Source: a bacterium
GTDB taxonomy: Bacteria > Armatimonadota > Zipacnadia > Zipacnadales > Zipacnadaceae
DNA: 64,000 nucleotides
NCBI GenBank assembly: GCA_030615605.1
Contig: JAUWYY010000002.1
Span: forward strand, 186,001-250,000
Direction: 5' to 3'
A program made the position numbers and the translations under genes. Below, piece after piece: positions 1-64,000 of the stretch. The notes below the pieces were generated by a model. It saw nothing but the letters and a program-made list of their open reading frames with translations. It ran no database searches and was not told the origin of the DNA. Numbering within the stretch: the stretch's first letter is position 1; each line of letters begins with the position of its first letter.

Positions 1-1114
1 CATATTTACACTGCTCGGCGGCTTGCTGGCCGGCGCGGCCTTTTGGACATACCAGGCCAGCGGCACACACATCGTGCTGGCCTTCTTCGTGTGGATTGTG
101 CTGCGGGTGGTCGGCATTATACCAGGAGATACAAGGCCCCGCCTTCGCAAGACAGCCTACGAGTTGCTGCTGTTTGGGGCCGGCCTGGCCGGCTGCTCCC
201 TGGTAATCTTCATCTGGGCTCAATATCACGGAAATTGGGCACGAATGCTCTACTGTATCAGAGATATGCCCAGAGAGTCTATGCACCTGTACCTGTGGCG
301 GTGGTCAGCACTGCTTGACAACTGGACACCTGACTCCCTCAGCTTGAGCGCGCTCAAGTCGTACCTGGGAAGCCTGGATCCCTACCCTCTGGCAGCCATT
401 GCGTGGCTGCTGCTGACTGTAAGCTGGTTCCGAAGCCGTAGGAGGCTGGCACCTGTCACTTGCTCGCGAGTCGGCTTGCTGCTTACCTTCGGTGGAGTTG
501 GGATGCTCGTTATGTTTTGGTTCGCAGCGACTTACCGCCTGCTACTTCACGTGATGCCAACGCTGGGGCTAGTAGCGTGCTGGTGGGCCAGCAGAAGAAC
601 TCAGCAGGCAGGAACAGTTGTTAAGCGTTACTGGCCCGCAGCTCTGCTTGTCCTGTTTATGCTCTGGGGAGTGGTGCGTATCGGACACAACCTTTCCTGG
701 CGGGGAGATACGCGCGTGGAGTTCCCCACTGCTACTTTCTGGACCACACCCGAGGATGCGGCCTGGCTGGAGCAGGCCGTGGCAACTGTGCACAAAGAGC
801 ATCCGCCTGGTTCAAGCTGCTTCATCCTGGGCCGGGGCGGCCTGTTACATATTCTGACCCAGACATGGCCAGCCGGCAAGTATCCAATGACAGCATCATT
901 TCTCTTGAATTCGACGGAATATGAGAAAGCTTGGGAGAAGATTGCTCGATCCTATCCGACATATGTTTACGGCTTTCTGCACAGCCCACGACATATTCAC
1001 ACCGAGCCTTACTCTGAGACCTTCAGCGCAAATATTGACAAGCACTATGAGGTGCACACCCGCCTTGACAGTCATGCCGGTACTTTTGTAGTCTGGGAGA
1101 AACGCACCGAATAA
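1..1114 (+). CDS. Polytopic membrane protein, glycosyltransferase-39/ArnT-like C-terminal part (5' end probably truncated by window)
   Basis: ORF with many hydrophobic segments; frame is open upstream of the TTG at 23 to the window edge. Confidence 0.55.
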   Translation, partial: IFTLLGGLLAGAAFWTYQASGTHIVLAFFVWIVLRVVGIIPGDTRPRLRKTAYELLLFGAGLAGCSLVIFIWAQYHGNWARMLYCIRDMPRESMHLYLWRWSALLDNWTPDSLSLSALKSYLGSLDPYPLAAIAWLLLTVSWFRSRRRLAPVTCSRVGLLLTFGGVGMLVMFWFAATYRLLLHVMPTLGLVACWWASRRTQQAGTVVKRYWPAALLVLFMLWGVVRIGHNLSWRGDTRVEFPTATFWTTPEDAAWLEQAVATVHKEHPPGSSCFILGRGGLLHILTQTWPAGKYPMTASFLLNSTEYEKAWEKIARSYPTYVYGFLHSPRHIHTEPYSETFSANIDKHYEVHTRLDSHAGTFVVWEKRTE

Positions 1115-1143
1115 TAGCTCAGCCAGTGCGAGGAGGATAGACA

Positions 1144-2130
1144 TTGGTCACCGAAATGGAAATGGTCGCAATCAAGTCAGGCGAGCAGCTTCAGATCATC
1201 CGCGTGGCCGCTCCTGATGCACAGTGGAAAGAGCCAATAGTTGAGGCACTGCAGCACAAAGGCGAGTCCTGGGTGGACACTATCCGGATGACGCTTGAAC
1301 AGTCTCTGGAAGGCGTGCAGTGCTACTACTACCTGGGCCTGCTGGACGGGGAGATCGTCGGCAATATTACCACCGTCGAGGCCATCGAAATGGGCGTCGG
1401 CATTCTCGGCCATGTTTTCACCAGTCCCACCCACCGCCGCAAGGGCATCTGCATGGCGCTGATGGAGACAGTCACCCGCGACTTCGCCGCGCGTGGCGGT
1501 GAAGCGATGACGCTGGGCACCGGCTACGACAGCCCCGCCTACCATATCTACCACCGCTTCGGCTTTGCGGGCATTGGCGCATCAGGGCGGATGATCTGGG
1601 AGGCCCGGCCTGACTTTCTCGACGGCTACTTCGCAGCCGACTCCACCGATGTTGCCGACATTAGCTGGCCGGACTGGTCCCGCCTGGACCTGCTCTACAC
1701 CATTCCCGAGGGCAGCTTCCTGCGCGGCATCTACTTCGGGCACTACGGACCCTGCGAGTACGAGGACAATTTCCTCCGGCTGTCGAAGCTAACCACTGAC
1801 ACTGAGTCTGCCCAGTCAAAGGTGCTTATCAAGCCGGGTGGCGAGGTCGTCGGCCATGCTATGCTGGTACCCGACCCGCGCTGGCACAATGATGTCTGGC
1901 TGCTCGATCTCTTCGTGCACCCTGACTTCTATCCAGCCGCCGGTGAGCTGCTGGCCGCGATAGAGCTGCCGCCGGGTCGAAAGGTCCAAGCTTATGCCGA
2001 CAGCCAATCTCCCCAGAAGATCCAGCTTGTGGAGGCGGCCGGCTTCCACCAGGAGGCGGCCCTGCGCAACCAGATTATCAATGCCGAGGGCCAGCACCTT
2101 GACGTTCACGTGTTCGCTGTTACCAAGTGA
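1144..2130 (+). CDS. GNAT-family N-acetyltransferase
   Basis: 'GHVFTSPTHRRKGICMALMETVTRDFAARGGEAMTLGTGYDSPAYHIYHRFGF' matches the acetyl-CoA binding motif of the GNAT fold. Confidence 0.8.
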   Translation: MVTEMEMVAIKSGEQLQIIRVAAPDAQWKEPIVEALQHKGESWVDTIRMTLEQSLEGVQCYYYLGLLDGEIVGNITTVEAIEMGVGILGHVFTSPTHRRKGICMALMETVTRDFAARGGEAMTLGTGYDSPAYHIYHRFGFAGIGASGRMIWEARPDFLDGYFAADSTDVADISWPDWSRLDLLYTIPEGSFLRGIYFGHYGPCEYEDNFLRLSKLTTDTESAQSKVLIKPGGEVVGHAMLVPDPRWHNDVWLLDLFVHPDFYPAAGELLAAIELPPGRKVQAYADSQSPQKIQLVEAAGFHQEAALRNQIINAEGQHLDVHVFAVTK

Positions 2131-2202
2131 ATGCCCACTACAACCCATCTAACGCGGATTATTCATAAACCGAAATGCAGATCTGCCGTACTGTTCCACT
2201 TT

Positions 2203-2328
2203 CAAAAGTTTTTGCCGGCTTGTCCGCCATAGCTGCCCTTGTGCAGCGCAGGCGGAAAAGGTGCGGCTTGTGGTGAGCTTAGTCGAACCGGAAAACCGGC
2301 TTTTTTCAAAAAGCGGGTTTTCCGCAAA
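2203..2328. repeat. Copy 1 of dispersed intergenic repeat (AAAGTTTTTGCCGG head plus GGAAAACC...GGTTTTCC hairpin)
   Basis: Shares 'AAAGTTTTTGCCGG' and the hairpin architecture with 41806-41869; hairpin at 2290-2323. Confidence 0.75.
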
Positions 2329-2367
2329 ATCCGTTCATAAATGTCGCCACCTAAGGAGCAATATCTA

Positions 2368-2820
2368 ATGCCGACAGTAGAAAGTGAAATTGTCATTGAA
2401 CGTCCGGTAGCCGAAGTCTACGCGCTGGCCCAGGATATCGAGCGCTTCCCCGAGTTTATGGCCGATGTCCAGAGCGTGGAGATTCTGGAGGACGACCCGC
2501 CCCGGCGGGTCAGCCGCTGGACCGGCGTAATCAAGGAGTTTAACCGCACCATCGAGTGGACGGAAGAAGACTACTGGGACGACGGCGCGCACCTGTGCAC
2601 TTTCTCGCAACTGGAGGGCGACTTCAGCGAGTACAGTGGCCGCTGGCAGTTTACTGAGGTGCCCACCGGCACGCGAGTGCAGTTAGAAGTCAACTACGAC
2701 TACAATGTGCCGCTAATCGGGGCGCTGATAAAGAACCTGCTGCGCAAGAAGATGCAGCAGAACACCGACGACATGCTGGCGGCCCTGAAAGGAGAAGCTG
2801 AAAGCGCCGGTGAGGAATAG
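2368..2820 (+). CDS. SRPBCC / polyketide cyclase (RatA/COQ10-like) family protein
   Basis: 'VESEIVIERPVAEVYALAQDIERFPEFMADVQSVEILEDD' is typical of the START/COQ10-like fold; ATG at 2368 follows AAGGAGC. Confidence 0.75.
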   Translation: MPTVESEIVIERPVAEVYALAQDIERFPEFMADVQSVEILEDDPPRRVSRWTGVIKEFNRTIEWTEEDYWDDGAHLCTFSQLEGDFSEYSGRWQFTEVPTGTRVQLEVNYDYNVPLIGALIKNLLRKKMQQNTDDMLAALKGEAESAGEE

Positions 2821-2840
2821 CTCCGCCGAGTGGGTGAGGC

Positions 2841-3269
2841 CTACCTGGCTTTGCAGCAGGGCAGCTTCAGGGGGACCTTGCCCACATACACGCCCAGAAT
2901 GGCGCTCCGGGGGAGGTCGTACACCGCAGAGTGCTCCGTATTATCCCCGACTAAATGGACGCGGCTATCTGTCAAGCGAACGACTCTCTTGATGACTAAT
3001 CCATCGTCACCTGCATCGGCGTTGACGACACTACCCGGCTCAAAGTGCTTCCTGACGAAAAGCAGCCGGTCGCCGGGCTCAAAGGTGGGCTGCATGGAGA
3101 TGCCGTCCACCTCCACCAGCCGAATCAGCGGGCGCTGGCACAGCAGGCAGACAACGTGCAGGGCGGCCACTAGCCCCACCAGAACCAGCAGCACCTTGGC
3201 TGTTTTTAGCACAATCCGCATGTAGTGCTCTCCTGGGCGCAACCGCGCCTGCTGAGTCCTTCGCGGCAA
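2841..3269 (-). CDS. S26-family signal peptidase
   Basis: N-terminal TM, 'VDGISMQPTFEPGDRLLF', 'VIKRVVRL', 'VGDNTEHSAVYDLPRSAILG' are S26 boxes B-E. Confidence 0.85.
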   Translation of the reverse strand: MPRRTQQARLRPGEHYMRIVLKTAKVLLVLVGLVAALHVVCLLCQRPLIRLVEVDGISMQPTFEPGDRLLFVRKHFEPGSVVNADAGDDGLVIKRVVRLTDSRVHLVGDNTEHSAVYDLPRSAILGVYVGKVPLKLPCCKAR

Positions 3270-3309
3270 CTGGCCCAGCCTCCTTCCCCAGCTTTAGGCC
3301 CGCACGCAC

Positions 3310-3513
3310 TTGTCTCTTTGCCCAGAGGCAGGTATTATTAGGGGGAATGCGGTGAGAGCCTGCGAGGTTAACGGCCCGGGCGAGGTGAAGGAGGCCGACA
3401 TCGGCCTGGCCTGCGGCGGTGATTACGCCGTCATCTTTCGGGAGGAGAAGCTGGTCAAGAGGGTGAATGGATGCGAAGTGGCAGGTGGACTACTGGACGA
3501 GGTAGAACTTTGA
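3310..3513 (+). pseudogene. ispG: C-terminal remnant of 4-hydroxy-3-methylbut-2-enyl diphosphate synthase (IspG)
   Basis: 'ACEVNGPGEVKEADIGLACGGDYAVIFREEKLVKRV' resembles the IspG C-terminal block '(V)NGPGEAxEADIGIAGG...LFRKGExVRKV'; no N-terminal part in the window. Confidence 0.7.
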
Positions 3514-3539
3514 TATGGGAAAAGGGAAAACCTTAAGGA

Positions 3540-4418
3540 GTGAGAACAATGCGAAAAGGACTGATTGCTTTCGGCTGGTACGGAGGCAAGTTCAGTCACC
3601 TGAACTGGCTTGTACCCCTCCTTCCTCAAACTCAGCACTATTGTGAGCCCTTTGGCGGCTCCGCAGCAGTCCTGCTAAACAGAGAGCCAGCCCCCGTGGA
3701 GACGTATAACGACATCGACGGAGAACTCGTCAACTTTTTTCGCGTGCTCAGGGAGCAAACAGAAGAGACAATAAACGCAATCGCGCTCACACCTTTTTCG
3801 CTCAAAGAATTCACGATCGCCTGCTCTGAGCCTACTGGGGGGCTCTCGGATTTAGAAAGGGCTCGCCGGTTCTACGTGCGCGCTCGACAGGTGCGCACGG
3901 GACTAGCACAAACAGCGAGTCCGGGAAGGTGGGCGTTCTGCACGGGTACGAGCCGCCGAGGCATGGCAGGCGCGATTTCGAGATGGCGAGGGGGCCTCGA
4001 CCAACTCCCTCGTATTGCGGAGAGACTTCTTCGAGTGCAAATTGAAAGCAGACCCGCACTCGAGGTCATTCACCGATACGACAGCGAAGACACCCTGTTC
4101 TATTGCGACCCCCCGTATCCTCACGAGGCCCGCGGGGATAGCAATGCCTACGGCTTTGAGATGACAGACAACGAGCATAGAGAGCTATCCGAGGTGCTGC
4201 ACTGCGTCCAAGGTAAAGTCTCACTGTCCAGCTACGAATGCCCCATCATGGATGAATTGTACGATGACTGGGACCAGCTATACGCTCCGGACAAGATATG
4301 TCATTCCGTGAAGCAATACAGACAAGAAGTACTGTGGGTTAACTACGACACGCCCTCATCAGAGCAACGGACCGGAGGCGAAGAAGAATGCCCGAGCCCA
4401 CAGAAATCCTTGATATGA
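3540..4418 (+). CDS. D12-class DNA adenine N6-methyltransferase
   Basis: 'YGGKFSHLNWLVPLLP', 'CEPFGGSAAVLLNR' (motif I), 'LFYCDPPYPHEAR' (DPPY catalytic motif). Confidence 0.93.
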   Translation: MRTMRKGLIAFGWYGGKFSHLNWLVPLLPQTQHYCEPFGGSAAVLLNREPAPVETYNDIDGELVNFFRVLREQTEETINAIALTPFSLKEFTIACSEPTGGLSDLERARRFYVRARQVRTGLAQTASPGRWAFCTGTSRRGMAGAISRWRGGLDQLPRIAERLLRVQIESRPALEVIHRYDSEDTLFYCDPPYPHEARGDSNAYGFEMTDNEHRELSEVLHCVQGKVSLSSYECPIMDELYDDWDQLYAPDKICHSVKQYRQEVLWVNYDTPSSEQRTGGEEECPSPQKSLI

Positions 4419-5509
4419 GCTTCGAGGTTGCCAGTCAGGATTTGGATAGCCCGCTGGTCGAGGATGAGGAGATTCAAGAACGCATCGAATACGTTTGTCG
4501 GTGTCAAGCAAATCGTGCGGGCGTGCGAGTGCTGCTGGCAGGAGCACTGGCAAAGACCCATGATCGGAGCTTAGACATCCGGAAGCCATATACAGCTATC
4601 GAAGGCACTGATGCCTACTCCGGCCGCCAGTACGACGAAAGACACATCACACCCTTCATAAACAGATATGACCTGCCCTGCAATGCAACAACTGCATTTC
4701 TGACCCCTGCCTTGCGAAATAGAGATCAAACGCTGACGCCCGAAACACACATGGTTGGACGTCCCCCGGATCTCTATCGACACTTACTGCAGTTGTTAGC
4801 CGACATTCAATCCGGCAGCGTGGGGGCGGAAGACGTTCTCCGCGAAACTGTTAGGTGTCTCTTGGTAATGAAAAGCGAGCGACAGACCCAACTGCAAGCT
4901 CTCCTTGCCAGCTTGAAGAGCCGAGACAACACCTTTGTACTTTCGTCCGAAGGAGTGGTCAGACTTATCGAGCAACACCTTGATTGTCCGTATTCGAGCC
5001 GTCTACCGGTCCTGGTAGTGGTAGCTGCCTACAAGGCAGCACAAGCAAGACTTGGGGAGCGTGTACTGCCGCTGACTAGCCACACTGCCGCCGATTCTCA
5101 GACGGGTGCCTTAGGCGACCTGGAGATTACCTTGCTGGATGACGACGAAGTGATGACTAGTTACGAAATGAAAAACAGACCCGTAACTCGTAGCGACATT
5201 GATGTGGCGCTCCAGAAGATTGGAGAAGCAGGCCTCCCAATTGACAACTACATATTGATCACGACTGAGACGATTGATCGCGATGTACTATAATACGCAA
5301 CGTCGATATACGACGAACTAAACATCGAGGTCGCCATATTGGATTGCATCGGATTCCTACGATATTTTCTCCATCTGTTCCACAGGCTGCGTGCGGACTT
5401 TCTGGAACACTATCAAGAACTGCTATTAGAAGAACCAGAAAGTGGCGTTCGCTACGAGCTGAAACAGGCGTTCCTCGCGTTGCGACAAGCTGCAGAGAGT
5501 GGCACCTGA
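4388..5509 (+). pseudogene. SacI-family type II restriction endonuclease interrupted by an in-frame TAA (5291-5293)
   Basis: ORF 4388-5293 overlaps the methylase by 31 bp. Same frame continues after TAA for 71 codons (YATSIYDELNIEVAILDCIGFLRYFLHLFHRLRADFLEHYQELLLEEPESGVRYELKQAFLALRQAAESGT, stop TGA 5507-5509), resembling the family C-terminus. Confidence 0.78.
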
Positions 5510-5540
5510 TCGCAGCAAGCCACCCCCAGGAGGCATCAAC

Positions 5541-7253
5541 TTGCGAGCGACACAGTATTACGCGCCGACGTTGCGACAGGCGCCGGCGGAAGCGGAAATT
5601 CCCAGTCATAAATTGCTGGTGCGCGGCGGGTTCATCCGCCCGCTCACCTCCGGCGTCTTTACCTACCTGCCGCTGGGCCTGCGCGTGCTGCGCCGGGTCG
5701 AGCAGGTCGTCCGCGAGGAGATGAACCGCGCCGGGGCCATTGAGGTCTCTATGCCGGTGCTCCAGCCCCAGGAGCTGTGGGAGCGCACCGGCCGCTGGGA
5801 CACCTTCCTGCCCCAGCCGCTGCGCAGTGAAGACCGTACCGGCCGCTGGTTCTGCCTGGGGCCAACCCACGAGGAGGTCATCACCGACCTGGTTGCCGGC
5901 GAGGTGACCTCCCATAAGCAGTTACCCCTGAATTTGTATCAGATTCAGACCAAGTTCCGCGATGAGATGCGCCCACGGGGCGGGCTGATGCGGGCCAAAG
6001 AGTTCACCATGAAGGACGCCTACAGCTTCGACGCCGACTGGGAGGGGCTGGACCGCTCCTACCAGGCGATGTGCGAGGCCTACCTGCGGATATTTGAGCG
6101 CCTGGAGCTGGAGGTGTTGATCGTCGAGGCGGAGGCTGGCTCGATGGGCGGTAGAGACACCCGTGAGTTCATGTGCCTCAACGAGAACGGTGAGGACACC
6201 GTGCTTATGTGCGACAGTTGTGATTACGCCGCCAACGCCGAGTGCGCCACCAGCCGCGTATGCGAGCCGGAGGCGTTGGAGGGACCCGGCGGGGTTTACG
6301 AGCGGATTGACACGCCGGGAGCCACGACGATCCAGGCAATTTCCGAGATGCTGGATATGCCCGCCCAGAAGATGCTCAAAACGCTCCTGTACCAGGCAGA
6401 CGAGCGCTTCGTAGCGGCGCTGGTGCGCGGGGATCGGGACCTCAATGAGACCAAGCTGCAGCGCGCGACCAGCGCCGAGCAGTTGCGCATGGCTACCGCC
6501 GCTGAGATAGAGGAGCTTACCGGCGGGCCGGTCGGCTTCAGTGGGCCGGTCGGGCTGCCGGACGAGGTGGAGATTGTTGCTGACGACGAAATCAAGCTGC
6601 TGCGCAACGCAGTTGTCGGCGCTAACGAAGCGGACGCGCACCTGGTCGGGGTTAGTGTCGGTCGCGACTTTGAGGTGGGGCGCTACGCCGACCTGCGCCA
6701 GGGTGCCGCTGGCGATCTGTGTCCGCAATGCGAGGACGGTAAGCTGCAGGCACAGCGAGCCATCGAGATGGCGCACATATTCAAGCTGGACACCAGGTAT
6801 TCGGAGGAGCTGGGGGCGCTTTATACCAGCGAGGAGGGCGAACGCAAGCCGATGGTGATGGGCTGCTACGGTATGGGCGTGAGCCGGGCTATGGCGGCAA
6901 TCGTCGAGGAGCACCACGATGATAGCGGCATCATCTGGCCGCAGGAAGTAGCACCGTTTGATATCGTGATTCTGCTGCTGGATCCGGATAAGACGGAACT
7001 GGCTGAAATCGCGGAAAATCTGACTGTGCAGCTTGAAGAGACTGGTTACGAAGTTATGCTGGATGATCGCGACGAGCGGCCGGGAGTGAAATTCAACGAC
7101 GCCGACCTGATCGGATACCCCATCAGCGTGATTGTGGGCAGGAGAACCGAAGAGAGCGGCGAAGTTGAGGTAAGAAGGCGAGATGGCGAGGAGCAGGTGG
7201 TAGCTGTCAGCGAGGCTCTGAGTGCGGTACAGAAGCTGGCAGCACAGGCCTGA
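5541..7253 (+). CDS. proS: Prolyl-tRNA synthetase
   Basis: 'QYYAPTLRQAPAEAEIPSHKLLVRGGFIRPLTSGVFTYLPLGLRVLRR', 'LGPTHEEVITDL', 'RPRGGLMRAKEFTMKDAYSF'; TTG start at 5541 preceded by AGGAGG. Confidence 0.97.
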   Translation: MRATQYYAPTLRQAPAEAEIPSHKLLVRGGFIRPLTSGVFTYLPLGLRVLRRVEQVVREEMNRAGAIEVSMPVLQPQELWERTGRWDTFLPQPLRSEDRTGRWFCLGPTHEEVITDLVAGEVTSHKQLPLNLYQIQTKFRDEMRPRGGLMRAKEFTMKDAYSFDADWEGLDRSYQAMCEAYLRIFERLELEVLIVEAEAGSMGGRDTREFMCLNENGEDTVLMCDSCDYAANAECATSRVCEPEALEGPGGVYERIDTPGATTIQAISEMLDMPAQKMLKTLLYQADERFVAALVRGDRDLNETKLQRATSAEQLRMATAAEIEELTGGPVGFSGPVGLPDEVEIVADDEIKLLRNAVVGANEADAHLVGVSVGRDFEVGRYADLRQGAAGDLCPQCEDGKLQAQRAIEMAHIFKLDTRYSEELGALYTSEEGERKPMVMGCYGMGVSRAMAAIVEEHHDDSGIIWPQEVAPFDIVILLLDPDKTELAEIAENLTVQLEETGYEVMLDDRDERPGVKFNDADLIGYPISVIVGRRTEESGEVEVRRRDGEEQVVAVSEALSAVQKLAAQA

Positions 7254-7281
7254 GCGACAGAAGTGGGGGAGGTTGGCGACG

Positions 7282-8133
7282 ATGGCCGAATACGTGCGCC
7301 CACCAGCAGTTGCCGGTCAGTTCTACGCAGGTAGCGCCGAGACACTGCGCCGTGAGATTGAGGACTGCTACCGCCACGAACTGGGTCCCGGTGAGCTACC
7401 AGAAGTAAACGAGGCCGGCCCCCGTCAGATAGTCGGCTTAGTCAGCCCCCATGCCGGCTATATGTATTCGGGGCCGCCGGCTGCCCGTGGATTCTACGAG
7501 CTGGCCCGGGATGGCTGCCCCGAACTGGTGGTAATCCTCGGCCCTTCTCACGGCCCTGGCCGCTCAAGCGCAGTTCTGCAAGTTGAAGGCACCTGGGCAA
7601 CACCCCTTGGCCAGACCCCTATCAACGCAGACATGGCGGCGGCCCTGCTGGAGAGCTGTCCCCACCTGACCGAAGGCACCCGCGAACTGGAGTACGAGCA
7701 CAGCCTGGAGGTGCAACTGCCCTTCCTGCAACACCTGTACGGCGAGGCGCTGAGCATCGTGCCAATAATGATGTTCGACCAGAGCCGGGAGATTGCTGAA
7801 TCTCTGGCCGCGGCCATTGTCCAGACCTGTCAGCAGCAGGACGTGGTGATAATCGCCAGCACTGATATGACTCATCAACAACCCCCGTCGGTCGCCCGCG
7901 AGCAGGACTTGATGCTGGTGAGATATATGGAGGAGCTAGACCCGCAGGGGCTGCTCGAGGAGCGGGCACGCGGTGGGATAACTATGTGTGGGTATGGCCC
8001 GACGGCGACGATGCTGGCTGCCGCCCAGCAGCTTGGCGCTCAGCGAGGGAAACTGATAACCTACACCAACTCGGGCGACGTGCAACCCATGCCCACCGTA
8101 GTCGGCTACGTCTCGCTGAAGGTAGTTCGCTGA
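7282..8133 (+). CDS. amrB: AmmeMemoRadiSam system protein B (MEMO1 family)
   Basis: 'VRPPAVAGQFYAGSAETLRREIE', 'LVSPHAGYMYSGPPAARGF', 'LGPSHGPG', 'STDMTH'. Confidence 0.9.
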   Translation: MAEYVRPPAVAGQFYAGSAETLRREIEDCYRHELGPGELPEVNEAGPRQIVGLVSPHAGYMYSGPPAARGFYELARDGCPELVVILGPSHGPGRSSAVLQVEGTWATPLGQTPINADMAAALLESCPHLTEGTRELEYEHSLEVQLPFLQHLYGEALSIVPIMMFDQSREIAESLAAAIVQTCQQQDVVIIASTDMTHQQPPSVAREQDLMLVRYMEELDPQGLLEERARGGITMCGYGPTATMLAAAQQLGAQRGKLITYTNSGDVQPMPTVVGYVSLKVVR

Positions 8134-8225
8134 TCAAGTTTGCCCCACCAATGCCGAGTGTCCCGGCGGTTGAAACCGGGGCGCCGCACTGCCAGTGCGA
8201 CTATCTTAGCCGCTAGGGCATCCCA

Positions 8226-9233
8226 CTATGTGTACACGAAGGGCGATTCGGCTCCCGACGCTCCTGCCATCTCCATGGCCTGGCGCGCTTCCCACAGCAG
8301 TTGTCCGACACCCGGTCGCCCGGTACTCCAGTGGCTGATTCCCATCATAGTAGTAAACTGTGCTACGGTGGCTTTGCTCAGCATTCTGAACCAGGCCCGC
8401 AGCCGGTCGGCTGCCACCATCGCCTCGCGAGGACTGGTGCCCAGCATAGCAATGACATAGTAGCCAGGCTGCAACTGGCAGACAATGTCAGTAGCGCGCA
8501 GATTGTCGCATATAACGTGCCAAACCTGCTCCCAGGGTTCGAGGGCTTCGGCCAGTGCGCCGGCTGTATACTCAACTTCCACTTGCAGCGCAACCAGTGA
8601 TAGTTCCTCTTCGCGTTGGTGAACGTTAGACAGCGCCCTCTCCAGCAGATCAAAGAACTGTTCCTCCGACCATTCCTGGCGACTGGTGATGAGTTGCGCA
8701 GTCTCCAGGATACCGGACTGGCGCTGGATAGCAGCCAGGTTAAGCCCGACCAGCTCCGCCAAGGGGGCTATCTGTTGGTAGTCGGGGGTGCTACCTGGGC
8801 CCAGCGCTCCAGCGCGGATTAGGGCCTGAGGCTGGGCGGCAGAGAAGACGATGAAGTCCTGATAGTCCGGAAGGTTGCCTGTCACTGGTGGTGCATCGGC
8901 CTCAACCGCCGTGGCCATCGGCTCGGGCCTAAAACTCATCACCGGCAACTGGGTATCGTCGCTGCGCAACAGTCCCACCTGACGGTTGAGCTCGGCGGCT
9001 TGCTGTTCGAGCAGTTCCGCGGCCAGCGGCTCGCGCGTGTGGAACCAGATGGTGGCTGACGGATAGTCTATGGAGGCTGCCGCCCAGAAATCAATCCCGG
9101 TAGGCCGCCCGGCAGCGTAAGCGGCAGCAAGTAAGCTGGGGGTATCGGCCGCGGTGGAAATGTTGCTACGTAACTCCTCAACCCGCTCGGGCTGCTCGCT
9201 GGTGACGTAGTACTTCAGTGCTGGCTGAGCCAT
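8226..9233 (-). CDS. Protein with a degenerate GGDEF-like C-terminal domain, possible GAF-like N-terminal
   Basis: 'DNLRATDIVCQLQPGYYVIAMLGTSPREAMVAADRLRAWFR' aligns with the GGDEF-domain pattern 'DxxxRLGGDEFxxLLPxTxxxEAxxxAERLR', but GGDEF is replaced. Confidence 0.5.
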   Translation of the reverse strand: MAQPALKYYVTSEQPERVEELRSNISTAADTPSLLAAAYAAGRPTGIDFWAAASIDYPSATIWFHTREPLAAELLEQQAAELNRQVGLLRSDDTQLPVMSFRPEPMATAVEADAPPVTGNLPDYQDFIVFSAAQPQALIRAGALGPGSTPDYQQIAPLAELVGLNLAAIQRQSGILETAQLITSRQEWSEEQFFDLLERALSNVHQREEELSLVALQVEVEYTAGALAEALEPWEQVWHVICDNLRATDIVCQLQPGYYVIAMLGTSPREAMVAADRLRAWFRMLSKATVAQFTTMMGISHWSTGRPGVGQLLWEARQAMEMAGASGAESPFVYT

Positions 9234-9476
9234 GTTGGGACATTCCTTAGGTGCGGGCTGCTCCCGCCCCGCATATACATTCTATCGGAATACTCCTCCC
9301 ATTCATTAGGAACGGCTCAGGGGATTTGACAGACGGTTACCGTACTGTTGCAGTCTATTGCCAGTATACCGGCTGGCGAGCTGGGGAACGCTTCCCAGCA
9401 GCCAGAAAGGACTTGTCACCACCACAGCGAATAGGGTAATATTGGCCGATAAAGGTGTGGCGACGAGGGGTCGGCG

Positions 9477-9881
9477 ATGGAGCAAGTACATTGTACGCAA
9501 TGCGGTAGGCGTATAACCGAAAGCGTGACCAACTGTCCCTGCTGCGGCCAGCAGATTCCGCAGGACCAGCGCGAGCTGCTACAGGAGACAGCCGAGCCGT
9601 CGGAACATCATCGCGTCTACGTTTACGGACGACCGAAAAAGCACATGAGCCTGGAGGTCCGAATCCTCCTTACCATCATCCTGGCACTTGTCATTATTCT
9701 CGGAGTTTGCCGCATAACACATGGCCACAACGCTATGTTCGAGTCCTGCGTGCCGGCCGTGCAAACTACTGCCCCTGGGAGGAGAGCAGATAATGCCAAC
9801 TTACGAATACCGACTGTTGCAAGTGCCCGAAAGCAGTTCAATTTCGCAAGCCAACAGCCAGATCCGTCGCCTGGCGGATGA
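9477..9881 (+). CDS. Small zinc-ribbon membrane protein
   Basis: 'CTQCGRRITESVTNCPCCGQQI' zinc ribbon plus one TM segment. Confidence 0.6.
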   Translation: MEQVHCTQCGRRITESVTNCPCCGQQIPQDQRELLQETAEPSEHHRVYVYGRPKKHMSLEVRILLTIILALVIILGVCRITHGHNAMFESCVPAVQTTAPGRRADNANLRIPTVASARKQFNFASQQPDPSPGG

Positions 9882-10002
9882 GGGCTGGGAACCACTGTTT
9901 ATGTCCGGTGATGGCCAGGTGAGTATTCTATTCCGGCGCGAGGCCGATATCACCGGCGCTGCGATGGCTGAAGCTGCGGCAACTGCCGAAGCTCCCGCCT
10001 AG
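9793..10002 (+). CDS. DUF4177-like small protein
   Basis: 'TYEYRLLQVPESSS...LADEGWEPLFMSGDGQVSILFRRE'; ATG 9793 after AGGAGAGC. Confidence 0.6.
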   Translation: MPTYEYRLLQVPESSSISQANSQIRRLADEGWEPLFMSGDGQVSILFRREADITGAAMAEAAATAEAPA

Positions 10003-10108
10003 TCAATAACTACTGTGAGTCGCTCCGAGAGGGTGCAGGTCACAATCCCGCTCCAACGCGGCCAATGATGTCGGCAGTGCATCCAAGTGATACGAGCTGA
10101 CACGATTT

Positions 10109-10873
10109 ATGGACGAGTCACGCTTGCGACAACTGCTTGATGAGGTTGCCTCGGGACAACTGGAGGTGCAGGCCGCCCTGGACCGGCTGCAGGGCATGCC
10201 CTTTGAGGACCTGGGCTTCGCCAAGATTGACCACCATCGCGCCCTGCGCACCGGCTTTCCTGAGGTGATATTCTGCCCGGGCAAGACCCCCGAACAGGTC
10301 AGCCGCATAGCGGCGGCGATGCGCGAGCAGGATCAGGTGGTTCTGGCCACTCATGCCAGCACTGAGGTCTACCAGGCAGTTCAGGCAGTGGCCTCCGGAG
10401 CGATCTACCACGAGCAAGCCCAAATCGTGCAAGTCGGTCAGCCCGAGACCACCCCCTCCCAGAGGGGCCTGGTGCTGGTGGTCAGTGCGGGAACCTCGGA
10501 CATACCGGTAGCTGAAGAAGCCCGCGTCACTGCCGCTGCGGCCGGCTGTCAGGTCCAGTCACTGTATGATGTGGGGGTGGCCGGCCTGCACCGGCTACTG
10601 GATCACCGGAAGATGCTGGAGCAGGCCGCGGTGATAGTGGTAGTCGCCGGGATGGAAGGGGCCTTGCCCAGCGTGGTCGGCGGGCTGGTGAGCGCGCCGG
10701 TAATCGCTGTCCCCACCAGCGTCGGGTACGGGGCCAGCTTCGGGGGACTGTCTGCGCTGCTGGCTATGCTTAACAGTTGCGCCAGCGGCGTGGTGGTCGT
10801 TAACATTGACAATGGCTTCGGGGCCGGGTACTTCGCCGCCGTGCTTGCTAGGAACTGGAGGGCACAAGAATAG
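10109..10873 (+). CDS. larB: Nickel pincer cofactor biosynthesis protein LarB (AIR carboxylase-like)
   Basis: 'FEDLGFAKIDHHRALRTGFPEVIFCPGKTPEQVSRIAAAM', 'GMEGALPSVVGGLVSAPVIAVPTSVGYGASFGGLSALLAMLNSCASGVVVVNIDNGFGAGYFA'. Confidence 0.93.
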   Translation: MDESRLRQLLDEVASGQLEVQAALDRLQGMPFEDLGFAKIDHHRALRTGFPEVIFCPGKTPEQVSRIAAAMREQDQVVLATHASTEVYQAVQAVASGAIYHEQAQIVQVGQPETTPSQRGLVLVVSAGTSDIPVAEEARVTAAAAGCQVQSLYDVGVAGLHRLLDHRKMLEQAAVIVVVAGMEGALPSVVGGLVSAPVIAVPTSVGYGASFGGLSALLAMLNSCASGVVVVNIDNGFGAGYFAAVLARNWRAQE

Positions 10874-10979
10874 CGGGCAGGTGAACAATCTCACTCCCAG
10901 TTACGTCAAACAATTAAGATTCAAGCTGGGAGACTGTTATCTACTAAACCCCATGTATACCATTAGGAGAATTTGGCAA

Positions 10980-12536
10980 ATGGCTAAGAAAACTATGTTC
11001 AGTCACCGACATTCCCACATTATTATCATCCTATTGAGCGTGCTGGTTGGGCTGGGAATTGCCGCGATGGTGATGTATAGCCCCGCTACGCACGAGCAGC
11101 TTACCCCACCAGCAACGGCACAGGGGATCGCCAATCTGGAAGACGCTTTCGTTGAGGTAGTGGCAAGAGTACGACCAGCAGTGGTAAATATCACCGCAGA
11201 ACGCCTCCAGAAGCGCACTATGCTCATGGTGCCGGAGATTCCGCCACAACTGCGCGAGTTCTTTGAGCAATTTCGCGGCCCGTTCGGAATGCCCGAAGGC
11301 GAGCCCGGTGAGGAAGAAGCGATTCCCACCCCAGTCGCTGGGTCAGGCTGGATCTATCGTGAGGACGGTTACATTGTCACTAACACACACGTAGTCAAAG
11401 ACGGCACCAATTTCGAGGTTCAGCTTTTCGATAAGGACGACGACCGCAAGTACGATGCAAAGTTGATCGGCAAGGACCCCAAGACCGACCTGGCCATTCT
11501 AAAGATTGATGTCGATCGCAAGCTGCCGACTCTGTCCCTGGGCAACTCTACAGATGCCAGGGTTGGCCAGTGGGTCATGGCGATCGGCAGCCCCTTCCAC
11601 CTGGATCAGACAGTCACTGCTGGCATAATCTCGGCCAAAGGACGCTCCTTGCGCGGCCTGAGCAAGTACATCCGGTTGGGGGATATCATCCAGACCGACG
11701 CGGCCATCAACCGGGGTAACAGTGGCGGGCCACTGGTCAATCTGCGCGGGGAGGTCATTGGCATCAACGTGGCCATCGCCTCACCCGGTATGATCGTCGG
11801 CAACGTGGGTATCGGCTTTGCCATTCCTTCTGATACCGCGCAGGGTATCATTCCCCAGCTCATCGAACACAAAGTAGTCAAGCGCGGCTGGCTGGGCATC
11901 GGGATTGAAGAGCTAACTGCCAACACCAGGGATTTCTACGGTGTGGACCATGGTGCATTGGTTACCAACATTCAGGAGAATTCGCCGGCTGCTGACAGTG
12001 AATTGCAGGTCGAAGACGTCATCATAGCTGTCGACAGCGAGCTGGTCGAAGATACCTGGGATCTACAGCAGATCATTGGCAGCACCCCCCCGGATGCCAC
12101 TATCGAGCTTACCGTGGTCCGCAACAAGAAGGAGAGGACAGTGAAAGTAACCCTCGGTGAGATGCCCGCCAAGTACGCCGGCTTGGAGCAACCCGAAGAA
12201 GCCAAAGAGGAACATCCGGCTGACGCCAGCGGCAGGACTGCTCTGGGCGTGACCGTACGACCCCTCACCAACGAAGATAGAACCCGCCTCGACGTCAGAC
12301 CGTTTCGTGGGGTAATTGTCACTGATGTGGCCGCCCAAGGCCCGGCTCGCGGCAAGCTCACCAAAGGTGACCTTATCATCACAGTCAACCAAGTCTTAAT
12401 CGAGGACCTGGCTGACTGGGACACCGCCCTGCAGACCGCCCGAAAGAGTGACAAATCGTACGTGGTGCTGCGAGTGGTGCGCAAGGTGGATGGCGAAATA
12501 CTCCACACTATAGTGGATATCAGCGTGAAGTGGTAG
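10980..12536 (+). CDS. htrA: HtrA/DegP-type serine protease with two PDZ domains
   Basis: 'TNTHVVKDG', 'TDLAILKID', 'TDAAINRGNSGGPLVNLRGEVIGIN', two C-terminal PDZ blocks; ATG at 10980. Confidence 0.93.
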   Translation: MAKKTMFSHRHSHIIIILLSVLVGLGIAAMVMYSPATHEQLTPPATAQGIANLEDAFVEVVARVRPAVVNITAERLQKRTMLMVPEIPPQLREFFEQFRGPFGMPEGEPGEEEAIPTPVAGSGWIYREDGYIVTNTHVVKDGTNFEVQLFDKDDDRKYDAKLIGKDPKTDLAILKIDVDRKLPTLSLGNSTDARVGQWVMAIGSPFHLDQTVTAGIISAKGRSLRGLSKYIRLGDIIQTDAAINRGNSGGPLVNLRGEVIGINVAIASPGMIVGNVGIGFAIPSDTAQGIIPQLIEHKVVKRGWLGIGIEELTANTRDFYGVDHGALVTNIQENSPAADSELQVEDVIIAVDSELVEDTWDLQQIIGSTPPDATIELTVVRNKKERTVKVTLGEMPAKYAGLEQPEEAKEEHPADASGRTALGVTVRPLTNEDRTRLDVRPFRGVIVTDVAAQGPARGKLTKGDLIITVNQVLIEDLADWDTALQTARKSDKSYVVLRVVRKVDGEILHTIVDISVKW

Positions 12537-12565
12537 GAAACTAGTCTGCAACCGTGACGAACCCT

Positions 12566-12599
12566 GAGGCCCGGGCTGGTTGCTCGGGCCTCTCTTTTT
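12566..12599 (+). terminator. Rho-independent terminator after htrA
   Basis: GAGGCCCG-loop-CGGGCCTC followed by TCTTTTT. Confidence 0.85.
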
Positions 12600-12757
12600 A
12601 CGAGGCAGCAAGCTCTCTGAGCCTGATAGATGGTATCCCCGCTGGACGCGGCAACCTGGCTGGGCTATAATAAGCGGCGAAAGCGAGTGAATTATGCACT
12701 TGTAGGCAGGCTGATGCAGCATTACACAGTCTCGCCAGCCGCTAAGTCAAGCTACCA

Positions 12758-14164
12758 ATGAGACAGCCATTTGCTCTGACAATAATAGCAATTCTGGCCC
12801 TGCTTGCCACCGCTGCAGGCAGCACTCAGCCAGACTCTCCCGAGCCGACAGATAGTCTGTCACATATCGCCCTGCATCGGTCCCAGCCGCCCGCGGAACT
12901 GCTGGTGCCCCTGGAGGGCGAGCAGGCCCAGGTGATCAAGGGCCTTTGCGTCGAAGATGAGAGGCGCATCGCCGACCAGCTTCAGAGCACCCAGCTCCAC
13001 CAGCGATTGCTACGAGTGGCCGTCGGTGAGGTCGAAGGCCAGAAAGCCGCGCTGGTCAAGTTTCAGGCCGGTGATCAGCTCACCGGCCAGTTCCGGCTGG
13101 CAGCAATGGAGGCCGATGCCTCCGCCGCACTGGCTGCCGCTTTTTCTGCCGATACCGACATCAGCCACGTTGACGTCTGGTCGGTCGTGCCCAGTGAGCC
13201 TAATGCCGGCGGGCAGAGCCACCGGCCGGTCTTTTCGCTATCGACAGCCCGCAGCAGTTACCTCGCTTTGCCCTACTCGATTCGCAGCAGCCGGCAAGTG
13301 GTGCGCAGACTGGGCGTGGTGCGCTACGACCCGCTGCTGCTTGACTACGACCCCGACAATCCCTCTCGCAATTCCGTTCCGGCGCCGCTGCCCCCCACTG
13401 CTTACACCAAGTCGCTGGTGGGCTATGGCGCTGACTGGCAACATATTTTGGCCAGCAACGGCCGTCTGCCCGAGAACACCTCGGAAGAGCCAGTCGCCTC
13501 AGTGATGCTGCACGGCACCAGGCGCCAGCGACGCGTGGCCATCACCATTGACGACGGCCCCTGCCCGCTACTGACGCCCCTGATTCTGCAGGTGCTTGAC
13601 CGTCATCAAGTTGTAGCCAACTTTTTTGTGGTGGGCGAGAAGGCTGAGCAGTACCCGCAACTTCTCCGTGATATTGCCGAAGCCGGACATCTGATCGGCA
13701 ATCATACCTATCACCACCGCCGCCTGTCGCGGCTCAGCGCCCAGGAGATTGCTGCCGAGCTGGATGCCTGTCAGACCATTATCGGGCGCTTGACCGGCCA
13801 GGTGGCGAGATACTTGCGCCCCCCCGGCGGCAACTACACTGCCGATGTGCTGCGCTGCGCCAGTGTCCGCTCGCAGACTGTTACTCTGTGGACCCACAAT
13901 GCCGGCGACTGGGCTAATCCGCCGGTCAGTGAGATTGTCCAGCGCTGCCTGGCTGGCATCCGACCTGGTGCAATCATTCTGATGCATGGCGGCGATATCA
14001 ACAGTGTGCGGGCACTGCCCCTGATCATCCGGGGCTTGCGTGCGCGGGGCTTGGAGCCAGGGTCGCTCTCCGAGATGCATGGCCCTAACTGCCCAGAGTT
14101 GCTGACCCTTGATGCCGCTCTAGACCTTCCCCAGAACGGCTGGCAACCCGACGAAGTGAAGTAG
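12758..14164 (+). CDS. Exported polysaccharide deacetylase (NodB domain)
   Basis: 'VAITIDDGPCPLLTPLILQVLDRHQVVANFFVVGEKAEQYPQLLRDIAEAGHLIGNHTYHH', 'RYLRPPGGNY'. Confidence 0.92.
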   Translation: MRQPFALTIIAILALLATAAGSTQPDSPEPTDSLSHIALHRSQPPAELLVPLEGEQAQVIKGLCVEDERRIADQLQSTQLHQRLLRVAVGEVEGQKAALVKFQAGDQLTGQFRLAAMEADASAALAAAFSADTDISHVDVWSVVPSEPNAGGQSHRPVFSLSTARSSYLALPYSIRSSRQVVRRLGVVRYDPLLLDYDPDNPSRNSVPAPLPPTAYTKSLVGYGADWQHILASNGRLPENTSEEPVASVMLHGTRRQRRVAITIDDGPCPLLTPLILQVLDRHQVVANFFVVGEKAEQYPQLLRDIAEAGHLIGNHTYHHRRLSRLSAQEIAAELDACQTIIGRLTGQVARYLRPPGGNYTADVLRCASVRSQTVTLWTHNAGDWANPPVSEIVQRCLAGIRPGAIILMHGGDINSVRALPLIIRGLRARGLEPGSLSEMHGPNCPELLTLDAALDLPQNGWQPDEVK

Positions 14165-14186
14165 CCGCCCGACCGCTGGGATGCTG

Positions 14187-14984
14187 CTAGGGCTTGCGGG
14201 CTACCGCCACCAGCGTATACGAAAGCAGGCGGTTAAGGCCGGGAAGGTGGTTTACCCATCGGCTGAGACGATCCAACCACGCCGGGGACATAATGCGCTT
14301 GGGCGGGAAGTATCTGTCTGAATACACCACGCTGCCCACATAGCCGGAATAGATTATGTCTAAATCTGCTGCTTCCAGCATCTGCTTGAAGCTGGGCAAG
14401 GCAAAGGCAAATAGGTGATCGTCGCCAGCCGGACCAAATTCCCTCCGTACTAACGAACTGTCAGCTCCTCTGCACGGCTCGTAAAGCGGTTCTTTAGAAG
14501 CGATATACTGCCCATTTGGAGTAGTAAAGACTGCGATACCACAGGGCTTTAGAAGCTCAACGCACCGGCGAACAATAGCCGCCGGGTTGGCGCAGTGCTC
14601 AAGAAGCTCTCCAACAACGATGCCATCAAATTGCTTGCTGGCGAAAGGGAGGCTTTCTGCAGATCCAGCTACCGGACAAAAGGAGCCGTCGGTATGCTTG
14701 CTTAGCGCGTATGTGAGGGCTTCGGGACGAATGTCCAGGCCTATACACCGATAACCCTGCTCGGCCAGCAGCAGGCTGGCGTTGGCCTGCGAGCAGCCGA
14801 CTTCCAGCACAGTTGAACCAGGCGTCAACTCCCGCTGAATTGTTCCTATCACCCAACCCAGCCGAGCCATATACTTGCGATGAAACAGGCTGCGGCCATC
14901 CTCGGCGTCAATCTCGCGCAAGTCGTACTCCTGCAGCAGTCTCTGATAGGAATCGGCAGGATGTAACTGGCGAGCATCTCTCAT
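14187..14984 (-). CDS. SAM-dependent class I methyltransferase
   Basis: 'VLEVGCSQANASLLLAEQGYRCIGLDIRPEAL', 'FDGIVVGELLEHCANP'. Confidence 0.85.
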   Translation of the reverse strand: MRDARQLHPADSYQRLLQEYDLREIDAEDGRSLFHRKYMARLGWVIGTIQRELTPGSTVLEVGCSQANASLLLAEQGYRCIGLDIRPEALTYALSKHTDGSFCPVAGSAESLPFASKQFDGIVVGELLEHCANPAAIVRRCVELLKPCGIAVFTTPNGQYIASKEPLYEPCRGADSSLVRREFGPAGDDHLFAFALPSFKQMLEAADLDIIYSGYVGSVVYSDRYFPPKRIMSPAWLDRLSRWVNHLPGLNRLLSYTLVAVARKP

Positions 14985-15249
14985 AACTCAGCTTCCGGGC
15001 GAGTCTGCTTTGGCACGCAGCTTGAAGTCATCCAGGTGAGCTGGCTCCGTCCCAACAAGCGGTGGCTGCCGCTGCATTGTTCATGTTCAGTGCCCGAGCC
15101 AATATCACCTGCACGGCAAGTCTGTTGACATCAAGCCCAGGTGAAGGTATGCTTTGATGAATGTCCAATATAGTCAGGTGTTTGCGCCCTGCTACGGCCG
15201 TATGTCGTCATGCGCTATACTAAATGAATTACTGGAGTATTAGAGACTT

Positions 15250-16257
15250 ATGGATGTTACCAGCTACCGCCAGGCCATGATCCGAGCCACCAAGTGGCTG
15301 CTCTCACAACATGACAATGACGGACAGATACAGCCAGCCGAACATGGCGTCGCCACCTATCACAAAGTGCCCCTGGCATATGCACTGATGGGCCAGATTG
15401 ACCGAGCCGCGACCCTGATTTCCTGGATTCACGAAAGCAGCCTCGATGATGAAGGGGATTTCACCGGCCACTACCATAGGCCCCCGTTACTTGAGCACTT
15501 CTATTCCTGGAGCAACTCCTGGCTGATCTGTGGCGCCCACCGATTGGGCCACTTCGGCCTGTCGATCCCAGCGATGGGCTTCCTGCTGACCCTTCAGCAC
15601 CCCCAAACAGGTGGTTTCCTGTCAGCAGGCCCGGAGGCCGGCCTTCGCGATCACCAGGATGGGCTTTCGACGGCCGCAGCCGGCCTGGCCTGCCTGTATG
15701 GTGGGCAGATTCAGGCGGCTGAGGCGGCTGGGCAGTTCTTGTTGTGGCTGTGGGATGACCAGCCGGGCGGGGCCGCCGCCCAACTTTACTTTGTTGCTGA
15801 GCAAACCGACCATATTATCACTGACTTTGACGAGGCAGTGGCCCCGTACTTCGCTGTCAATGTCAGCCACCGCGGGCAGTGGTATCATGTCCCCGCCCTG
15901 GCTGGCGGTTTCCTCGCTCTGCTGTATGAGGCCACCAGCGAGCAGGCCTATCTGGACGGCGCTCATAAATACCTCCAGTTCGTGGAGGGCTGCGCCGGCG
16001 ATCGTTACACCAGTGAGACCAGCGGCTTTTTGGGATGGGCGGCGGCGATTGCGTTCAAGGTGACCGATAACGCGAATTACGAGCGCATCGCCGAACAGGT
16101 CGGAACCAACTTGCTGACCACGCAACTGGGAAATGGTACCTGGCTCAAAGGCTGCATGGGTTCGGATATTACCTCCGACGTGGTAGATGCTACTGCCGAA
16201 GGCATAATCTGCCTGGCGAGTTTGGTGGAAAGCGCAGCAGTAGCGATCCGGGCATGA
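15250..16257 (+). CDS. Alpha/alpha-toroid (prenyltransferase/squalene-oxidase repeat-like) hypothetical protein
   Basis: 'WLLSQHDNDGQIQPAEHG', 'TGGFLSAGPEAG', repeated helical hairpins. Confidence 0.5.
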   Translation: MDVTSYRQAMIRATKWLLSQHDNDGQIQPAEHGVATYHKVPLAYALMGQIDRAATLISWIHESSLDDEGDFTGHYHRPPLLEHFYSWSNSWLICGAHRLGHFGLSIPAMGFLLTLQHPQTGGFLSAGPEAGLRDHQDGLSTAAAGLACLYGGQIQAAEAAGQFLLWLWDDQPGGAAAQLYFVAEQTDHIITDFDEAVAPYFAVNVSHRGQWYHVPALAGGFLALLYEATSEQAYLDGAHKYLQFVEGCAGDRYTSETSGFLGWAAAIAFKVTDNANYERIAEQVGTNLLTTQLGNGTWLKGCMGSDITSDVVDATAEGIICLASLVESAAVAIRA

Positions 16258-16418
16258 CTCGCTCTGTAAACACCACCATCCCTCAGCAGACTTGGCTTAC
16301 CGTTTATCACTTTCGATCCCGCTGCAGGCGGCCCGCGTATATACGGCAGCCGTCTGCCACCTCGACCATCAGCCATTCAGGTCTCTGTCAAGGGTGTCAG
16401 AAGCGATATAGATAGCAA

Positions 16419-18050
16419 ATGACCGAACAATATTCTGACCATTCATCGCGCCGGGCAGCGCGGGGCCACTCGCAATCAGTGCTCAGCGGGCTGGGGATGA
16501 TCCTGGGCAGCTCGTATTGCGATATGCTGCTGGGGGTCGTCCGCGGCATACTGGTGATGCGAGCTATCGGGCCGACAGCTCGCGGGCTGATGCGCCTGGT
16601 TCACCTCTTCGGGCGCTACCTGTCCAACTCCCACCTCGGTTCACTGCACGGCCTGAGCAAGGAGCTCCCCCTGGCACTTGGCCGAGACAACCACGAGGAT
16701 GCTACTCATATCGAGAATGTCGGCACCACCGCCGTCGTTTTGCTTGCCACGTTAGCCAGCGGGGGAATGCTGGCCTACGCGTTGCTCGGCCCTGGGATGC
16801 AGGGGCCGACGCGCCTAACTTTGGCCATTGGCGCCGGCACCATCCTGGGCGGACAAGCCATCGCTCTGTATCGAGTGGTGCTGCGAGCCTGGGGCACTTA
16901 CAGTGTGTTGGCGGTTGCCGCGATGGTGATGAGCCTGGCTCAGTTCGGCCTGATTGTAGGTGGAGCACTGCTTTTCGGACTGATGGGGGCGATGTGGGGC
17001 TGGTTGGCCGCTGTTACGATTACCCTGCTGTATTTCGCGGTAGCTGGCAACTTTTACATCCGCCCGCACCTGGATCGGCCCATGCTGTGGCGATTGATCC
17101 GGGTGGGCATGCCCATTGCTGGTGTGCTTTTTTCGGGCATTCTGCTTCGTACCATAGATGGTGTACTGGTGGTCAGGTATTTCGATGCCTACCGCTTCGG
17201 GCTGTATAGCGTGGCGATGCAGATTGCTGCCTATCTATACCGCATCCCCGAAGCCGTTGGCTTTGTCCTGATGCCCCGCCTGTGGGAGCGCTACGGGGCC
17301 GACAGGCGACTGGAAGGGCTACGTGATTATGTGCTTCGTCCCATCCTGGCCGCCGGCCTGATAATGCCGATCCTGGCCGGTTTTGTGTTCATCATTATGC
17401 CAGTCATGATCAACACAATCATTCCGAAATTCTCCCCGGCTATTTTCGCCGCTCAGGTTCTATCGCTGGCCGCAGTCTTCTTGGCTCTGCCGGTGGCCGC
17501 TGACGGGGCCTTAATTGCCTTCAACGAAGAACGGATAGTGATAGTCAACAAGCTAGCAGGAGCAGCGGTCGCTGCCGCCGGCATGCTGTTGTTACTTGAG
17601 CCGAGCCTGGCCCGAATTGCCATAGTGATAGTCAACAAGCTGGCGGAGACTGCGGTCGCCGGCGCCATGGTGGCGCTACTTGAACCGAGCCTGGCTCGAA
17701 TTGCCATGGCCGCCGCCGCCGGCTACGCTGTGACCAGCGTTCTGACGCTATACATCGTCCTGGGCCGTTACTACCGCAGGCGCTTGCAACTGTGGCGCGA
17801 ACTGGCTGTGTGTTATTTGCCTCTGCTCTGGGCAATAATCGCGCTGAGGATTTCAGGAACTGTGACTAACTGGATGCTGGGAGCCTCCACAAGTATGTGG
17901 GCCGATGTGGCACTCCGCTGCCTCTGTTTCGCGGTGCTGGTGCTGCCAATGCTGTGGTATGCAGAGCGTCGTACCAACCTGCTGAAGGAGCTCAAGCGAC
18001 GGGCTGCTGAAGCCCTGCGCAAGCGTCTGCCGTCCACAGAGGAAGCATAG
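16419..18050 (+). CDS. Polysaccharide biosynthesis flippase (Wzx/MATE-like)
   Basis: ~12 or more hydrophobic segments, 'VVRYFDAYRFGLYSVAMQIAAYLYRIPEAVGFVLMPRLWERYG' typical of oligosaccharide flippases. Confidence 0.8.
   Translation: MTEQYSDHSSRRAARGHSQSVLSGLGMILGSSYCDMLLGVVRGILVMRAIGPTARGLMRLVHLFGRYLSNSHLGSLHGLSKELPLALGRDNHEDATHIENVGTTAVVLLATLASGGMLAYALLGPGMQGPTRLTLAIGAGTILGGQAIALYRVVLRAWGTYSVLAVAAMVMSLAQFGLIVGGALLFGLMGAMWGWLAAVTITLLYFAVAGNFYIRPHLDRPMLWRLIRVGMPIAGVLFSGILLRTIDGVLVVRYFDAYRFGLYSVAMQIAAYLYRIPEAVGFVLMPRLWERYGADRRLEGLRDYVLRPILAAGLIMPILAGFVFIIMPVMINTIIPKFSPAIFAAQVLSLAAVFLALPVAADGALIAFNEERIVIVNKLAGAAVAAAGMLLLLEPSLARIAIVIVNKLAETAVAGAMVALLEPSLARIAMAAAAGYAVTSVLTLYIVLGRYYRRRLQLWRELAVCYLPLLWAIIALRISGTVTNWMLGASTSMWADVALRCLCFAVLVLPMLWYAERRTNLLKELKRRAAEALRKRLPSTEEA
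17535..17705 (+). repeat. In-frame tandem duplication inside the flippase (87 + 84 nt)
   Basis: IVIVNKLAGAAVAAAGMLLLLEPSLARIA / IVIVNKLAETAVAGAMVALLEPSLARIA, DNET copies start at 17535 and 17622. Confidence 0.9.
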
Positions 18051-18138
18051 CAACACAGAATCTTAGCCAAGCCAGGGAGCACTCTTTCAGCAAGGCCAAC
18101 AAGAGCTGCGATAGGTCGGGGGTTCCCTGCCTGTCAGG

Positions 18139-19335
18139 CTAGAACTTCAGCTCGATCTTACCTACATAAGTACCCCGGTTGACTGCACCGGCAGAGCTGT
18201 CTGGGTTAGCTGACCATTTGTTGTAGGCCACGAATAACGCCTCGCCCATCCGCACCGCATCGGGAGCGACATTATGACCACCACTATCATACGATGTAGA
18301 GGTCACTTGGCCCTCTTCTCCCGTGGTTACGGTAATGTCAATGCTTGATTGCTGGGCGGCAGCAGTGGCTGCGGGCGGTCGGCTAGCATACGCAATAGTA
18401 ACCTGGCCGTCCAGCACCGCACAGGCAGGATGAGAGAAGTTGCCGCGTCCGCGCAGCATTCGCGAGCTGTAGAAACGCTGACCATCGAACCTGGCCGCCC
18501 ACAGTTGGTGAGTGCCACCCCCACCAGGTTTCGCTACATTCCTATATGGCCCGAAGCCCGGGCGCCTCTGGACATCAAGCTGAGGCGGCTTGATGGGTGC
18601 TGGCGGCTTGATTGTCAGCGGCTCCTTCACGCCAACCACAAACAGTTCACCGCCCAGATCCACGGCGCCGCCCCCAACCCATTCAGCACGCTGTATGGGC
18701 CACTGCTGCGGCCGACCCAGCCCGGAAGTGGTATCGTAGCGGGCCAGATACAGGCCACCCGATGGTCCGGGAGTACACCACATCGTCCATAACTGGCCAG
18801 AGAAAGTAGCCAGTGAACAACTCACGGCCAAGTGCTCCTCCGTGGGTCCAGCGGTGGCCCCAGTTTGCAGATTGTATCTCAGAAACATCTGCTTACCCTC
18901 GCCACCGGGCACCTGCATTATCCAACTCACCCATAGGGTATCTTTGGCAACCACAGCATCCATGTATTTGACAGCTTGGGGCGCCTGCAATTCACTCAGC
19001 TTTGTCTTGGCCAGGACCTTGAGACTGTCAGGTTCCAGTCGGGAAAGATACAGCCCCCCTTGATATACTTCGACCAGCAGCAGTTGCTTGCCATCCGAGG
19101 CCACAGCGGGATGTCTGGTGCCGCTGGCAAAAGACTCCACGTGTCGGGCTGGCCACAGACGCAAGCTTGCCCATTCAGTGGGCCGCAGCAACTTGACGAG
19201 AGGCTGAAGGATGCCAGGAGCACGGGCTGGCGCCTGGGCCACAGCCACAGTGTCAGCAGGCGCTGCCGATGCGGTGCCTGCAGGCAACAACACAATCATG
19301 ATAGCCACGGTTACAGCTATCGACGGTCTGGTCAT
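18139..19335 (-). CDS. Exported beta-propeller-like hypothetical protein
   Basis: Signal peptide 'MTRPSIAVTVAIMIVLLPAGTASA', repeated blade-like segments. Confidence 0.5.
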   Translation of the reverse strand: MTRPSIAVTVAIMIVLLPAGTASAAPADTVAVAQAPARAPGILQPLVKLLRPTEWASLRLWPARHVESFASGTRHPAVASDGKQLLLVEVYQGGLYLSRLEPDSLKVLAKTKLSELQAPQAVKYMDAVVAKDTLWVSWIMQVPGGEGKQMFLRYNLQTGATAGPTEEHLAVSCSLATFSGQLWTMWCTPGPSGGLYLARYDTTSGLGRPQQWPIQRAEWVGGGAVDLGGELFVVGVKEPLTIKPPAPIKPPQLDVQRRPGFGPYRNVAKPGGGGTHQLWAARFDGQRFYSSRMLRGRGNFSHPACAVLDGQVTIAYASRPPAATAAAQQSSIDITVTTGEEGQVTSTSYDSGGHNVAPDAVRMGEALFVAYNKWSANPDSSAGAVNRGTYVGKIELKF

Positions 19336-19544
19336 CCGACTGCCTCCTTTGGCGCCATTAGCATGATTCGACAAGTGGACGCTGTTCTGGACATCGTTTC
19401 GCGATGCGACCAGCGAAACCTCCACGGCGTCTGCTCAAATCCGATCGCAACTCATCCGCACTTGACGTGTCTACTACATATGAATATACTCTTACTGGAT
19501 TAGACGTCCGATTCTGCCCACTGTTTCACAAGGAGCTGAGAGAT

Positions 19545-20288
19545 ATGCGCCACGCAGCCACAATTGCACTCACAGTAGGCCTGATAGTAATGATTGCCGT
19601 CACGTGCTCGGGACAAGGCTTTATGTACGCCCCCTGGGATGTAACGCCCCCCGGGGCCGAGGCGAATCCGTCCTGGTATGGCTACACGGGGCTGGTTCGT
19701 ACGCCCACCGCTCTGATCAGCACCCCACAGAAGATGACGGGCTCCGCTCATCAGGTCGAGTTCGACGGCGAGGACCGTAAGGTCTATGCAGTCACGGTGG
19801 GATTGATGCCGACTCTGGAGATTGGTGCCGCCCGCATCAAGAACGTCCTGCAGGATACGCCAATCCCCACCTATGCCACCGAGACTGTGGTCAACGTCAA
19901 GTATGAAGCCAACATCGGGGGACTGTTCAACAACCCGGCGGCCCCGAAGATGGCCATTGGCATCTTCGACATCTCCGACCAGATGAACCGCACCAACTAC
20001 CTCGTGCTCAGCCGATCAATTGGTCTGGCGCAAGGGTCGGCCTCTCCGCTACCTCAGGGCAATGTTCACATTGGCTACGCAAGTGCTGAACGCGAGCCGG
20101 CAGCGCTGGACGGGATCTTTGGGGGCATTGATTTCATCGCGATGGCAGATACACTGGCCCAGATTGAATACGACGGCGAAGATATCAACGGGGCACTGCG
20201 CTACTATCCTGCGCCCTGGATCTCGCTCGATGCTGGAATAGTGAACTCGGAGTTTGGCTACGGTTTCACGATAAACTCCGGTTTCTGA
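19545..20288 (+). CDS. YjbH-like outer membrane/exported protein
   Basis: Signal peptide, 'GYTGLVRTPTALISTPQKM', beta-strand-rich C-terminus; ATG 19545 after AAGGAG. Confidence 0.55.
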   Translation: MRHAATIALTVGLIVMIAVTCSGQGFMYAPWDVTPPGAEANPSWYGYTGLVRTPTALISTPQKMTGSAHQVEFDGEDRKVYAVTVGLMPTLEIGAARIKNVLQDTPIPTYATETVVNVKYEANIGGLFNNPAAPKMAIGIFDISDQMNRTNYLVLSRSIGLAQGSASPLPQGNVHIGYASAEREPAALDGIFGGIDFIAMADTLAQIEYDGEDINGALRYYPAPWISLDAGIVNSEFGYGFTINSGF

Positions 20289-20400
20289 GGCCAGTAGTGC
20301 TTGCGCGTTGTACCGCGGTGATATTGGTTTAGGTTATCACTATACCGTTTGGCACAGTACGGATCGGATGAACCCGCCCCGAGAAAGGGAGGGTAGCACA

Positions 20401-20913
20401 ATGAGCAGACTTACAGTTGCACTGATGGTGGCAGCTATGCTGGCGTTGGCCAGCGTGGCCTTCGGGCAAGGCTACTTCGGCCAGGTCTACGACGACGACG
20501 CCTACAAGGCATGGCAGGTCCGGGCCGGCTACTACGATCTAGGTGACCTCGGTAGCGATATTGGCTTCGGGGCCGACTATATGGCCCGAGACTGGATGGC
20601 CAGCGCTGACTACGTCACGACCAGCGCGTTCGGCGATGACTTCGACATCTGGTCGCTTTCCGGCACCTATCTCAAGCGGATGGCGGAAAAGCCGGGCACC
20701 TATTACGGCGCCGGCGCGGGCTGGTATGACGTTAGTGGGGGCGGCGACAGTGATGGCAGCCTTGGCTATCACGTCCTGTTTGGCACCGAATTCGGGTCGC
20801 CTGATCGGTTTGGCGAGCCGGCCTGGTTCGCTCAGGCCCGCTATGTGTTCGGCACTGACTTTGACGGTGGCGACATTGACGGCTTCCAGGCATCCGTTGG
20901 GCGCCGCTTCTAA
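20401..20913 (+). CDS. Small outer membrane beta-barrel protein
   Basis: Signal peptide 'MSRLTVALMVAAMLALASVAFGQ', alternating beta-strand pattern, C-terminal aromatic residue (ASVGRRF). Confidence 0.65.
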   Translation: MSRLTVALMVAAMLALASVAFGQGYFGQVYDDDAYKAWQVRAGYYDLGDLGSDIGFGADYMARDWMASADYVTTSAFGDDFDIWSLSGTYLKRMAEKPGTYYGAGAGWYDVSGGGDSDGSLGYHVLFGTEFGSPDRFGEPAWFAQARYVFGTDFDGGDIDGFQASVGRRF

Positions 20914-21028
20914 GCAGCCTTGCCTATAGCAGAACCGCTCGCAATCATAGTCCACTGCTGGATGACCAGCGGTGGGCTGACTTTTGGCCATAGGCCGGCA
21001 GTTGCCAGGGGATAACCGGACATAACAA

Positions 21029-21061
21029 GAAGCCCCAGGAGAACAATAGGCCTGGGGCTTC
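21029..21061. terminator. Perfect 11-bp stem hairpin between convergent genes (likely bidirectional terminator)
   Basis: GAAGCCCCAGG-N11-CCTGGGGCTTC between the barrel gene (+) and eno (-). Confidence 0.75.
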
Positions 21062-21100
21062 GTTGCGTGTTATTCGATTGAAGCAAACTCAGTGAGCAGC

Positions 21101-22435
<1,335 letters not shown>

Positions 22436-22443
22436 TCACAGGC

Positions 22444-22460
22444 ACAGGCGAGACGCCTGT
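22444..22460. repeat. Short hairpin repeat ACAGGCGAGACGCCTGT
   Basis: Perfect 7-bp stem, related to 41891-41907. Confidence 0.6.
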
Positions 22461-22488
22461 CCTACCGACAGCGGTTTCCTATGCACTC

Positions 22489-25188
22489 TCAGCGCGGGTT
22501 CTCCACCTGTGCCTGGGCGGCGGCCAGGCGGGCGATGGGCACGCGCAGCGGCGCGCAACTTACATAGTCCAGCCCTATCTCATGGCAGAAGTGGACTGAG
22601 CGAGGCTCGCCGCCGTGCTCGCCGCAGATGCCCAATTCCAAATCGGGATTGGCCTCCCGGCCCTTTTCGACCGCCATCCGCATCAGCTCGCCGACGCCGT
22701 CGCGGTCAATTGATTCGAAGGGACTGACCGCAATGATGCGCTGTTCGATGTAAGCCGGGATGAACTTGCCCTCCACATCGTCACGACTGAAGCCGAAGGC
22801 CATCTGGGTGAGGTCGTTGGTGCCGAAGCTGAAGAAATCGGCGATGCGGGCGATATCATCGGCCACCAGGCAGGCGCGCGGGATTTCAATCATCGTCCCG
22901 ATCACATACTCGAACTCGACACCCTGCTCGTCCATGACCTCCTGAGCGACTTCTTCGGCATACCCCCTGAGGATCTCCAGCTCGCCGAGGATACCAACCA
23001 GGGGGATCATAACCTCGGGAACGGGGTTGTAGCCTTCCTTCTCAAGCTGGCAGGCAGCCTCGAAGATGGCACGCACCTGCATCTTGTAGATCATCGGGAA
23101 AGTAACTCCCAGCCGGCAGCCGCGATGCCCCAGCATCGGGTTAAACTCGTGGAGGTTGGCAGCGATGTCTCGGATCTCCTTGGGAGTCTTGCCGCTGACC
23201 TGGGCAGCAGCCTGGATGCTCTCCGCGTCTTTGGGCAGGAACTCGTGCAGCGGCGGGTCGAGCAGTCGGATGATGACCGGCAGATTGTCCATCGCCTTCA
23301 ATATCCCGTAGAAGTCATCGCGCTGATAGGGCAGCAAGGCATTGGCGGCCTCGGTCATAGCTTGTTCGGAGTCGGACAGAATCATCTTCTGGAAGTTCAG
23401 CAGGCGATCCTCACCGAAGAACATATGCTCGGTGCGGGTCAGGCCGATGCCGGCTGCGCCCAGCGTGCGGGCCAGTGTGGCATCCTCCGGAGTGTCGGCG
23501 TTTGTGCGCACGCCCAGCTTGCGGATCTTACCAGCCCAGGGCATGAACTCGGCGAAGTACTGGTAATCCTCGGACTGCTCCGGCTCAAGCTCGCCGCGCA
23601 ATACCTGAATGATATCGGAGTCCACTGTATCCACATCGCCCAGCATTACCTCGCCGGTGGTGCCGTCAATGGAGACATAGTCGCCCTCGTTGACGACCTG
23701 GCCATTGACCGTGAACTGCTTCGTGCCGTAGTCTATATCAATAGCGCTGCAGCCGACCACGCAGGGCTTGCCCATTTGCCGACCTACCACTGCCGCGTGC
23801 GAGGTCTTCCCTCCCAGCATAGTCAAAATTCCCTGGGAGGCGGCCATCCCCCGAATGTCCTCTGGGGAGGTCTCGTGACGCACCAGGACTACGCGGTTGC
23901 CGGCCTGCGCTTCTTCGGTGGCCCGCTCGGAGGTGAATACCACCTCGCCGGCGGCTGCCCCGGGGGAGGCGGCTACGCCCATGGCCACCGCTTCCGGCTT
24001 GGCCTCGGGATTGAACTGGCGGTGCAGAAGCTGGTCGAGCTGGTCGGGATCAACCATCATGACTGCTTCTTCTTCCGTGATGAGGCCCTCGTGGACCATA
24101 TCCACTGCTATTCTGACGGCAGCGCGGGCAGTGCGCTTGCCGTCACGGGTCTGCAGCATCCACAGCTTGCCCTGCTCGACAGTAAACTCAACATCTTCCA
24201 TATCGTGGTAGAACTGCTCGAGCTTCTCGCAGATATCTGCAAACTCCGCATAGATCTGCGGCATACGCTCTTCCAGGTCGGAGATGGGCACCGGAGTGCG
24301 GATACCGGCCACGACATCCTCGCCCTGGGCGTTAACCAGGTAGTCACCGTAGATCTCCCTCTCGCCGGTAGCCGGGTCACGAGTGAAAGCCACGCCGGTA
24401 CCGCTGCCCTCTCCCAGATTGCCAAAGACCATGGTCTGGACATTGACAGCAGTGCCCAGGTCATGAGGAATACCATTTAGCTCCCGATAGGCGATGGCCC
24501 GGTCGTTGTCCCACGACGAGAAGACCGCCCGAATAGTGGCAAACAGTTGTGTCGCCGGATCAGTGGGGAAGTCTTCGCCCAGGTGTTGCTTGTATACCTG
24601 CTTCTCGCGCTCGACAACCTGCTTGAGACCCTCCGAGGAGACGTCCACGTCCTCCGTAACGCCTTCTTCCTGTTTGACCTCATCCAGGCACTGCTCAAAC
24701 AGCTCGCGGTTGATGCCTCTGACCACGTTGCCGAACATCATAATGAGGCGCCGATAGGCATCCCACACGAAGCGCTCATCGCCGGTCAGTTCGACCAACG
24801 CCGCGGCGACCTCGTCGTTCATACCGAGGTTGAGCACTGTATCCATCATCCCCGGCATGCTGAACTTCGACCCCGACCGCGCCGAGACCAGCAGAGGATT
24901 GTCCGGGTTACCAATATTCTTTTCCACCCACTGTTCGAGCTTCTCGATGCTCGCCATGACCTCTTCCTCGAGGCCGGCGGGCAGCTCGCCAGTTTCAACA
25001 TACTCGATACAGGTATCAGTGGTTATGGTAAACCCCGGCGGCACCGGAATCTCGGCATTAGTCATCAGGCACAGGTTAGAACCCTTGCCTCCCAGCAGGT
25101 CCTTCAGGCCGCGGCCCTCAGCTTCCAATTTCTGGGCCAGCGAGTCCATATCTTCGTTGTACATATAACATCGTTTGAAATCTGACAT
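22489..25188 (-). CDS. ppdK: Pyruvate, phosphate dikinase
   Basis: 'GGKGSNLCLMTNAEIPVPPGFTITTD', 'GGKTSHAAVVGRQMGKPCVVGC', 'FGTNDLTQMAFGFSRDD', 'GICGEHGGEPRSV'. Confidence 0.98.
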   Translation of the reverse strand: MSDFKRCYMYNEDMDSLAQKLEAEGRGLKDLLGGKGSNLCLMTNAEIPVPPGFTITTDTCIEYVETGELPAGLEEEVMASIEKLEQWVEKNIGNPDNPLLVSARSGSKFSMPGMMDTVLNLGMNDEVAAALVELTGDERFVWDAYRRLIMMFGNVVRGINRELFEQCLDEVKQEEGVTEDVDVSSEGLKQVVEREKQVYKQHLGEDFPTDPATQLFATIRAVFSSWDNDRAIAYRELNGIPHDLGTAVNVQTMVFGNLGEGSGTGVAFTRDPATGEREIYGDYLVNAQGEDVVAGIRTPVPISDLEERMPQIYAEFADICEKLEQFYHDMEDVEFTVEQGKLWMLQTRDGKRTARAAVRIAVDMVHEGLITEEEAVMMVDPDQLDQLLHRQFNPEAKPEAVAMGVAASPGAAAGEVVFTSERATEEAQAGNRVVLVRHETSPEDIRGMAASQGILTMLGGKTSHAAVVGRQMGKPCVVGCSAIDIDYGTKQFTVNGQVVNEGDYVSIDGTTGEVMLGDVDTVDSDIIQVLRGELEPEQSEDYQYFAEFMPWAGKIRKLGVRTNADTPEDATLARTLGAAGIGLTRTEHMFFGEDRLLNFQKMILSDSEQAMTEAANALLPYQRDDFYGILKAMDNLPVIIRLLDPPLHEFLPKDAESIQAAAQVSGKTPKEIRDIAANLHEFNPMLGHRGCRLGVTFPMIYKMQVRAIFEAACQLEKEGYNPVPEVMIPLVGILGELEILRGYAEEVAQEVMDEQGVEFEYVIGTMIEIPRACLVADDIARIADFFSFGTNDLTQMAFGFSRDDVEGKFIPAYIEQRIIAVSPFESIDRDGVGELMRMAVEKGREANPDLELGICGEHGGEPRSVHFCHEIGLDYVSCAPLRVPIARLAAAQAQVENPR

Positions 25189-25224
25189 CCTCGACCTCCT
25201 ATATCAGTCTGCGAAGAGCTAACT

Positions 25225-25527
25225 CTAAGACTCTACTTCATCAATTTGTTGCGAGCTGAGCAACTCCGAGTACTCATCGCGCTTCTTGCGCGGCACCGGA
25301 CGCTGTGGAAGCTGCAATATACGATATTTGCGAATTCTCATTCCAGTCTTGATGGTAATCCGCTGGCCGACCTGGACGGAAGTGGCCGGCTTGACAACAT
25401 TTCCGTCTACCTCCACCAGCCCCTCGTCACAGGCTTGCTTGGCTTGCGTGCGACGGGGGATGCAACCAGCGTTGGCCAGGAACTGATCCAACCTCATCTG
25501 TTCTGAGCTATCTTGGCTTGCTCCCAC
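25225..25527 (-). CDS. S4-domain RNA-binding protein (RqcP/Hsp15-like)
   Basis: 'MRLDQFLANAGCIPRRTQAKQACDEGLVEVDGNVVKPATSVQVGQRI'; overlaps the mazG end. Confidence 0.85.
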   Translation of the reverse strand: MGASQDSSEQMRLDQFLANAGCIPRRTQAKQACDEGLVEVDGNVVKPATSVQVGQRITIKTGMRIRKYRILQLPQRPVPRKKRDEYSELLSSQQIDEVES

Positions 25528-26273
25528 AGCTCGTCAAGTTCCTCCAAAGTCATCTCCGACAGCTTGCGGCCCTGGGCCGCTGCTTGTTGCTCTACTTGGC
25601 GGAAGCGCTGTTCAAATCGCCGGTTACCTACCCGCAGCGCATCCTCGGCATACACACCTAGAAAGCGGGCCAGGTTTACTACCGCAAACGACAGATCACC
25701 AAGTTCGTGGGCGACGGCTTCGTCTGAGCAGCTATCAGCAGCTTCCCGCAGCTCCTCGATTTCCTCAAACAGCTTTCGCCAGGGGCCTTCTATGCTATCC
25801 CAGTCAAATCCGACTCGAGCCGCCTTCTTTTGCAACTCCTGGGCTTGCTGAAGGGCCGGCAGCGACCTGGGGACTCCGTCCAATACCGACTGGCGCGGCT
25901 CCGTATCAGCCTCGTGTTGCTTAAGCTGCTCCCAATTGTCCACCACTTCGTCACTGTCGGCAACCTCGACATCACCGAACACGTGGGGATGGCGATAGAT
26001 GAGCTTATCAGTGATGAGGCCAATGACGTCGCTGATATCAAAGCCATCCTGCTCAGCGGCAATCTGTGCGTACATTACCACCATCAGCAGGACATCACCA
26101 AGTTCGCCGCACAGCTTCTCATCAGCGCCTGTGTCGGCTGCCTCCAGGACCTCGTAGACTTCCTCCAACAGGTAATGTCTGAGGCTTGCGTGGTCCTGCT
26201 CGCGGTCCCAGGGACAGCCCTCCGGGCTGCGCAGCGTGGCTATAACTTCTATAAGACGATCAAATTCGTTCAT
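25494..26273 (-). CDS. mazG: Nucleoside triphosphate pyrophosphohydrolase MazG
   Basis: 'LRSPEGCPWDREQDHASLRHYLLEEVYEVLEAAD...LCGELGDVLLMVVMYAQIA', second MazG domain at C-terminus. Confidence 0.96.
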   Translation of the reverse strand: MNEFDRLIEVIATLRSPEGCPWDREQDHASLRHYLLEEVYEVLEAADTGADEKLCGELGDVLLMVVMYAQIAAEQDGFDISDVIGLITDKLIYRHPHVFGDVEVADSDEVVDNWEQLKQHEADTEPRQSVLDGVPRSLPALQQAQELQKKAARVGFDWDSIEGPWRKLFEEIEELREAADSCSDEAVAHELGDLSFAVVNLARFLGVYAEDALRVGNRRFEQRFRQVEQQAAAQGRKLSEMTLEELDELWEQAKIAQNR

Positions 26274-26360
26274 CCGTTCATCTTACCCGTATACTTTCAC
26301 CGACCAGCAACCGCGCTACGCTGCGGTTGCTGGCATAGTAATCTCGTGCAACCCCGGGGG

Positions 26361-27464
26361 CTACTCGCCCTGCCCAGTAGGTGGTGGCGCCGGCTGCGCC
26401 GGCTCGGGAGTGATTACTAGTGGTGACTGCTGGCCGCCAAATTCAGGTAGCTCCTGAGGCCCGGCGTATATCTTGCTCATCTCGCTGAACTCGGGGGCCA
26501 CGATTTTCACGACAGCCTCCTGCCGTAGTTGCCTGAGCAACCCATCAAGGGGAACTGCTCTCGACCCCTTGAACTCTTCGGTCACCTGTTCTTTCGCACT
26601 CTCAAATGTGGCCGTCTCCGCGGGCAAGCGTTGCTCAATCTGCAGCACATACCAGCCCCGCTGAGTCTCCATAGGGCCGAGAATCTCGCCTTCTTCCGCA
26701 TCAGACACCACTTCCCGCAGTTCCATCGGGAAGATCTGGTCAATGGGGGTGATGGGGCGCTGACCACCATATTGGCGAGTCGCCGGGCTGACCGAGAACT
26801 GCCCGGCAACAGCAGCGAAGCTGGCTCCTTCTTTCCTCAGCGCCGCCAGAGCTTGCTCGGCCTGTTGCTGACCTGGCGTAACTATCTCGCTAATCTTCAC
26901 CCGCAGTGGTTTGTCGTACCGGCCCTTGTTTTCCTCATAGAACTGCTTCAATTGCTCCTCGGTGACGACAACATCTTTCGTAGCCAGCATCGTGACCTTC
27001 GTCGACAGCTCCAGATCCTCACGCAGCTTCTCCAGAGTCATACCACGCGCTGCCAAAGCGTCCTGAAAGGCCTGTGGCGACGGCGCGCCGATCTCTCTCT
27101 GTATCTCCTCAATGCGTGCGGCGATTTCCTGCTCCGATAGCACCAGGCCTGCTTTCTCGAACGCATCCTCTATAATCTGCTGGTCAATCATCACTTGCAG
27201 GACTCGTTCACCAAACGCCTCCTTGAGCTTATCAACAAACTCCTTCTCAGTAATCCGGTCACCATTCACCACAGCTACCGGTTTCTCGTCGCAACCGGCG
27301 ATGACGATTAGAATGCAGCCAAAAAGAAAAATGGCCAGGCCAATTTGCTTAGTTGGGAAAGGCACGGTAAACTTCAACTCCTTTGTTAGTGCAGCAAATG
27401 TCATATATGCCAAACTTAGCGATATTATATCACAACCGTGTCCTAAAGCAAAGGAGCTTGCCAC
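26361..27464 (-). CDS. SurA/PrsA-like parvulin peptidyl-prolyl isomerase (lipoprotein-like)
   Basis: 'LFGCILIVIAGCDEKPVAVVNGDRITEKEFVDKL' lipobox plus SurA N-domain; rotamase block 'ALRKEGASFAAVAGQFSVSPATRQYGGQRPI'. Confidence 0.88.
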   Translation of the reverse strand: MASSFALGHGCDIISLSLAYMTFAALTKELKFTVPFPTKQIGLAIFLFGCILIVIAGCDEKPVAVVNGDRITEKEFVDKLKEAFGERVLQVMIDQQIIEDAFEKAGLVLSEQEIAARIEEIQREIGAPSPQAFQDALAARGMTLEKLREDLELSTKVTMLATKDVVVTEEQLKQFYEENKGRYDKPLRVKISEIVTPGQQQAEQALAALRKEGASFAAVAGQFSVSPATRQYGGQRPITPIDQIFPMELREVVSDAEEGEILGPMETQRGWYVLQIEQRLPAETATFESAKEQVTEEFKGSRAVPLDGLLRQLRQEAVVKIVAPEFSEMSKIYAGPQELPEFGGQQSPLVITPEPAQPAPPPTGQGE

Positions 27465-27518
27465 CGGCCATCAAACCCGCTATCCTATAGTTAAACGCAC
27501 TACCGAGGAGGTATCAGT

Positions 27519-27938
27519 TTGAGCAACCTGACCCGATTTGGCATCTCCATTGATGACAAGCTACTGCAGACATTCGATCAACTCATCGAGACGGCCGGCT
27601 ACCAAAGCCGGTCAGAGGCCATCCGCGATCTGATCCGCAACTACCTGGTGCAAAGCCAGTGGGAAGACTCCCAAAGCCCCGTGGTTGGCACTATCACCCT
27701 GGTCTATGACCACCACACCGCCAACATTGAACATCAACTCACCCATCAGCAGCACGAACATGTCGGCCAGATCTGTGCCAGCACTCACGTCCACCTTGAC
27801 CAGCGCAACTGCCTGGAGGTCATCATAGTGAGGGGGCCCGTGCGGATGATCCGCAGCCTGGCCGACCATCTCATCGCCCAACGCGGTGTCAAGCACGGCC
27901 ATCTAACCTGCACCACCACCGGCGCGGCACTGACTTAG
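27519..27938 (+). CDS. nikR: Nickel-responsive transcriptional regulator NikR
   Basis: RHH 'TRFGISIDDKLLQTFDQLIETAGYQSRSEAIRDLIRNYLV' plus nickel-site region 'YDHH...HVGQICASTHVHLDQRNCLEVIIVRG'; TTG start with GAGGAGG. Confidence 0.95.
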   Translation: MSNLTRFGISIDDKLLQTFDQLIETAGYQSRSEAIRDLIRNYLVQSQWEDSQSPVVGTITLVYDHHTANIEHQLTHQQHEHVGQICASTHVHLDQRNCLEVIIVRGPVRMIRSLADHLIAQRGVKHGHLTCTTTGAALT

Positions 27939-28099
27939 GGCAAACTGCTAGCCAGTGAGAGAAAGCGGCAGGCAGACGGAACATTTAGGGGTGCCAGAGT
28001 GTTGTAAGCAAGTAACAACTCGTCTGCTGTAGCTATCTTTGCCCCCGGAGGTTTTTCCTGGCGCTCTCAAATAAGGCCAGTAACCGGGGAATGAGGCAG

Positions 28100-28141
28100 C
28101 CGCCCAGCGTATGAGTTTGGGAAGACTCATACGCTCGGCGG
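28100..28141. terminator. Strong stem-loop overlapping the stop codon of the MFS gene
   Basis: AGCGTATGAGT-loop-ACTCATACGCT extended by CCGCC/GGCGG with one mismatch; no U-tract. Confidence 0.55.
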
Positions 28142-29446
28142 TATTTCTTGTTCCTCATTCCTGGGCTCGCCTAGCTTGAGCGCGTTGATCAGCAAGCCAA
28201 TGCCTGCGACCAGACTCAGCATGAACCCCAGATGGTAATGTCCCGCAGGCCCGATCACCAACGCACCTACCAAAGGCATCCACGCCAGCGGTATCAGAAC
28301 GCTGAAATAGAACCCCAGATAGGTGGGTCTGGTGCGGCCATCACTTATTTCCAGCAAGTAATTGGTCTGGCCCAGAAACTGGCTGCTGAGCAATAGCCCG
28401 GCCACGGCAAAGACCAGCACAAAGTAGCCCCCGCGTAGATCAATGCCACTGCCGGGGAACAGCACAGCTTGCGGTATCCGTGGTGCTAGCAAAATCATCG
28501 CAGGTAAGGCAATAGCGCAAATGCCTGAGATCACTAACAGCAGCCGGTTACCTATATTATCAGAGATGTGGCTCCACAGAATGCTGGCCCCCGACACGCT
28601 CAGCATCCGCGCTATCAGAAACAGCCCGACTAGCGCCTTGGCCACGGCTCCGACCTGCAGAGCAAAGGGCACAATAAAGGGTAGGCACAGAGCCTGAGCA
28701 ATCTCGAAGAACGCCCGCACCCGCACCAGCCGGCGGAAATTGGCGTCGCGGCGAAACAGCCGCGGCCCTCGTGCTAACTGCTTGCCCAGCGGCAACCGGC
28801 GACTGCGGCTGGTGTGGGGCGACTCTTTCATAAAGCAGAACGCCCCCCAACCCACCAGACCGGTAATTGCTGTAAGTAGAGCCAGATGAGCGTAGTTATC
28901 CGGAAAAGTAAATCCGCTGGCCTCGCTGAGCACGTGTTTCACATACAGGCCTGCTCCCAAGCTGGCTAGCCCGCCCAACACAAAGCGCAACCCGAAAAAC
29001 TTGCCCCGCCACGTCACCGGGATAGTATCTCCGATAATGCCGAAGAACGGGGTGATTGCCACACCCGCAGCGGAGGCAAATGCAAACAGAAATACCGCAA
29101 CTACGATGAACAATGTCAACGGCTGGCTGACGCCCACAAACACGATGGCTAACCAGATGGTGAAGCGGAGGATAATCCTGACGACTGTTGATAGGCGGTA
29201 GTACGGCATATATCGCGGCTGGCTTTCGAAAACGTTGGCCAGTATTGCCTGGGGCCAATACATCCCCATGGTAATCAGCGAGATGAGAATGCCGACCCAG
29301 ATGACACTACCACCCATCAGGTCCAACGCAAAAACAGTGAGAACAGTAGTTGGGTCCAGGAAGGCAATTGAAGTCCATATGAGCGTTCCGTTAACTACGC
29401 CCAGCCAGAAGTTTCGCGGCGACAGCTCAGCTTGTTCTTCAGCCAT
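28127..29446 (-). CDS. MFS transporter
   Basis: ~12 TM segments, MFS_1-type layout. Confidence 0.75.
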   Translation of the reverse strand: MAEEQAELSPRNFWLGVVNGTLIWTSIAFLDPTTVLTVFALDLMGGSVIWVGILISLITMGMYWPQAILANVFESQPRYMPYYRLSTVVRIILRFTIWLAIVFVGVSQPLTLFIVVAVFLFAFASAAGVAITPFFGIIGDTIPVTWRGKFFGLRFVLGGLASLGAGLYVKHVLSEASGFTFPDNYAHLALLTAITGLVGWGAFCFMKESPHTSRSRRLPLGKQLARGPRLFRRDANFRRLVRVRAFFEIAQALCLPFIVPFALQVGAVAKALVGLFLIARMLSVSGASILWSHISDNIGNRLLLVISGICAIALPAMILLAPRIPQAVLFPGSGIDLRGGYFVLVFAVAGLLLSSQFLGQTNYLLEISDGRTRPTYLGFYFSVLIPLAWMPLVGALVIGPAGHYHLGFMLSLVAGIGLLINALKLGEPRNEEQEIPPSV

Positions 29447-29511
29447 AGCAAAAATGCGGCGACCTCAGCCGCAAGGAGTCCTTGATTAACATAACATAGT
29501 TTGAAAACTGC

Positions 29512-30609
29512 TCAATCCGGCACAGGCAGGGCAACTATCTGGCCGTCAGCCAGGCCGGCTATCACCAGCTCGTCGGTAGCTACCAGCGACCCGACTACCG
29601 GCTCCTGTAGCTCCCAACGGTGACGAACGGCGCCGTTCTGCCGGCTGATAGCAAAGATCTGTCCCGTTAGCGCACCCACGTACAGATATTCTTCGTCCGC
29701 GGCCAAACCGGCGGTTAAGACCACGCCCAAGTCTCGCTCCCACAACTGCCTGGTTGCTTCCCGGTCTGTTGCGACTATCCTTCCGCTACTGCTGGCCAGG
29801 TAGATGCGCTCGTTGTCTGCCACCGGCTGCAGCCGCAGCAGCCCACCGACCTCGACGGTCCGGCACTGCTGGGGCTGTCGCACATCCACGATATACTGCT
29901 GGCCATCATCACAGCCAACGGTCACGGTATGATCGTCTATGGCCAGCGCCGGTCCCATCACCGCAGCTTCCATGCCCACCATGAAAAGCCTGCGGCCCGT
30001 GCCCCGATCTACGCCCACCAGGTGGCCTTCGGTGGTGCCTACGACCACCACACCATCAGCCAGCGCCGCTGCCCCAGCAATCCCGCCCGCACAGTCCGTC
30101 TGCCAGATAAGCACGCCGGTGGGCAGATCCAGACAATACAGATAACCATCGCTGGAACCGACCAGCACCTGTTCGTGGTCTGCAATCGGCCGAGCCTGTA
30201 CCGGCCCCCCTGTCTGATACTTCCAGCACACTTTGCCAGTCTCTACAGACAGGGCGTGGATCTTGAAGTCCTCACTGCCCACAACCAGCAGATCAGAGCT
30301 GAGAGCCGGAGCAGCCGAAAAAGCAAAAGGCCGGTCGTACTCCACCAGTCCGGCCTCTTTCCCCGTAGTAAGCTGAAGTGTGCGCACCCCTCCGCTCGAC
30401 CAGGCGACAAAGAGTTTGCCAGCGTCTGTTGCGAAGTAAGGAACACCCCGGGAAAGTGGGCGATATCGCCACGCCACTGGCTGACGACCTAACAAAGCTA
30501 CGATCAGCAATACTACTGCCAACAGTACAATCGCTCCAGCAATAATGGCCCGGCGTACGTTAGTTTTGCGCCGCCGGCGGCGCTGCCAGCGGCTGCGGTA
30601 ATCAATCAT
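29512..30609 (-). CDS. Membrane-anchored PQQ-like (BamB-type) beta-propeller protein
   Basis: Single N-terminal TM, repeats such as 'LLVVGSEDFKIHALSVETGKVCWKYQTGGPV', 'VLVGSSDGYLYCLDLPTGVLIWQTDCAGG'. Confidence 0.85.
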   Translation of the reverse strand: MIDYRSRWQRRRRRKTNVRRAIIAGAIVLLAVVLLIVALLGRQPVAWRYRPLSRGVPYFATDAGKLFVAWSSGGVRTLQLTTGKEAGLVEYDRPFAFSAAPALSSDLLVVGSEDFKIHALSVETGKVCWKYQTGGPVQARPIADHEQVLVGSSDGYLYCLDLPTGVLIWQTDCAGGIAGAAALADGVVVVGTTEGHLVGVDRGTGRRLFMVGMEAAVMGPALAIDDHTVTVGCDDGQQYIVDVRQPQQCRTVEVGGLLRLQPVADNERIYLASSSGRIVATDREATRQLWERDLGVVLTAGLAADEEYLYVGALTGQIFAISRQNGAVRHRWELQEPVVGSLVATDELVIAGLADGQIVALPVPD

Positions 30610-30718
30610 AACAACTTTCCCTCGCACCGACTCAATATGCCGATTATAACACACCCCCGCCGCGCAGACAATCAGCAGGTGTCCGGCAAGCAAATCGAGA
30701 AAAGTAGCCGGGCCACGG

Positions 30719-30747
30719 TTGTAAGAGGCCTGGAGGTGTTGTATAAT
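30719..30747 (+). promoter_or_regulatory. Sigma-70-type promoter upstream of the CoA-dehydratase activase
   Basis: TTGTAA (30719-30724), 17-nt spacer, TATAAT (30742-30747). Confidence 0.7.
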
Positions 30748-30830
30748 TAAGAGGCCTGAGTGACACGGGTGATCCGCAAGCGTGCTGTCTGAGATATGTC
30801 CCCGCACTGTTTTATGAGGAGACTGCCCTG

Positions 30831-33800
30831 ATGAGCAGCCGAGATCTATATCTGGGGATTGACGTCGGTTCGGTGAGCGTCAATCTCGCAGTTATAGATG
30901 CCCAGGACAACGTAATAGAGGAGCAGTATATCCGCCACCACGCTCGCCCTATGCAGAGGGCTGCCCAAGCGCTCCAGCAGGCCATAGACAGCTACGGGCG
31001 CGAGCACATCGCCGGGCTGGCCGCCACCGGCAATGGCGGGCGAACAGTGGCGCGCATACTGGGCGCCGACTTTGTCAACGAGGTAGTTGCTCAGGCCACA
31101 GCTACGCGGCGCCTCTTTCCCCGGGTCAACACGGTCATTGAAATCGGCGGCGAGGACTCCAAGCTGATCTTTATCGAGAATTCGCAGCAAGAGGGCAGCG
31201 GCGAGGTGGCCGACTTTGCCATGAATGCCGCCTGCGCGGCGGGGACCGGCTCATTCCTCGACCAGCAGGCCTCACGGTTGGGCCTCGATATCGAAGAATT
31301 CGGCCAACTGGCGCTGCAGTCGGAACATCCTCCTCGGGTGGCCGGTCGCTGCAGCGTCTTTGCCAAGACTGATATGATTCACCTCCAGCAGAAGGCCACC
31401 CCCGAGCACGACATCGTCGCTGGCCTCTGTTTTGCGCTGGCCCGTAACTTCAAGAGCACCGTCGGGTCGAGCGCCGACATTACCCCGCCCCTGTCTTTCC
31501 ACGGCGGACTGGCCGCCAACCCCGGCATGGTCCGCGCTATCAAAGAGGTCTTCGAGGCCGACGGTGACCAGCTCATCATCCCCGAACACTTCGCAGCGAT
31601 GGGAGCAATCGGGGCGGTGCTTAAGGCCCGCCAGAGCGGCATTCAAATGCCTGATCTGGATAAGCTGGAGGAGTTACGCCGCTACCAAGTTCAAGTGGGC
31701 GACGAGAAGGATCTCGAGCCGTTGAATATGGAAAAGTCAACCATCGAGCCCTCGCGGCTAGTTACGCTCACTGTTGAGCCTGGCCACAAGATACCCGCCT
31801 ACCTGGGTGTTGACGTTGGCTCGATCAGCACCTGCCTGGCAGCTATCGACACCGACGCCAATGTACTGGCCAAAGAATATCTGATGACGGCGGGGCGTCC
31901 GCTGGAGGCAGTCCAGGAGGGCCTGCGGCGCATCGGCGAAAGATACGGCGACATCCTCGACATCCGGGGCGCAGCAACGACCGGGTCGGGGCGCTACTTC
32001 ATCGGCGATGTCATCGGTGCTGACATCATCAAGAACGAAATCACCGCCCACGCCCGCGGTGCTTTGCAGATCGCACCGGACGTAGATACGATCTTTGAGA
32101 TTGGCGGCCAGGACAGCAAATACACCAGCCTGCAGGGCGGCACCGTTGTAGATTTCGCTATGAATAATGTCTGTGCGGCGGGTACCGGTTCCTTCTTAGA
32201 AGAGCAGGCCGAACGACTGGGTATCTCCATCCAGGACGAATTTGCCGAGCTGGCCTTCCAATCCCAGGTCCCTGCCAACCTCGGCGAGCGCTGCACCGTA
32301 TTCATGGAGACACAGGTCACGCGCCATCAGCAGTCCGGCGCTATCAAAGAGGACATCTGTGCCGGCCTGGCTTACTCCATCGTCTTCAACTACCTCAACC
32401 GCGTTGTCGAGCATGGCCACATCGGCGACCGCATCTTCTTTCAGGGCGGCACCGCGCTCAATGACGCAGTAGTGGCCGCCTTCGAGAAGGTCACCGGCAA
32501 GCCGATCATCGTTCCGCCCGACAACGAAGTCATCGGCGCAATCGGCTGCGCGCTGCTGGCGATGGACGAAGATACCGGCGAGGGCAGCAACTTCAAGGGC
32601 TTCGAGTTCTCCGAGCTTTCTTATGAGATGGAGTCGTTCATCTGCCATGACTGCCCAAATGAATGCGAGATCAACAGGGTTACCATCGAGGGCGCGGAGC
32701 CGCTGTTCTACGGCAGCCGCTGTGGAAAATATGATGTGAAGAAGCAGGAGCAGCAAAGCGTGGGACCTAATCTGTTCAAAGAGCGCCAGCAGATGCTGAT
32801 GAATGCCTACCAGCCGACCGGGGAACTGCCGCCTGATGCCCCGCGAGTAGGCTTACCGCGCGCCCTGGAGTTCCACGAGCTTTATCCGTTGTGGCATGCT
32901 TTCCTGACCGAGTTGGGCTGCGAGGTGGTGCTTTCTTCGCCCACCAATAAGCGCATCATTCATCAGGGCGTGCAGCATTCGACAGTAGAGCCCTGCTTCC
33001 CGATAAAGCTGATGCTGGGCCATACCCTTGATGTACTGGACAAGGGCATTGACTATATTTTCCTGCCCAGTGTCATTAACCTGGCCAAAAAAGACCCGGG
33101 GATGACCGATGCGTTTCTCTGCCCCTACGCCCAGAGTGTGGCGTACACTTTGGAAGCAGCCATTGACTTCGAGGCGCACGGGGTAAAGGTGCTCAAACCG
33201 GTGGTTTATCTGGCGCTGGGCCGCAAGCATATCATAAAGGCGCTTACTGGAATGGCCCAGGAGCTGGGCAGAAGTAAGCGAGACGCCGCCCGCGCGGTGG
33301 ACGCTGGCCTGCAGGCCCTGGCAAAGTTCGAGGCCGCCTGCCAGGAGCGCGGTCGCCAGATTCTGGCCGAGCTTGATCCTGATGATATGCCGATCGTGCT
33401 GGTCAGTCGCTCCTACAATGGCTGCGATCTGGGAGCAAACCTGCAGCTCCCCCAAAAACTGGCCGATTTGGACGCGCTGGCAATTCCTATGGACTTCCTG
33501 CCGCTGGAGGAGGTCCGCCTGCCCGATGACTGGTTCAATATGTTCTGGGGCTACGGCCAGAAGATTCTGTCGGCGGCTGAGATAATCGCCGACGATGATC
33601 GGCTGCATTCGATCTATCTGACCAACTTCGGCTGCGGGCCAGACTCGTTCCTGATAAGGTTCTTCCGCGAACGGTTGGGCAGCGAGCCGTCCCTGACCAT
33701 TGAAATTGACGAGCACAGCGCCGATGCCGGGATGATAACCCGCTGCGAGGCCTTCCTGGACAGCCTGCGCTCGACCCGTGATCGCCAGTTTGAGAAAGGC

Positions 33801-35048
33801 CGACAGTTCCGACCGCTCAGCATCGAGCCGGCCACCGACCGCACCATCCTGATACCGAATATGAGCGCCCATGCCTACGCGCTGGCCGCGGCCATCCAGG
33901 CCTGCGGGGTAAATGCGGCGGTGTTGCCCGAGCCTGATGACGAAACCGTCTACTGGGGGCGCAAGTACACCTCCGGCAAAGAGTGCTTCCCCTGCATTGT
34001 GACAACCGGCGATATGGTCAAGTATACCAAGCGGGCAGACTTCGACCGCCACAAGACTGCCTTCTTCATGGGCGGCTCCGGCGGACCCTGCCGCTTCGGC
34101 CAGTACAACACCCTGCAGCGAATGGTCCTGGACGATGCCGGCTATCCTGATGTGCCCATCTACGCCCCCAACCAGTCGGGTAATTTCTTCAAGGACCTCG
34201 GCACTGTGGGCAAGGACCTCCTCCGCAGTGCCTGGCAGGGCATGGTAGCCATTGATATGCTCGAGAAGGCTGTGCTGGAGCTACGCCCCTATGAGATCGA
34301 GGCAGGGGCTGCGGAGGAGGTTTTCTGGCGGGGCGTCAAAGCGGTCACCAACGCTGTTAAGAACGATGGTGCTATCTCCACAGCCCTGACGCAGAGCGTA
34401 AGTGAGTTTAAGCAAGTGCCTGTCAAGCGCGTCCGGCAGCGTCCGCGTATCGGGTTGGTCGGCGAGTTCTACATCCGCGCCAACAGCTTCAGCAATCAGA
34501 ATCTGATCAGCAAGATTGAGGCGCTGGGCGGCGAGGTGTGGACAGCACCGGTGAACGAATGGTTCCTGTACCGCAACTTCCGTCGGGGAATGCGAGCCAA
34601 GCTCGACGGCCAGTGGTGGTTGTGGTTAAAGAATTTGATAGCCAACCGGATTATGCAGAGAGACGAACGCCAACTTGCTGCTGCCTTCGACGGCTTCCTG
34701 CGCAATGCCGAGGAACCCACCACTGCCGAAGTCCTGTCAATGGCTTCCCCCTACGTGCACTGCAGCTTCGAAGGCGAGGCGATAATGACGGTGGGCAAGG
34801 CGGTGGACTTCGCCGAAAAGGGCCTCAGCGGGATAGTGTCAGTTATGCCCTTCACCTGTATGCCGGGCACTATCTCCCACGCGATACTGAAGAAAGTGCG
34901 CCGTGATTGCGACAATATTCCGTTCCTCAATATGGTCTACGACGGCGACGAGCAGGCCACCACTCAGACGCGCCTCGAAGCGTTTATGTATCAGGCCCGT
35001 GAGTATATGGAGCAGCCCCACCGGCAGCCTGAATCTGTAGGTCCGTAG
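30831..35048 (+). CDS. 2-hydroxyacyl-CoA dehydratase activase, double ATPase plus DUF2229/HgdD-like fusion (1405 aa)
   Basis: Two BcrAD/BadFG ATPase domains ('YLGIDVGSVSVNLAVID', 'YLGVDVGSISTCLAAID', 'CAAGTGSFL[DE][EQ]QA' twice) followed by a Cys-containing DUF2229-like region. Confidence 0.93.
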   Translation: MSSRDLYLGIDVGSVSVNLAVIDAQDNVIEEQYIRHHARPMQRAAQALQQAIDSYGREHIAGLAATGNGGRTVARILGADFVNEVVAQATATRRLFPRVNTVIEIGGEDSKLIFIENSQQEGSGEVADFAMNAACAAGTGSFLDQQASRLGLDIEEFGQLALQSEHPPRVAGRCSVFAKTDMIHLQQKATPEHDIVAGLCFALARNFKSTVGSSADITPPLSFHGGLAANPGMVRAIKEVFEADGDQLIIPEHFAAMGAIGAVLKARQSGIQMPDLDKLEELRRYQVQVGDEKDLEPLNMEKSTIEPSRLVTLTVEPGHKIPAYLGVDVGSISTCLAAIDTDANVLAKEYLMTAGRPLEAVQEGLRRIGERYGDILDIRGAATTGSGRYFIGDVIGADIIKNEITAHARGALQIAPDVDTIFEIGGQDSKYTSLQGGTVVDFAMNNVCAAGTGSFLEEQAERLGISIQDEFAELAFQSQVPANLGERCTVFMETQVTRHQQSGAIKEDICAGLAYSIVFNYLNRVVEHGHIGDRIFFQGGTALNDAVVAAFEKVTGKPIIVPPDNEVIGAIGCALLAMDEDTGEGSNFKGFEFSELSYEMESFICHDCPNECEINRVTIEGAEPLFYGSRCGKYDVKKQEQQSVGPNLFKERQQMLMNAYQPTGELPPDAPRVGLPRALEFHELYPLWHAFLTELGCEVVLSSPTNKRIIHQGVQHSTVEPCFPIKLMLGHTLDVLDKGIDYIFLPSVINLAKKDPGMTDAFLCPYAQSVAYTLEAAIDFEAHGVKVLKPVVYLALGRKHIIKALTGMAQELGRSKRDAARAVDAGLQALAKFEAACQERGRQILAELDPDDMPIVLVSRSYNGCDLGANLQLPQKLADLDALAIPMDFLPLEEVRLPDDWFNMFWGYGQKILSAAEIIADDDRLHSIYLTNFGCGPDSFLIRFFRERLGSEPSLTIEIDEHSADAGMITRCEAFLDSLRSTRDRQFEKGRQFRPLSIEPATDRTILIPNMSAHAYALAAAIQACGVNAAVLPEPDDETVYWGRKYTSGKECFPCIVTTGDMVKYTKRADFDRHKTAFFMGGSGGPCRFGQYNTLQRMVLDDAGYPDVPIYAPNQSGNFFKDLGTVGKDLLRSAWQGMVAIDMLEKAVLELRPYEIEAGAAEEVFWRGVKAVTNAVKNDGAISTALTQSVSEFKQVPVKRVRQRPRIGLVGEFYIRANSFSNQNLISKIEALGGEVWTAPVNEWFLYRNFRRGMRAKLDGQWWLWLKNLIANRIMQRDERQLAAAFDGFLRNAEEPTTAEVLSMASPYVHCSFEGEAIMTVGKAVDFAEKGLSGIVSVMPFTCMPGTISHAILKKVRRDCDNIPFLNMVYDGDEQATTQTRLEAFMYQAREYMEQPHRQPESVGP

Positions 35049-35088
35049 GCGCCGGCAATCAGCATCACAGCAATAGTCGGAGGATTCG

Positions 35089-35571
35089 TTGCAGCACACA
35101 TCAAAGACCAAGCCAACTTACCATTGGCGCGGCGGCTTTACTGCCTGGGAGACGGCCGTGATAGTTGCCCTGCTGATTGCCCTGGTCTTTCTCCTGATGA
35201 GGCTGACCGTCACCGGTACTCCCACTGACCAGCGTCGCCTCACCATCAACCGTCTTGATGCCATCGGCGATGCCCTGGCCAAATACGCCATAGACAATAA
35301 CGGTCAATTCCCCACCACCAAGCAAGGCCTGGCGGCGCTACTGGCGCCCCCGACGGACCCTCCTGTACCCTACAACTGGCGTGGCCCGTATCTGGAGAAT
35401 CGCGAAGTGATACAGGATGCGTGGGGACAGGAGTTTGCGTACGTCACGCCCGGCCCGGGGGATCCGCCGCAGCCCTATGACCTGAAGAGCCTCGGCGCTG
35501 ACGGTGCCAAAGGTGGCGAGGGCCCCGACGCGGACTTGTTCTACTGGGACCGCACCACGCTGCTGCCTTAA
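35089..35571 (+). CDS. gspG: Type II secretion major pseudopilin GspG-like
   Basis: N-terminal TM then 'RLDAIGDALAKYAIDNNGQFPTTKQGLAALLAPPT...YLENREVIQDAWGQEFAYVTPG'. Confidence 0.8.
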   Translation: MQHTSKTKPTYHWRGGFTAWETAVIVALLIALVFLLMRLTVTGTPTDQRRLTINRLDAIGDALAKYAIDNNGQFPTTKQGLAALLAPPTDPPVPYNWRGPYLENREVIQDAWGQEFAYVTPGPGDPPQPYDLKSLGADGAKGGEGPDADLFYWDRTTLLP

Positions 35572-36626
35572 CTGTCCACCCATGCCCCACTGGCCAGGAG
35601 AGCCTCGCTCTCATCCAGCCACTCCAGAGGTGCGGTCACCTCGTGCAGTAGGAAAGTCAGCCGCTGCTGTGGAGGGATTTTGCGCTGCATCTGCTCGAGG
35701 CGAGAAAACAGCCACCGGGCCCGCATCAGATCCGCCAGGCATAGCCACTCCTCGCCGCTGAGTCGGTGTTCTGCTATATAAGGCTGCAAGAATGCCCGCA
35801 TGCGGGGCAGGCAGAACTCAAAGGATTGGGTAAGCGAGTAGATATCGGCCGGGTCTATGGCCTCCCGCCGACTACTGCCCAGAAAGAGCAAGCCGTCAAC
35901 GATGTCCACCAATCGCGGCTGGCGCCCCACCCAGTCGAAATCGAACAGCCCGACCAACTCAGAGCCTGAGAACTTCATGTTGCCTTGCTGATAGTCGCCG
36001 TGGATAATTACCTGGGGCAGCCGCCAGTAGCGCTCATCAGGCAACCGATCAATTACGTCCGCCACCTGAGTCCCAAGGTAATTGAGTATCGCAGCGGCGT
36101 CGTCTCGCGTAACTGTGCCCGTGTCGTTGCCATCAGCCAGAAGCTCGCGTGCCTCGGCAATCTCACTCAGCCGATTGACCGGGTCGAAATAGCGCCCCCA
36201 ATTCTTCTCGCCTTGAGGCCGGAACTCGCTGGTGGCATCGTGGAATCGAGCCAGGAGCCGACCGGCGGCAGCAATCTGGCTCAGATCACCGGGAGCATGT
36301 GGATCTCCGGCGACGAACGGATACAACTCGTAGATATGCCCGCCGTGGTCAGTCCATCGTCTCCCTTGCGAAGTTGGCAGCGCCGGCGTAACCGGCAGCC
36401 CCGCGCCGGCCAGATGCTCGATGACTGAGTGATCGTAGAGCAGTTGCCCGGGGTCACAGTAGCGGGGATTGCGCTGCTTGAGGAAGAACTTGCCACGCTC
36501 GGTTACTACGACAGTTGCCGGATTAGCAGTACCAGCCTGAGGCGCAGCGCGGACAAAGCAGCCCACCGACCAGGCCGCCAGCAGCTTAGCAATCTGTTCA
36601 TCAGAGAGAGACAAGCTATCCAACAT
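35568..36626 (-). CDS. Phosphotransferase (APH/CotS family)
   Basis: 'VIIHGDYQQGNMKFSGSELVGLFDFDWVG' catalytic loop and DFD motif. Confidence 0.88.
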   Translation of the reverse strand: MLDSLSLSDEQIAKLLAAWSVGCFVRAAPQAGTANPATVVVTERGKFFLKQRNPRYCDPGQLLYDHSVIEHLAGAGLPVTPALPTSQGRRWTDHGGHIYELYPFVAGDPHAPGDLSQIAAAGRLLARFHDATSEFRPQGEKNWGRYFDPVNRLSEIAEARELLADGNDTGTVTRDDAAAILNYLGTQVADVIDRLPDERYWRLPQVIIHGDYQQGNMKFSGSELVGLFDFDWVGRQPRLVDIVDGLLFLGSSRREAIDPADIYSLTQSFEFCLPRMRAFLQPYIAEHRLSGEEWLCLADLMRARWLFSRLEQMQRKIPPQQRLTFLLHEVTAPLEWLDESEALLASGAWVDS

Positions 36627-36673
36627 AGCTCCGTTTCGGCTTCAAATCCGTGTTTCTGAAGCTACGCATCAAT

Positions 36674-37402
36674 CTACGGCTCCCAACGCAACTCCTGAAA
36701 CGAGGTCTTGTCCTCCCACCTAACGCGACTGTCTGCGAAGCTCACATTCAGTCCATCATTGTGGCGAAAGGCTGCGTCATCGTGCCCTCCGTAGAGCACC
36801 GTCCCGTCGAACATCAATACCGTCTCCCCAGGCGCGTCGAAGGCCGCGATGTCTCGGCCATCGCACAGCTCGTTCATTGTGTAGCTGGTCTCGAACCCAA
36901 TACTGGTCTGGCGTTGACGGCGCCGATCCGCCGGGCATATGAAGATGTCGGTATTGCTGATATACGGGTCCAACGCGCCAACCCAATCGCCAGCACGCGG
37001 CAGACGGCCATCCCAGTCTTCGGCGTACATCTGTTGAGCCAGTGCCAGTTGCTTCAAACTGCTCAGGCACCTCGTCAGCGGGCGCGGCCCGCGGCGCGCG
37101 TTCCAAGTGTACAAACCCCCTACTGCTAAGAGAATCGCGCCGATCGCCAGCAATGTCCCACCGACAGCATACCCCCGTCCCGGATAGCGTCGTGCCAATA
37201 CAATGAACGCCAGCACCAGCGAGACGACCGAGGCCGATACAGCCAAGAACGCCACAGCCAGCGCCCCACTGTGCTGCATAGATCGCCCCGTTGGCCAACA
37301 GAAGGTAACTACAAACAAGGCCACGAAGGCCAATACCAGGCTCAGACATCCCATATCGGACGATGGTTCGTGCCTGTTCCCCACTTCTGCCACGCTCCTC
37401 AA
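36674..37402 (-). CDS. Membrane protein with DUF1559/prepilin-type H-X9-DG-like C-terminal domain
   Basis: 'LSSLKQLALAQQMYAEDWDGRLP', 'FICPADRRRQRQTSIGFETSYTMN', 'AAFRHNDGLNVSFADSRVRW'. Confidence 0.7.
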   Translation of the reverse strand: MRSVAEVGNRHEPSSDMGCLSLVLAFVALFVVTFCWPTGRSMQHSGALAVAFLAVSASVVSLVLAFIVLARRYPGRGYAVGGTLLAIGAILLAVGGLYTWNARRGPRPLTRCLSSLKQLALAQQMYAEDWDGRLPRAGDWVGALDPYISNTDIFICPADRRRQRQTSIGFETSYTMNELCDGRDIAAFDAPGETVLMFDGTVLYGGHDDAAFRHNDGLNVSFADSRVRWEDKTSFQELRWEP

Positions 37403-37439
37403 TGCGTCGAGTCAGAGAGCTGTAATGCGCGGGATGCCC

Positions 37440-37877
37440 TCAGCCCTCTTCCTCGGCCCGCACCAGCAGGACGGGGACGTCGCCGTAGCGCAGGACGCGG
37501 TCGGCCACGCTACCGTAGACCCAGCGGCCTAATCCCGAACGGCCGTGCGTGGACATGACAACGAGGGTCCGGCCCACCTCCCCGCAGTAGCGGATGATCT
37601 CATCGGCGACATCGCCCTGCCGGACAGCGACGGTGCAGCGCACCCCTTCGGCTTCTACCCGTGCCTGAATACCATTCAGGTAGTCCGCCGCCACCTGCTT
37701 CTGGGCCTCCCAGTCGAAAGCGCTACCAACGGCCTGCACCAGCTCGTCGTCCAGCACCGGTACCACCGACAGCAGCTCGACAACCGCATCCATGTGCTTG
37801 GCAATAGCCACCGCGTGGGGCAGGGCCTGCTCGGCCAGCTCGGACTGATCCAGTGTCACCAGAATTCGCTTGTACAT
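37440..37877 (-). CDS. Universal stress protein (UspA)
   Basis: 'YKRILVTLDQSELAEQALPHAVAIAK', 'LVVMSTHGRSGLGRWVYGSVADRVLRYGDVPVLLVR'. Confidence 0.95.
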   Translation of the reverse strand: MYKRILVTLDQSELAEQALPHAVAIAKHMDAVVELLSVVPVLDDELVQAVGSAFDWEAQKQVAADYLNGIQARVEAEGVRCTVAVRQGDVADEIIRYCGEVGRTLVVMSTHGRSGLGRWVYGSVADRVLRYGDVPVLLVRAEEEG

Positions 37878-37890
37878 CAGACCACCTCCA

Positions 37891-38976
37891 TCAGCCGTCG
37901 TCTGTCGTGGTGCTGCCGTTAAACGGTAAATTGTCTTGCCCGGCGGGTGGTACGGGCGCGGGGGCGCTGATCCCCAGATGGTCGTACGCCCGCTGAGTCG
38001 CCATCCGCCCTCGTGAGGTGCGAATCACAAAGCCGATCTTGAGCAGATACGGCTCGACCATATCCTCCAGCGTGTCGGTCTCTTCGGCCAGCGTCGCCCC
38101 TATCGCATTCACACCCACCGGCCCGCCGCCGTAATAGTCAATGATAGCCCGCAGACACTTGCGGTCGAGGTTGTCCAGGCCCTGCTCGTCCACGCCCATA
38201 GCGCTGAGCGCCTCCTGGGCGATGTCCTCGGCAATCACGCCATCGCCGACGATCTGGGCATAATCGCGCACCCGCCGCAGCAGGCGATTGACGATACGGG
38301 GCGTACCCCGCGCCCGCTGGGCCAGTTCCTGGGCACCGGCAGCATCCAGCTCTATCTCCAGAATCTGCGCCGCCCGTACCACAATCTCCTGCAACTGCTG
38401 TTCCGTGTAGAAGTCCAGGTGGTGGAAGATGCCAAAGCGCTCGCGGAGCGCCGGGGTCAACATCCCCGCCCGCGTCGTCGCCCCAATCAGCGTAAACGGC
38501 TTGAGGTCCAGCGAGATGGTCTTGGCGTACGGCCCCTTGTCCACCACGAAGTCAATGCAGAAGTCCTCCATCGCCGCATACATATACTCCTCGACCACGC
38601 GCGGCAGGCGGTGGATTTCGTCAATGAACAGCACGTCGCCCCGGTCCAGGTTGGTCAGGATCCCAACCAGGTCGCTGGCCCGCTCGATAGACGGCCCGGA
38701 GGTGCGGAACAGCCTGTTGCCCATCTCGTTGGCGATGATATGGGCCAGCGTGGTCTTGCCCAGCCCGGGCGGGCCGTCGAAGAGGATATGCTCCAGCACA
38801 TCCCCGCGCTGGCGGGCGGCGGCCAGGGCAATGCGGAGCTGCTCGACCACCTGCTCCTGGCCGACGTCGTACTCGTCCAGCGTCTGCGGCCGCAGCGAGA
38901 GCGTTTCTTCTTCCAGCTCCTCCTGCTGCTGGGCCTTAGCACTAATTATCCTGCGGCGATGTTCTCCGTTGGGCAT
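37891..38976 (-). CDS. ruvB: Holliday junction branch migration helicase RuvB
   Basis: 'LRPQTLDEYDVGQEQVVEQLRIALAAARQRGDVLEHILFDGPPGLGKTTLAHIIANEMG', 'DVLFIDEIHRL'. Confidence 0.98.
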   Translation of the reverse strand: MPNGEHRRRIISAKAQQQEELEEETLSLRPQTLDEYDVGQEQVVEQLRIALAAARQRGDVLEHILFDGPPGLGKTTLAHIIANEMGNRLFRTSGPSIERASDLVGILTNLDRGDVLFIDEIHRLPRVVEEYMYAAMEDFCIDFVVDKGPYAKTISLDLKPFTLIGATTRAGMLTPALRERFGIFHHLDFYTEQQLQEIVVRAAQILEIELDAAGAQELAQRARGTPRIVNRLLRRVRDYAQIVGDGVIAEDIAQEALSAMGVDEQGLDNLDRKCLRAIIDYYGGGPVGVNAIGATLAEETDTLEDMVEPYLLKIGFVIRTSRGRMATQRAYDHLGISAPAPVPPAGQDNLPFNGSTTTDDG

Positions 38977-39028
38977 GGTTGTTCCTCGAGTGCCTTGTCA
39001 GTGACGCGGGTCGCTCCGCGCATCAGAG

Positions 39029-40759
39029 TCAGCTCACCCATTCGATGTCGCGCCAGACGACTATCCACTTACCGAATATCTTCACCAACCTGGCCGTCCC
39101 GCCCTCCCCGCCCAGATCCCCGTACTGGTAGCCCCATTTCGCCGTCGCTGCAGGAAGTGTCCCAAGCTTGATGTCTTCGACGTAGAAGGTCGATGTCCAC
39201 GAGGTACGGGTAAGACCCTTGCTGAAGTACCCGCTCGCCTCGTCGTGCGTGAGGCACAATACCACTGCCCCGTGCCCTCGGAACACCTGGCGCTCGGGCA
39301 CCGCGGCTACCATTGTCTCGGTCTCCTGAGCACATCCAGCTCGGTCAAACAACGCCTGGCAGATTCGTGCCTGATCGGTGCGGGGTACGTATGCTGCTAG
39401 TGGGTCAAGGTCCTCGGAGTCTCCGACCCCATCCCCGTCAGTGTCCGCGTCCCGATAGTCGGTCAGCAGCACTTCCTCAGTGAAATCGTCCAGGCCATCC
39501 TTGTCGGTGTCGGGTATCGTGTTGCCGGCGACGCGGAAGACACGAGGCGAGGCAAACGTGACCTGCTTACCATCGAACTGGTATTGCCTACACAGGTTCT
39601 GCTGCCCCGGTTCATAGGTTGTGGCGAGATAGACGTTGTGTCCTGTACATGCGACCGCAGGGCTCCCGGTCAAGCCGAGCAGGCGGGGTTGCGACCAATT
39701 CCGCAGGTCCGAGGATAGCGACAAGGCCAATTGAGAGCCTATAAGTCTGACGGGCACGCGCACAACCGCCGCCGAGAGCCCGTTCGGCTGCACCCACACG
39801 CTAACTGCGCGGTTCTTCCCGACAGTCCCTATAGAGTGCCAACCGGCCTGACCGTCAGCCACAATGACGCCACCACCGACCGTGACGATCGGGCCATCCC
39901 AACGTCCCCGAGTCTCACCCACACCCGAGCCGACTTCCGTCGTCATCGGCTTCTGCCATCCAACGCCCGGTTCCCACCTTCGTACCCACCTATGCCACTT
40001 GTCTGATTGGCTCCCGCTCGTCTCTCGCCAAACTAACCAGAAGTTGCCCCGGTTGTCGGCCGATACGGACACTATCCCCATGCGTCCAGCAACCTCGCGG
40101 ATCTGCCGGGCCACCGACCACGCCCCCTGCGGAGAGCGATGCGAAACGAAGCACTTCGCAGTGATTTTGAAATCCGGCAGAGGGGGGGGTTGCGCTACGG
40201 CCTCGGTGATAAGTGCAGCGAAGCACCTCGCCACTAAACCGGCTTTCGGTTGCCGTCCGCCATTCACGCCTTGCTCGGGCAATGAAGCCGGGCCTTGAGG
40301 GCCCTTGCTGGGCGGCGGAGCGATGACTTCCCATTCGATCCAGACCACGATTGCCCGCCCCTGTGGACCGGCCGCCAGAGCGGGGCCGTCCTCGATTACG
40401 CCGCCCGGCTTCCAGGCGGAGTTCCCTTCTACCCTCCAGTCGTCGCCGTTGGAGGAGGAAGCCACGAGCACTCTTGACCTGTTCTCGCGGCTTGCTTCCA
40501 GCCACGATAGGTACAGGCGCCCCTCCGGGGCCGCCGCGAGGTCAACGGAGTAGCACGGCCTCTGTGCACGGTTGATAAAGACCTCTTTCCCCGGCTTGCT
40601 TCGCCAGGAGGCAAGATTGCGCCGGATCGCAGCAGCCGCCTTGTCGGGTGGCAGCGAGCGCGAGGTGCCGTAGAAGATATGGAAGGGGAAGAACGCTGCG
40701 ATGACAATCAGGACTATGCCGGCAACGACCGCACGTTTGGCCGAGAGCTTGTGTCTCAT
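39029..40759 (-). CDS. Membrane-anchored sialidase/BNR-propeller-like protein with thrombospondin type-3-like calcium repeats
   Basis: N-terminal TM; 'DTDKDGLDDFTEEVLLTDYRDADTDGDGVGDSEDLDPL'; 'YLSWLEASRENRSRVLVASSSNGDDW'. Confidence 0.6.
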   Translation of the reverse strand: MRHKLSAKRAVVAGIVLIVIAAFFPFHIFYGTSRSLPPDKAAAAIRRNLASWRSKPGKEVFINRAQRPCYSVDLAAAPEGRLYLSWLEASRENRSRVLVASSSNGDDWRVEGNSAWKPGGVIEDGPALAAGPQGRAIVVWIEWEVIAPPPSKGPQGPASLPEQGVNGGRQPKAGLVARCFAALITEAVAQPPPLPDFKITAKCFVSHRSPQGAWSVARQIREVAGRMGIVSVSADNRGNFWLVWRETSGSQSDKWHRWVRRWEPGVGWQKPMTTEVGSGVGETRGRWDGPIVTVGGGVIVADGQAGWHSIGTVGKNRAVSVWVQPNGLSAAVVRVPVRLIGSQLALSLSSDLRNWSQPRLLGLTGSPAVACTGHNVYLATTYEPGQQNLCRQYQFDGKQVTFASPRVFRVAGNTIPDTDKDGLDDFTEEVLLTDYRDADTDGDGVGDSEDLDPLAAYVPRTDQARICQALFDRAGCAQETETMVAAVPERQVFRGHGAVVLCLTHDEASGYFSKGLTRTSWTSTFYVEDIKLGTLPAATAKWGYQYGDLGGEGGTARLVKIFGKWIVVWRDIEWVS

Positions 40760-40828
40760 TGCTGCCCCCTCCCATGGCTATTTCCGGTTTTCCTTCCCAC
40801 GATCATTCCCGCTTTCTCCTCCCCCTGC

Positions 40829-40862
40829 TAAAAGTTTTTGCCGGAGGGGTTCCCCGCAAGTC
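40829..40862. repeat. Copy 2 of dispersed intergenic repeat, hairpin-deleted
   Basis: 'AAAGTTTTTGCCGGAGGGGTTCCCCGCAAGTC' equals copy 3 minus its internal hairpin segment. Confidence 0.75.
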
Positions 40863-40879
40863 TTCTCAGCCATATCGCG

Positions 40880-41098
40880 TCACTTGCACCCGTGTATGAA
40901 AGCCACCACCAGCGCCGCTGCCAGAAGTGCCACAGCCAGGACGCCAAACGCTCCGCAGCCCAGCCAGGATAGGTCAACCAGCCAACCTACGATGCCGGTG
41001 CTGCGGTCATCCGAGCCGCCGTCCAGACTTGGCCCCTTACCCAACTTGTCAAGCCGTCTCTGACGGGCGCTTTTCTCTGGCGTTCGCTTCTTAGCCAT
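40880..41098 (-). CDS. Small hypothetical protein with C-terminal TM
   Basis: 72-aa ORF, 'WLGCGAFGVLAVALLAAALVVAFIHGC'. Confidence 0.45.
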   Translation of the reverse strand: MAKKRTPEKSARQRRLDKLGKGPSLDGGSDDRSTGIVGWLVDLSWLGCGAFGVLAVALLAAALVVAFIHGCK

Positions 41099-41153
41099 GT
41101 GCCCATCTCCTGATAGCCCTCTGCCCCAAGCAAGGTTGCAGCCTGCGCCCCGG

Positions 41154-41771
41154 CTATTGCGACTTGCCAGCCTGCAGTGAATGCCCTTTTTGAGTTGTCA
41201 CGCCGCCGGTAAGCGCCCAGCGCATCGCCTCCTGGGGACTGAGGTCAATCGGCTCGGTCATTGAGCGCGGGACATAGACCGTAAAACCACCCAACTGATA
41301 GCTCCACGGTAGGAACACGGCTACCGTCTCGTCGTCTCCCATGCCCTCCGGCGCGTCGCTGAAATCTTCGCGGGTGACCAATCCTATGAGCCGCATGGCG
41401 GAACCTGGGAGGGTTAACATAACCACCTGGTCGGTTTGCGGGCTCTCACTACCACTCAGATACGCCAGCACTTGTCGCAGCGAACTGTAGACCTCTCTAA
41501 TCACGGGCAATTTGTGGAGCAGGGCTTCTCCCCAACCCCAGACCTTGCGCACGACCACCGCCTGGAGCAGAAGGCCGGCCAAGAAAACCAGCACCAATCC
41601 GACTACAACGCCCGTGCCCGGCAGATACCAATTCTCCGGCAGGACATAGCGCAGGGCTCCTCCCAAAATGGACTCCAGCCCCTGCCCGAGCCAGATCAGC
41701 AGGTAGATGGTGACGGCCAGCGGCAGGATAGTCAGCAGCCCTTTAAGGAAGATATTGTAGATGCTTTTCAC
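41154..41771 (-). CDS. DUF502 family membrane protein
   Basis: 'FLKGLLTILPLAVTIYLLIWLGQGLESILG', 'IPIIR/LPVIREVYSSLRQVLAYLSG', 'VAVFLPWSYQLGGFTVYVPRS'. Confidence 0.88.
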   Translation of the reverse strand: MKSIYNIFLKGLLTILPLAVTIYLLIWLGQGLESILGGALRYVLPENWYLPGTGVVVGLVLVFLAGLLLQAVVVRKVWGWGEALLHKLPVIREVYSSLRQVLAYLSGSESPQTDQVVMLTLPGSAMRLIGLVTREDFSDAPEGMGDDETVAVFLPWSYQLGGFTVYVPRSMTEPIDLSPQEAMRWALTGGVTTQKGHSLQAGKSQ

Positions 41772-41805
41772 GCCGATTTCCCACTTCCCTTCTACTTCCC
41801 CGTTT

Positions 41806-41869
41806 CAAAGTTTTTGCCGGAGGGGTGTGGGGAACCGGCTCTTTTCAAAAAGCGGGTTCCCCGCAAGTC
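41806..41869. repeat. Copy 3 of dispersed intergenic repeat (full)
   Basis: 'AAAGTTTTTGCCGGAGGGGTGTGGGGAACCGGCTCTTTTCAAAAAGCGGGTTCCCCGCAAGTC'; hairpin 41829-41862. Confidence 0.8.
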
Positions 41870-41890
41870 GTTGCCCCCGCCGTCTAATCC

Positions 41891-41907
41891 ACAGGCTGGA
41901 AGCCTGT
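41891..41907. repeat. Short hairpin repeat ACAGGCTGGAAGCCTGT
   Basis: Perfect 7-bp stem, related to 22444-22460 with a compensated pair. Confidence 0.6.
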
Positions 41908-41915
41908 GCTACTGG

Positions 41916-41975
41916 TTATCGCTGCCGGAAGACCTCGCGGACGATTTCGTCGGTTGCTGCCAGGTCGGGATCGGC
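41916..41975 (-). pseudogene. ruvA: Duplicated ruvA 3' end (19 codons plus stop)
   Basis: Minus strand reads ADPDLAATDEIVREVFRQR*, matching the intact RuvA C-terminus ADPDLAATDEIVREVFRRR* at 42556-42615; 50/60 nt identical, 34/35 in the core. Confidence 0.92.
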
Positions 41976-41978
41976 CTG

Positions 41979-42248
41979 TCAACTGCTTTCGGTCTTGCGG
42001 AGCTGGCGGACCGAGCGCTTGAGCAAGCCGCGCACCAGCGTCTGATAGCGCATATTATTGGCCTCGGCGATCTCCTTAAGCTCCTCAATGAGGCCAGGCT
42101 CCAAGCGCAGGCTGATTCGCTTCTTCTTCTCCGGTTTGATGTCCAGGATAACATCTTCCGCCGGCCCGGCATCAAAATCCTCCGGGTCGTGCTTATCCCA
42201 AAAGCTCAGTTCCTCATCTTCAGTTTTGAACTCAGGTACTTCTCTCAT
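41979..42248 (-). CDS. CopG/BrnA-like antitoxin
   Basis: 'EELSFWDKHDPEDFD...KKKRISLRLEPGLIEELKEIAEANNMRYQTLVRGLLKRSVRQL' (CopG_antitoxin-type RHH). Confidence 0.85.
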   Translation of the reverse strand: MREVPEFKTEDEELSFWDKHDPEDFDAGPAEDVILDIKPEKKKRISLRLEPGLIEELKEIAEANNMRYQTLVRGLLKRSVRQLRKTESS

Positions 42249-42257
42249 TAGCTTTCC

Positions 42258-42506
42258 TTACCTCTCTGGAAATGCAGTGATAATGCGGGCGGTATCGGGC
42301 GGCTCCAGTGCGAATATCACCTTCAAGTAGCGTCCGTCTTCGGTCTGTCCCTTCACATAATAGCGCCTTTCGTTGCCTTTGGCCGCAATGCGTCGCGGCG
42401 ACAGTCGCTGATACATAATATCGGCCACCTCATACCATTCTACACCGTGTTTACGCAACATATGTCTGTGGGCTTTCCTAGTCGCGTAGAACCTGGCAAT
42501 TCTCAT
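42258..42506 (-). CDS. BrnT-like toxin
   Basis: 'RKHGVEWYEVADIMY...RRYYVKGQTEDGRYLKVIFALEPPDTARIITAFPER', 9 bp upstream of the antitoxin; resembles BrnT-type RNases. Confidence 0.65.
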   Translation of the reverse strand: MRIARFYATRKAHRHMLRKHGVEWYEVADIMYQRLSPRRIAAKGNERRYYVKGQTEDGRYLKVIFALEPPDTARIITAFPER

Positions 42507-42555
42507 AATGCCGAATCCTTTATACCATAAAGCCGACAAGTTGTCAATACACCGT

Positions 42556-43170
42556 TCACCGCCGCCTAAAGACTTCTCTAACGATTTCGTCGGTTGCTGC
42601 CAGGTCAGGATCGGCTTCGGTGACCTGGATGATGCTGTGCATAGCGTCGGCGCGGGACAGGCCCAACTGCATTAGCACTTCCAGCGCGTCGGCTTCGGTG
42701 TCGCTGCGCGGGCCGACCAGCTCTACTTCGAGTGCCTCAGTAACATCCACGAACTCGCCCAGCTTGCCCTTGAGCCGGGCGATCATATCCCGGGCCCGCT
42801 GCGGGCCGACACCGGGTAGCGACTTGAGCACCTCGACATCTTCAACCTCGATGGCCCGGGCCAGGCGACCGGCCGGCAGGACAAAGGCGCGCAGCGCCGC
42901 CATCGGACCAATGCGCGGGACCTCCAGCAGCCGCTGGAAGAAATCACGCTGGGTTTCGGTCTGGAAGCCGACCAAGTGCGGGGTTATGCGGGCGGCCTCA
43001 TCGTGCAGGTAGTGATAGGTAAAAAGCTCGATGGTGCTGCCCAGGCCGCGATCGGACATAGCTTCGCGCACCGGCTCGGGCACCTCCACCTCGTAGCCAA
43101 TCCCGCCCACATCAATGATGAGGGACTGGGAATCTATGCTGAGCAGTTCGCCGCGGATACGCCGGATCAT
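42556..43170 (-). CDS. ruvA: Holliday junction branch migration protein RuvA
   Basis: 'MIRRIRGELLSIDSQSLIIDVGGIGYEVEVP', 'LKSLPGVGPQRARDMIARLKGKL'. Confidence 0.96.
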   Translation of the reverse strand: MIRRIRGELLSIDSQSLIIDVGGIGYEVEVPEPVREAMSDRGLGSTIELFTYHYLHDEAARITPHLVGFQTETQRDFFQRLLEVPRIGPMAALRAFVLPAGRLARAIEVEDVEVLKSLPGVGPQRARDMIARLKGKLGEFVDVTEALEVELVGPRSDTEADALEVLMQLGLSRADAMHSIIQVTEADPDLAATDEIVREVFRRR

Positions 43171-43712
43171 TGAGCATTTCTCCCTTCGCGGGCCAGGGCC
43201 TCACGGACAGCTTCGGGTAGTTCGCGCTCACCACCGGCACGCGCGGGCCGGGCGTGGCAAATCGCCAGGGCCAGCGCATCGGTGACATCAGCAGGACTGG
43301 GAATCTCATCCAGCCCCAGGAGCTGGGTGACCATGGCCCCGACCTGCATCTTGGTGGCGCGGCCATTGCCGGTCAGCGACTTTTTCACCTGGGAGGCCGG
43401 GTAAGCGGCTATCGGCAGCGAGTGCCGGGCTGCCGCCAGGTAGATAGCGCCGCGAGCGTGGCCCATCAGAATGGCCGTGCGCGGGTGGCGATATTTGGAG
43501 TAGAGCTTTTCGACTACCGCAATATCGGGCTGAAACTCCGCCATGACCTCAGCGATACCTTCAAAGATGGCCGAAAGCCGCTGCTCCAGGAGCCAGTCTG
43601 ACTCGGTGGAGACAACGCCGCCCTCCACCAGCCGATACCGGTGCGTATCAATCTGGTCAATGACGCCGTAGCCGGTGCGCTGCAGTCCGGGATCAATGCC
43701 CATAATGCGCAT
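43167..43712 (-). CDS. ruvC: Crossover junction endodeoxyribonuclease RuvC
   Basis: 'MRIMGIDPGLQRTGYGVID', 'AVVEKLYSKYRHPRTAILMGHARGAI', overlaps ruvA start by 4 bp. Confidence 0.97.
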   Translation of the reverse strand: MRIMGIDPGLQRTGYGVIDQIDTHRYRLVEGGVVSTESDWLLEQRLSAIFEGIAEVMAEFQPDIAVVEKLYSKYRHPRTAILMGHARGAIYLAAARHSLPIAAYPASQVKKSLTGNGRATKMQVGAMVTQLLGLDEIPSPADVTDALALAICHARPARAGGERELPEAVREALAREGRNAQ

Positions 43713-43900
43713 AACTGACCACCAGCAGCATTATAGCACCCCTTGCGGCAGCATGTAAAGCCAAGGGGTGTGGCACGAAGCGTGCTGCGTGTGGACAGCA
43801 GTTCCTCTTTGGGCTACAATGAACAGGAACTTGCTGGACTGCTGGAGCGTCTAATAGTACAGTGATGCCCGGTACAATAATCGCATAATCTGGCTGAACG

Positions 43901-45943
43901 TTGGGCTATTCTGTGGAGGTGATAGTAATGGATGCTCAGACGAGGCATAGCCACTCAATACTTGTCGTAGTGACGGTGCTGGTTGTTGTCACGGCTTTGT
44001 TTGGTATTGTGCTGTCGGGCTGTGATGAAGACGATATGGAGAAGGTGCTGGGCAGCACCACCGCTGCCTCGGTCGAGGCAACCTACGGGGTCAACCGCGA
44101 TCCGCTGCTGTCGGTGTGGGTGGACGACATGGGTCAGCGGCTGGTCTCCTTCTCCACCCGCCAGCAGATTCCTTACAGCTTCAAGATCGTGGAGACCGAT
44201 ATGGTCAACGCCTTCGCCGGTCCCTGGGGCCATATCTACGTCACCGAGGGCTTGCTGGATTTTGCCGAGTGCGAAGAAGAAGTTGCCGGCGTGGTCGCTC
44301 ACGAGATCGGGCACGTGGTCAATCGAGATATTATCAAATCCTTCAAGCAGAGCATCCTCTTCGGCATTGGCGCTTCAGTCCTCGGCAACGAAAGCGAGAC
44401 CTGGGGAGCGATAGCTGGCATTGGCCTGGGTCTGTACAGCCTGCGCTACAGCCGCAAAGATGAATACGGCGCCGACGACCAGGGACGAATTCTGACGTAT
44501 CGCGGTGGCTATAATCCTATCGGAGAAGTGGACTTCTTCCAGCGGCTGATGGAGGAGAAAGAGGGCCACTCCCCCAGCTACATAGAGGTTATGGTCAGCA
44601 CCCACCCGCCCACCGAGCGGCGCATTAGCCGCCAGATGGAGCAAGCGGAACTGAACCCAAAGAACCCCGATGCGCTGGTCAATATCGGGCAGGGCTATAT
44701 GCAGCGGGCCCGCTACGCCACCGCCCTGAAATATTTCCAGCAAGCCGCCATTTTTGCCCCCGATGAGCAGCTTATTCAGGTGGCCATGGCCGATGCGCTG
44801 GCTGCCTGTGGCCGCGATGAGGCGGCCACTGATAGATACCAGGTGATTCTGGCCAGCCGCCAGAGCAACAAATATGCTGGGCAGCAACTGGCTGAGGTCG
44901 AGGGCCGACCGCCCGTGGTAGTTGCAGCGCTTACCGGCCAGGAGGCCGCGGCCGCGCGCGATTTGCAGTCCGAGGCTCGCCTGGTGGTAACCCAAGCGGA
45001 TACGGCCGCTGTTGAAGCTGAAACATTTGCCGAGCAGTTGCACAGTCGCATAAAGCCAGTAGCGGCGGCAAATACTCGCATTGGCCACCAACTTGCCCAG
45101 TTGACCGAAAGTAGTGGCGAGCTGGCTGAATCTGCCCAAAGGGTGGTACTGGACGCTCATAGGGCCATAGCTAAAGCGTCCGAGGTAGTCTACTCCGTGG
45201 AGTCTACGGCACCAGCGGTGATCGCCACCGCTGCCGACCTGAAAAACGCTGCCGCGCAGGTGGAGGCAAAACTCAAGGAGCTGGCCGCTGGCCAGGGCGA
45301 GGCCGGACAACTTGCAGTCATCAAGCGCAGTATGGAAGAAATCCGGGCCGCTATGGATGATCTGCAGCAGGGCCAGACACAAACCCATCAGCTAGCTGGC
45401 AGGGCTGAGCAGATCCAGCAATTGGCCGCCCAAAACGTGCACAGCATACGAGATTTGCTCAATCGCGATGAGGACGAAGATGTGAGCCTGCTCTCCATGC
45501 ATCTGCGGGGCCTGGCCGCTGATACTCTCCGGCAGGCCAAACAGGCCACCGAGGCATGTCGCAACTGCCGCACGCCCGTCCGCCGGGCGGGACTGCGCAC
45601 ACTCATCGTGCAGGCAAACCTGGCGGGAATGGCGGCGGAGCCGGCGCAACGCCCCGCCCTTGACCGCCTGGTCGCCTATTTCATGCGCACCGACTCAAAG
45701 GATGTTGAGCAACTGCGCCAGGACCGCGGCCTCGGTTTCGGCGACGCAGCCTACGTGATGGCCGTCTCCACTACCAGTAACAGCAAGCCCGGTAAGCTCC
45801 TGCCGGGGTGGCCGGGACGCAGTCTTGTGGATCATCTGAGCAACTACACCGATTCTAGCTACGGTGCGCAGATAATGCTTAAGTACCTCGTTCATGCAAT
45901 GCAGGAAGAGGTACATACTCTTAGCAAACTGGACATCTCGTAG
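43901..45943 (+). CDS. M48-family metalloprotease with TPR and long Ala-rich coiled-coil C-terminus
   Basis: 'EEEVAGVVAHEIGHVVNRD' (HExxH), lipobox-like 'IVLSGCDEDD'; start may be the ATG at 43928. Confidence 0.9.
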   Translation: MGYSVEVIVMDAQTRHSHSILVVVTVLVVVTALFGIVLSGCDEDDMEKVLGSTTAASVEATYGVNRDPLLSVWVDDMGQRLVSFSTRQQIPYSFKIVETDMVNAFAGPWGHIYVTEGLLDFAECEEEVAGVVAHEIGHVVNRDIIKSFKQSILFGIGASVLGNESETWGAIAGIGLGLYSLRYSRKDEYGADDQGRILTYRGGYNPIGEVDFFQRLMEEKEGHSPSYIEVMVSTHPPTERRISRQMEQAELNPKNPDALVNIGQGYMQRARYATALKYFQQAAIFAPDEQLIQVAMADALAACGRDEAATDRYQVILASRQSNKYAGQQLAEVEGRPPVVVAALTGQEAAAARDLQSEARLVVTQADTAAVEAETFAEQLHSRIKPVAAANTRIGHQLAQLTESSGELAESAQRVVLDAHRAIAKASEVVYSVESTAPAVIATAADLKNAAAQVEAKLKELAAGQGEAGQLAVIKRSMEEIRAAMDDLQQGQTQTHQLAGRAEQIQQLAAQNVHSIRDLLNRDEDEDVSLLSMHLRGLAADTLRQAKQATEACRNCRTPVRRAGLRTLIVQANLAGMAAEPAQRPALDRLVAYFMRTDSKDVEQLRQDRGLGFGDAAYVMAVSTTSNSKPGKLLPGWPGRSLVDHLSNYTDSSYGAQIMLKYLVHAMQEEVHTLSKLDIS

Positions 45944-45981
45944 CCAGCCAACAAGACGTTGACAGATACCGACAAAATGAG

Positions 45982-46011
45982 GCCGCCTGCTGGAATTATC
46001 CAGCAGGCGGC
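45982..46011. terminator. 13-bp perfect stem-loop between convergent genes (bidirectional terminator candidate)
   Basis: GCCGCCTGCTGGA-ATTA-TCCAGCAGGCGGC. Confidence 0.75.
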
Positions 46012-46047
46012 TCGGCCTGATCTGCGGAGGGAGCAGAGATAACGCTG

Positions 46048-47139
46048 TTACCAGCTCAGGCTGACTGGTTCAGCGGGTACGAAAAGCTCGTCATTGCTGA
46101 CTAACAACGCATTGCCCTCGCCTCTCGCAGCTATGGACACTCCTGTATCTCGCACCTCAGCACCTTTTGGATTTCGTGCAGCGGCCTCCAGTGCCCACTG
46201 CCGCCATACCTGCTCCCAGGTGGCTGGCTGCGGGCGATTTGCCGGCACTTGATAGCTATCGGGTGTGGCTGCTGCCCACAGCCTGGGGCCGCCCGGTGCA
46301 GGCGTGGGCTGCGGACCCGACCGGTGCGGCGGGGCAGATTGCTCCCCGTCGAGCATTAGGACCGGTGCCTCAACGGCCGCACGGAAGGCGCGCAGGTCAA
46401 AGTAGGTGGTAGCAGCCCGCATAGCCGACCGCCATTGCGGATAACGCGACTCCCACTCATTCAGAGCGGCCGCTACCCATGAGGCCGGCGTGGTCATACC
46501 GTCCCGGCTGTAGTGACACACCGGCCAGGGCTGTTCGACTACCACGAAGCTGACCCGCTGGGGATTGAGGGCGGCAACCGCCATCGCTACCAGGCCGCCT
46601 ACTCCCTCGCCGGTGAGGCCCACTCGCTTGCCAACTACCTCCGGGCGATTGAGCAGAGCATCTACCGCCCGGCAGCCATCCACGATGGCCTCGCGCAGGA
46701 CGTAACTGTGGCGGTCGGGCAACCCCTGAGCCGTCCACTGCCGCTGGGTATCCGGCGGATACCAATATAGCCCCAGATGCGCGAAGCCATCATTGGCTGG
46801 CGTGCGCTGGGCGATATCTCCATGATCCATAAAATGTATCACCGCCTGCGTGACCGGGCCATCGGCGGGCACGTGATATGCACCGGTGCACACCTTCCCG
46901 TACATGCCATAGTAGAATAAGTTCTCGCCGTTGACCTGGGGCTGGAGCGGCCACCGCGCCAGCTCGCTGAGAGCGTCCTGCCAGAACTCATCGAAGTCGG
47001 CTGGCCGTCTTACTACCGGCAGGTAGATCCTGCCACCCCCAGCACCGTTGGTGTAACGGGGAGAGGCCAGGCCCGAAACTGCTAGTGCGCCTACTGCAAA
47101 ACATACCACAGCACGAACAAGAATTGTCTTAGCAAGCAT
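46048..47139 (-). CDS. Exported acetylxylan esterase-like alpha/beta hydrolase
   Basis: 'RPADFDEFWQDALSELARWPLQP', 'YGKVCTGAYHVPADGPVTQAVIHF', 'VGLTGEGVGGLVAMAVAALNPQRV'. Confidence 0.75.
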   Translation of the reverse strand: MLAKTILVRAVVCFAVGALAVSGLASPRYTNGAGGGRIYLPVVRRPADFDEFWQDALSELARWPLQPQVNGENLFYYGMYGKVCTGAYHVPADGPVTQAVIHFMDHGDIAQRTPANDGFAHLGLYWYPPDTQRQWTAQGLPDRHSYVLREAIVDGCRAVDALLNRPEVVGKRVGLTGEGVGGLVAMAVAALNPQRVSFVVVEQPWPVCHYSRDGMTTPASWVAAALNEWESRYPQWRSAMRAATTYFDLRAFRAAVEAPVLMLDGEQSAPPHRSGPQPTPAPGGPRLWAAATPDSYQVPANRPQPATWEQVWRQWALEAAARNPKGAEVRDTGVSIAARGEGNALLVSNDELFVPAEPVSLSW

Positions 47140-47398
47140 CGTCTCTCTGCTCCATCGGGCACTCCCTCAGCGCCTGACACTGATAACATCGGCCAGTGGC
47201 CGGCCGCATTAGATAGCCACAGAGAAACGATGGTGTTACCGATAGACTACGAGCCAGCAAAAGAAGGCACAACAGGCAGAGACAAGGGAACGGCGAGGCC
47301 AATAAACGGTTCCCGGCAACCCCACAGGGGGCGCTGCAGCAGAGTCACATCCCGGGCTGGGGAGGAGGATACAGCAGAGTCTGTCGCAGTGTTGAGGG

Positions 47399-47746
47399 CT
47401 ACTGCGGCTCAGGAGGAACGGTCTTTTCCAGCTCGTCTATTAGTCTGGGAAGATCATCGCTCAGTGTATCCCACAGCACATCACGATCAACAGCGTCATA
47501 GCCGTGGATGAGCCGATTGCGCATGCCCACAATCAAAGACCACGGAATCTCCGGATAACTCGCCTGTGCGCCAGGAGAGACCCGCGCAGCGGCTTCACCA
47601 ACCAATTCAAGCAGTCGCACCAAGGCCAGCTCCAGCAGGCGGTTGGTGTCCAGCTCGGGGCGAGTGGCCTCTTTGGCTAGCTCAGCGGCCTCCCGAGAGT
47701 AATCCAGCATATGCCGTATACGGATGCAGTCCTTTTCATTCAGCAT
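47399..47746 (-). CDS. HepT-like HEPN ribonuclease toxin (DUF86)
   Basis: 'ALVRLLELVGEAAARVSPGAQASYPEIPWSLIVGMRNRLIHGYDAVDRDVLWDTL' contains RNRLIHGY (Rx4-6H HEPN motif). Confidence 0.92.
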   Translation of the reverse strand: MLNEKDCIRIRHMLDYSREAAELAKEATRPELDTNRLLELALVRLLELVGEAAARVSPGAQASYPEIPWSLIVGMRNRLIHGYDAVDRDVLWDTLSDDLPRLIDELEKTVPPEPQ

Positions 47747-48032
47747 ATTGCAGTTCCGCCTCGGCCAGGACCTTGTCACGGAAGTACTTGCTCAGAAACC
47801 CAGGTGTGTGCAGATCCACTTTCCGCCCCAGTATCTCGCTTAGCTGTTGCTCCATCGCCGCCAGGGCCAGCATCCCGCGCTTGGCGCCAGGACGAAATTC
47901 AACCAGCACATCTACGTCACTTTCAGGCCCGAACTCTTCCCTCAGCACTGAACCGAAGAACGATAGACGGCGGATCTGGTGGCGGCGGCAAAAGTGAGCG
48001 ATCTTTTCCTGTGGTACGGTTATCTTGCTCAT
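47736..48032 (-). CDS. MntA-like minimal nucleotidyltransferase antitoxin
   Basis: 'LSFFGSVLREEFGPESDVDVLVEF' (GSxxRxxxxxxSDxDxxV), partner of the HEPN gene. Confidence 0.92.
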   Translation of the reverse strand: MSKITVPQEKIAHFCRRHQIRRLSFFGSVLREEFGPESDVDVLVEFRPGAKRGMLALAAMEQQLSEILGRKVDLHTPGFLSKYFRDKVLAEAELQYAE

Positions 48033-48191
48033 ACCGTCTGATCCCTCGACCATTTGAGTTTATCATAGCTTACTGCGGATTGTCCGCGCCACAACAGCAT
48101 CAAGTGGGCGTCCGTGGCCAGCACGTTGCCATTGTATACTATCCAAAGATTATTCTCAATCAGTCGTTGCCGAAAAAGCAGTTCAGCCCCG

Positions 48192-49865
48192 CTACATCCT
48201 CTCCGGCGCGGTGATGCCCATCAGCTCGAGGATGTTAGCCAATACGATGCGCGAACCTGCGACCAGCCTGAGCCGCGCGCAGCTCAGAGCGGGATCATCG
48301 CGGTCCAGGACGCGACAGTTGGTGTAGAACTGGTGGACAGCCTGGGCCAGCTCGCGGGCAAAGTGCGGCAGACGGTGCGGGGCGCGTTCCTGAGCAGCGC
48401 GCAGAACCTCGGCGGGATAATCGGCCAGCTTGCGCAGCAGCGCCAGTTCGTCGGGGTGAATAAGCAGGGACAGGTCCCCGTCAACTTCGCCCAAATAATC
48501 TACAGTTTCGGCCTCGCGCAGGATGCTACACAGCCGCGTGTGGGCATACTGGACATAGTAGACCGGGTTCTCGGCGCTCTGCTGGCGGGCCAGGTCGAGG
48601 TCGAAGTCCAGGTGCGCATCAACGCTGCGCATCAGGAAGAAGAAGCGCACCGCATCCCGGCCAATGTCCTGAATTAGTTCGCGGATAGTGACAATATCGC
48701 CGCGCCGCTTCGACAGACTGAGCGGCTCACCACCCTCCAGGAACCGCACTGTCTGATATATAATAAATTCGGCCCGCTCGATGTCAATACCCATCGCTGC
48801 CAGTGCTGCCTTCATACGCGGGACATAGCCGAAGTGATCCGGCCCCCAGATGTAGATAACGCGGTCGAAGCCGCGCGTGTAGAACTTGTTGGCGGCGTAG
48901 GCGATGTCCGAGGCAATATAGGTAGGCGCTCCGTCACTGCGCACCAGCACACGGTCTTCCTCATCACCATGTTCACCAGTGCGTAGCCAGACGGCATCAT
49001 CCTTTTCATAGGCGGCTCCGCTCGCCAGCAGTCGGTCAATCTGCTCCTCTACCAGGCCTTCGGCGTGCAACTTTTTCTCGCTGAACCAGACATCGAACTC
49101 GATGCCCATCGCAGTGCAGTCATCCCGGAGTTGCTCGATCACATTGTCCCTCAGCAGCCCGGAGAACAGCGAAGCTCCGTCGGCATCGGCAGGCACGTCA
49201 CGATACTGCGTGCCATACTGATTGACGAGTTGTTGTGCGAACTCGACAACGTATTCGCCTTGGTAGCCCTGCTCCGGGAAGTCCAGCTTTTCCCCCAACA
49301 ACTCCCGGTAGCGGGCCTGCACTGAGGCACCAAAGAGCTGAAATTGCGTATTGGTGGGACCATCGTTAATGTAGTACTCGCGCTCGACCTCGTGGTCGGT
49401 GGCCTCGAGAAGGTTGGCAAGCGTATCCCCAAAGGGTCCGCCACGAGCGTTACCGATATGGATGGGTCCCACCGGGCCAGCGCCAACGAATTCGATCTGG
49501 ACTTTTTCGCCGTCGCCGAAGTCGCTACAACCATAATTCTCCCCTTGCTCGAGGCACTGGGCAAGAGCATCATGCAGCCAACCTGGGGACAGATAGAAGT
49601 TGACAAAGCCCGGTCCGGCCACTTCCACCCGCTCAACCAAGGGATCAGCCGGAAGATTATCAACCAGCTTCTGAGCAATCTGGCGGGGATTTGCCCCCAA
49701 CGGGCCCGCAAGCTGCATAGCGATATTGCAGGCGAAATCGCCATGCTCAGGGTTGCCGGGCGTCTCTATCCTAATCTCACATAGCGCCTCTTCGACGTGC
49801 TGCCGGTCAGACAGCAGGGGCAAACACGCTTCTCTTAGCAAATTGGCTAGTCTATCTTGTATCAT
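48192..49865 (-). CDS. argS: Arginyl-tRNA synthetase
   Basis: 'VQIEFVGAGPVGPIHIGNARGGPFGDTLANLLEATDHEVEREYYINDG', 'PLSLSKRRGD'. Confidence 0.98.
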   Translation of the reverse strand: MIQDRLANLLREACLPLLSDRQHVEEALCEIRIETPGNPEHGDFACNIAMQLAGPLGANPRQIAQKLVDNLPADPLVERVEVAGPGFVNFYLSPGWLHDALAQCLEQGENYGCSDFGDGEKVQIEFVGAGPVGPIHIGNARGGPFGDTLANLLEATDHEVEREYYINDGPTNTQFQLFGASVQARYRELLGEKLDFPEQGYQGEYVVEFAQQLVNQYGTQYRDVPADADGASLFSGLLRDNVIEQLRDDCTAMGIEFDVWFSEKKLHAEGLVEEQIDRLLASGAAYEKDDAVWLRTGEHGDEEDRVLVRSDGAPTYIASDIAYAANKFYTRGFDRVIYIWGPDHFGYVPRMKAALAAMGIDIERAEFIIYQTVRFLEGGEPLSLSKRRGDIVTIRELIQDIGRDAVRFFFLMRSVDAHLDFDLDLARQQSAENPVYYVQYAHTRLCSILREAETVDYLGEVDGDLSLLIHPDELALLRKLADYPAEVLRAAQERAPHRLPHFARELAQAVHQFYTNCRVLDRDDPALSCARLRLVAGSRIVLANILELMGITAPERM

Positions 49866-49897
49866 CTCACTTCAGCCTATCTGTTCCGTAATTTCGC

Positions 49898-50755
49898 CTA
49901 ACCGAGCCACAGCTCCCAGTCGAGCCAGATATGCAAGTGCTGATAGGCCCAGTGCAGCAACTGCGAGCCAGTCAGGACACCAATCAGAAGCTGCACGAAC
50001 CCCCGGTGCCACAGAGATACGAAGGGAGAAAGGTCTGTGTGCGGATTGCGGCGCCAGTCATCGAGCAATCTATGGGCTGCATCCAGTCCCGCATCCAACT
50101 GTTTACCACTGGGCTCCTTGGTCGTCAGATACTGTTGGATTAACGCGCCGACTGGGTAGCGAAATGTCCAGCCCAACAGAACCACCACTATCGCTAACGC
50201 AGGACGCACCAGCAACAGTGGAGCGGCAATCAGAAAAGCCGGCAGGATGCCCGCCAGAAGCGTGGTGCCACAGCGACGATGGACCCGTGGCATTTCTCTC
50301 GCCATCTCACGAGTCGGATACCCATAACGCTCGATGGCGTGAACGACCTTGTGCTCGGCTCCGTGGTAAGCGGCCAGCGGCGTGAGCCGAACGACCAGCA
50401 GGAACATAAGGAAAGTGACCAGGTTGCCAACTATTTGCCACGCTACGTATTGACCAGTTGCTGTCGGCCCCACTAGCTGCAAGTGCACTTCTACCAGGGG
50501 AGAACCAGTAACCTGCCCTATCGTCCACAACACTACATAGCTGAGCACGAGAGCGGTCCCGCCCATAGCCATCATGGCCAGACCCGTGAGAACAAGGCGC
50601 CAAGAAGAAGCCGTCCCAAAGGTGGGCGTGGACAGATGCACGCCCCCAACGACGGCTGTGCCCCCAATTCGGGGCCGACCAGTCGGCACAGAACCGTTAT
50701 CTTGGACAGTCAGACATGCTGATTTCACGGCAACATCCCGCCCGGACTTGCGCAT
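49898..50755 (-). CDS. DUF1385 family protein
   Basis: 'AYHGAEHKVVHAIERYG', 'HRRCGTTLL'. Confidence 0.88.
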   Translation of the reverse strand: MRKSGRDVAVKSACLTVQDNGSVPTGRPRIGGTAVVGGVHLSTPTFGTASSWRLVLTGLAMMAMGGTALVLSYVVLWTIGQVTGSPLVEVHLQLVGPTATGQYVAWQIVGNLVTFLMFLLVVRLTPLAAYHGAEHKVVHAIERYGYPTREMAREMPRVHRRCGTTLLAGILPAFLIAAPLLLVRPALAIVVVLLGWTFRYPVGALIQQYLTTKEPSGKQLDAGLDAAHRLLDDWRRNPHTDLSPFVSLWHRGFVQLLIGVLTGSQLLHWAYQHLHIWLDWELWLG

Positions 50756-50819
50756 CCCTAGGGATTTATGATAGACTTAATTACTGCAACAATGTATTAC
50801 TGACAGGGAGAATTATACA

Positions 50820-51011
50820 ATGCCAAGAGCCTGTGCAATATGCGGTAAGACGGCCAGCGTTGGCAGCAAGGTCAGCGCCTCTGGCAAGCGCAGCAAGCGG
50901 CGCTGGCAGCCTAACTTGCAGAATGTTACCGCGCTTGTCAATGGCGCTCGCAAGAAGATTCGTGTATGCACATCCTGTATTCGGGCCGGCAAGGTCACCA
51001 GGGCCGGATAA
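50820..51011 (+). CDS. rpmB: 50S ribosomal protein L28
   Basis: 'MPRACAICGKTASVGSKVSASGKRSKRRWQPNLQNVTALVNGARKKIRVCTSCIRAGKV'. Confidence 0.97.
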   Translation: MPRACAICGKTASVGSKVSASGKRSKRRWQPNLQNVTALVNGARKKIRVCTSCIRAGKVTRAG

Positions 51012-51042
51012 GCCGGCTTTGCCCCAAAGCTACAACACAAGC

Positions 51043-51080
51043 TGGCGGCCGGACTTCCGGTTCGGCCGTCAGTGTCACTT
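51043..51080 (+). terminator. Putative terminator after rpmB
   Basis: CTGGCGGCCG-loop-CGGCCGTCAG then short CTTTT. Confidence 0.5.
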
Positions 51081-51208
51081 TTAGCCCCGTTTGCGCCTGC
51101 CCTGGAATACCTATCCAAGAGCGCCTCGAATTATAACACGTAATCCGCGGTCCAGCAAGCGCGGAGCATAGTTCCCGCAAGTGCTCGACCAGGAGCAGAA
51201 AACCGACA

Positions 51209-52546
51209 GTGGCGAGACCGACTGCGGCTATCAAAACTCTGGGCTGCAAGCTCAACCAGTTTGAGAGCGAGCAGATGCGAGAGCAGCTCGAAGCGCTGGG
51301 CTACTGCATCGTGCCCTTCGAGGCAGCCGCCGACCTTTATGTAATCAACAGCTGCACGGTTACCACGCGCACGGCCCGAGACTGCCGGCGACTGTGCCGC
51401 CGCACGAAACGGCTCAATCCCGAGTCGGTACTGCTGGTCACCGGCTGCTACGCCCAGATCGCGCCCCGGCAACTCGAGCAAATTGCAGCCACCGACATCG
51501 TAATTGCCAACGCCGCCCGCGGCCGACTTGCCCAGTTCGTCCCCTCCGCCGATGCGCCGCTCACAACCGACCGTCTGCCCCCATATGCCGAGACCGGGCC
51601 GATGATTCGCACTATGTCGGGGCACACCCGGGCCTTCGTCAAAGTCCAGGAGGGTTGTGATGCTCACTGCGCCTACTGCATAATCCCTCTGGCGCGCGGT
51701 CCCAGCCGTAGTGTCCCGGCCGACGATGTCATCAAGCAAGTGAACTTGCTCGTGGCGGCAGGATACCCGGAGATAGTATTGATCGGCACCCATTTGGGGA
51801 AGTACGGTGCTGATCTGGACGAGGACACTGATCTGAGCGGGCTTGTGCGCAAGCTGTGTGAACTTCCCGATCTGCCCCGGTTGCGCCTTTCCTCCGTAGA
51901 GCCTCGCGAGATCACTGACGGGCTGATTGAGCTAGTCGCTGCCGGAGGCCGCCGCCTGGAAGCCGACTCGAGCCGGTCAGGATGGGGTAAGCTGTGTCGG
52001 CACTGGCATATCCCCATGCAGAGCGGCTGTGATGAGATCCTGCAGCGTATGAACCGCCCGTATGATACCCCCTTCTATCGCTCGTTGATTGAGAAGATCA
52101 AGTTGACCCAGCCCGATACCGCCATCGGCGCCGATGTCATTGTCGGCTTTCCGGGCGAGACTGACGAGCGGTTTGAGCAGACTCGGGCATTCGTCGAGAG
52201 TCTCCCCCTGACCTACTTGCATGTTTTCACCTACTCAGCGCGACCCGGAACTGCCGCCGCCCGGATGCCCGACCAGGTCCCCGGCCAGATCAGAAAAGAG
52301 CGCAATCATATCCTCCGGGCTATTTCCGAACGCAAGAGAGCTGCTTTTGCCAATAATATGGTTGGCAAGCAGCTTGAGGTAGTTATTGAGCAGTTCACCG
52401 AGGCCTCCGACAATGAGCTCAGTGCGATAACCGATAACTACTTGCGAGCGGAGGTCGCTGGCTCCCCAGAGCTGATTGGAAGTGTAGCAAGGATTCACGT
52501 CACCAAGATTGAGGAGACCACGCTGCACGGGGAGCTGGTGGAATAG
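51209..52546 (+). CDS. mtaB: tRNA t6A37 methylthiotransferase MtaB (radical SAM)
   Basis: 'IKTLGCKLNQFESEQM', 'VKVQEGCDAHCAYCIIPLARGPSRS', 'IGADVIVGFPGETDE', C-terminal TRAM. Confidence 0.96.
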   Translation: MARPTAAIKTLGCKLNQFESEQMREQLEALGYCIVPFEAAADLYVINSCTVTTRTARDCRRLCRRTKRLNPESVLLVTGCYAQIAPRQLEQIAATDIVIANAARGRLAQFVPSADAPLTTDRLPPYAETGPMIRTMSGHTRAFVKVQEGCDAHCAYCIIPLARGPSRSVPADDVIKQVNLLVAAGYPEIVLIGTHLGKYGADLDEDTDLSGLVRKLCELPDLPRLRLSSVEPREITDGLIELVAAGGRRLEADSSRSGWGKLCRHWHIPMQSGCDEILQRMNRPYDTPFYRSLIEKIKLTQPDTAIGADVIVGFPGETDERFEQTRAFVESLPLTYLHVFTYSARPGTAAARMPDQVPGQIRKERNHILRAISERKRAAFANNMVGKQLEVVIEQFTEASDNELSAITDNYLRAEVAGSPELIGSVARIHVTKIEETTLHGELVE

Positions 52547-52697
52547 CCTGCTTTGTTGGCAAATGTTGAGAGAGGGTGCCGACCCTTCGTCTTTTTCGTC
52601 CTGTAAAGGGTTGCTGGGTATTGATCTGGTGCCCAACAGGTAGACCGAGGCATCAGCACTTGTTTTCCGCGACCAGTCGCGCCAGCCAGATGAGACG

Positions 52698-53489
52698 TCA
52701 AGATATCTGTTCGTTGAATTCCTCGATCACCTGGCGCCAGTGCGTACCCAGAGAAAGCACATCAGCGGCCAGGCTAAAGAATTGATAACCCATCTCCACC
52801 AGGGCAGGGACCTCTTGGGGGACGGCGAGAACGCCGGCAAATTTTCCATGGGCAGCGGCAACCTGGGCGACGCGCTGGCGAGCCGCGACGACCCGCGGAT
52901 CGTCCATCTGACCGACCACACCGATGCCGTGGCTGAAATCACCTGGCCCAAATAGCAGCATGTCGTAACCTTCGACAGCAGCTATTGCGTCCAATTCATC
53001 AAATGGTTCGGGATCTTCCACTTGCAGAACAATAAACCGCTGCTCGTTTGCTTGTCGGATACACTCCTCGATGTCAATCTGACAAAACGCGCCGTCGGCG
53101 TTACCGCCATCAATCGGCCGCCGACCTGTGGGCTGGAAGCAAGTCATCCGCACCACAGCCCTGGCATCCTCCGCACTCATTACGTGAGGGACCATGATGC
53201 CAGCGGCATCCATCTCCAAGGGACGAATGTAGTCGCTATAGCTGCCCCGAGCCACCCTGACCACAACGTCCATATCGTGAGCTTTGGCCGCCCAAATCTG
53301 GTGCTCGACTACCGACCAATCAGTGGGAACATGCTCCATACACGTCCAGAAGCAGTCAAAACCGACGATTCCAGCAATTTCGGCGATCCGTCCATCCACC
53401 AGGTTTGTCTTCACGCAGGATACCACCTGGCCAGCACGGAGCTTCCTGAGCACACGACTGGGCCTCATCTGTAGGGTCTGTTTATCCAT
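52698..53489 (-). CDS. HpcH/HpaI aldolase family protein
   Basis: 'GFDCFWTCMEHVPTDWSVVEHQIWAAKAHDMDVVVRV...AAGIMVPHVMSAEDARAVVR', 'LQVEDPEPFDELDAIAAVEGYDMLLFGPGDFSHGIG'. Confidence 0.92.
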   Translation of the reverse strand: MDKQTLQMRPSRVLRKLRAGQVVSCVKTNLVDGRIAEIAGIVGFDCFWTCMEHVPTDWSVVEHQIWAAKAHDMDVVVRVARGSYSDYIRPLEMDAAGIMVPHVMSAEDARAVVRMTCFQPTGRRPIDGGNADGAFCQIDIEECIRQANEQRFIVLQVEDPEPFDELDAIAAVEGYDMLLFGPGDFSHGIGVVGQMDDPRVVAARQRVAQVAAAHGKFAGVLAVPQEVPALVEMGYQFFSLAADVLSLGTHWRQVIEEFNEQIS

Positions 53490-53530
53490 TGATTTCGCTT
53501 ACCGCTATCTCCTTTACTATTGTTGGTAAC

Positions 53531-53839
53531 TACCAGGCGGTTGACCCACCGTCAACGACCAAGTTGTGTCCCGTCATATAACCGGAGGTATCGGAGGCCA
53601 GGAAAACGATGGGGCCCGGCGACGTCTTCGCCAGTTGCCATTCGGCCCAAGGGCACCCGCTGGTTATATCGCGGCAGGAAGTAGTCATTGGGAGCTGTCT
53701 CCTGAAGACCTCCCAGGCTCAGACAATTGGCCCGGATACTGTGTTGAGCTAAGGTCGTGGCCAACTGTTTGGTGTAGGCGATGATGCCGCCTTTGAATAT
53801 GGGACAATCCAGCGAAAAAAGCTCGCGATCATCCTTCAT
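53531..53839 (-). pseudogene. Truncated and frameshifted SDR-family oxidoreductase (C-terminal remnant)
   Basis: 'YTKQLATTLAQHSIRANCLSLGGL...VPLGRMATGEDVAG', then a +1 shift at the CCCC run (~53608) restores 'PIVFLASDTSGYMTGHNLVVDGGSTAW*'; a TAA stop lies upstream. Confidence 0.85.
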
Positions 53840-54113
53840 AGTCTGCGCCTTCGGTACCAGTTAGCCATGGGCAATTCGGTGCAGTCTGTCGGTCCCAGCG
53901 CTGCCGGCTATCTTTCCTCACAGCCACAGGTCTCACCTCCCGACTCGCGACTTAACCGAGAGGGGCGGCAATGAAGGAGCACAGTCCGCAGATGTAGAAC
54001 TGTAGTTGGATGCCATTGAGTGGCGACGCTCAGGCACGGATGTAACTGTATCGCCGACAAGTCGCATACTTGAAGAGCGAATAGCACATCGTTACCAGAA
54101 AGAGGCTGACACA

Positions 54114-54887
54114 ATGAGTTCGCTACGCAAAGCTATCAACGAAGACCAGGTAGTTATCGGGCTGTATATTGGCGTTCCGTGGCTGGAGGCAGTGGAAGCG
54201 GCGGGATATGCAGGTTACGACTTTGTGCTCATCGACACCGAGCACGGGGCGATTGACATCTCCCAGGCCGCCGGGATGGTGCTGGTAGCCCAGGGGCTGG
54301 GTATTGCGCCGATCTGGCGGGTCAAGGCGGCGGCCCGGCCTGAGATCAAGATAGCTCTGGATTGGGGTGCTGCCGCCGTATTGGTCCCCGAGATCCGCAC
54401 GGCTGAAGACGCTGCCACTGCTGTCCGGGCAGCCAGGTACCTGCCGGAAGGACAGCGGGGCGTGGGGCCATACCGGCCCACCCGTTTCGGGCTGGACGAT
54501 ACGTCAGCCTACATGCGGCGGGCTAACGAAGAGGTAGTGGTGTGCTTAATGATTGAGACTACCGAAGCGATTGAGAATATCGAAGCCATCGCCGCAGTCC
54601 CAGGGATCGACGTCTTCAACATCGGCCCGTGTGATCTATCCAACTCACTGGGAGTACCACTGGACTTTGAGCATCCCGACCTGCTGACAGCTATCCAGCG
54701 CGTGCTGGAGGTCGCCCGTCCTAAGGGAATCACAGTAGGCCTGGCCGGTTTAACACCGGAGCATCTGCAAAAATGGATACCTCGCGGTGTGACCTTTTTT
54801 GAGACGGTAGGAGTTCCGGACCTACTGGCGCAGGCAATGCGGCAGCACATTGATTCGCTGCGGGCGGTGGTGGACGACAGCTCTTAG
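54114..54887 (+). CDS. HpcH/HpaI aldolase family protein
   Basis: 'YDFVLIDTEHGAIDISQAAGMVLVAQ', 'GAAAVLVPEIRTAEDAATAVRAARYLPEGQRGVGPYRPTRFG'; ATG 54114. Confidence 0.93.
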   Translation: MSSLRKAINEDQVVIGLYIGVPWLEAVEAAGYAGYDFVLIDTEHGAIDISQAAGMVLVAQGLGIAPIWRVKAAARPEIKIALDWGAAAVLVPEIRTAEDAATAVRAARYLPEGQRGVGPYRPTRFGLDDTSAYMRRANEEVVVCLMIETTEAIENIEAIAAVPGIDVFNIGPCDLSNSLGVPLDFEHPDLLTAIQRVLEVARPKGITVGLAGLTPEHLQKWIPRGVTFFETVGVPDLLAQAMRQHIDSLRAVVDDSS

Positions 54888-55011
54888 GTTGCCCCCACAG
54901 CGGCGGTGGGCAGATTGCCGATGACAGGCCCTGTGCGCAAAGCAAGCTCGGGCCCTGTGGCACTGCTCTCGCGCGGGGCTTCCTGGTGAGCCCCAGGAAC
55001 TATTCCAGGCG

Positions 55012-57171
55012 TCACGGGCTCGAACGTTCCACGGTGATCTCGTAAGCACCGGAGTCTACTACCTGAGGAGCCAGCACATCATAGACCCACGTATCCGAAC
55101 GCCCGGTCAGTGGGTCGGTGGGCAGCTCTTGGAGCACGGCACCTTGCAGTGGCGAGGCGATGGGCACACGATTGCCGCTTGAGTCCAGGCCGTAGGTGGG
55201 CTGGGTGTTCGTAAGGTCAAGCAGGTGCTCTGGATAGCAGCCGGTCTGGTCCTTGAACGTGCCGACCGCTTCGTCCAATTCTCGCAGAGCTTTGTCCAAC
55301 CGCTGCGTAATCTCGTATCGGGAGGGCCGGGTCTCCAGCACAGCATTGTGCGTTTTGATTAGGAACGTGCTAAGGGCTGCAGTACTTGCAAGAGCGAACA
55401 AGATTGCTCCACCCGGCAGATGGGCCATGGCTGAGCTGGGAGAGCTCCGGACTATAAGGGCAGATGCGGCACACGCCAGCGCCAAGAGGGTAAGCAGAAA
55501 CATAGCCAGATGCGGACCAGAAAAGTAGTCGAGCGAGACCCAGAACAGTTCACGGACAAGCCACAGAAAAACTCCCCCGAAAACGAAGAGAAAGACCGGC
55601 GTGAGCACCATGGCTCTCGCCCATTGCGTCGTGGTAGCGCCGCGGATGAGCTTTGAGGCCGCCCACCAGGCGACCATACAATAAAGCAGTTGCAGTATGA
55701 GGAGTGCATAGCCGCCGGCATCCTGGACAAACCAGTACCACCAACCCTCGTATTCGGCGCCGACAAGCGCTTTTGCCAGTGCATTAGCAACCCCCGGGTC
55801 AATGGCGTTTAGCGTAACCAGCCCCGCTGTCAACCAGAGCCAAATGCCTACCAGTATGGTAAAGATGAGTACCGCGGTTCGGTCCAGCTCTGGTGCCTGA
55901 TTTGCTGGTGCGGGACGCCTGCGCAAGAGTCGCTGAAAACCGACCAGCAACAATGCAAATACGATGACGTTCAATACACAGAAGACAAGCGGCGAGGCCC
56001 AAGTCCACGCCCACCAGGGCACGGGAATAGTTGCGGTGCGCGTGATGCTCACCGCGAGGTTCCGCAGGCCAGTGTGAGAGAATGTCAGATCAACTAGCGC
56101 TGCCTTCGGCAACAGTCCGAGGAAACGCGTGGCTTGCAACTGCGACCAATCACGGGGCGCAGCGGGATCTATCTCGCTGGCATCATACGATAGCTCCGTG
56201 AGATCCAGTCTAGCCTGCCTTAATACGGCCTCGTCGGTTGAGTGTACAGTCCTTATCATCACCTGGTACCCGAACGGGTTAACTGAACCTCGATATTCAC
56301 AGAAAAGCGCCTCTCCGTTGTCCCGCTCCAGTAGTTCTCTGACCACGGACGCATAACACGAACCTGGCGGGCGCTCTGTTTTGACTTCTGGCTCAACTAC
56401 TGCTAACTCATTGCAGGTGACTTTTTCATCGGCCAGTACGACCAGGAGCAGTGATGTCTTCTCGGGCGCGCTGACCGCTGAGATCTCCAGGGGATAGGTC
56501 AACTGTTCGGCGGGGAAGCGGATGCCGATCGGGTTTAGGTCTTGTAGCACGGGCTGTTGCTGCTGCAGCCCGGGGCGTATTCGCAAGGCGACAAAATACC
56601 ATTGCTTGTGCACGTAGCCGGCCGCAATCTCCTCGGCCTCGGACGGGAATGCGAAGCCGTTCTCGTTGAGCCATTCGATGAGTACCACTGCTCCTGTTGC
56701 TGACAGCACCGCGACGTCGTAGTCACCCACCTCCATACGCTCCCAGACCGTCACTCGCTCCGGCGCGCCAGGCGCCCCTCCGGGGGACGGTCCTGCTCCG
56801 GGCGGAACCTTCGTGCCACGGCCATACTGCCTCAGCGGGTCAACTATATGTGTCTCGACAGTGGGTTGCGTCGCGAGGAATATCGCGTCGACGAACTCCG
56901 TAGAAGCAGGGAATACATCTCTTGCGGTTGGCCGCCCCGGCACAGGAATCACCCAGGCGAACTCAGCCGCCGGACCAGCATAAGTAGTCTGCAACAGCAG
57001 CACCTCGCTGTTGCCCTCCCGGATTAGGATGGCCTTCTGAGAAGCGGAACTGACCTCCGCCGTCCCGGCCACTCGCCCTGGGAGCGGAGCCTGCTTGAAG
57101 AAGCCGCCATCAGCAAGTGCAACGGTGGAGCTGAGCAACAGCACAAGAACCAATGCCCAGACAGTGCGCAT
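55012..57171 (-). CDS. DUF2330-domain protein with multi-TM middle and pseudopilin-like C-terminal segment
   Basis: 'ADGGFFKQAPLP...SASQKAILIREGNSEVLLLQTTYAGPAAEFAWVIPVPGRP' typical of DUF2330; C-terminus 'LRELDEAVGTFKDQTGCYPEHLLDLTNTQP'. Confidence 0.75.
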   Translation of the reverse strand: MRTVWALVLVLLLSSTVALADGGFFKQAPLPGRVAGTAEVSSASQKAILIREGNSEVLLLQTTYAGPAAEFAWVIPVPGRPTARDVFPASTEFVDAIFLATQPTVETHIVDPLRQYGRGTKVPPGAGPSPGGAPGAPERVTVWERMEVGDYDVAVLSATGAVVLIEWLNENGFAFPSEAEEIAAGYVHKQWYFVALRIRPGLQQQQPVLQDLNPIGIRFPAEQLTYPLEISAVSAPEKTSLLLVVLADEKVTCNELAVVEPEVKTERPPGSCYASVVRELLERDNGEALFCEYRGSVNPFGYQVMIRTVHSTDEAVLRQARLDLTELSYDASEIDPAAPRDWSQLQATRFLGLLPKAALVDLTFSHTGLRNLAVSITRTATIPVPWWAWTWASPLVFCVLNVIVFALLLVGFQRLLRRRPAPANQAPELDRTAVLIFTILVGIWLWLTAGLVTLNAIDPGVANALAKALVGAEYEGWWYWFVQDAGGYALLILQLLYCMVAWWAASKLIRGATTTQWARAMVLTPVFLFVFGGVFLWLVRELFWVSLDYFSGPHLAMFLLTLLALACAASALIVRSSPSSAMAHLPGGAILFALASTAALSTFLIKTHNAVLETRPSRYEITQRLDKALRELDEAVGTFKDQTGCYPEHLLDLTNTQPTYGLDSSGNRVPIASPLQGAVLQELPTDPLTGRSDTWVYDVLAPQVVDSGAYEITVERSSP

Positions 57172-57334
57172 AGCAACTCACCTCCTCGGACCTCGCTTGA
57201 GCCCTGGTGCGCTGCTCGCGTGCCGGTGCCCCAGTTTCATGTGGGATCCGCTCTGGTGTGTGTATCCGCTGCATTACAATCCGCCCGGCTGGCACCGGGC
57301 TGCTTCGCTGTGTGACGGTAGTTAGCCAGCAGGC

Positions 57335-58288
57335 TCAGGGCGCTGCTGCGATGGCCTCTTCGAGTTGTTCAGTGCGCTTGACACCGACAACAGCCGCGAC
57401 GACCGCCGGCTGCTCCAGCACCCAACGGATGGCGTACTGGACCATGGTCAGACCGCGAGCGGTGGCCGCCTGTTCGATCTCCTCGAGCTGGTCAAACAGC
57501 TCGTCGGTAAGGTCAGGCAGCCAGCCGGGGTGCTCAGTGGCCCGCGAGCCGGAGGGAGCCTCCTGGCCGCGGTGGTACTTGCCGGTGAGCACACCGCTGT
57601 TGAGGATGCGATAGGGCACCACGCCGATCTGCTCGCGCTCGCACAGCGGCAACAGCTTCTCTTCTACCCGAATCGTTATCTCCCCCAGGCTGGGGAACTC
57701 CAAAGTAGACTCGAGGTTGAGCAGATTGAAGAAGGGTTGAATCACCACGGGTCGGGCCAAGTCGTTCTCATCAGCTATCTCTAGTAGCTCTTCGAGGTGC
57801 GGGGAGGTGTAGTTGCTAACCGCATAGTAGCGGATCTTGCCCTGCTGGATGGCTTCGTCGAGTGCGCCCAGCGTCTCGGCTGTGTCAGAGCCGGGGTCAG
57901 GCCGGTGCAGATAGTAGAGATCAATATAGTCGGTCTGCAACCGCTGGAGACTGCGATCCAACTGGACACGGACGGCGTCGGCGCTGGTTCCGTCGTCCTC
58001 GGGAGCGTCGCCCACCTTCATGCCAACCTTTGTCGCGACTACAGCCTCATCGCGGCGGCCCTTGAGGGCCTTGCCCAGGATCTCCTCAGCCACGCCACCC
58101 GCTGAGCCGGCGCTGCGGGCATAGCCCTCATACATATTGGCGGTATCAATGAAGTTGACGCCGTGATCAACCGCCCACTGGATGATGCCAATGGCGTCGG
58201 CCTCGCCAACTGGCGTGCCAAAGGTCATCGTGCCCAGGCAGATAGGCGAGACTTCCAGGTCGGTTTTCGGTATGTTGCGCAGTTCCAT
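57335..58288 (-). CDS. Aldo/keto reductase
   Basis: 'MELRNIPKTDLEVSPICLGTMTFG', 'VNFIDTANMYEGYARSAGSAGGVAEEILGKAL', 'DYIDLYYLHRPD'. Confidence 0.95.
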   Translation of the reverse strand: MELRNIPKTDLEVSPICLGTMTFGTPVGEADAIGIIQWAVDHGVNFIDTANMYEGYARSAGSAGGVAEEILGKALKGRRDEAVVATKVGMKVGDAPEDDGTSADAVRVQLDRSLQRLQTDYIDLYYLHRPDPGSDTAETLGALDEAIQQGKIRYYAVSNYTSPHLEELLEIADENDLARPVVIQPFFNLLNLESTLEFPSLGEITIRVEEKLLPLCEREQIGVVPYRILNSGVLTGKYHRGQEAPSGSRATEHPGWLPDLTDELFDQLEEIEQAATARGLTMVQYAIRWVLEQPAVVAAVVGVKRTEQLEEAIAAAP

Positions 58289-58319
58289 AGTTGTGCCTCC
58301 TCGTCTGAGTGCAGTACAG

Positions 58320-58598
58320 CTAGCTGTACATATCTTTGCATTTGCGCCACGAGTCAATCATGTATAGTGTGCTCTGGTTGGATATAGCCACGAAGAGGCC
58401 GGCACCGAGAATCAGGCCACCGTTCTTGCCAACAGCTTCGATGGTTTCTTTGACAGCAGCACCGATGCGGTCGGGGTCCTCCGACACGAGCGTGATCTCA
58501 GCATTGACGCCGCCCCAAAACGACTTGCTATCGCCAAGGGCGTTGAACAGATTCTCCAGGTCCCCGGCGTGTAGCATGCGCTCTCGACTTGTCATCAT
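58320..58598 (-). pseudogene. Internally deleted uroporphyrinogen decarboxylase (URO-D/MtaA)-family remnant or mini-protein
   Basis: N-terminus 'MMTSRERMLHAG' resembles the URO-D start; C-terminal 'FWGGVNAEITLVSEDPDRIGAAVKETIEAVGKNGGLILGAGLFVAISNQSTLYMIDSWRKC' resembles the URO-D end; the middle barrel is absent. Confidence 0.65.
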
Positions 58599-58645
58599 CT
58601 GCTGAGCCACACGATTCTTCCTTTCTGCGCACAAGCACTTGTCAG

Positions 58646-59899
58646 CTACCGACTCTTCAGTTCGGCAATAGTTTCTTTCAGCGATGAGACCAGGTAGTCT
58701 ATAGTCTCGTCGGGGATACCGCACCACCACGGGAAGCTGAAGGAGTTGTCCCACCAGCCTTCGAGCACCGGGCAGTCCTGCTCGCCCGCGCCCAGCTTCC
58801 GGAAGAGTGGGTAACGGTACAGCGGATAGTACTGGACGATGACCCGAATCTTCTTCTCAAAAGCCATTATATCCATCAGGTCATTGCGGGTGGCGCCGAA
58901 ATCCGCACCGTCAAAGTGCAGCACGAACTGATGGAAGACGTGGCGATAGCCTGCGGGAATATTGGGGAAAGAAATCTCAGGCGTATCAGCCAGTCCGGCC
59001 TTGATCTTCTCCCCCTGCTGAATCAGGGTATCGTTGATCTCCTCGAGACTCTTGAGCATTTCACTGCCCAGCGCGCACTGCGCCTCGCCAATGCAGAAGT
59101 TCTTGGGCCAGACTCCTGCCATGTCGAGGTCAACATTGGCCATGGCCGGATCCCAATAGCGCTCACGCCCTTCGGGATACTGTCGCGACCCGTTATGGCG
59201 CAGCCCCGGGATCAACTCGGCATCCTCGGCGTGCTTGCAGGTGAGCATTCCGCCCTCGCCCAGCGTGGTTATCTGCTTGGCAGTGTGGAAGCTGAAGCAG
59301 CCGAAGTCTCCGAAAGTGCCGACATGCTGGCCGTTGATCTGTGCACCGGGGGCCTGGGCGCAGTCCTCGACCACGCGCAGACTGTGCTCGTCGGCGATCG
59401 CCATCACCGCAGGCATATCCACTGGCATACCCAGCAGATGCACCACCACAATCGCCTTGGTGCGGTCCGTGACCTTGCGCTCGATGTCGGCGGGATCGAC
59501 AACCCAGGTGTCAGGGTCAATGTCCGCCCAGACAATCCTGGCGCCGGTCTCGCCGTAAGGAATGGCCGTCGCGCAGAAGGTATACCCGGAGATTATTACT
59601 TCGTCGCCGGGCTCCAGTTCGCAGCGCATGGCCGCCAGTCGTAAGGCATTGGTGCAGTTGTCCACCGCAAAGGCGTGGTCAGCCCCGGTGTATTCTTCGA
59701 AATCGGCCTGGAACTGGCGCATGTACTGGCCCTGGGTCTGGGCTTCGGCATTGCGCATAACGTCAACTAGTACATCAATCTCGGCCTCCTTGTAGGAGCG
59801 CATCCGGGCGGGAAAGTTGACCTTAACCCCCCCAACCGAGCCCCGGCCAGAGGCATCATGAGTCTGTACAGTTTTCGACTCGTTCTGATCAGTTGCCAT
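58646..59899 (-). CDS. DegT/DnrJ/EryC1/StrS family PLP-dependent aminotransferase
   Basis: 'FAVDNCTNALRLAAMRCELEPGDEVIISGYTFCATA', 'VVEDCAQAPGAQINGQHVGTFGDFGCFSFHTAKQITTLGEGGML'. Confidence 0.95.
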   Translation of the reverse strand: MATDQNESKTVQTHDASGRGSVGGVKVNFPARMRSYKEAEIDVLVDVMRNAEAQTQGQYMRQFQADFEEYTGADHAFAVDNCTNALRLAAMRCELEPGDEVIISGYTFCATAIPYGETGARIVWADIDPDTWVVDPADIERKVTDRTKAIVVVHLLGMPVDMPAVMAIADEHSLRVVEDCAQAPGAQINGQHVGTFGDFGCFSFHTAKQITTLGEGGMLTCKHAEDAELIPGLRHNGSRQYPEGRERYWDPAMANVDLDMAGVWPKNFCIGEAQCALGSEMLKSLEEINDTLIQQGEKIKAGLADTPEISFPNIPAGYRHVFHQFVLHFDGADFGATRNDLMDIMAFEKKIRVIVQYYPLYRYPLFRKLGAGEQDCPVLEGWWDNSFSFPWWCGIPDETIDYLVSSLKETIAELKSR

Positions 59900-60197
59900 A
59901 GAATTACCCTCCAAACAGGTGAATAGATGAGCTAACGGCGGCAAGATAGCACACAAGCTGCCGGCGGTCAAGCTCCTGCTCAATTGGTGAGCAGCCGGTG
60001 GTTATTCTTCGCCGACGCTGGGATACCTTCCTCCCTTTGATGACATGAACAATTACATCGGCCCTTTTCTTCCAATCAACTTATGGTATAGTCAACCCAA
60101 CGGCGCAGCGGGCAAGGCCCACTGTGCCCCGAACACGAGTGCGACAGTCATAGACCGGCAGCGGAGTAGCAAACCCAACTCGGAGGAGGAAACCACA

Positions 60198-60497
60198 GTG
60201 AGCGCCTTCAACGGATGGCTAGCAATACTGATGGGCCTGGGCATGGTCCTGGCGACAGCGGTGGGAGCATGGGCGCGGGAAAGAAGTGCGGCGGAAAGGG
60301 CCTTCGAGCGATTCCGCAGCAGATTTGAACCAGGAGTGCAGACTCAACCAATCAACGAAGAGCACGGCCGATCATTCAAGCAGCGGCGCATCATCGTCAA
60401 CGACAACGGCTACATTGCCCGCGCTGCCGGGGTGCACCCGTGGGAGTTTATCTACGGCAGTGTTGACGAACAGGTTGAGATGCAACTGCGCACCTGA
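60198..60497 (+). CDS. Small hypothetical protein with N-terminal TM; frame continues after TGA
   Basis: GTG start after GGAGGA; ORF with one TM. Confidence 0.4.
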   Translation: MSAFNGWLAILMGLGMVLATAVGAWARERSAAERAFERFRSRFEPGVQTQPINEEHGRSFKQRRIIVNDNGYIARAAGVHPWEFIYGSVDEQVEMQLRT

Positions 60498-60782
60498 CAG
60501 CGCCATCCCCAGAATGACATCCTGCGTAGCTGGACCGGTACTAATCGCGGGCCGGTGCGCCGCCGGTTTGTCCGCGAAGGCCAGCGGCAGTTCCTGGTCA
60601 ACCTGGACACCGGCCAGCGCCGAGAAATTGGTCCCGAAGGTGCCCCCGGTCTGTGGGATAACCTAGGCAAGACCTCCCAACGGGGCCAGCAGGTGAACCC
60701 GAGAAGTTTCGCCTTATCCTTGACAGTCTTGTGCAAGTGTAGTAAACTCCACCGAACCTCGAGCTACGAGGTGAGCAGTTGC

Positions 60783-60864
60783 GCTAAATCATCCGCAGCA
60801 GGATGAATTAGTGCAGGACACCGAGAATGTTAGACGCAGCAACAGACGATAGGGGAAATCCCAG
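60783..60864. repeat. Left arm of an 82-bp inverted repeat flanking AGE-nagA
   Basis: 75/82 identical to the reverse complement of 63776-63857. Confidence 0.93.
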
Positions 60865-61063
60865 TCTACTACTGCGGCGATCCAGCGGGCAAGTGGCATC
60901 TGCTCTTGGACACAGGGGCAGATGCTTTATCGCCGGAAGAGGGCTGCGCACGTGCGCAAGAGCCAAATGGTAAATCTCGGTTGCTGATGGGGACACCACT
61001 TGGCAGAGCAGAGTAGCGCAATCTAGCCTGGGCAGTTGCAGAGAACTGTCTGAGAAGGGAAGA

Positions 61064-62299
61064 GTGCTCCGTATGGATCATGCGAAGCTGGGCGAGTTGG
61101 CTCGGTTCTACCGCAAGCACCTTCTGGATGACGTGATGCCCTTTTGGGAGTGCCGCACCAAGGACCACGAGTGCGGAGGGTACTTGACTTGTTTCGACCG
61201 CCAGGGCAAGCTCACTGACCCTGACAAGTACATTTGGTTCCAGGGGCGGCAATTGTGGATGTTCTCCGCCTTGTATAACCGGGTCGAGAAGCGCGACCTT
61301 TGGCTGGACTTAGCCCGCCAGGGACGCGACTTCCTGGTCCGGCACGCCTATGCTGGCAACGGGCGCTGGCATTACCAGCTTGATCGTACCGGCAAGCAAG
61401 CCAAGCAGAGCACCATTTCCATTTACACCGACCATTTTGTTTTGTCCGGACTCTGCGAATACGCACTAGCCAGCGGCAGCGACCAGGACCGAGACCTCAT
61501 TGACCAGACTTACCAGGTGATGGAGAAGAATATCTACGACCCCGAGTTCAAAGACATCTTCCACGGCACCTGGAGCCCGAAGTACAAGCGCCACGGCCTC
61601 TGCATGATCTCGGTCCACGTTGCCGAGATTGCCAGTCAAATCCTCGGGCAAGAGCGCACCCGCACATTGATTGATCACTGTCTGCAGGAGATTCTGTACG
61701 TTTTTACCCGGGATGATCGCCGGCTTCTCTTCGAGTCGGTGGGCCAAGATGGCAGCATAGTCATGGAGCCCGAAGGGCAGCTAATCAATCCCGGTCACGC
61801 ATTGGAGGCGATGTGTTTCTGCCTCCCCGTAGGGCTCGAACGCGGTGATCAGGCTATTATTGACCGATGCTTGGCAATCGCTGAGTGGATGTACGAGGTG
61901 GGCTATGATAACGACTACGGCGGCATTGTGGCCTTCCTGGATGCCCGGGGCACAGAACCCGCTCAGCTAGACTGGCACAAGGAGACGGACGCCATGTGGC
62001 ATGACAAGGTATGGTGGGTTCACTGCGAAGCTCTCTATGCTGCGGCTCTTTGTGCCCTCTTAACCGACAGCCCGGTGTGGTTCGACCGGTTCCTGGATTT
62101 GCACGACTGGTGCCAACAGCACTTCTACGATCCAGAGTATGGCGAATGGTACGCTGCCCTATACCGAGACGGGACTCCGAAGCTCACAGACAAAGGTACC
62201 GTTTGGAAGGCCGCCTACCATCTGCCCCGCTGTCTGATGATGATCATGAAGCTTTTCGAGACCGGGCTGCCTTCTTCATCGGCTGGCACGGTCAGGTAG
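61064..62299 (+). CDS. AGE-family N-acylglucosamine 2-epimerase
   Basis: 'FYRKHLLDDVMPFWECRTKDHECGGYLTCFDRQGKLTDPDKYIWFQGRQLWMFSALYN', 'LINPGHALEAMCF', 'DNDYGGIVAFLDARGTEP'. Confidence 0.93.
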   Translation: MLRMDHAKLGELARFYRKHLLDDVMPFWECRTKDHECGGYLTCFDRQGKLTDPDKYIWFQGRQLWMFSALYNRVEKRDLWLDLARQGRDFLVRHAYAGNGRWHYQLDRTGKQAKQSTISIYTDHFVLSGLCEYALASGSDQDRDLIDQTYQVMEKNIYDPEFKDIFHGTWSPKYKRHGLCMISVHVAEIASQILGQERTRTLIDHCLQEILYVFTRDDRRLLFESVGQDGSIVMEPEGQLINPGHALEAMCFCLPVGLERGDQAIIDRCLAIAEWMYEVGYDNDYGGIVAFLDARGTEPAQLDWHKETDAMWHDKVWWVHCEALYAAALCALLTDSPVWFDRFLDLHDWCQQHFYDPEYGEWYAALYRDGTPKLTDKGTVWKAAYHLPRCLMMIMKLFETGLPSSSAGTVR

Positions 62300-62453
62300 C
62301 TTCAGTTATTCGGCTCTAATGGGCAAACGACTGAGAATCTTGGTGTCCGCCCACGTCTGCGACGGGAGCAATCTAACCCTATGTCCCTGCAGTCCGCTTG
62401 TGGGTTAAGTGTAGGATGATTCGGCAACAACCGCAGGAAGGGAGAAGACGGCA

Positions 62454-63644
62454 ATGCCTATCCAGCAAGTGGATTACTGCCTCCAGAATGCGACACTCAT
62501 AACTCCTGACGAGGTGGTCGAACAGGGTTGGGTAGCCGTGCAGAGCGGGACAATCATGGACCATGGGGGCCCGGACCGCTCCCAGCCGCAGGCTGATGCA
62601 ATTGTGGACCTCGAGGGGAATTATCTCCTTCCCGGGCTGATCGAGACCCACCTCTGCGGCATGGTTGGAGGTGACTTTCGCGAAGGCCGTTCAGCGTACC
62701 AGGCCATCTTGCCAACTCTACCCCGGTTTGCCACTACCTCGGTGGTCGCCACAGTAGTCTCGGCGCCCCCAAAGAACTTCAGCAAGCACCTTGAGGTGGC
62801 ACGGCATGCCATGGGTGAGCGACTCGGTGCCAGGCTTCTGGGCCTCCATCTCGAAGGGCCATACCTGAATCCAGAGTATGCCGGGCTGTCCGGGCTGGGA
62901 GTGCTGTTCCAGCCCTCTGCCGAGGTGGGGGAGCTTTTGACGCGAGAGGGAGCAGGGGTGCTGAAGATAGTCACGCTCTCCCCGGAATTGCCGGGTAGTG
63001 TGGAAATGATCCGCACGTTGGCCAGAGCGGGCATTGTAGTGTCAGCGAGTCACACCGAGGCCGACGCAGAGTTACTGGAGTTGGCCGTCCAAGCCGGCCT
63101 TCGCCACATAACGCATCTGTTCGATGCTACGCGCCCGCGAGCGGAGAAGGAACCGTTGGTTCCAGCGCCCGGCTTTGATGACCTGGTGCTAATTGAGGAC
63201 CGATTGACCGCTTCGGTAATTGCCGACGGTGTGCACGTGCCACTCGACCTGCTCCGGCTGGCGCTCCGCTGCAAGGGGTCCGATCGGCTAGTCCTTGTGA
63301 CCGATGCCTTTGCCGGCACTGCCACCAATCTGGAGCATGTGACCTACCCCGATGGGGTAGAAGTGACCGTCGGGCCGGACGCACACCGAGTGGCGGACAG
63401 CGGCGCGCTTGCCGGTAGCCTACTTACTCTCGACCAGGCACTGCGAAACCTATACAAATGGGAGATGGCCGACCTGGCAACCGCGGTGAGGATGGCGACG
63501 GTGACGCCTGCAACACTCCTGGGTTTGCAGGATCAACTGGGCCGTATTGCTCCCGGCTACCAGGCCGACCTGGCAGTTCTGGACCGGAATCTCCGACCGG
63601 TGATGACCTTTGTCGGAGGTCAGAGAGTCTGGCAGCACGAATAG
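62454..63644 (+). CDS. nagA: N-acetylglucosamine-6-phosphate deacetylase
   Basis: 'LPGLIETHLCGMVGGDF', 'LLGLHLEGPYLNPEYAG', 'VSASHTEADAELLELAVQAGLRHITHLFDA', 'LVLVTDAFAGT'. Confidence 0.92.
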   Translation: MPIQQVDYCLQNATLITPDEVVEQGWVAVQSGTIMDHGGPDRSQPQADAIVDLEGNYLLPGLIETHLCGMVGGDFREGRSAYQAILPTLPRFATTSVVATVVSAPPKNFSKHLEVARHAMGERLGARLLGLHLEGPYLNPEYAGLSGLGVLFQPSAEVGELLTREGAGVLKIVTLSPELPGSVEMIRTLARAGIVVSASHTEADAELLELAVQAGLRHITHLFDATRPRAEKEPLVPAPGFDDLVLIEDRLTASVIADGVHVPLDLLRLALRCKGSDRLVLVTDAFAGTATNLEHVTYPDGVEVTVGPDAHRVADSGALAGSLLTLDQALRNLYKWEMADLATAVRMATVTPATLLGLQDQLGRIAPGYQADLAVLDRNLRPVMTFVGGQRVWQHE

Positions 63645-63775
63645 TAACAGCACGGACTGACATCTGCCGTGGGTTTCACCTGCCTTCAGCATTCAGCGGG
63701 ATGTGCCCCGTGAGACTGTTGCAAAAGTCACCCATATCATAGCAGGGGGGGATTGCTGCCAAGAGGGATATGTGC

Positions 63776-63857
63776 CTGGGATTTCCCATATCCTCTGTTA
63801 CTGCGTCTAACATTCTCTGTGTCCTGCACTGATTCCTCCTGCTGCGGATCATTTAGC
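63776..63857. repeat. Right arm of an 82-bp inverted repeat flanking AGE-nagA
   Basis: Reverse complement of 60783-60864 with 7 mismatches, no gaps. Confidence 0.93.
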
Positions 63858-64000
63858 TAACAGAACCCGAGATTGGAAGAGTTCTGAAGAAGATTCTGTC
63901 CCGAATTGAGCAAGTAGGACAGCTCTGGGGCGAGAGCAGACACAGTCCCGCCTGGGTATACGCAAAACTACCGATCCTTCGCCACTTTAGGTCATGGTCA

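Follow-up and report, generated by a model that had tools for sequence, protein, structure and literature searches.

Copies of gene ends bracket small genes behind ruvA and other host genes in a Zipacnadia bacterium

The window, that is, the whole 64-kb stretch of DNA analysed here, belongs to a MAG of 2.89 Mb in 59 contigs, 92.7% complete (the home genome, G000), from Candidatus Zipacnadia, the label carried by the public MAG of a genus-mate with a 91% identical RuvA; the group is covered in a paper on the Armatimonadota of marine sediments. In this stretch ruvA is followed by a predicted toxin–antitoxin (TA) operon and then by a second copy of its own 3' end (Table 1). The toxin and antitoxin are themselves ordinary. 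They resemble the type II BrnT/BrnA systems in the BrnT-family sequence of the toxin and in having a ribbon-helix-helix antitoxin; they differ in that the toxin scores under the Pfam BrnT cut-off and in that the antitoxin matches PF12441 CopG_antitoxin instead of BrnA (PF14384, 17.2 bits, under the 26.1 cut-off). A longer ORF opening with TTG and reaching 42539 is unlikely to give the toxin start because it overlaps the promoter; the 82-aa toxin ORFs align in the home genome and in two other members of the genus, G005 and G001. The toxin and antitoxin genes are all that lies between the two ruvA tails, and no recombinase was found among the genes checked next to ruvA. On these points profile matches and gene list agree with an earlier note on this DNA, which had described a BrnT-like toxin and a CopG/BrnA-like antitoxin as the sole content and had reported no recombinase.

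Table 1. Features of the ruvA locus, in window positions
Feature	Position	Strand	Basis
ruvA, intact, 204 aa	42556..43170	-	TIGR00084 130.7 bits, above cut-off; PF01330
Functional ruvA 3' end, copy 1	42556..42615	-	Direct repeat; last 25 nt differ from relatives more than those of copy 2
-35-like TTGACA of the TA operon	42542..42547	-	Read from sequence
-10-like TATAAA of the TA operon, 17-nt spacer to the -35	42519..42524	-	Read from sequence
BrnT-like toxin (predicted), 82 aa, ATG at 42506	42258..42506	-	PF04365 E 2.4e-7, 31.4 bits, below the 34.5 cut-off
CopG-family antitoxin (predicted), 89 aa	41979..42248	-	PF12441 CopG_antitoxin 66.1 bits, cut-off 28
Orphan ruvA 3' end, copy 2, probably the displaced native end	41916..41975	-	Repeat and comparison with relatives
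DUF502 gene	41154..41771	-	PF04367
72-aa small protein, in the variable ruvA–ruvB interval	40880..41098	-	ORF list; orthologues in G005 and G004
ruvB, 361 aa, far border of the variable ruvA–ruvB interval	37891..38976	-	Orthologues aligned across genomes; named from sequence

The two ruvA ends are offset by exactly 640 bp. They differ at 10 of 60 nt (83% identical); one of the differences falls within the first 35 nt and the other nine within the final 25 (16/25 identical), and the coordinates and counts of the earlier note stand. Its statement that the cassette is integrated into ruvA has to be corrected, the cassette being placed downstream of an intact gene. Outside the copies identity drops to chance (24% in the 25 nt before them, 25% in the 12 nt after), and the orphan end begins 3 nt past the antitoxin stop codon. 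A chance repeat was ruled out: this is the sole same-strand repeat of at least 35 nt at offsets of 150–4000 in the whole window, and it is kept in G005 and G001. An assembly artefact was likewise ruled out, because these two independent MAGs show the same layout with identical junctions: each has ruvA, the TA pair and a second tail at an offset of 640, with the same right-hand junction TTGACAGGCCGATCCC. Downstream of the orphan end the DNA runs on into DUF502 in both the home genome and G005. As to the remainder of the ruvA–ruvB interval, its content is different in every genome compared; an intergenic interspersed repeat (AAAGTTTTTGCCGGAGGGGT... GGGTTCCCCGCAAGTC) occurs at window positions 40814-40862 and 41790-41869 and is also present downstream of ruvA in other members of the genus.

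The genus is represented here by seven genomes, and all the genomes used for comparison are MAGs. G003 and G004 have one ruvA end and no TA pair, as have the family outgroups G008 and G013, while the contig of G006 stops inside ruvA right where the repeat would start. The reading of the arrangement as an insertion, put forward in the earlier note with the suggestion to look for empty sites, is thus borne out both within the genus and outside it. Since the two fastest-evolving neighbour genes pair the home genome with G005, place G003 next and pair G001 with G004, the distribution of the TA pair is patchy. At fourfold degenerate sites the home genome and G001 agree at 51 of 66 positions in the TA genes, as against 104/169 in ruvB, 55/91 in ruvC and 90/211 in an M48 gene. 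This likeness fits transfer of the pair within the genus, or else loss in both G003 and G004 together with unusual conservation of the TA genes; we favour transfer, though the numbers are small. A further tail is found in G005, after DUF502 and the 72-aa block (tails at sense 8477, 9117 and 10255; L114, G005:C68), so that these genes are bracketed too. Homologous TA pairs in more distant genomes had no convincing bracketing repeats within the ±600 bp tested, though in G009 a 180-nt repeat brackets the TA more widely, at an offset of 1.9 kb.

This architecture of host gene, cargo and copied gene end is specific neither to ruvA nor to TA genes. The home genome has a second BrnT/CopG pair, which, like its G005 orthologue, stands behind a DUF2254 gene whose 3' end recurs downstream; in both genomes this first end copy is followed by a Phd/ParE-type pair and then by a further copy of the DUF2254-gene end, and in G004 the end of the DUF2254 gene is copied around other cargo. 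In G004 a Phd/ParE-type pair stands behind mutS, with 51 nt of the mutS end repeated after it; the same cassette begins behind mutS in G001, where the contig ends, and the mutS site of G005 is empty. Phd/YefM loci are thus bracketed at the DUF2254 gene and at mutS; none of the PIN-domain (VapC) loci is. Behind folD, the home genome has a DUF4145 protein, a folD tail, a 124-aa membrane protein and a second folD tail (G000:C12:73136-75420; L151, L231). In G005 and G006 folD runs directly into the next gene, and it is into that DNA that the last folD tail of the home genome continues; G001 and G004 gave matches to single folD ends only. A gene at C40:28047 behaves in the same way, being filled in the home genome, where the native downstream DNA follows on from the last orphan end, and empty in G005. 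In all cases inspected the cargo lies in the direction of the host gene, and at most loci the homology between copies stops at the host stop codon; to the left of the copies, shared bases do not exceed chance.

Some further observations were made at these loci. In the home genome the DUF2254 gene (gene X) is truncated; the array behind this gene holds BrnT/CopG, Phd/ParE and other small cargos between the end copies (L122/L123, L127). Several small genes, which may form a paralogous array, have a run of short repeats (AGGAGGGCTTACCATGAGCAAGAAGTGGCTGTGG, minus strand) at their starts (L123:688-5018, G005:C81). The end of mutS in the home genome is copied both about 90 bp downstream, with non-coding DNA only in between, and upstream of mutS, where the adjoining non-coding stretch is also the same (G000:C12:52915-57576, L150).

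Such a range of hosts bears on the idea that a minimal element, provided with a replacement gene end, integrated site-specifically at the ruvA 3' end by means of a recombinase acting in trans. At ruvA taken by itself, a replacement gene end with a near-identical core and junctions that are the same in three genomes are what this idea would predict; we nevertheless hold it to be very unlikely, given that the hosts differ (ruvA, folD, mutS, DUF2254, a restriction–modification (RM) gene and others), that their tails show no shared motif by eye, that the cargo varies and that the genes checked next to ruvA include no recombinase. The proposal of the earlier note that a TA unit used ruvA as its landing site is not supported either, as different cargos and different hosts show this architecture too and the tails, compared by eye, have no site in common.

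How frequent the arrangement is was assessed in 782 kb of the home genome, about a quarter of it, by collecting same-strand repeats that end no more than 15 nt from a host stop codon and have the orphan copy downstream, with genes defined by simple ORF calls; this strict classification, backed by a permutation, supersedes a looser one. Eight genes qualify, seven of them convincingly, the 139-aa gene at C12:57616 being doubtful. The hosts include folD, a 973-aa gene of restriction-methylation type, a pilin-like gene, a 264-aa gene and a 543-aa gene. In 1000 random relocations, which preserve repeat lengths and spacing and not clustering in arrays, the mean was 1.33 genes and none (0/1000) reached 8, and the mirror classes of the scan (orphan heads, upstream tails) gave counts of 0, 1 and 3. 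Control regions, which are single contigs or stretches, yielded no such gene in E. coli (200 kb) or in another family of the order (391 kb), one in a different genus of the family (317 kb) and two in another family of the phylum (400 kb), in which all classes were equally frequent. Direct repeats in the home genome outnumber inverted ones by 49 to 2. This excess of direct repeats would be expected if the tail and cargo had been duplicated in tandem and the second cargo then lost or replaced, without any insertion; yet successive cargos are unrelated (a DUF4145 protein and a membrane protein at folD, BrnT/CopG and Phd/ParE at the DUF2254 gene) and relatives have empty sites without cargo, and tandem duplication is in our view hardly credible as a general account.

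Which of the two ends is native can be asked wherever relatives offer a sequence for comparison. At ruvA of the home genome, each of four relatives has the base of the orphan 7 times and that of the functional end twice. At C40:28047 the copies show no difference in their first 63 nt, all mismatches lying further 3'; where they differ, G005 has the base of the orphan 11 times and that of the functional copy 4 times (10 v 1 in the 3' half). For folD the scores, orphan first, are 4 v 2 with G006, 3 v 1 with each of G001 and G004, and 2 v 3 with G005. The relation is reversed at mutS of G004, where relatives match the functional end at 13 positions and the orphan at 3, and the DUF2254 locus gives a mixed match. 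Mismatches between copies, 39/470 in the 5' halves against 76/473 in the 3' halves, point in the same direction as the empty-site comparison and are not taken as proof because the count is biased by how the copies were delimited; the 5' to 3' trend is reversed at ruvA of G001 and at a 570-aa gene. These sequence comparisons support a probably foreign functional end and a displaced native end at three loci (ruvA of the home genome, C40:28047 and folD), not at all of them.

At ruvA itself the history seems more involved. The body of the gene in the home genome (window 42632-43171) is about 74% identical to that of G005, in flanks of about 90-95%, and 89% identical to that of G006, and it is because of this odd pattern that ruvA alleles seem to have been exchanged. 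Therefore the odd 3' end of ruvA in the home genome may postdate the insertion or stem from the exchange, which confounds this end as evidence. The functional ruvA ends of the home genome, G005 and G001 also differ from one another, and within each genome the two tails have lineage-specific bases in common, as conversion would give. When the earlier note took the AGA/AGG end of ruvA as having arrived with the cassette and the copy at 41916 as native, it was therefore partly supported: the relatives agree with the second part by 7 positions to 2, whereas the differences among the three functional ends show that the AGA/AGG end is no fixed component of the cassette, and the exchanged body leaves its arrival with the cassette in doubt.

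The origin of the ends is also what separates insertion of incoming DNA from a process in which cargo would insert just after the stop codon with duplication of 50-200 bp of resident sequence, the copies diverging later. Long target duplications of the order of 100 bp are described for RM genes (Nobusato 2000; Furuta 2010, as reported in PMC3031569 and PMC3874152), and those described there have in common with the present cassettes that small selfish units lie between direct repeats whose length varies and is of the order of 100 bp, without transposase. The repeat lengths, which vary between about 50 and 200 bp, the decayed orphan at mutS of G004 and the empty sites of relatives, which this process requires, are all in keeping with it. 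As those reports present it, the process differs from what is found here. The present repeats consist of gene 3' ends and, at most loci, reach no further than the stop codon, a limit not expected of a random insertion point; the cargo is mostly not RM, and the functional copy appears to be the foreign one at C40:28047, folD and ruvA of the home genome. Taken together we find long target duplication a somewhat unlikely explanation.

Our preferred reading, to which we give a probability of roughly one half, is that incoming DNA carrying a gene end followed by cargo recombined at the resident gene end and displaced the native end downstream. For ruvA, the incoming DNA would open with the final tens of bases from a related ruvA and then run on into the TA genes. 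By homologous recombination in the conserved 3' end the resident gene would acquire a complete, partly foreign end, now followed by the cargo, and the other end of the fragment would join, without clear homology, at a point about 60 bp ahead of the resident stop codon, on another copy of the chromosome. Alternatively, a single crossover of a small circle carrying tail and cargo could give nearly the same product. By either route the native end would become an orphan behind the TA genes. Repeated rounds would build arrays of tail-bearing cassettes, in which the gene is followed by cargo in the same orientation, an orphan end and the native downstream DNA, and paired tails could later recombine, with conversion, exchange or loss as the outcome. 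The route of entry, the nature of the second junction and the later homogenisation are what we infer; the layout, its recurrence with repeats aligned to stop codons, the empty sites and the continuity of the last orphan end with native DNA at folD and C40:28047 are observed.

There are precedents for such events. Among 60 E. coli integrants sought as one-sided events, 56 had partial duplications of the target end, 109-950 bp long in the 14 that were sequenced, which were ascribed to single crossovers of truncated circles (PMC3240628), and the one-sided route (homology-facilitated illegitimate recombination) has been proposed for arrays of T6SS immunity genes (PMC5361080). That homology ends at the host stop codon is expected if the incoming DNA carried a related gene end and then a different neighbour. 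Genes for DNA uptake, ComEC and DprA, are present in the genus; this allows transformation and does not show it. No donor was seen in which the host gene is directly followed by the cargo without an orphan tail.

The main point that recombination with incoming DNA leaves unexplained is the regular spacing of the cargo: in each of the 11 cases measured (nine host genes, two of them with arrays), 1-24 nt separate its stop codon from the orphan tail that follows, while only 18-32% of ordinary codirectional gene pairs are equally close. This counts against that reading because random fragment ends do not predict such gaps. The same spacing, with repeats beginning 1-24 nt after the stop codon of codirectional cargo ORFs, calls to mind integron cassettes, the tail copy then acting as attC. 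Here, however, the repeat is host coding sequence and is different at each locus, and only one of three tails (folD) folds better than shuffled sequences (z of -0.3, -3.2 and +0.6), and we consider an integron-like array most improbable. A dedicated acquisition process in this lineage could produce the gaps directly, if units made of a host-gene end and a complete ORF or operon were cut just past the stop codon and added behind almost any gene. They might come from processed transcripts, for example, or be moved by an unrecognised recombinase, with an effect like that of integrons without a fixed attachment site. We deem this quite unlikely; a crude regular-expression search found no reverse-transcriptase motifs in 782 kb of the home genome.

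Recombination of incoming DNA at a gene end, as preferred here, has parallels in two other settings. In the C-terminal displacement of Rhs and T6SS proteins (PMC5361080), a module likewise recombines at a conserved gene, the old 3' end is moved downstream and arrays result; by contrast, the hosts in the present case are housekeeping genes whose protein end is restored instead of being replaced by a new toxin, and the cargo is an independent gene. Fungal mitochondria have mORFs with carboxy-terminal duplications at atp6, atp9, cox2 and nad3 (PMC3630166), where, as here, a foreign end is fused in frame, followed by a cargo ORF and by a native end that matches relatives better; the cargo there is a homing endonuclease, whereas none is recognised in the cassettes described here. 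TA cassettes with gene-end duplications of this kind were not found in a literature search that used narrow terms and covered few subscription papers.

Earlier accounts of gene-end displacement mostly concern secreted polymorphic toxins, RM genes and mitochondrial homing genes. In the present bacterial genome it appears to affect housekeeping genes throughout, with about 10 hosts per Mb, TA pairs being one kind of cargo. The recurrence of the layout at many genes points to a general route of gene gain in this little-known lineage, and it suggests how small genes without a transposase enter genomes and stack behind conserved genes. As the orphan tails would keep a record of old ends, the order and source of the insertions become testable from genome comparisons.
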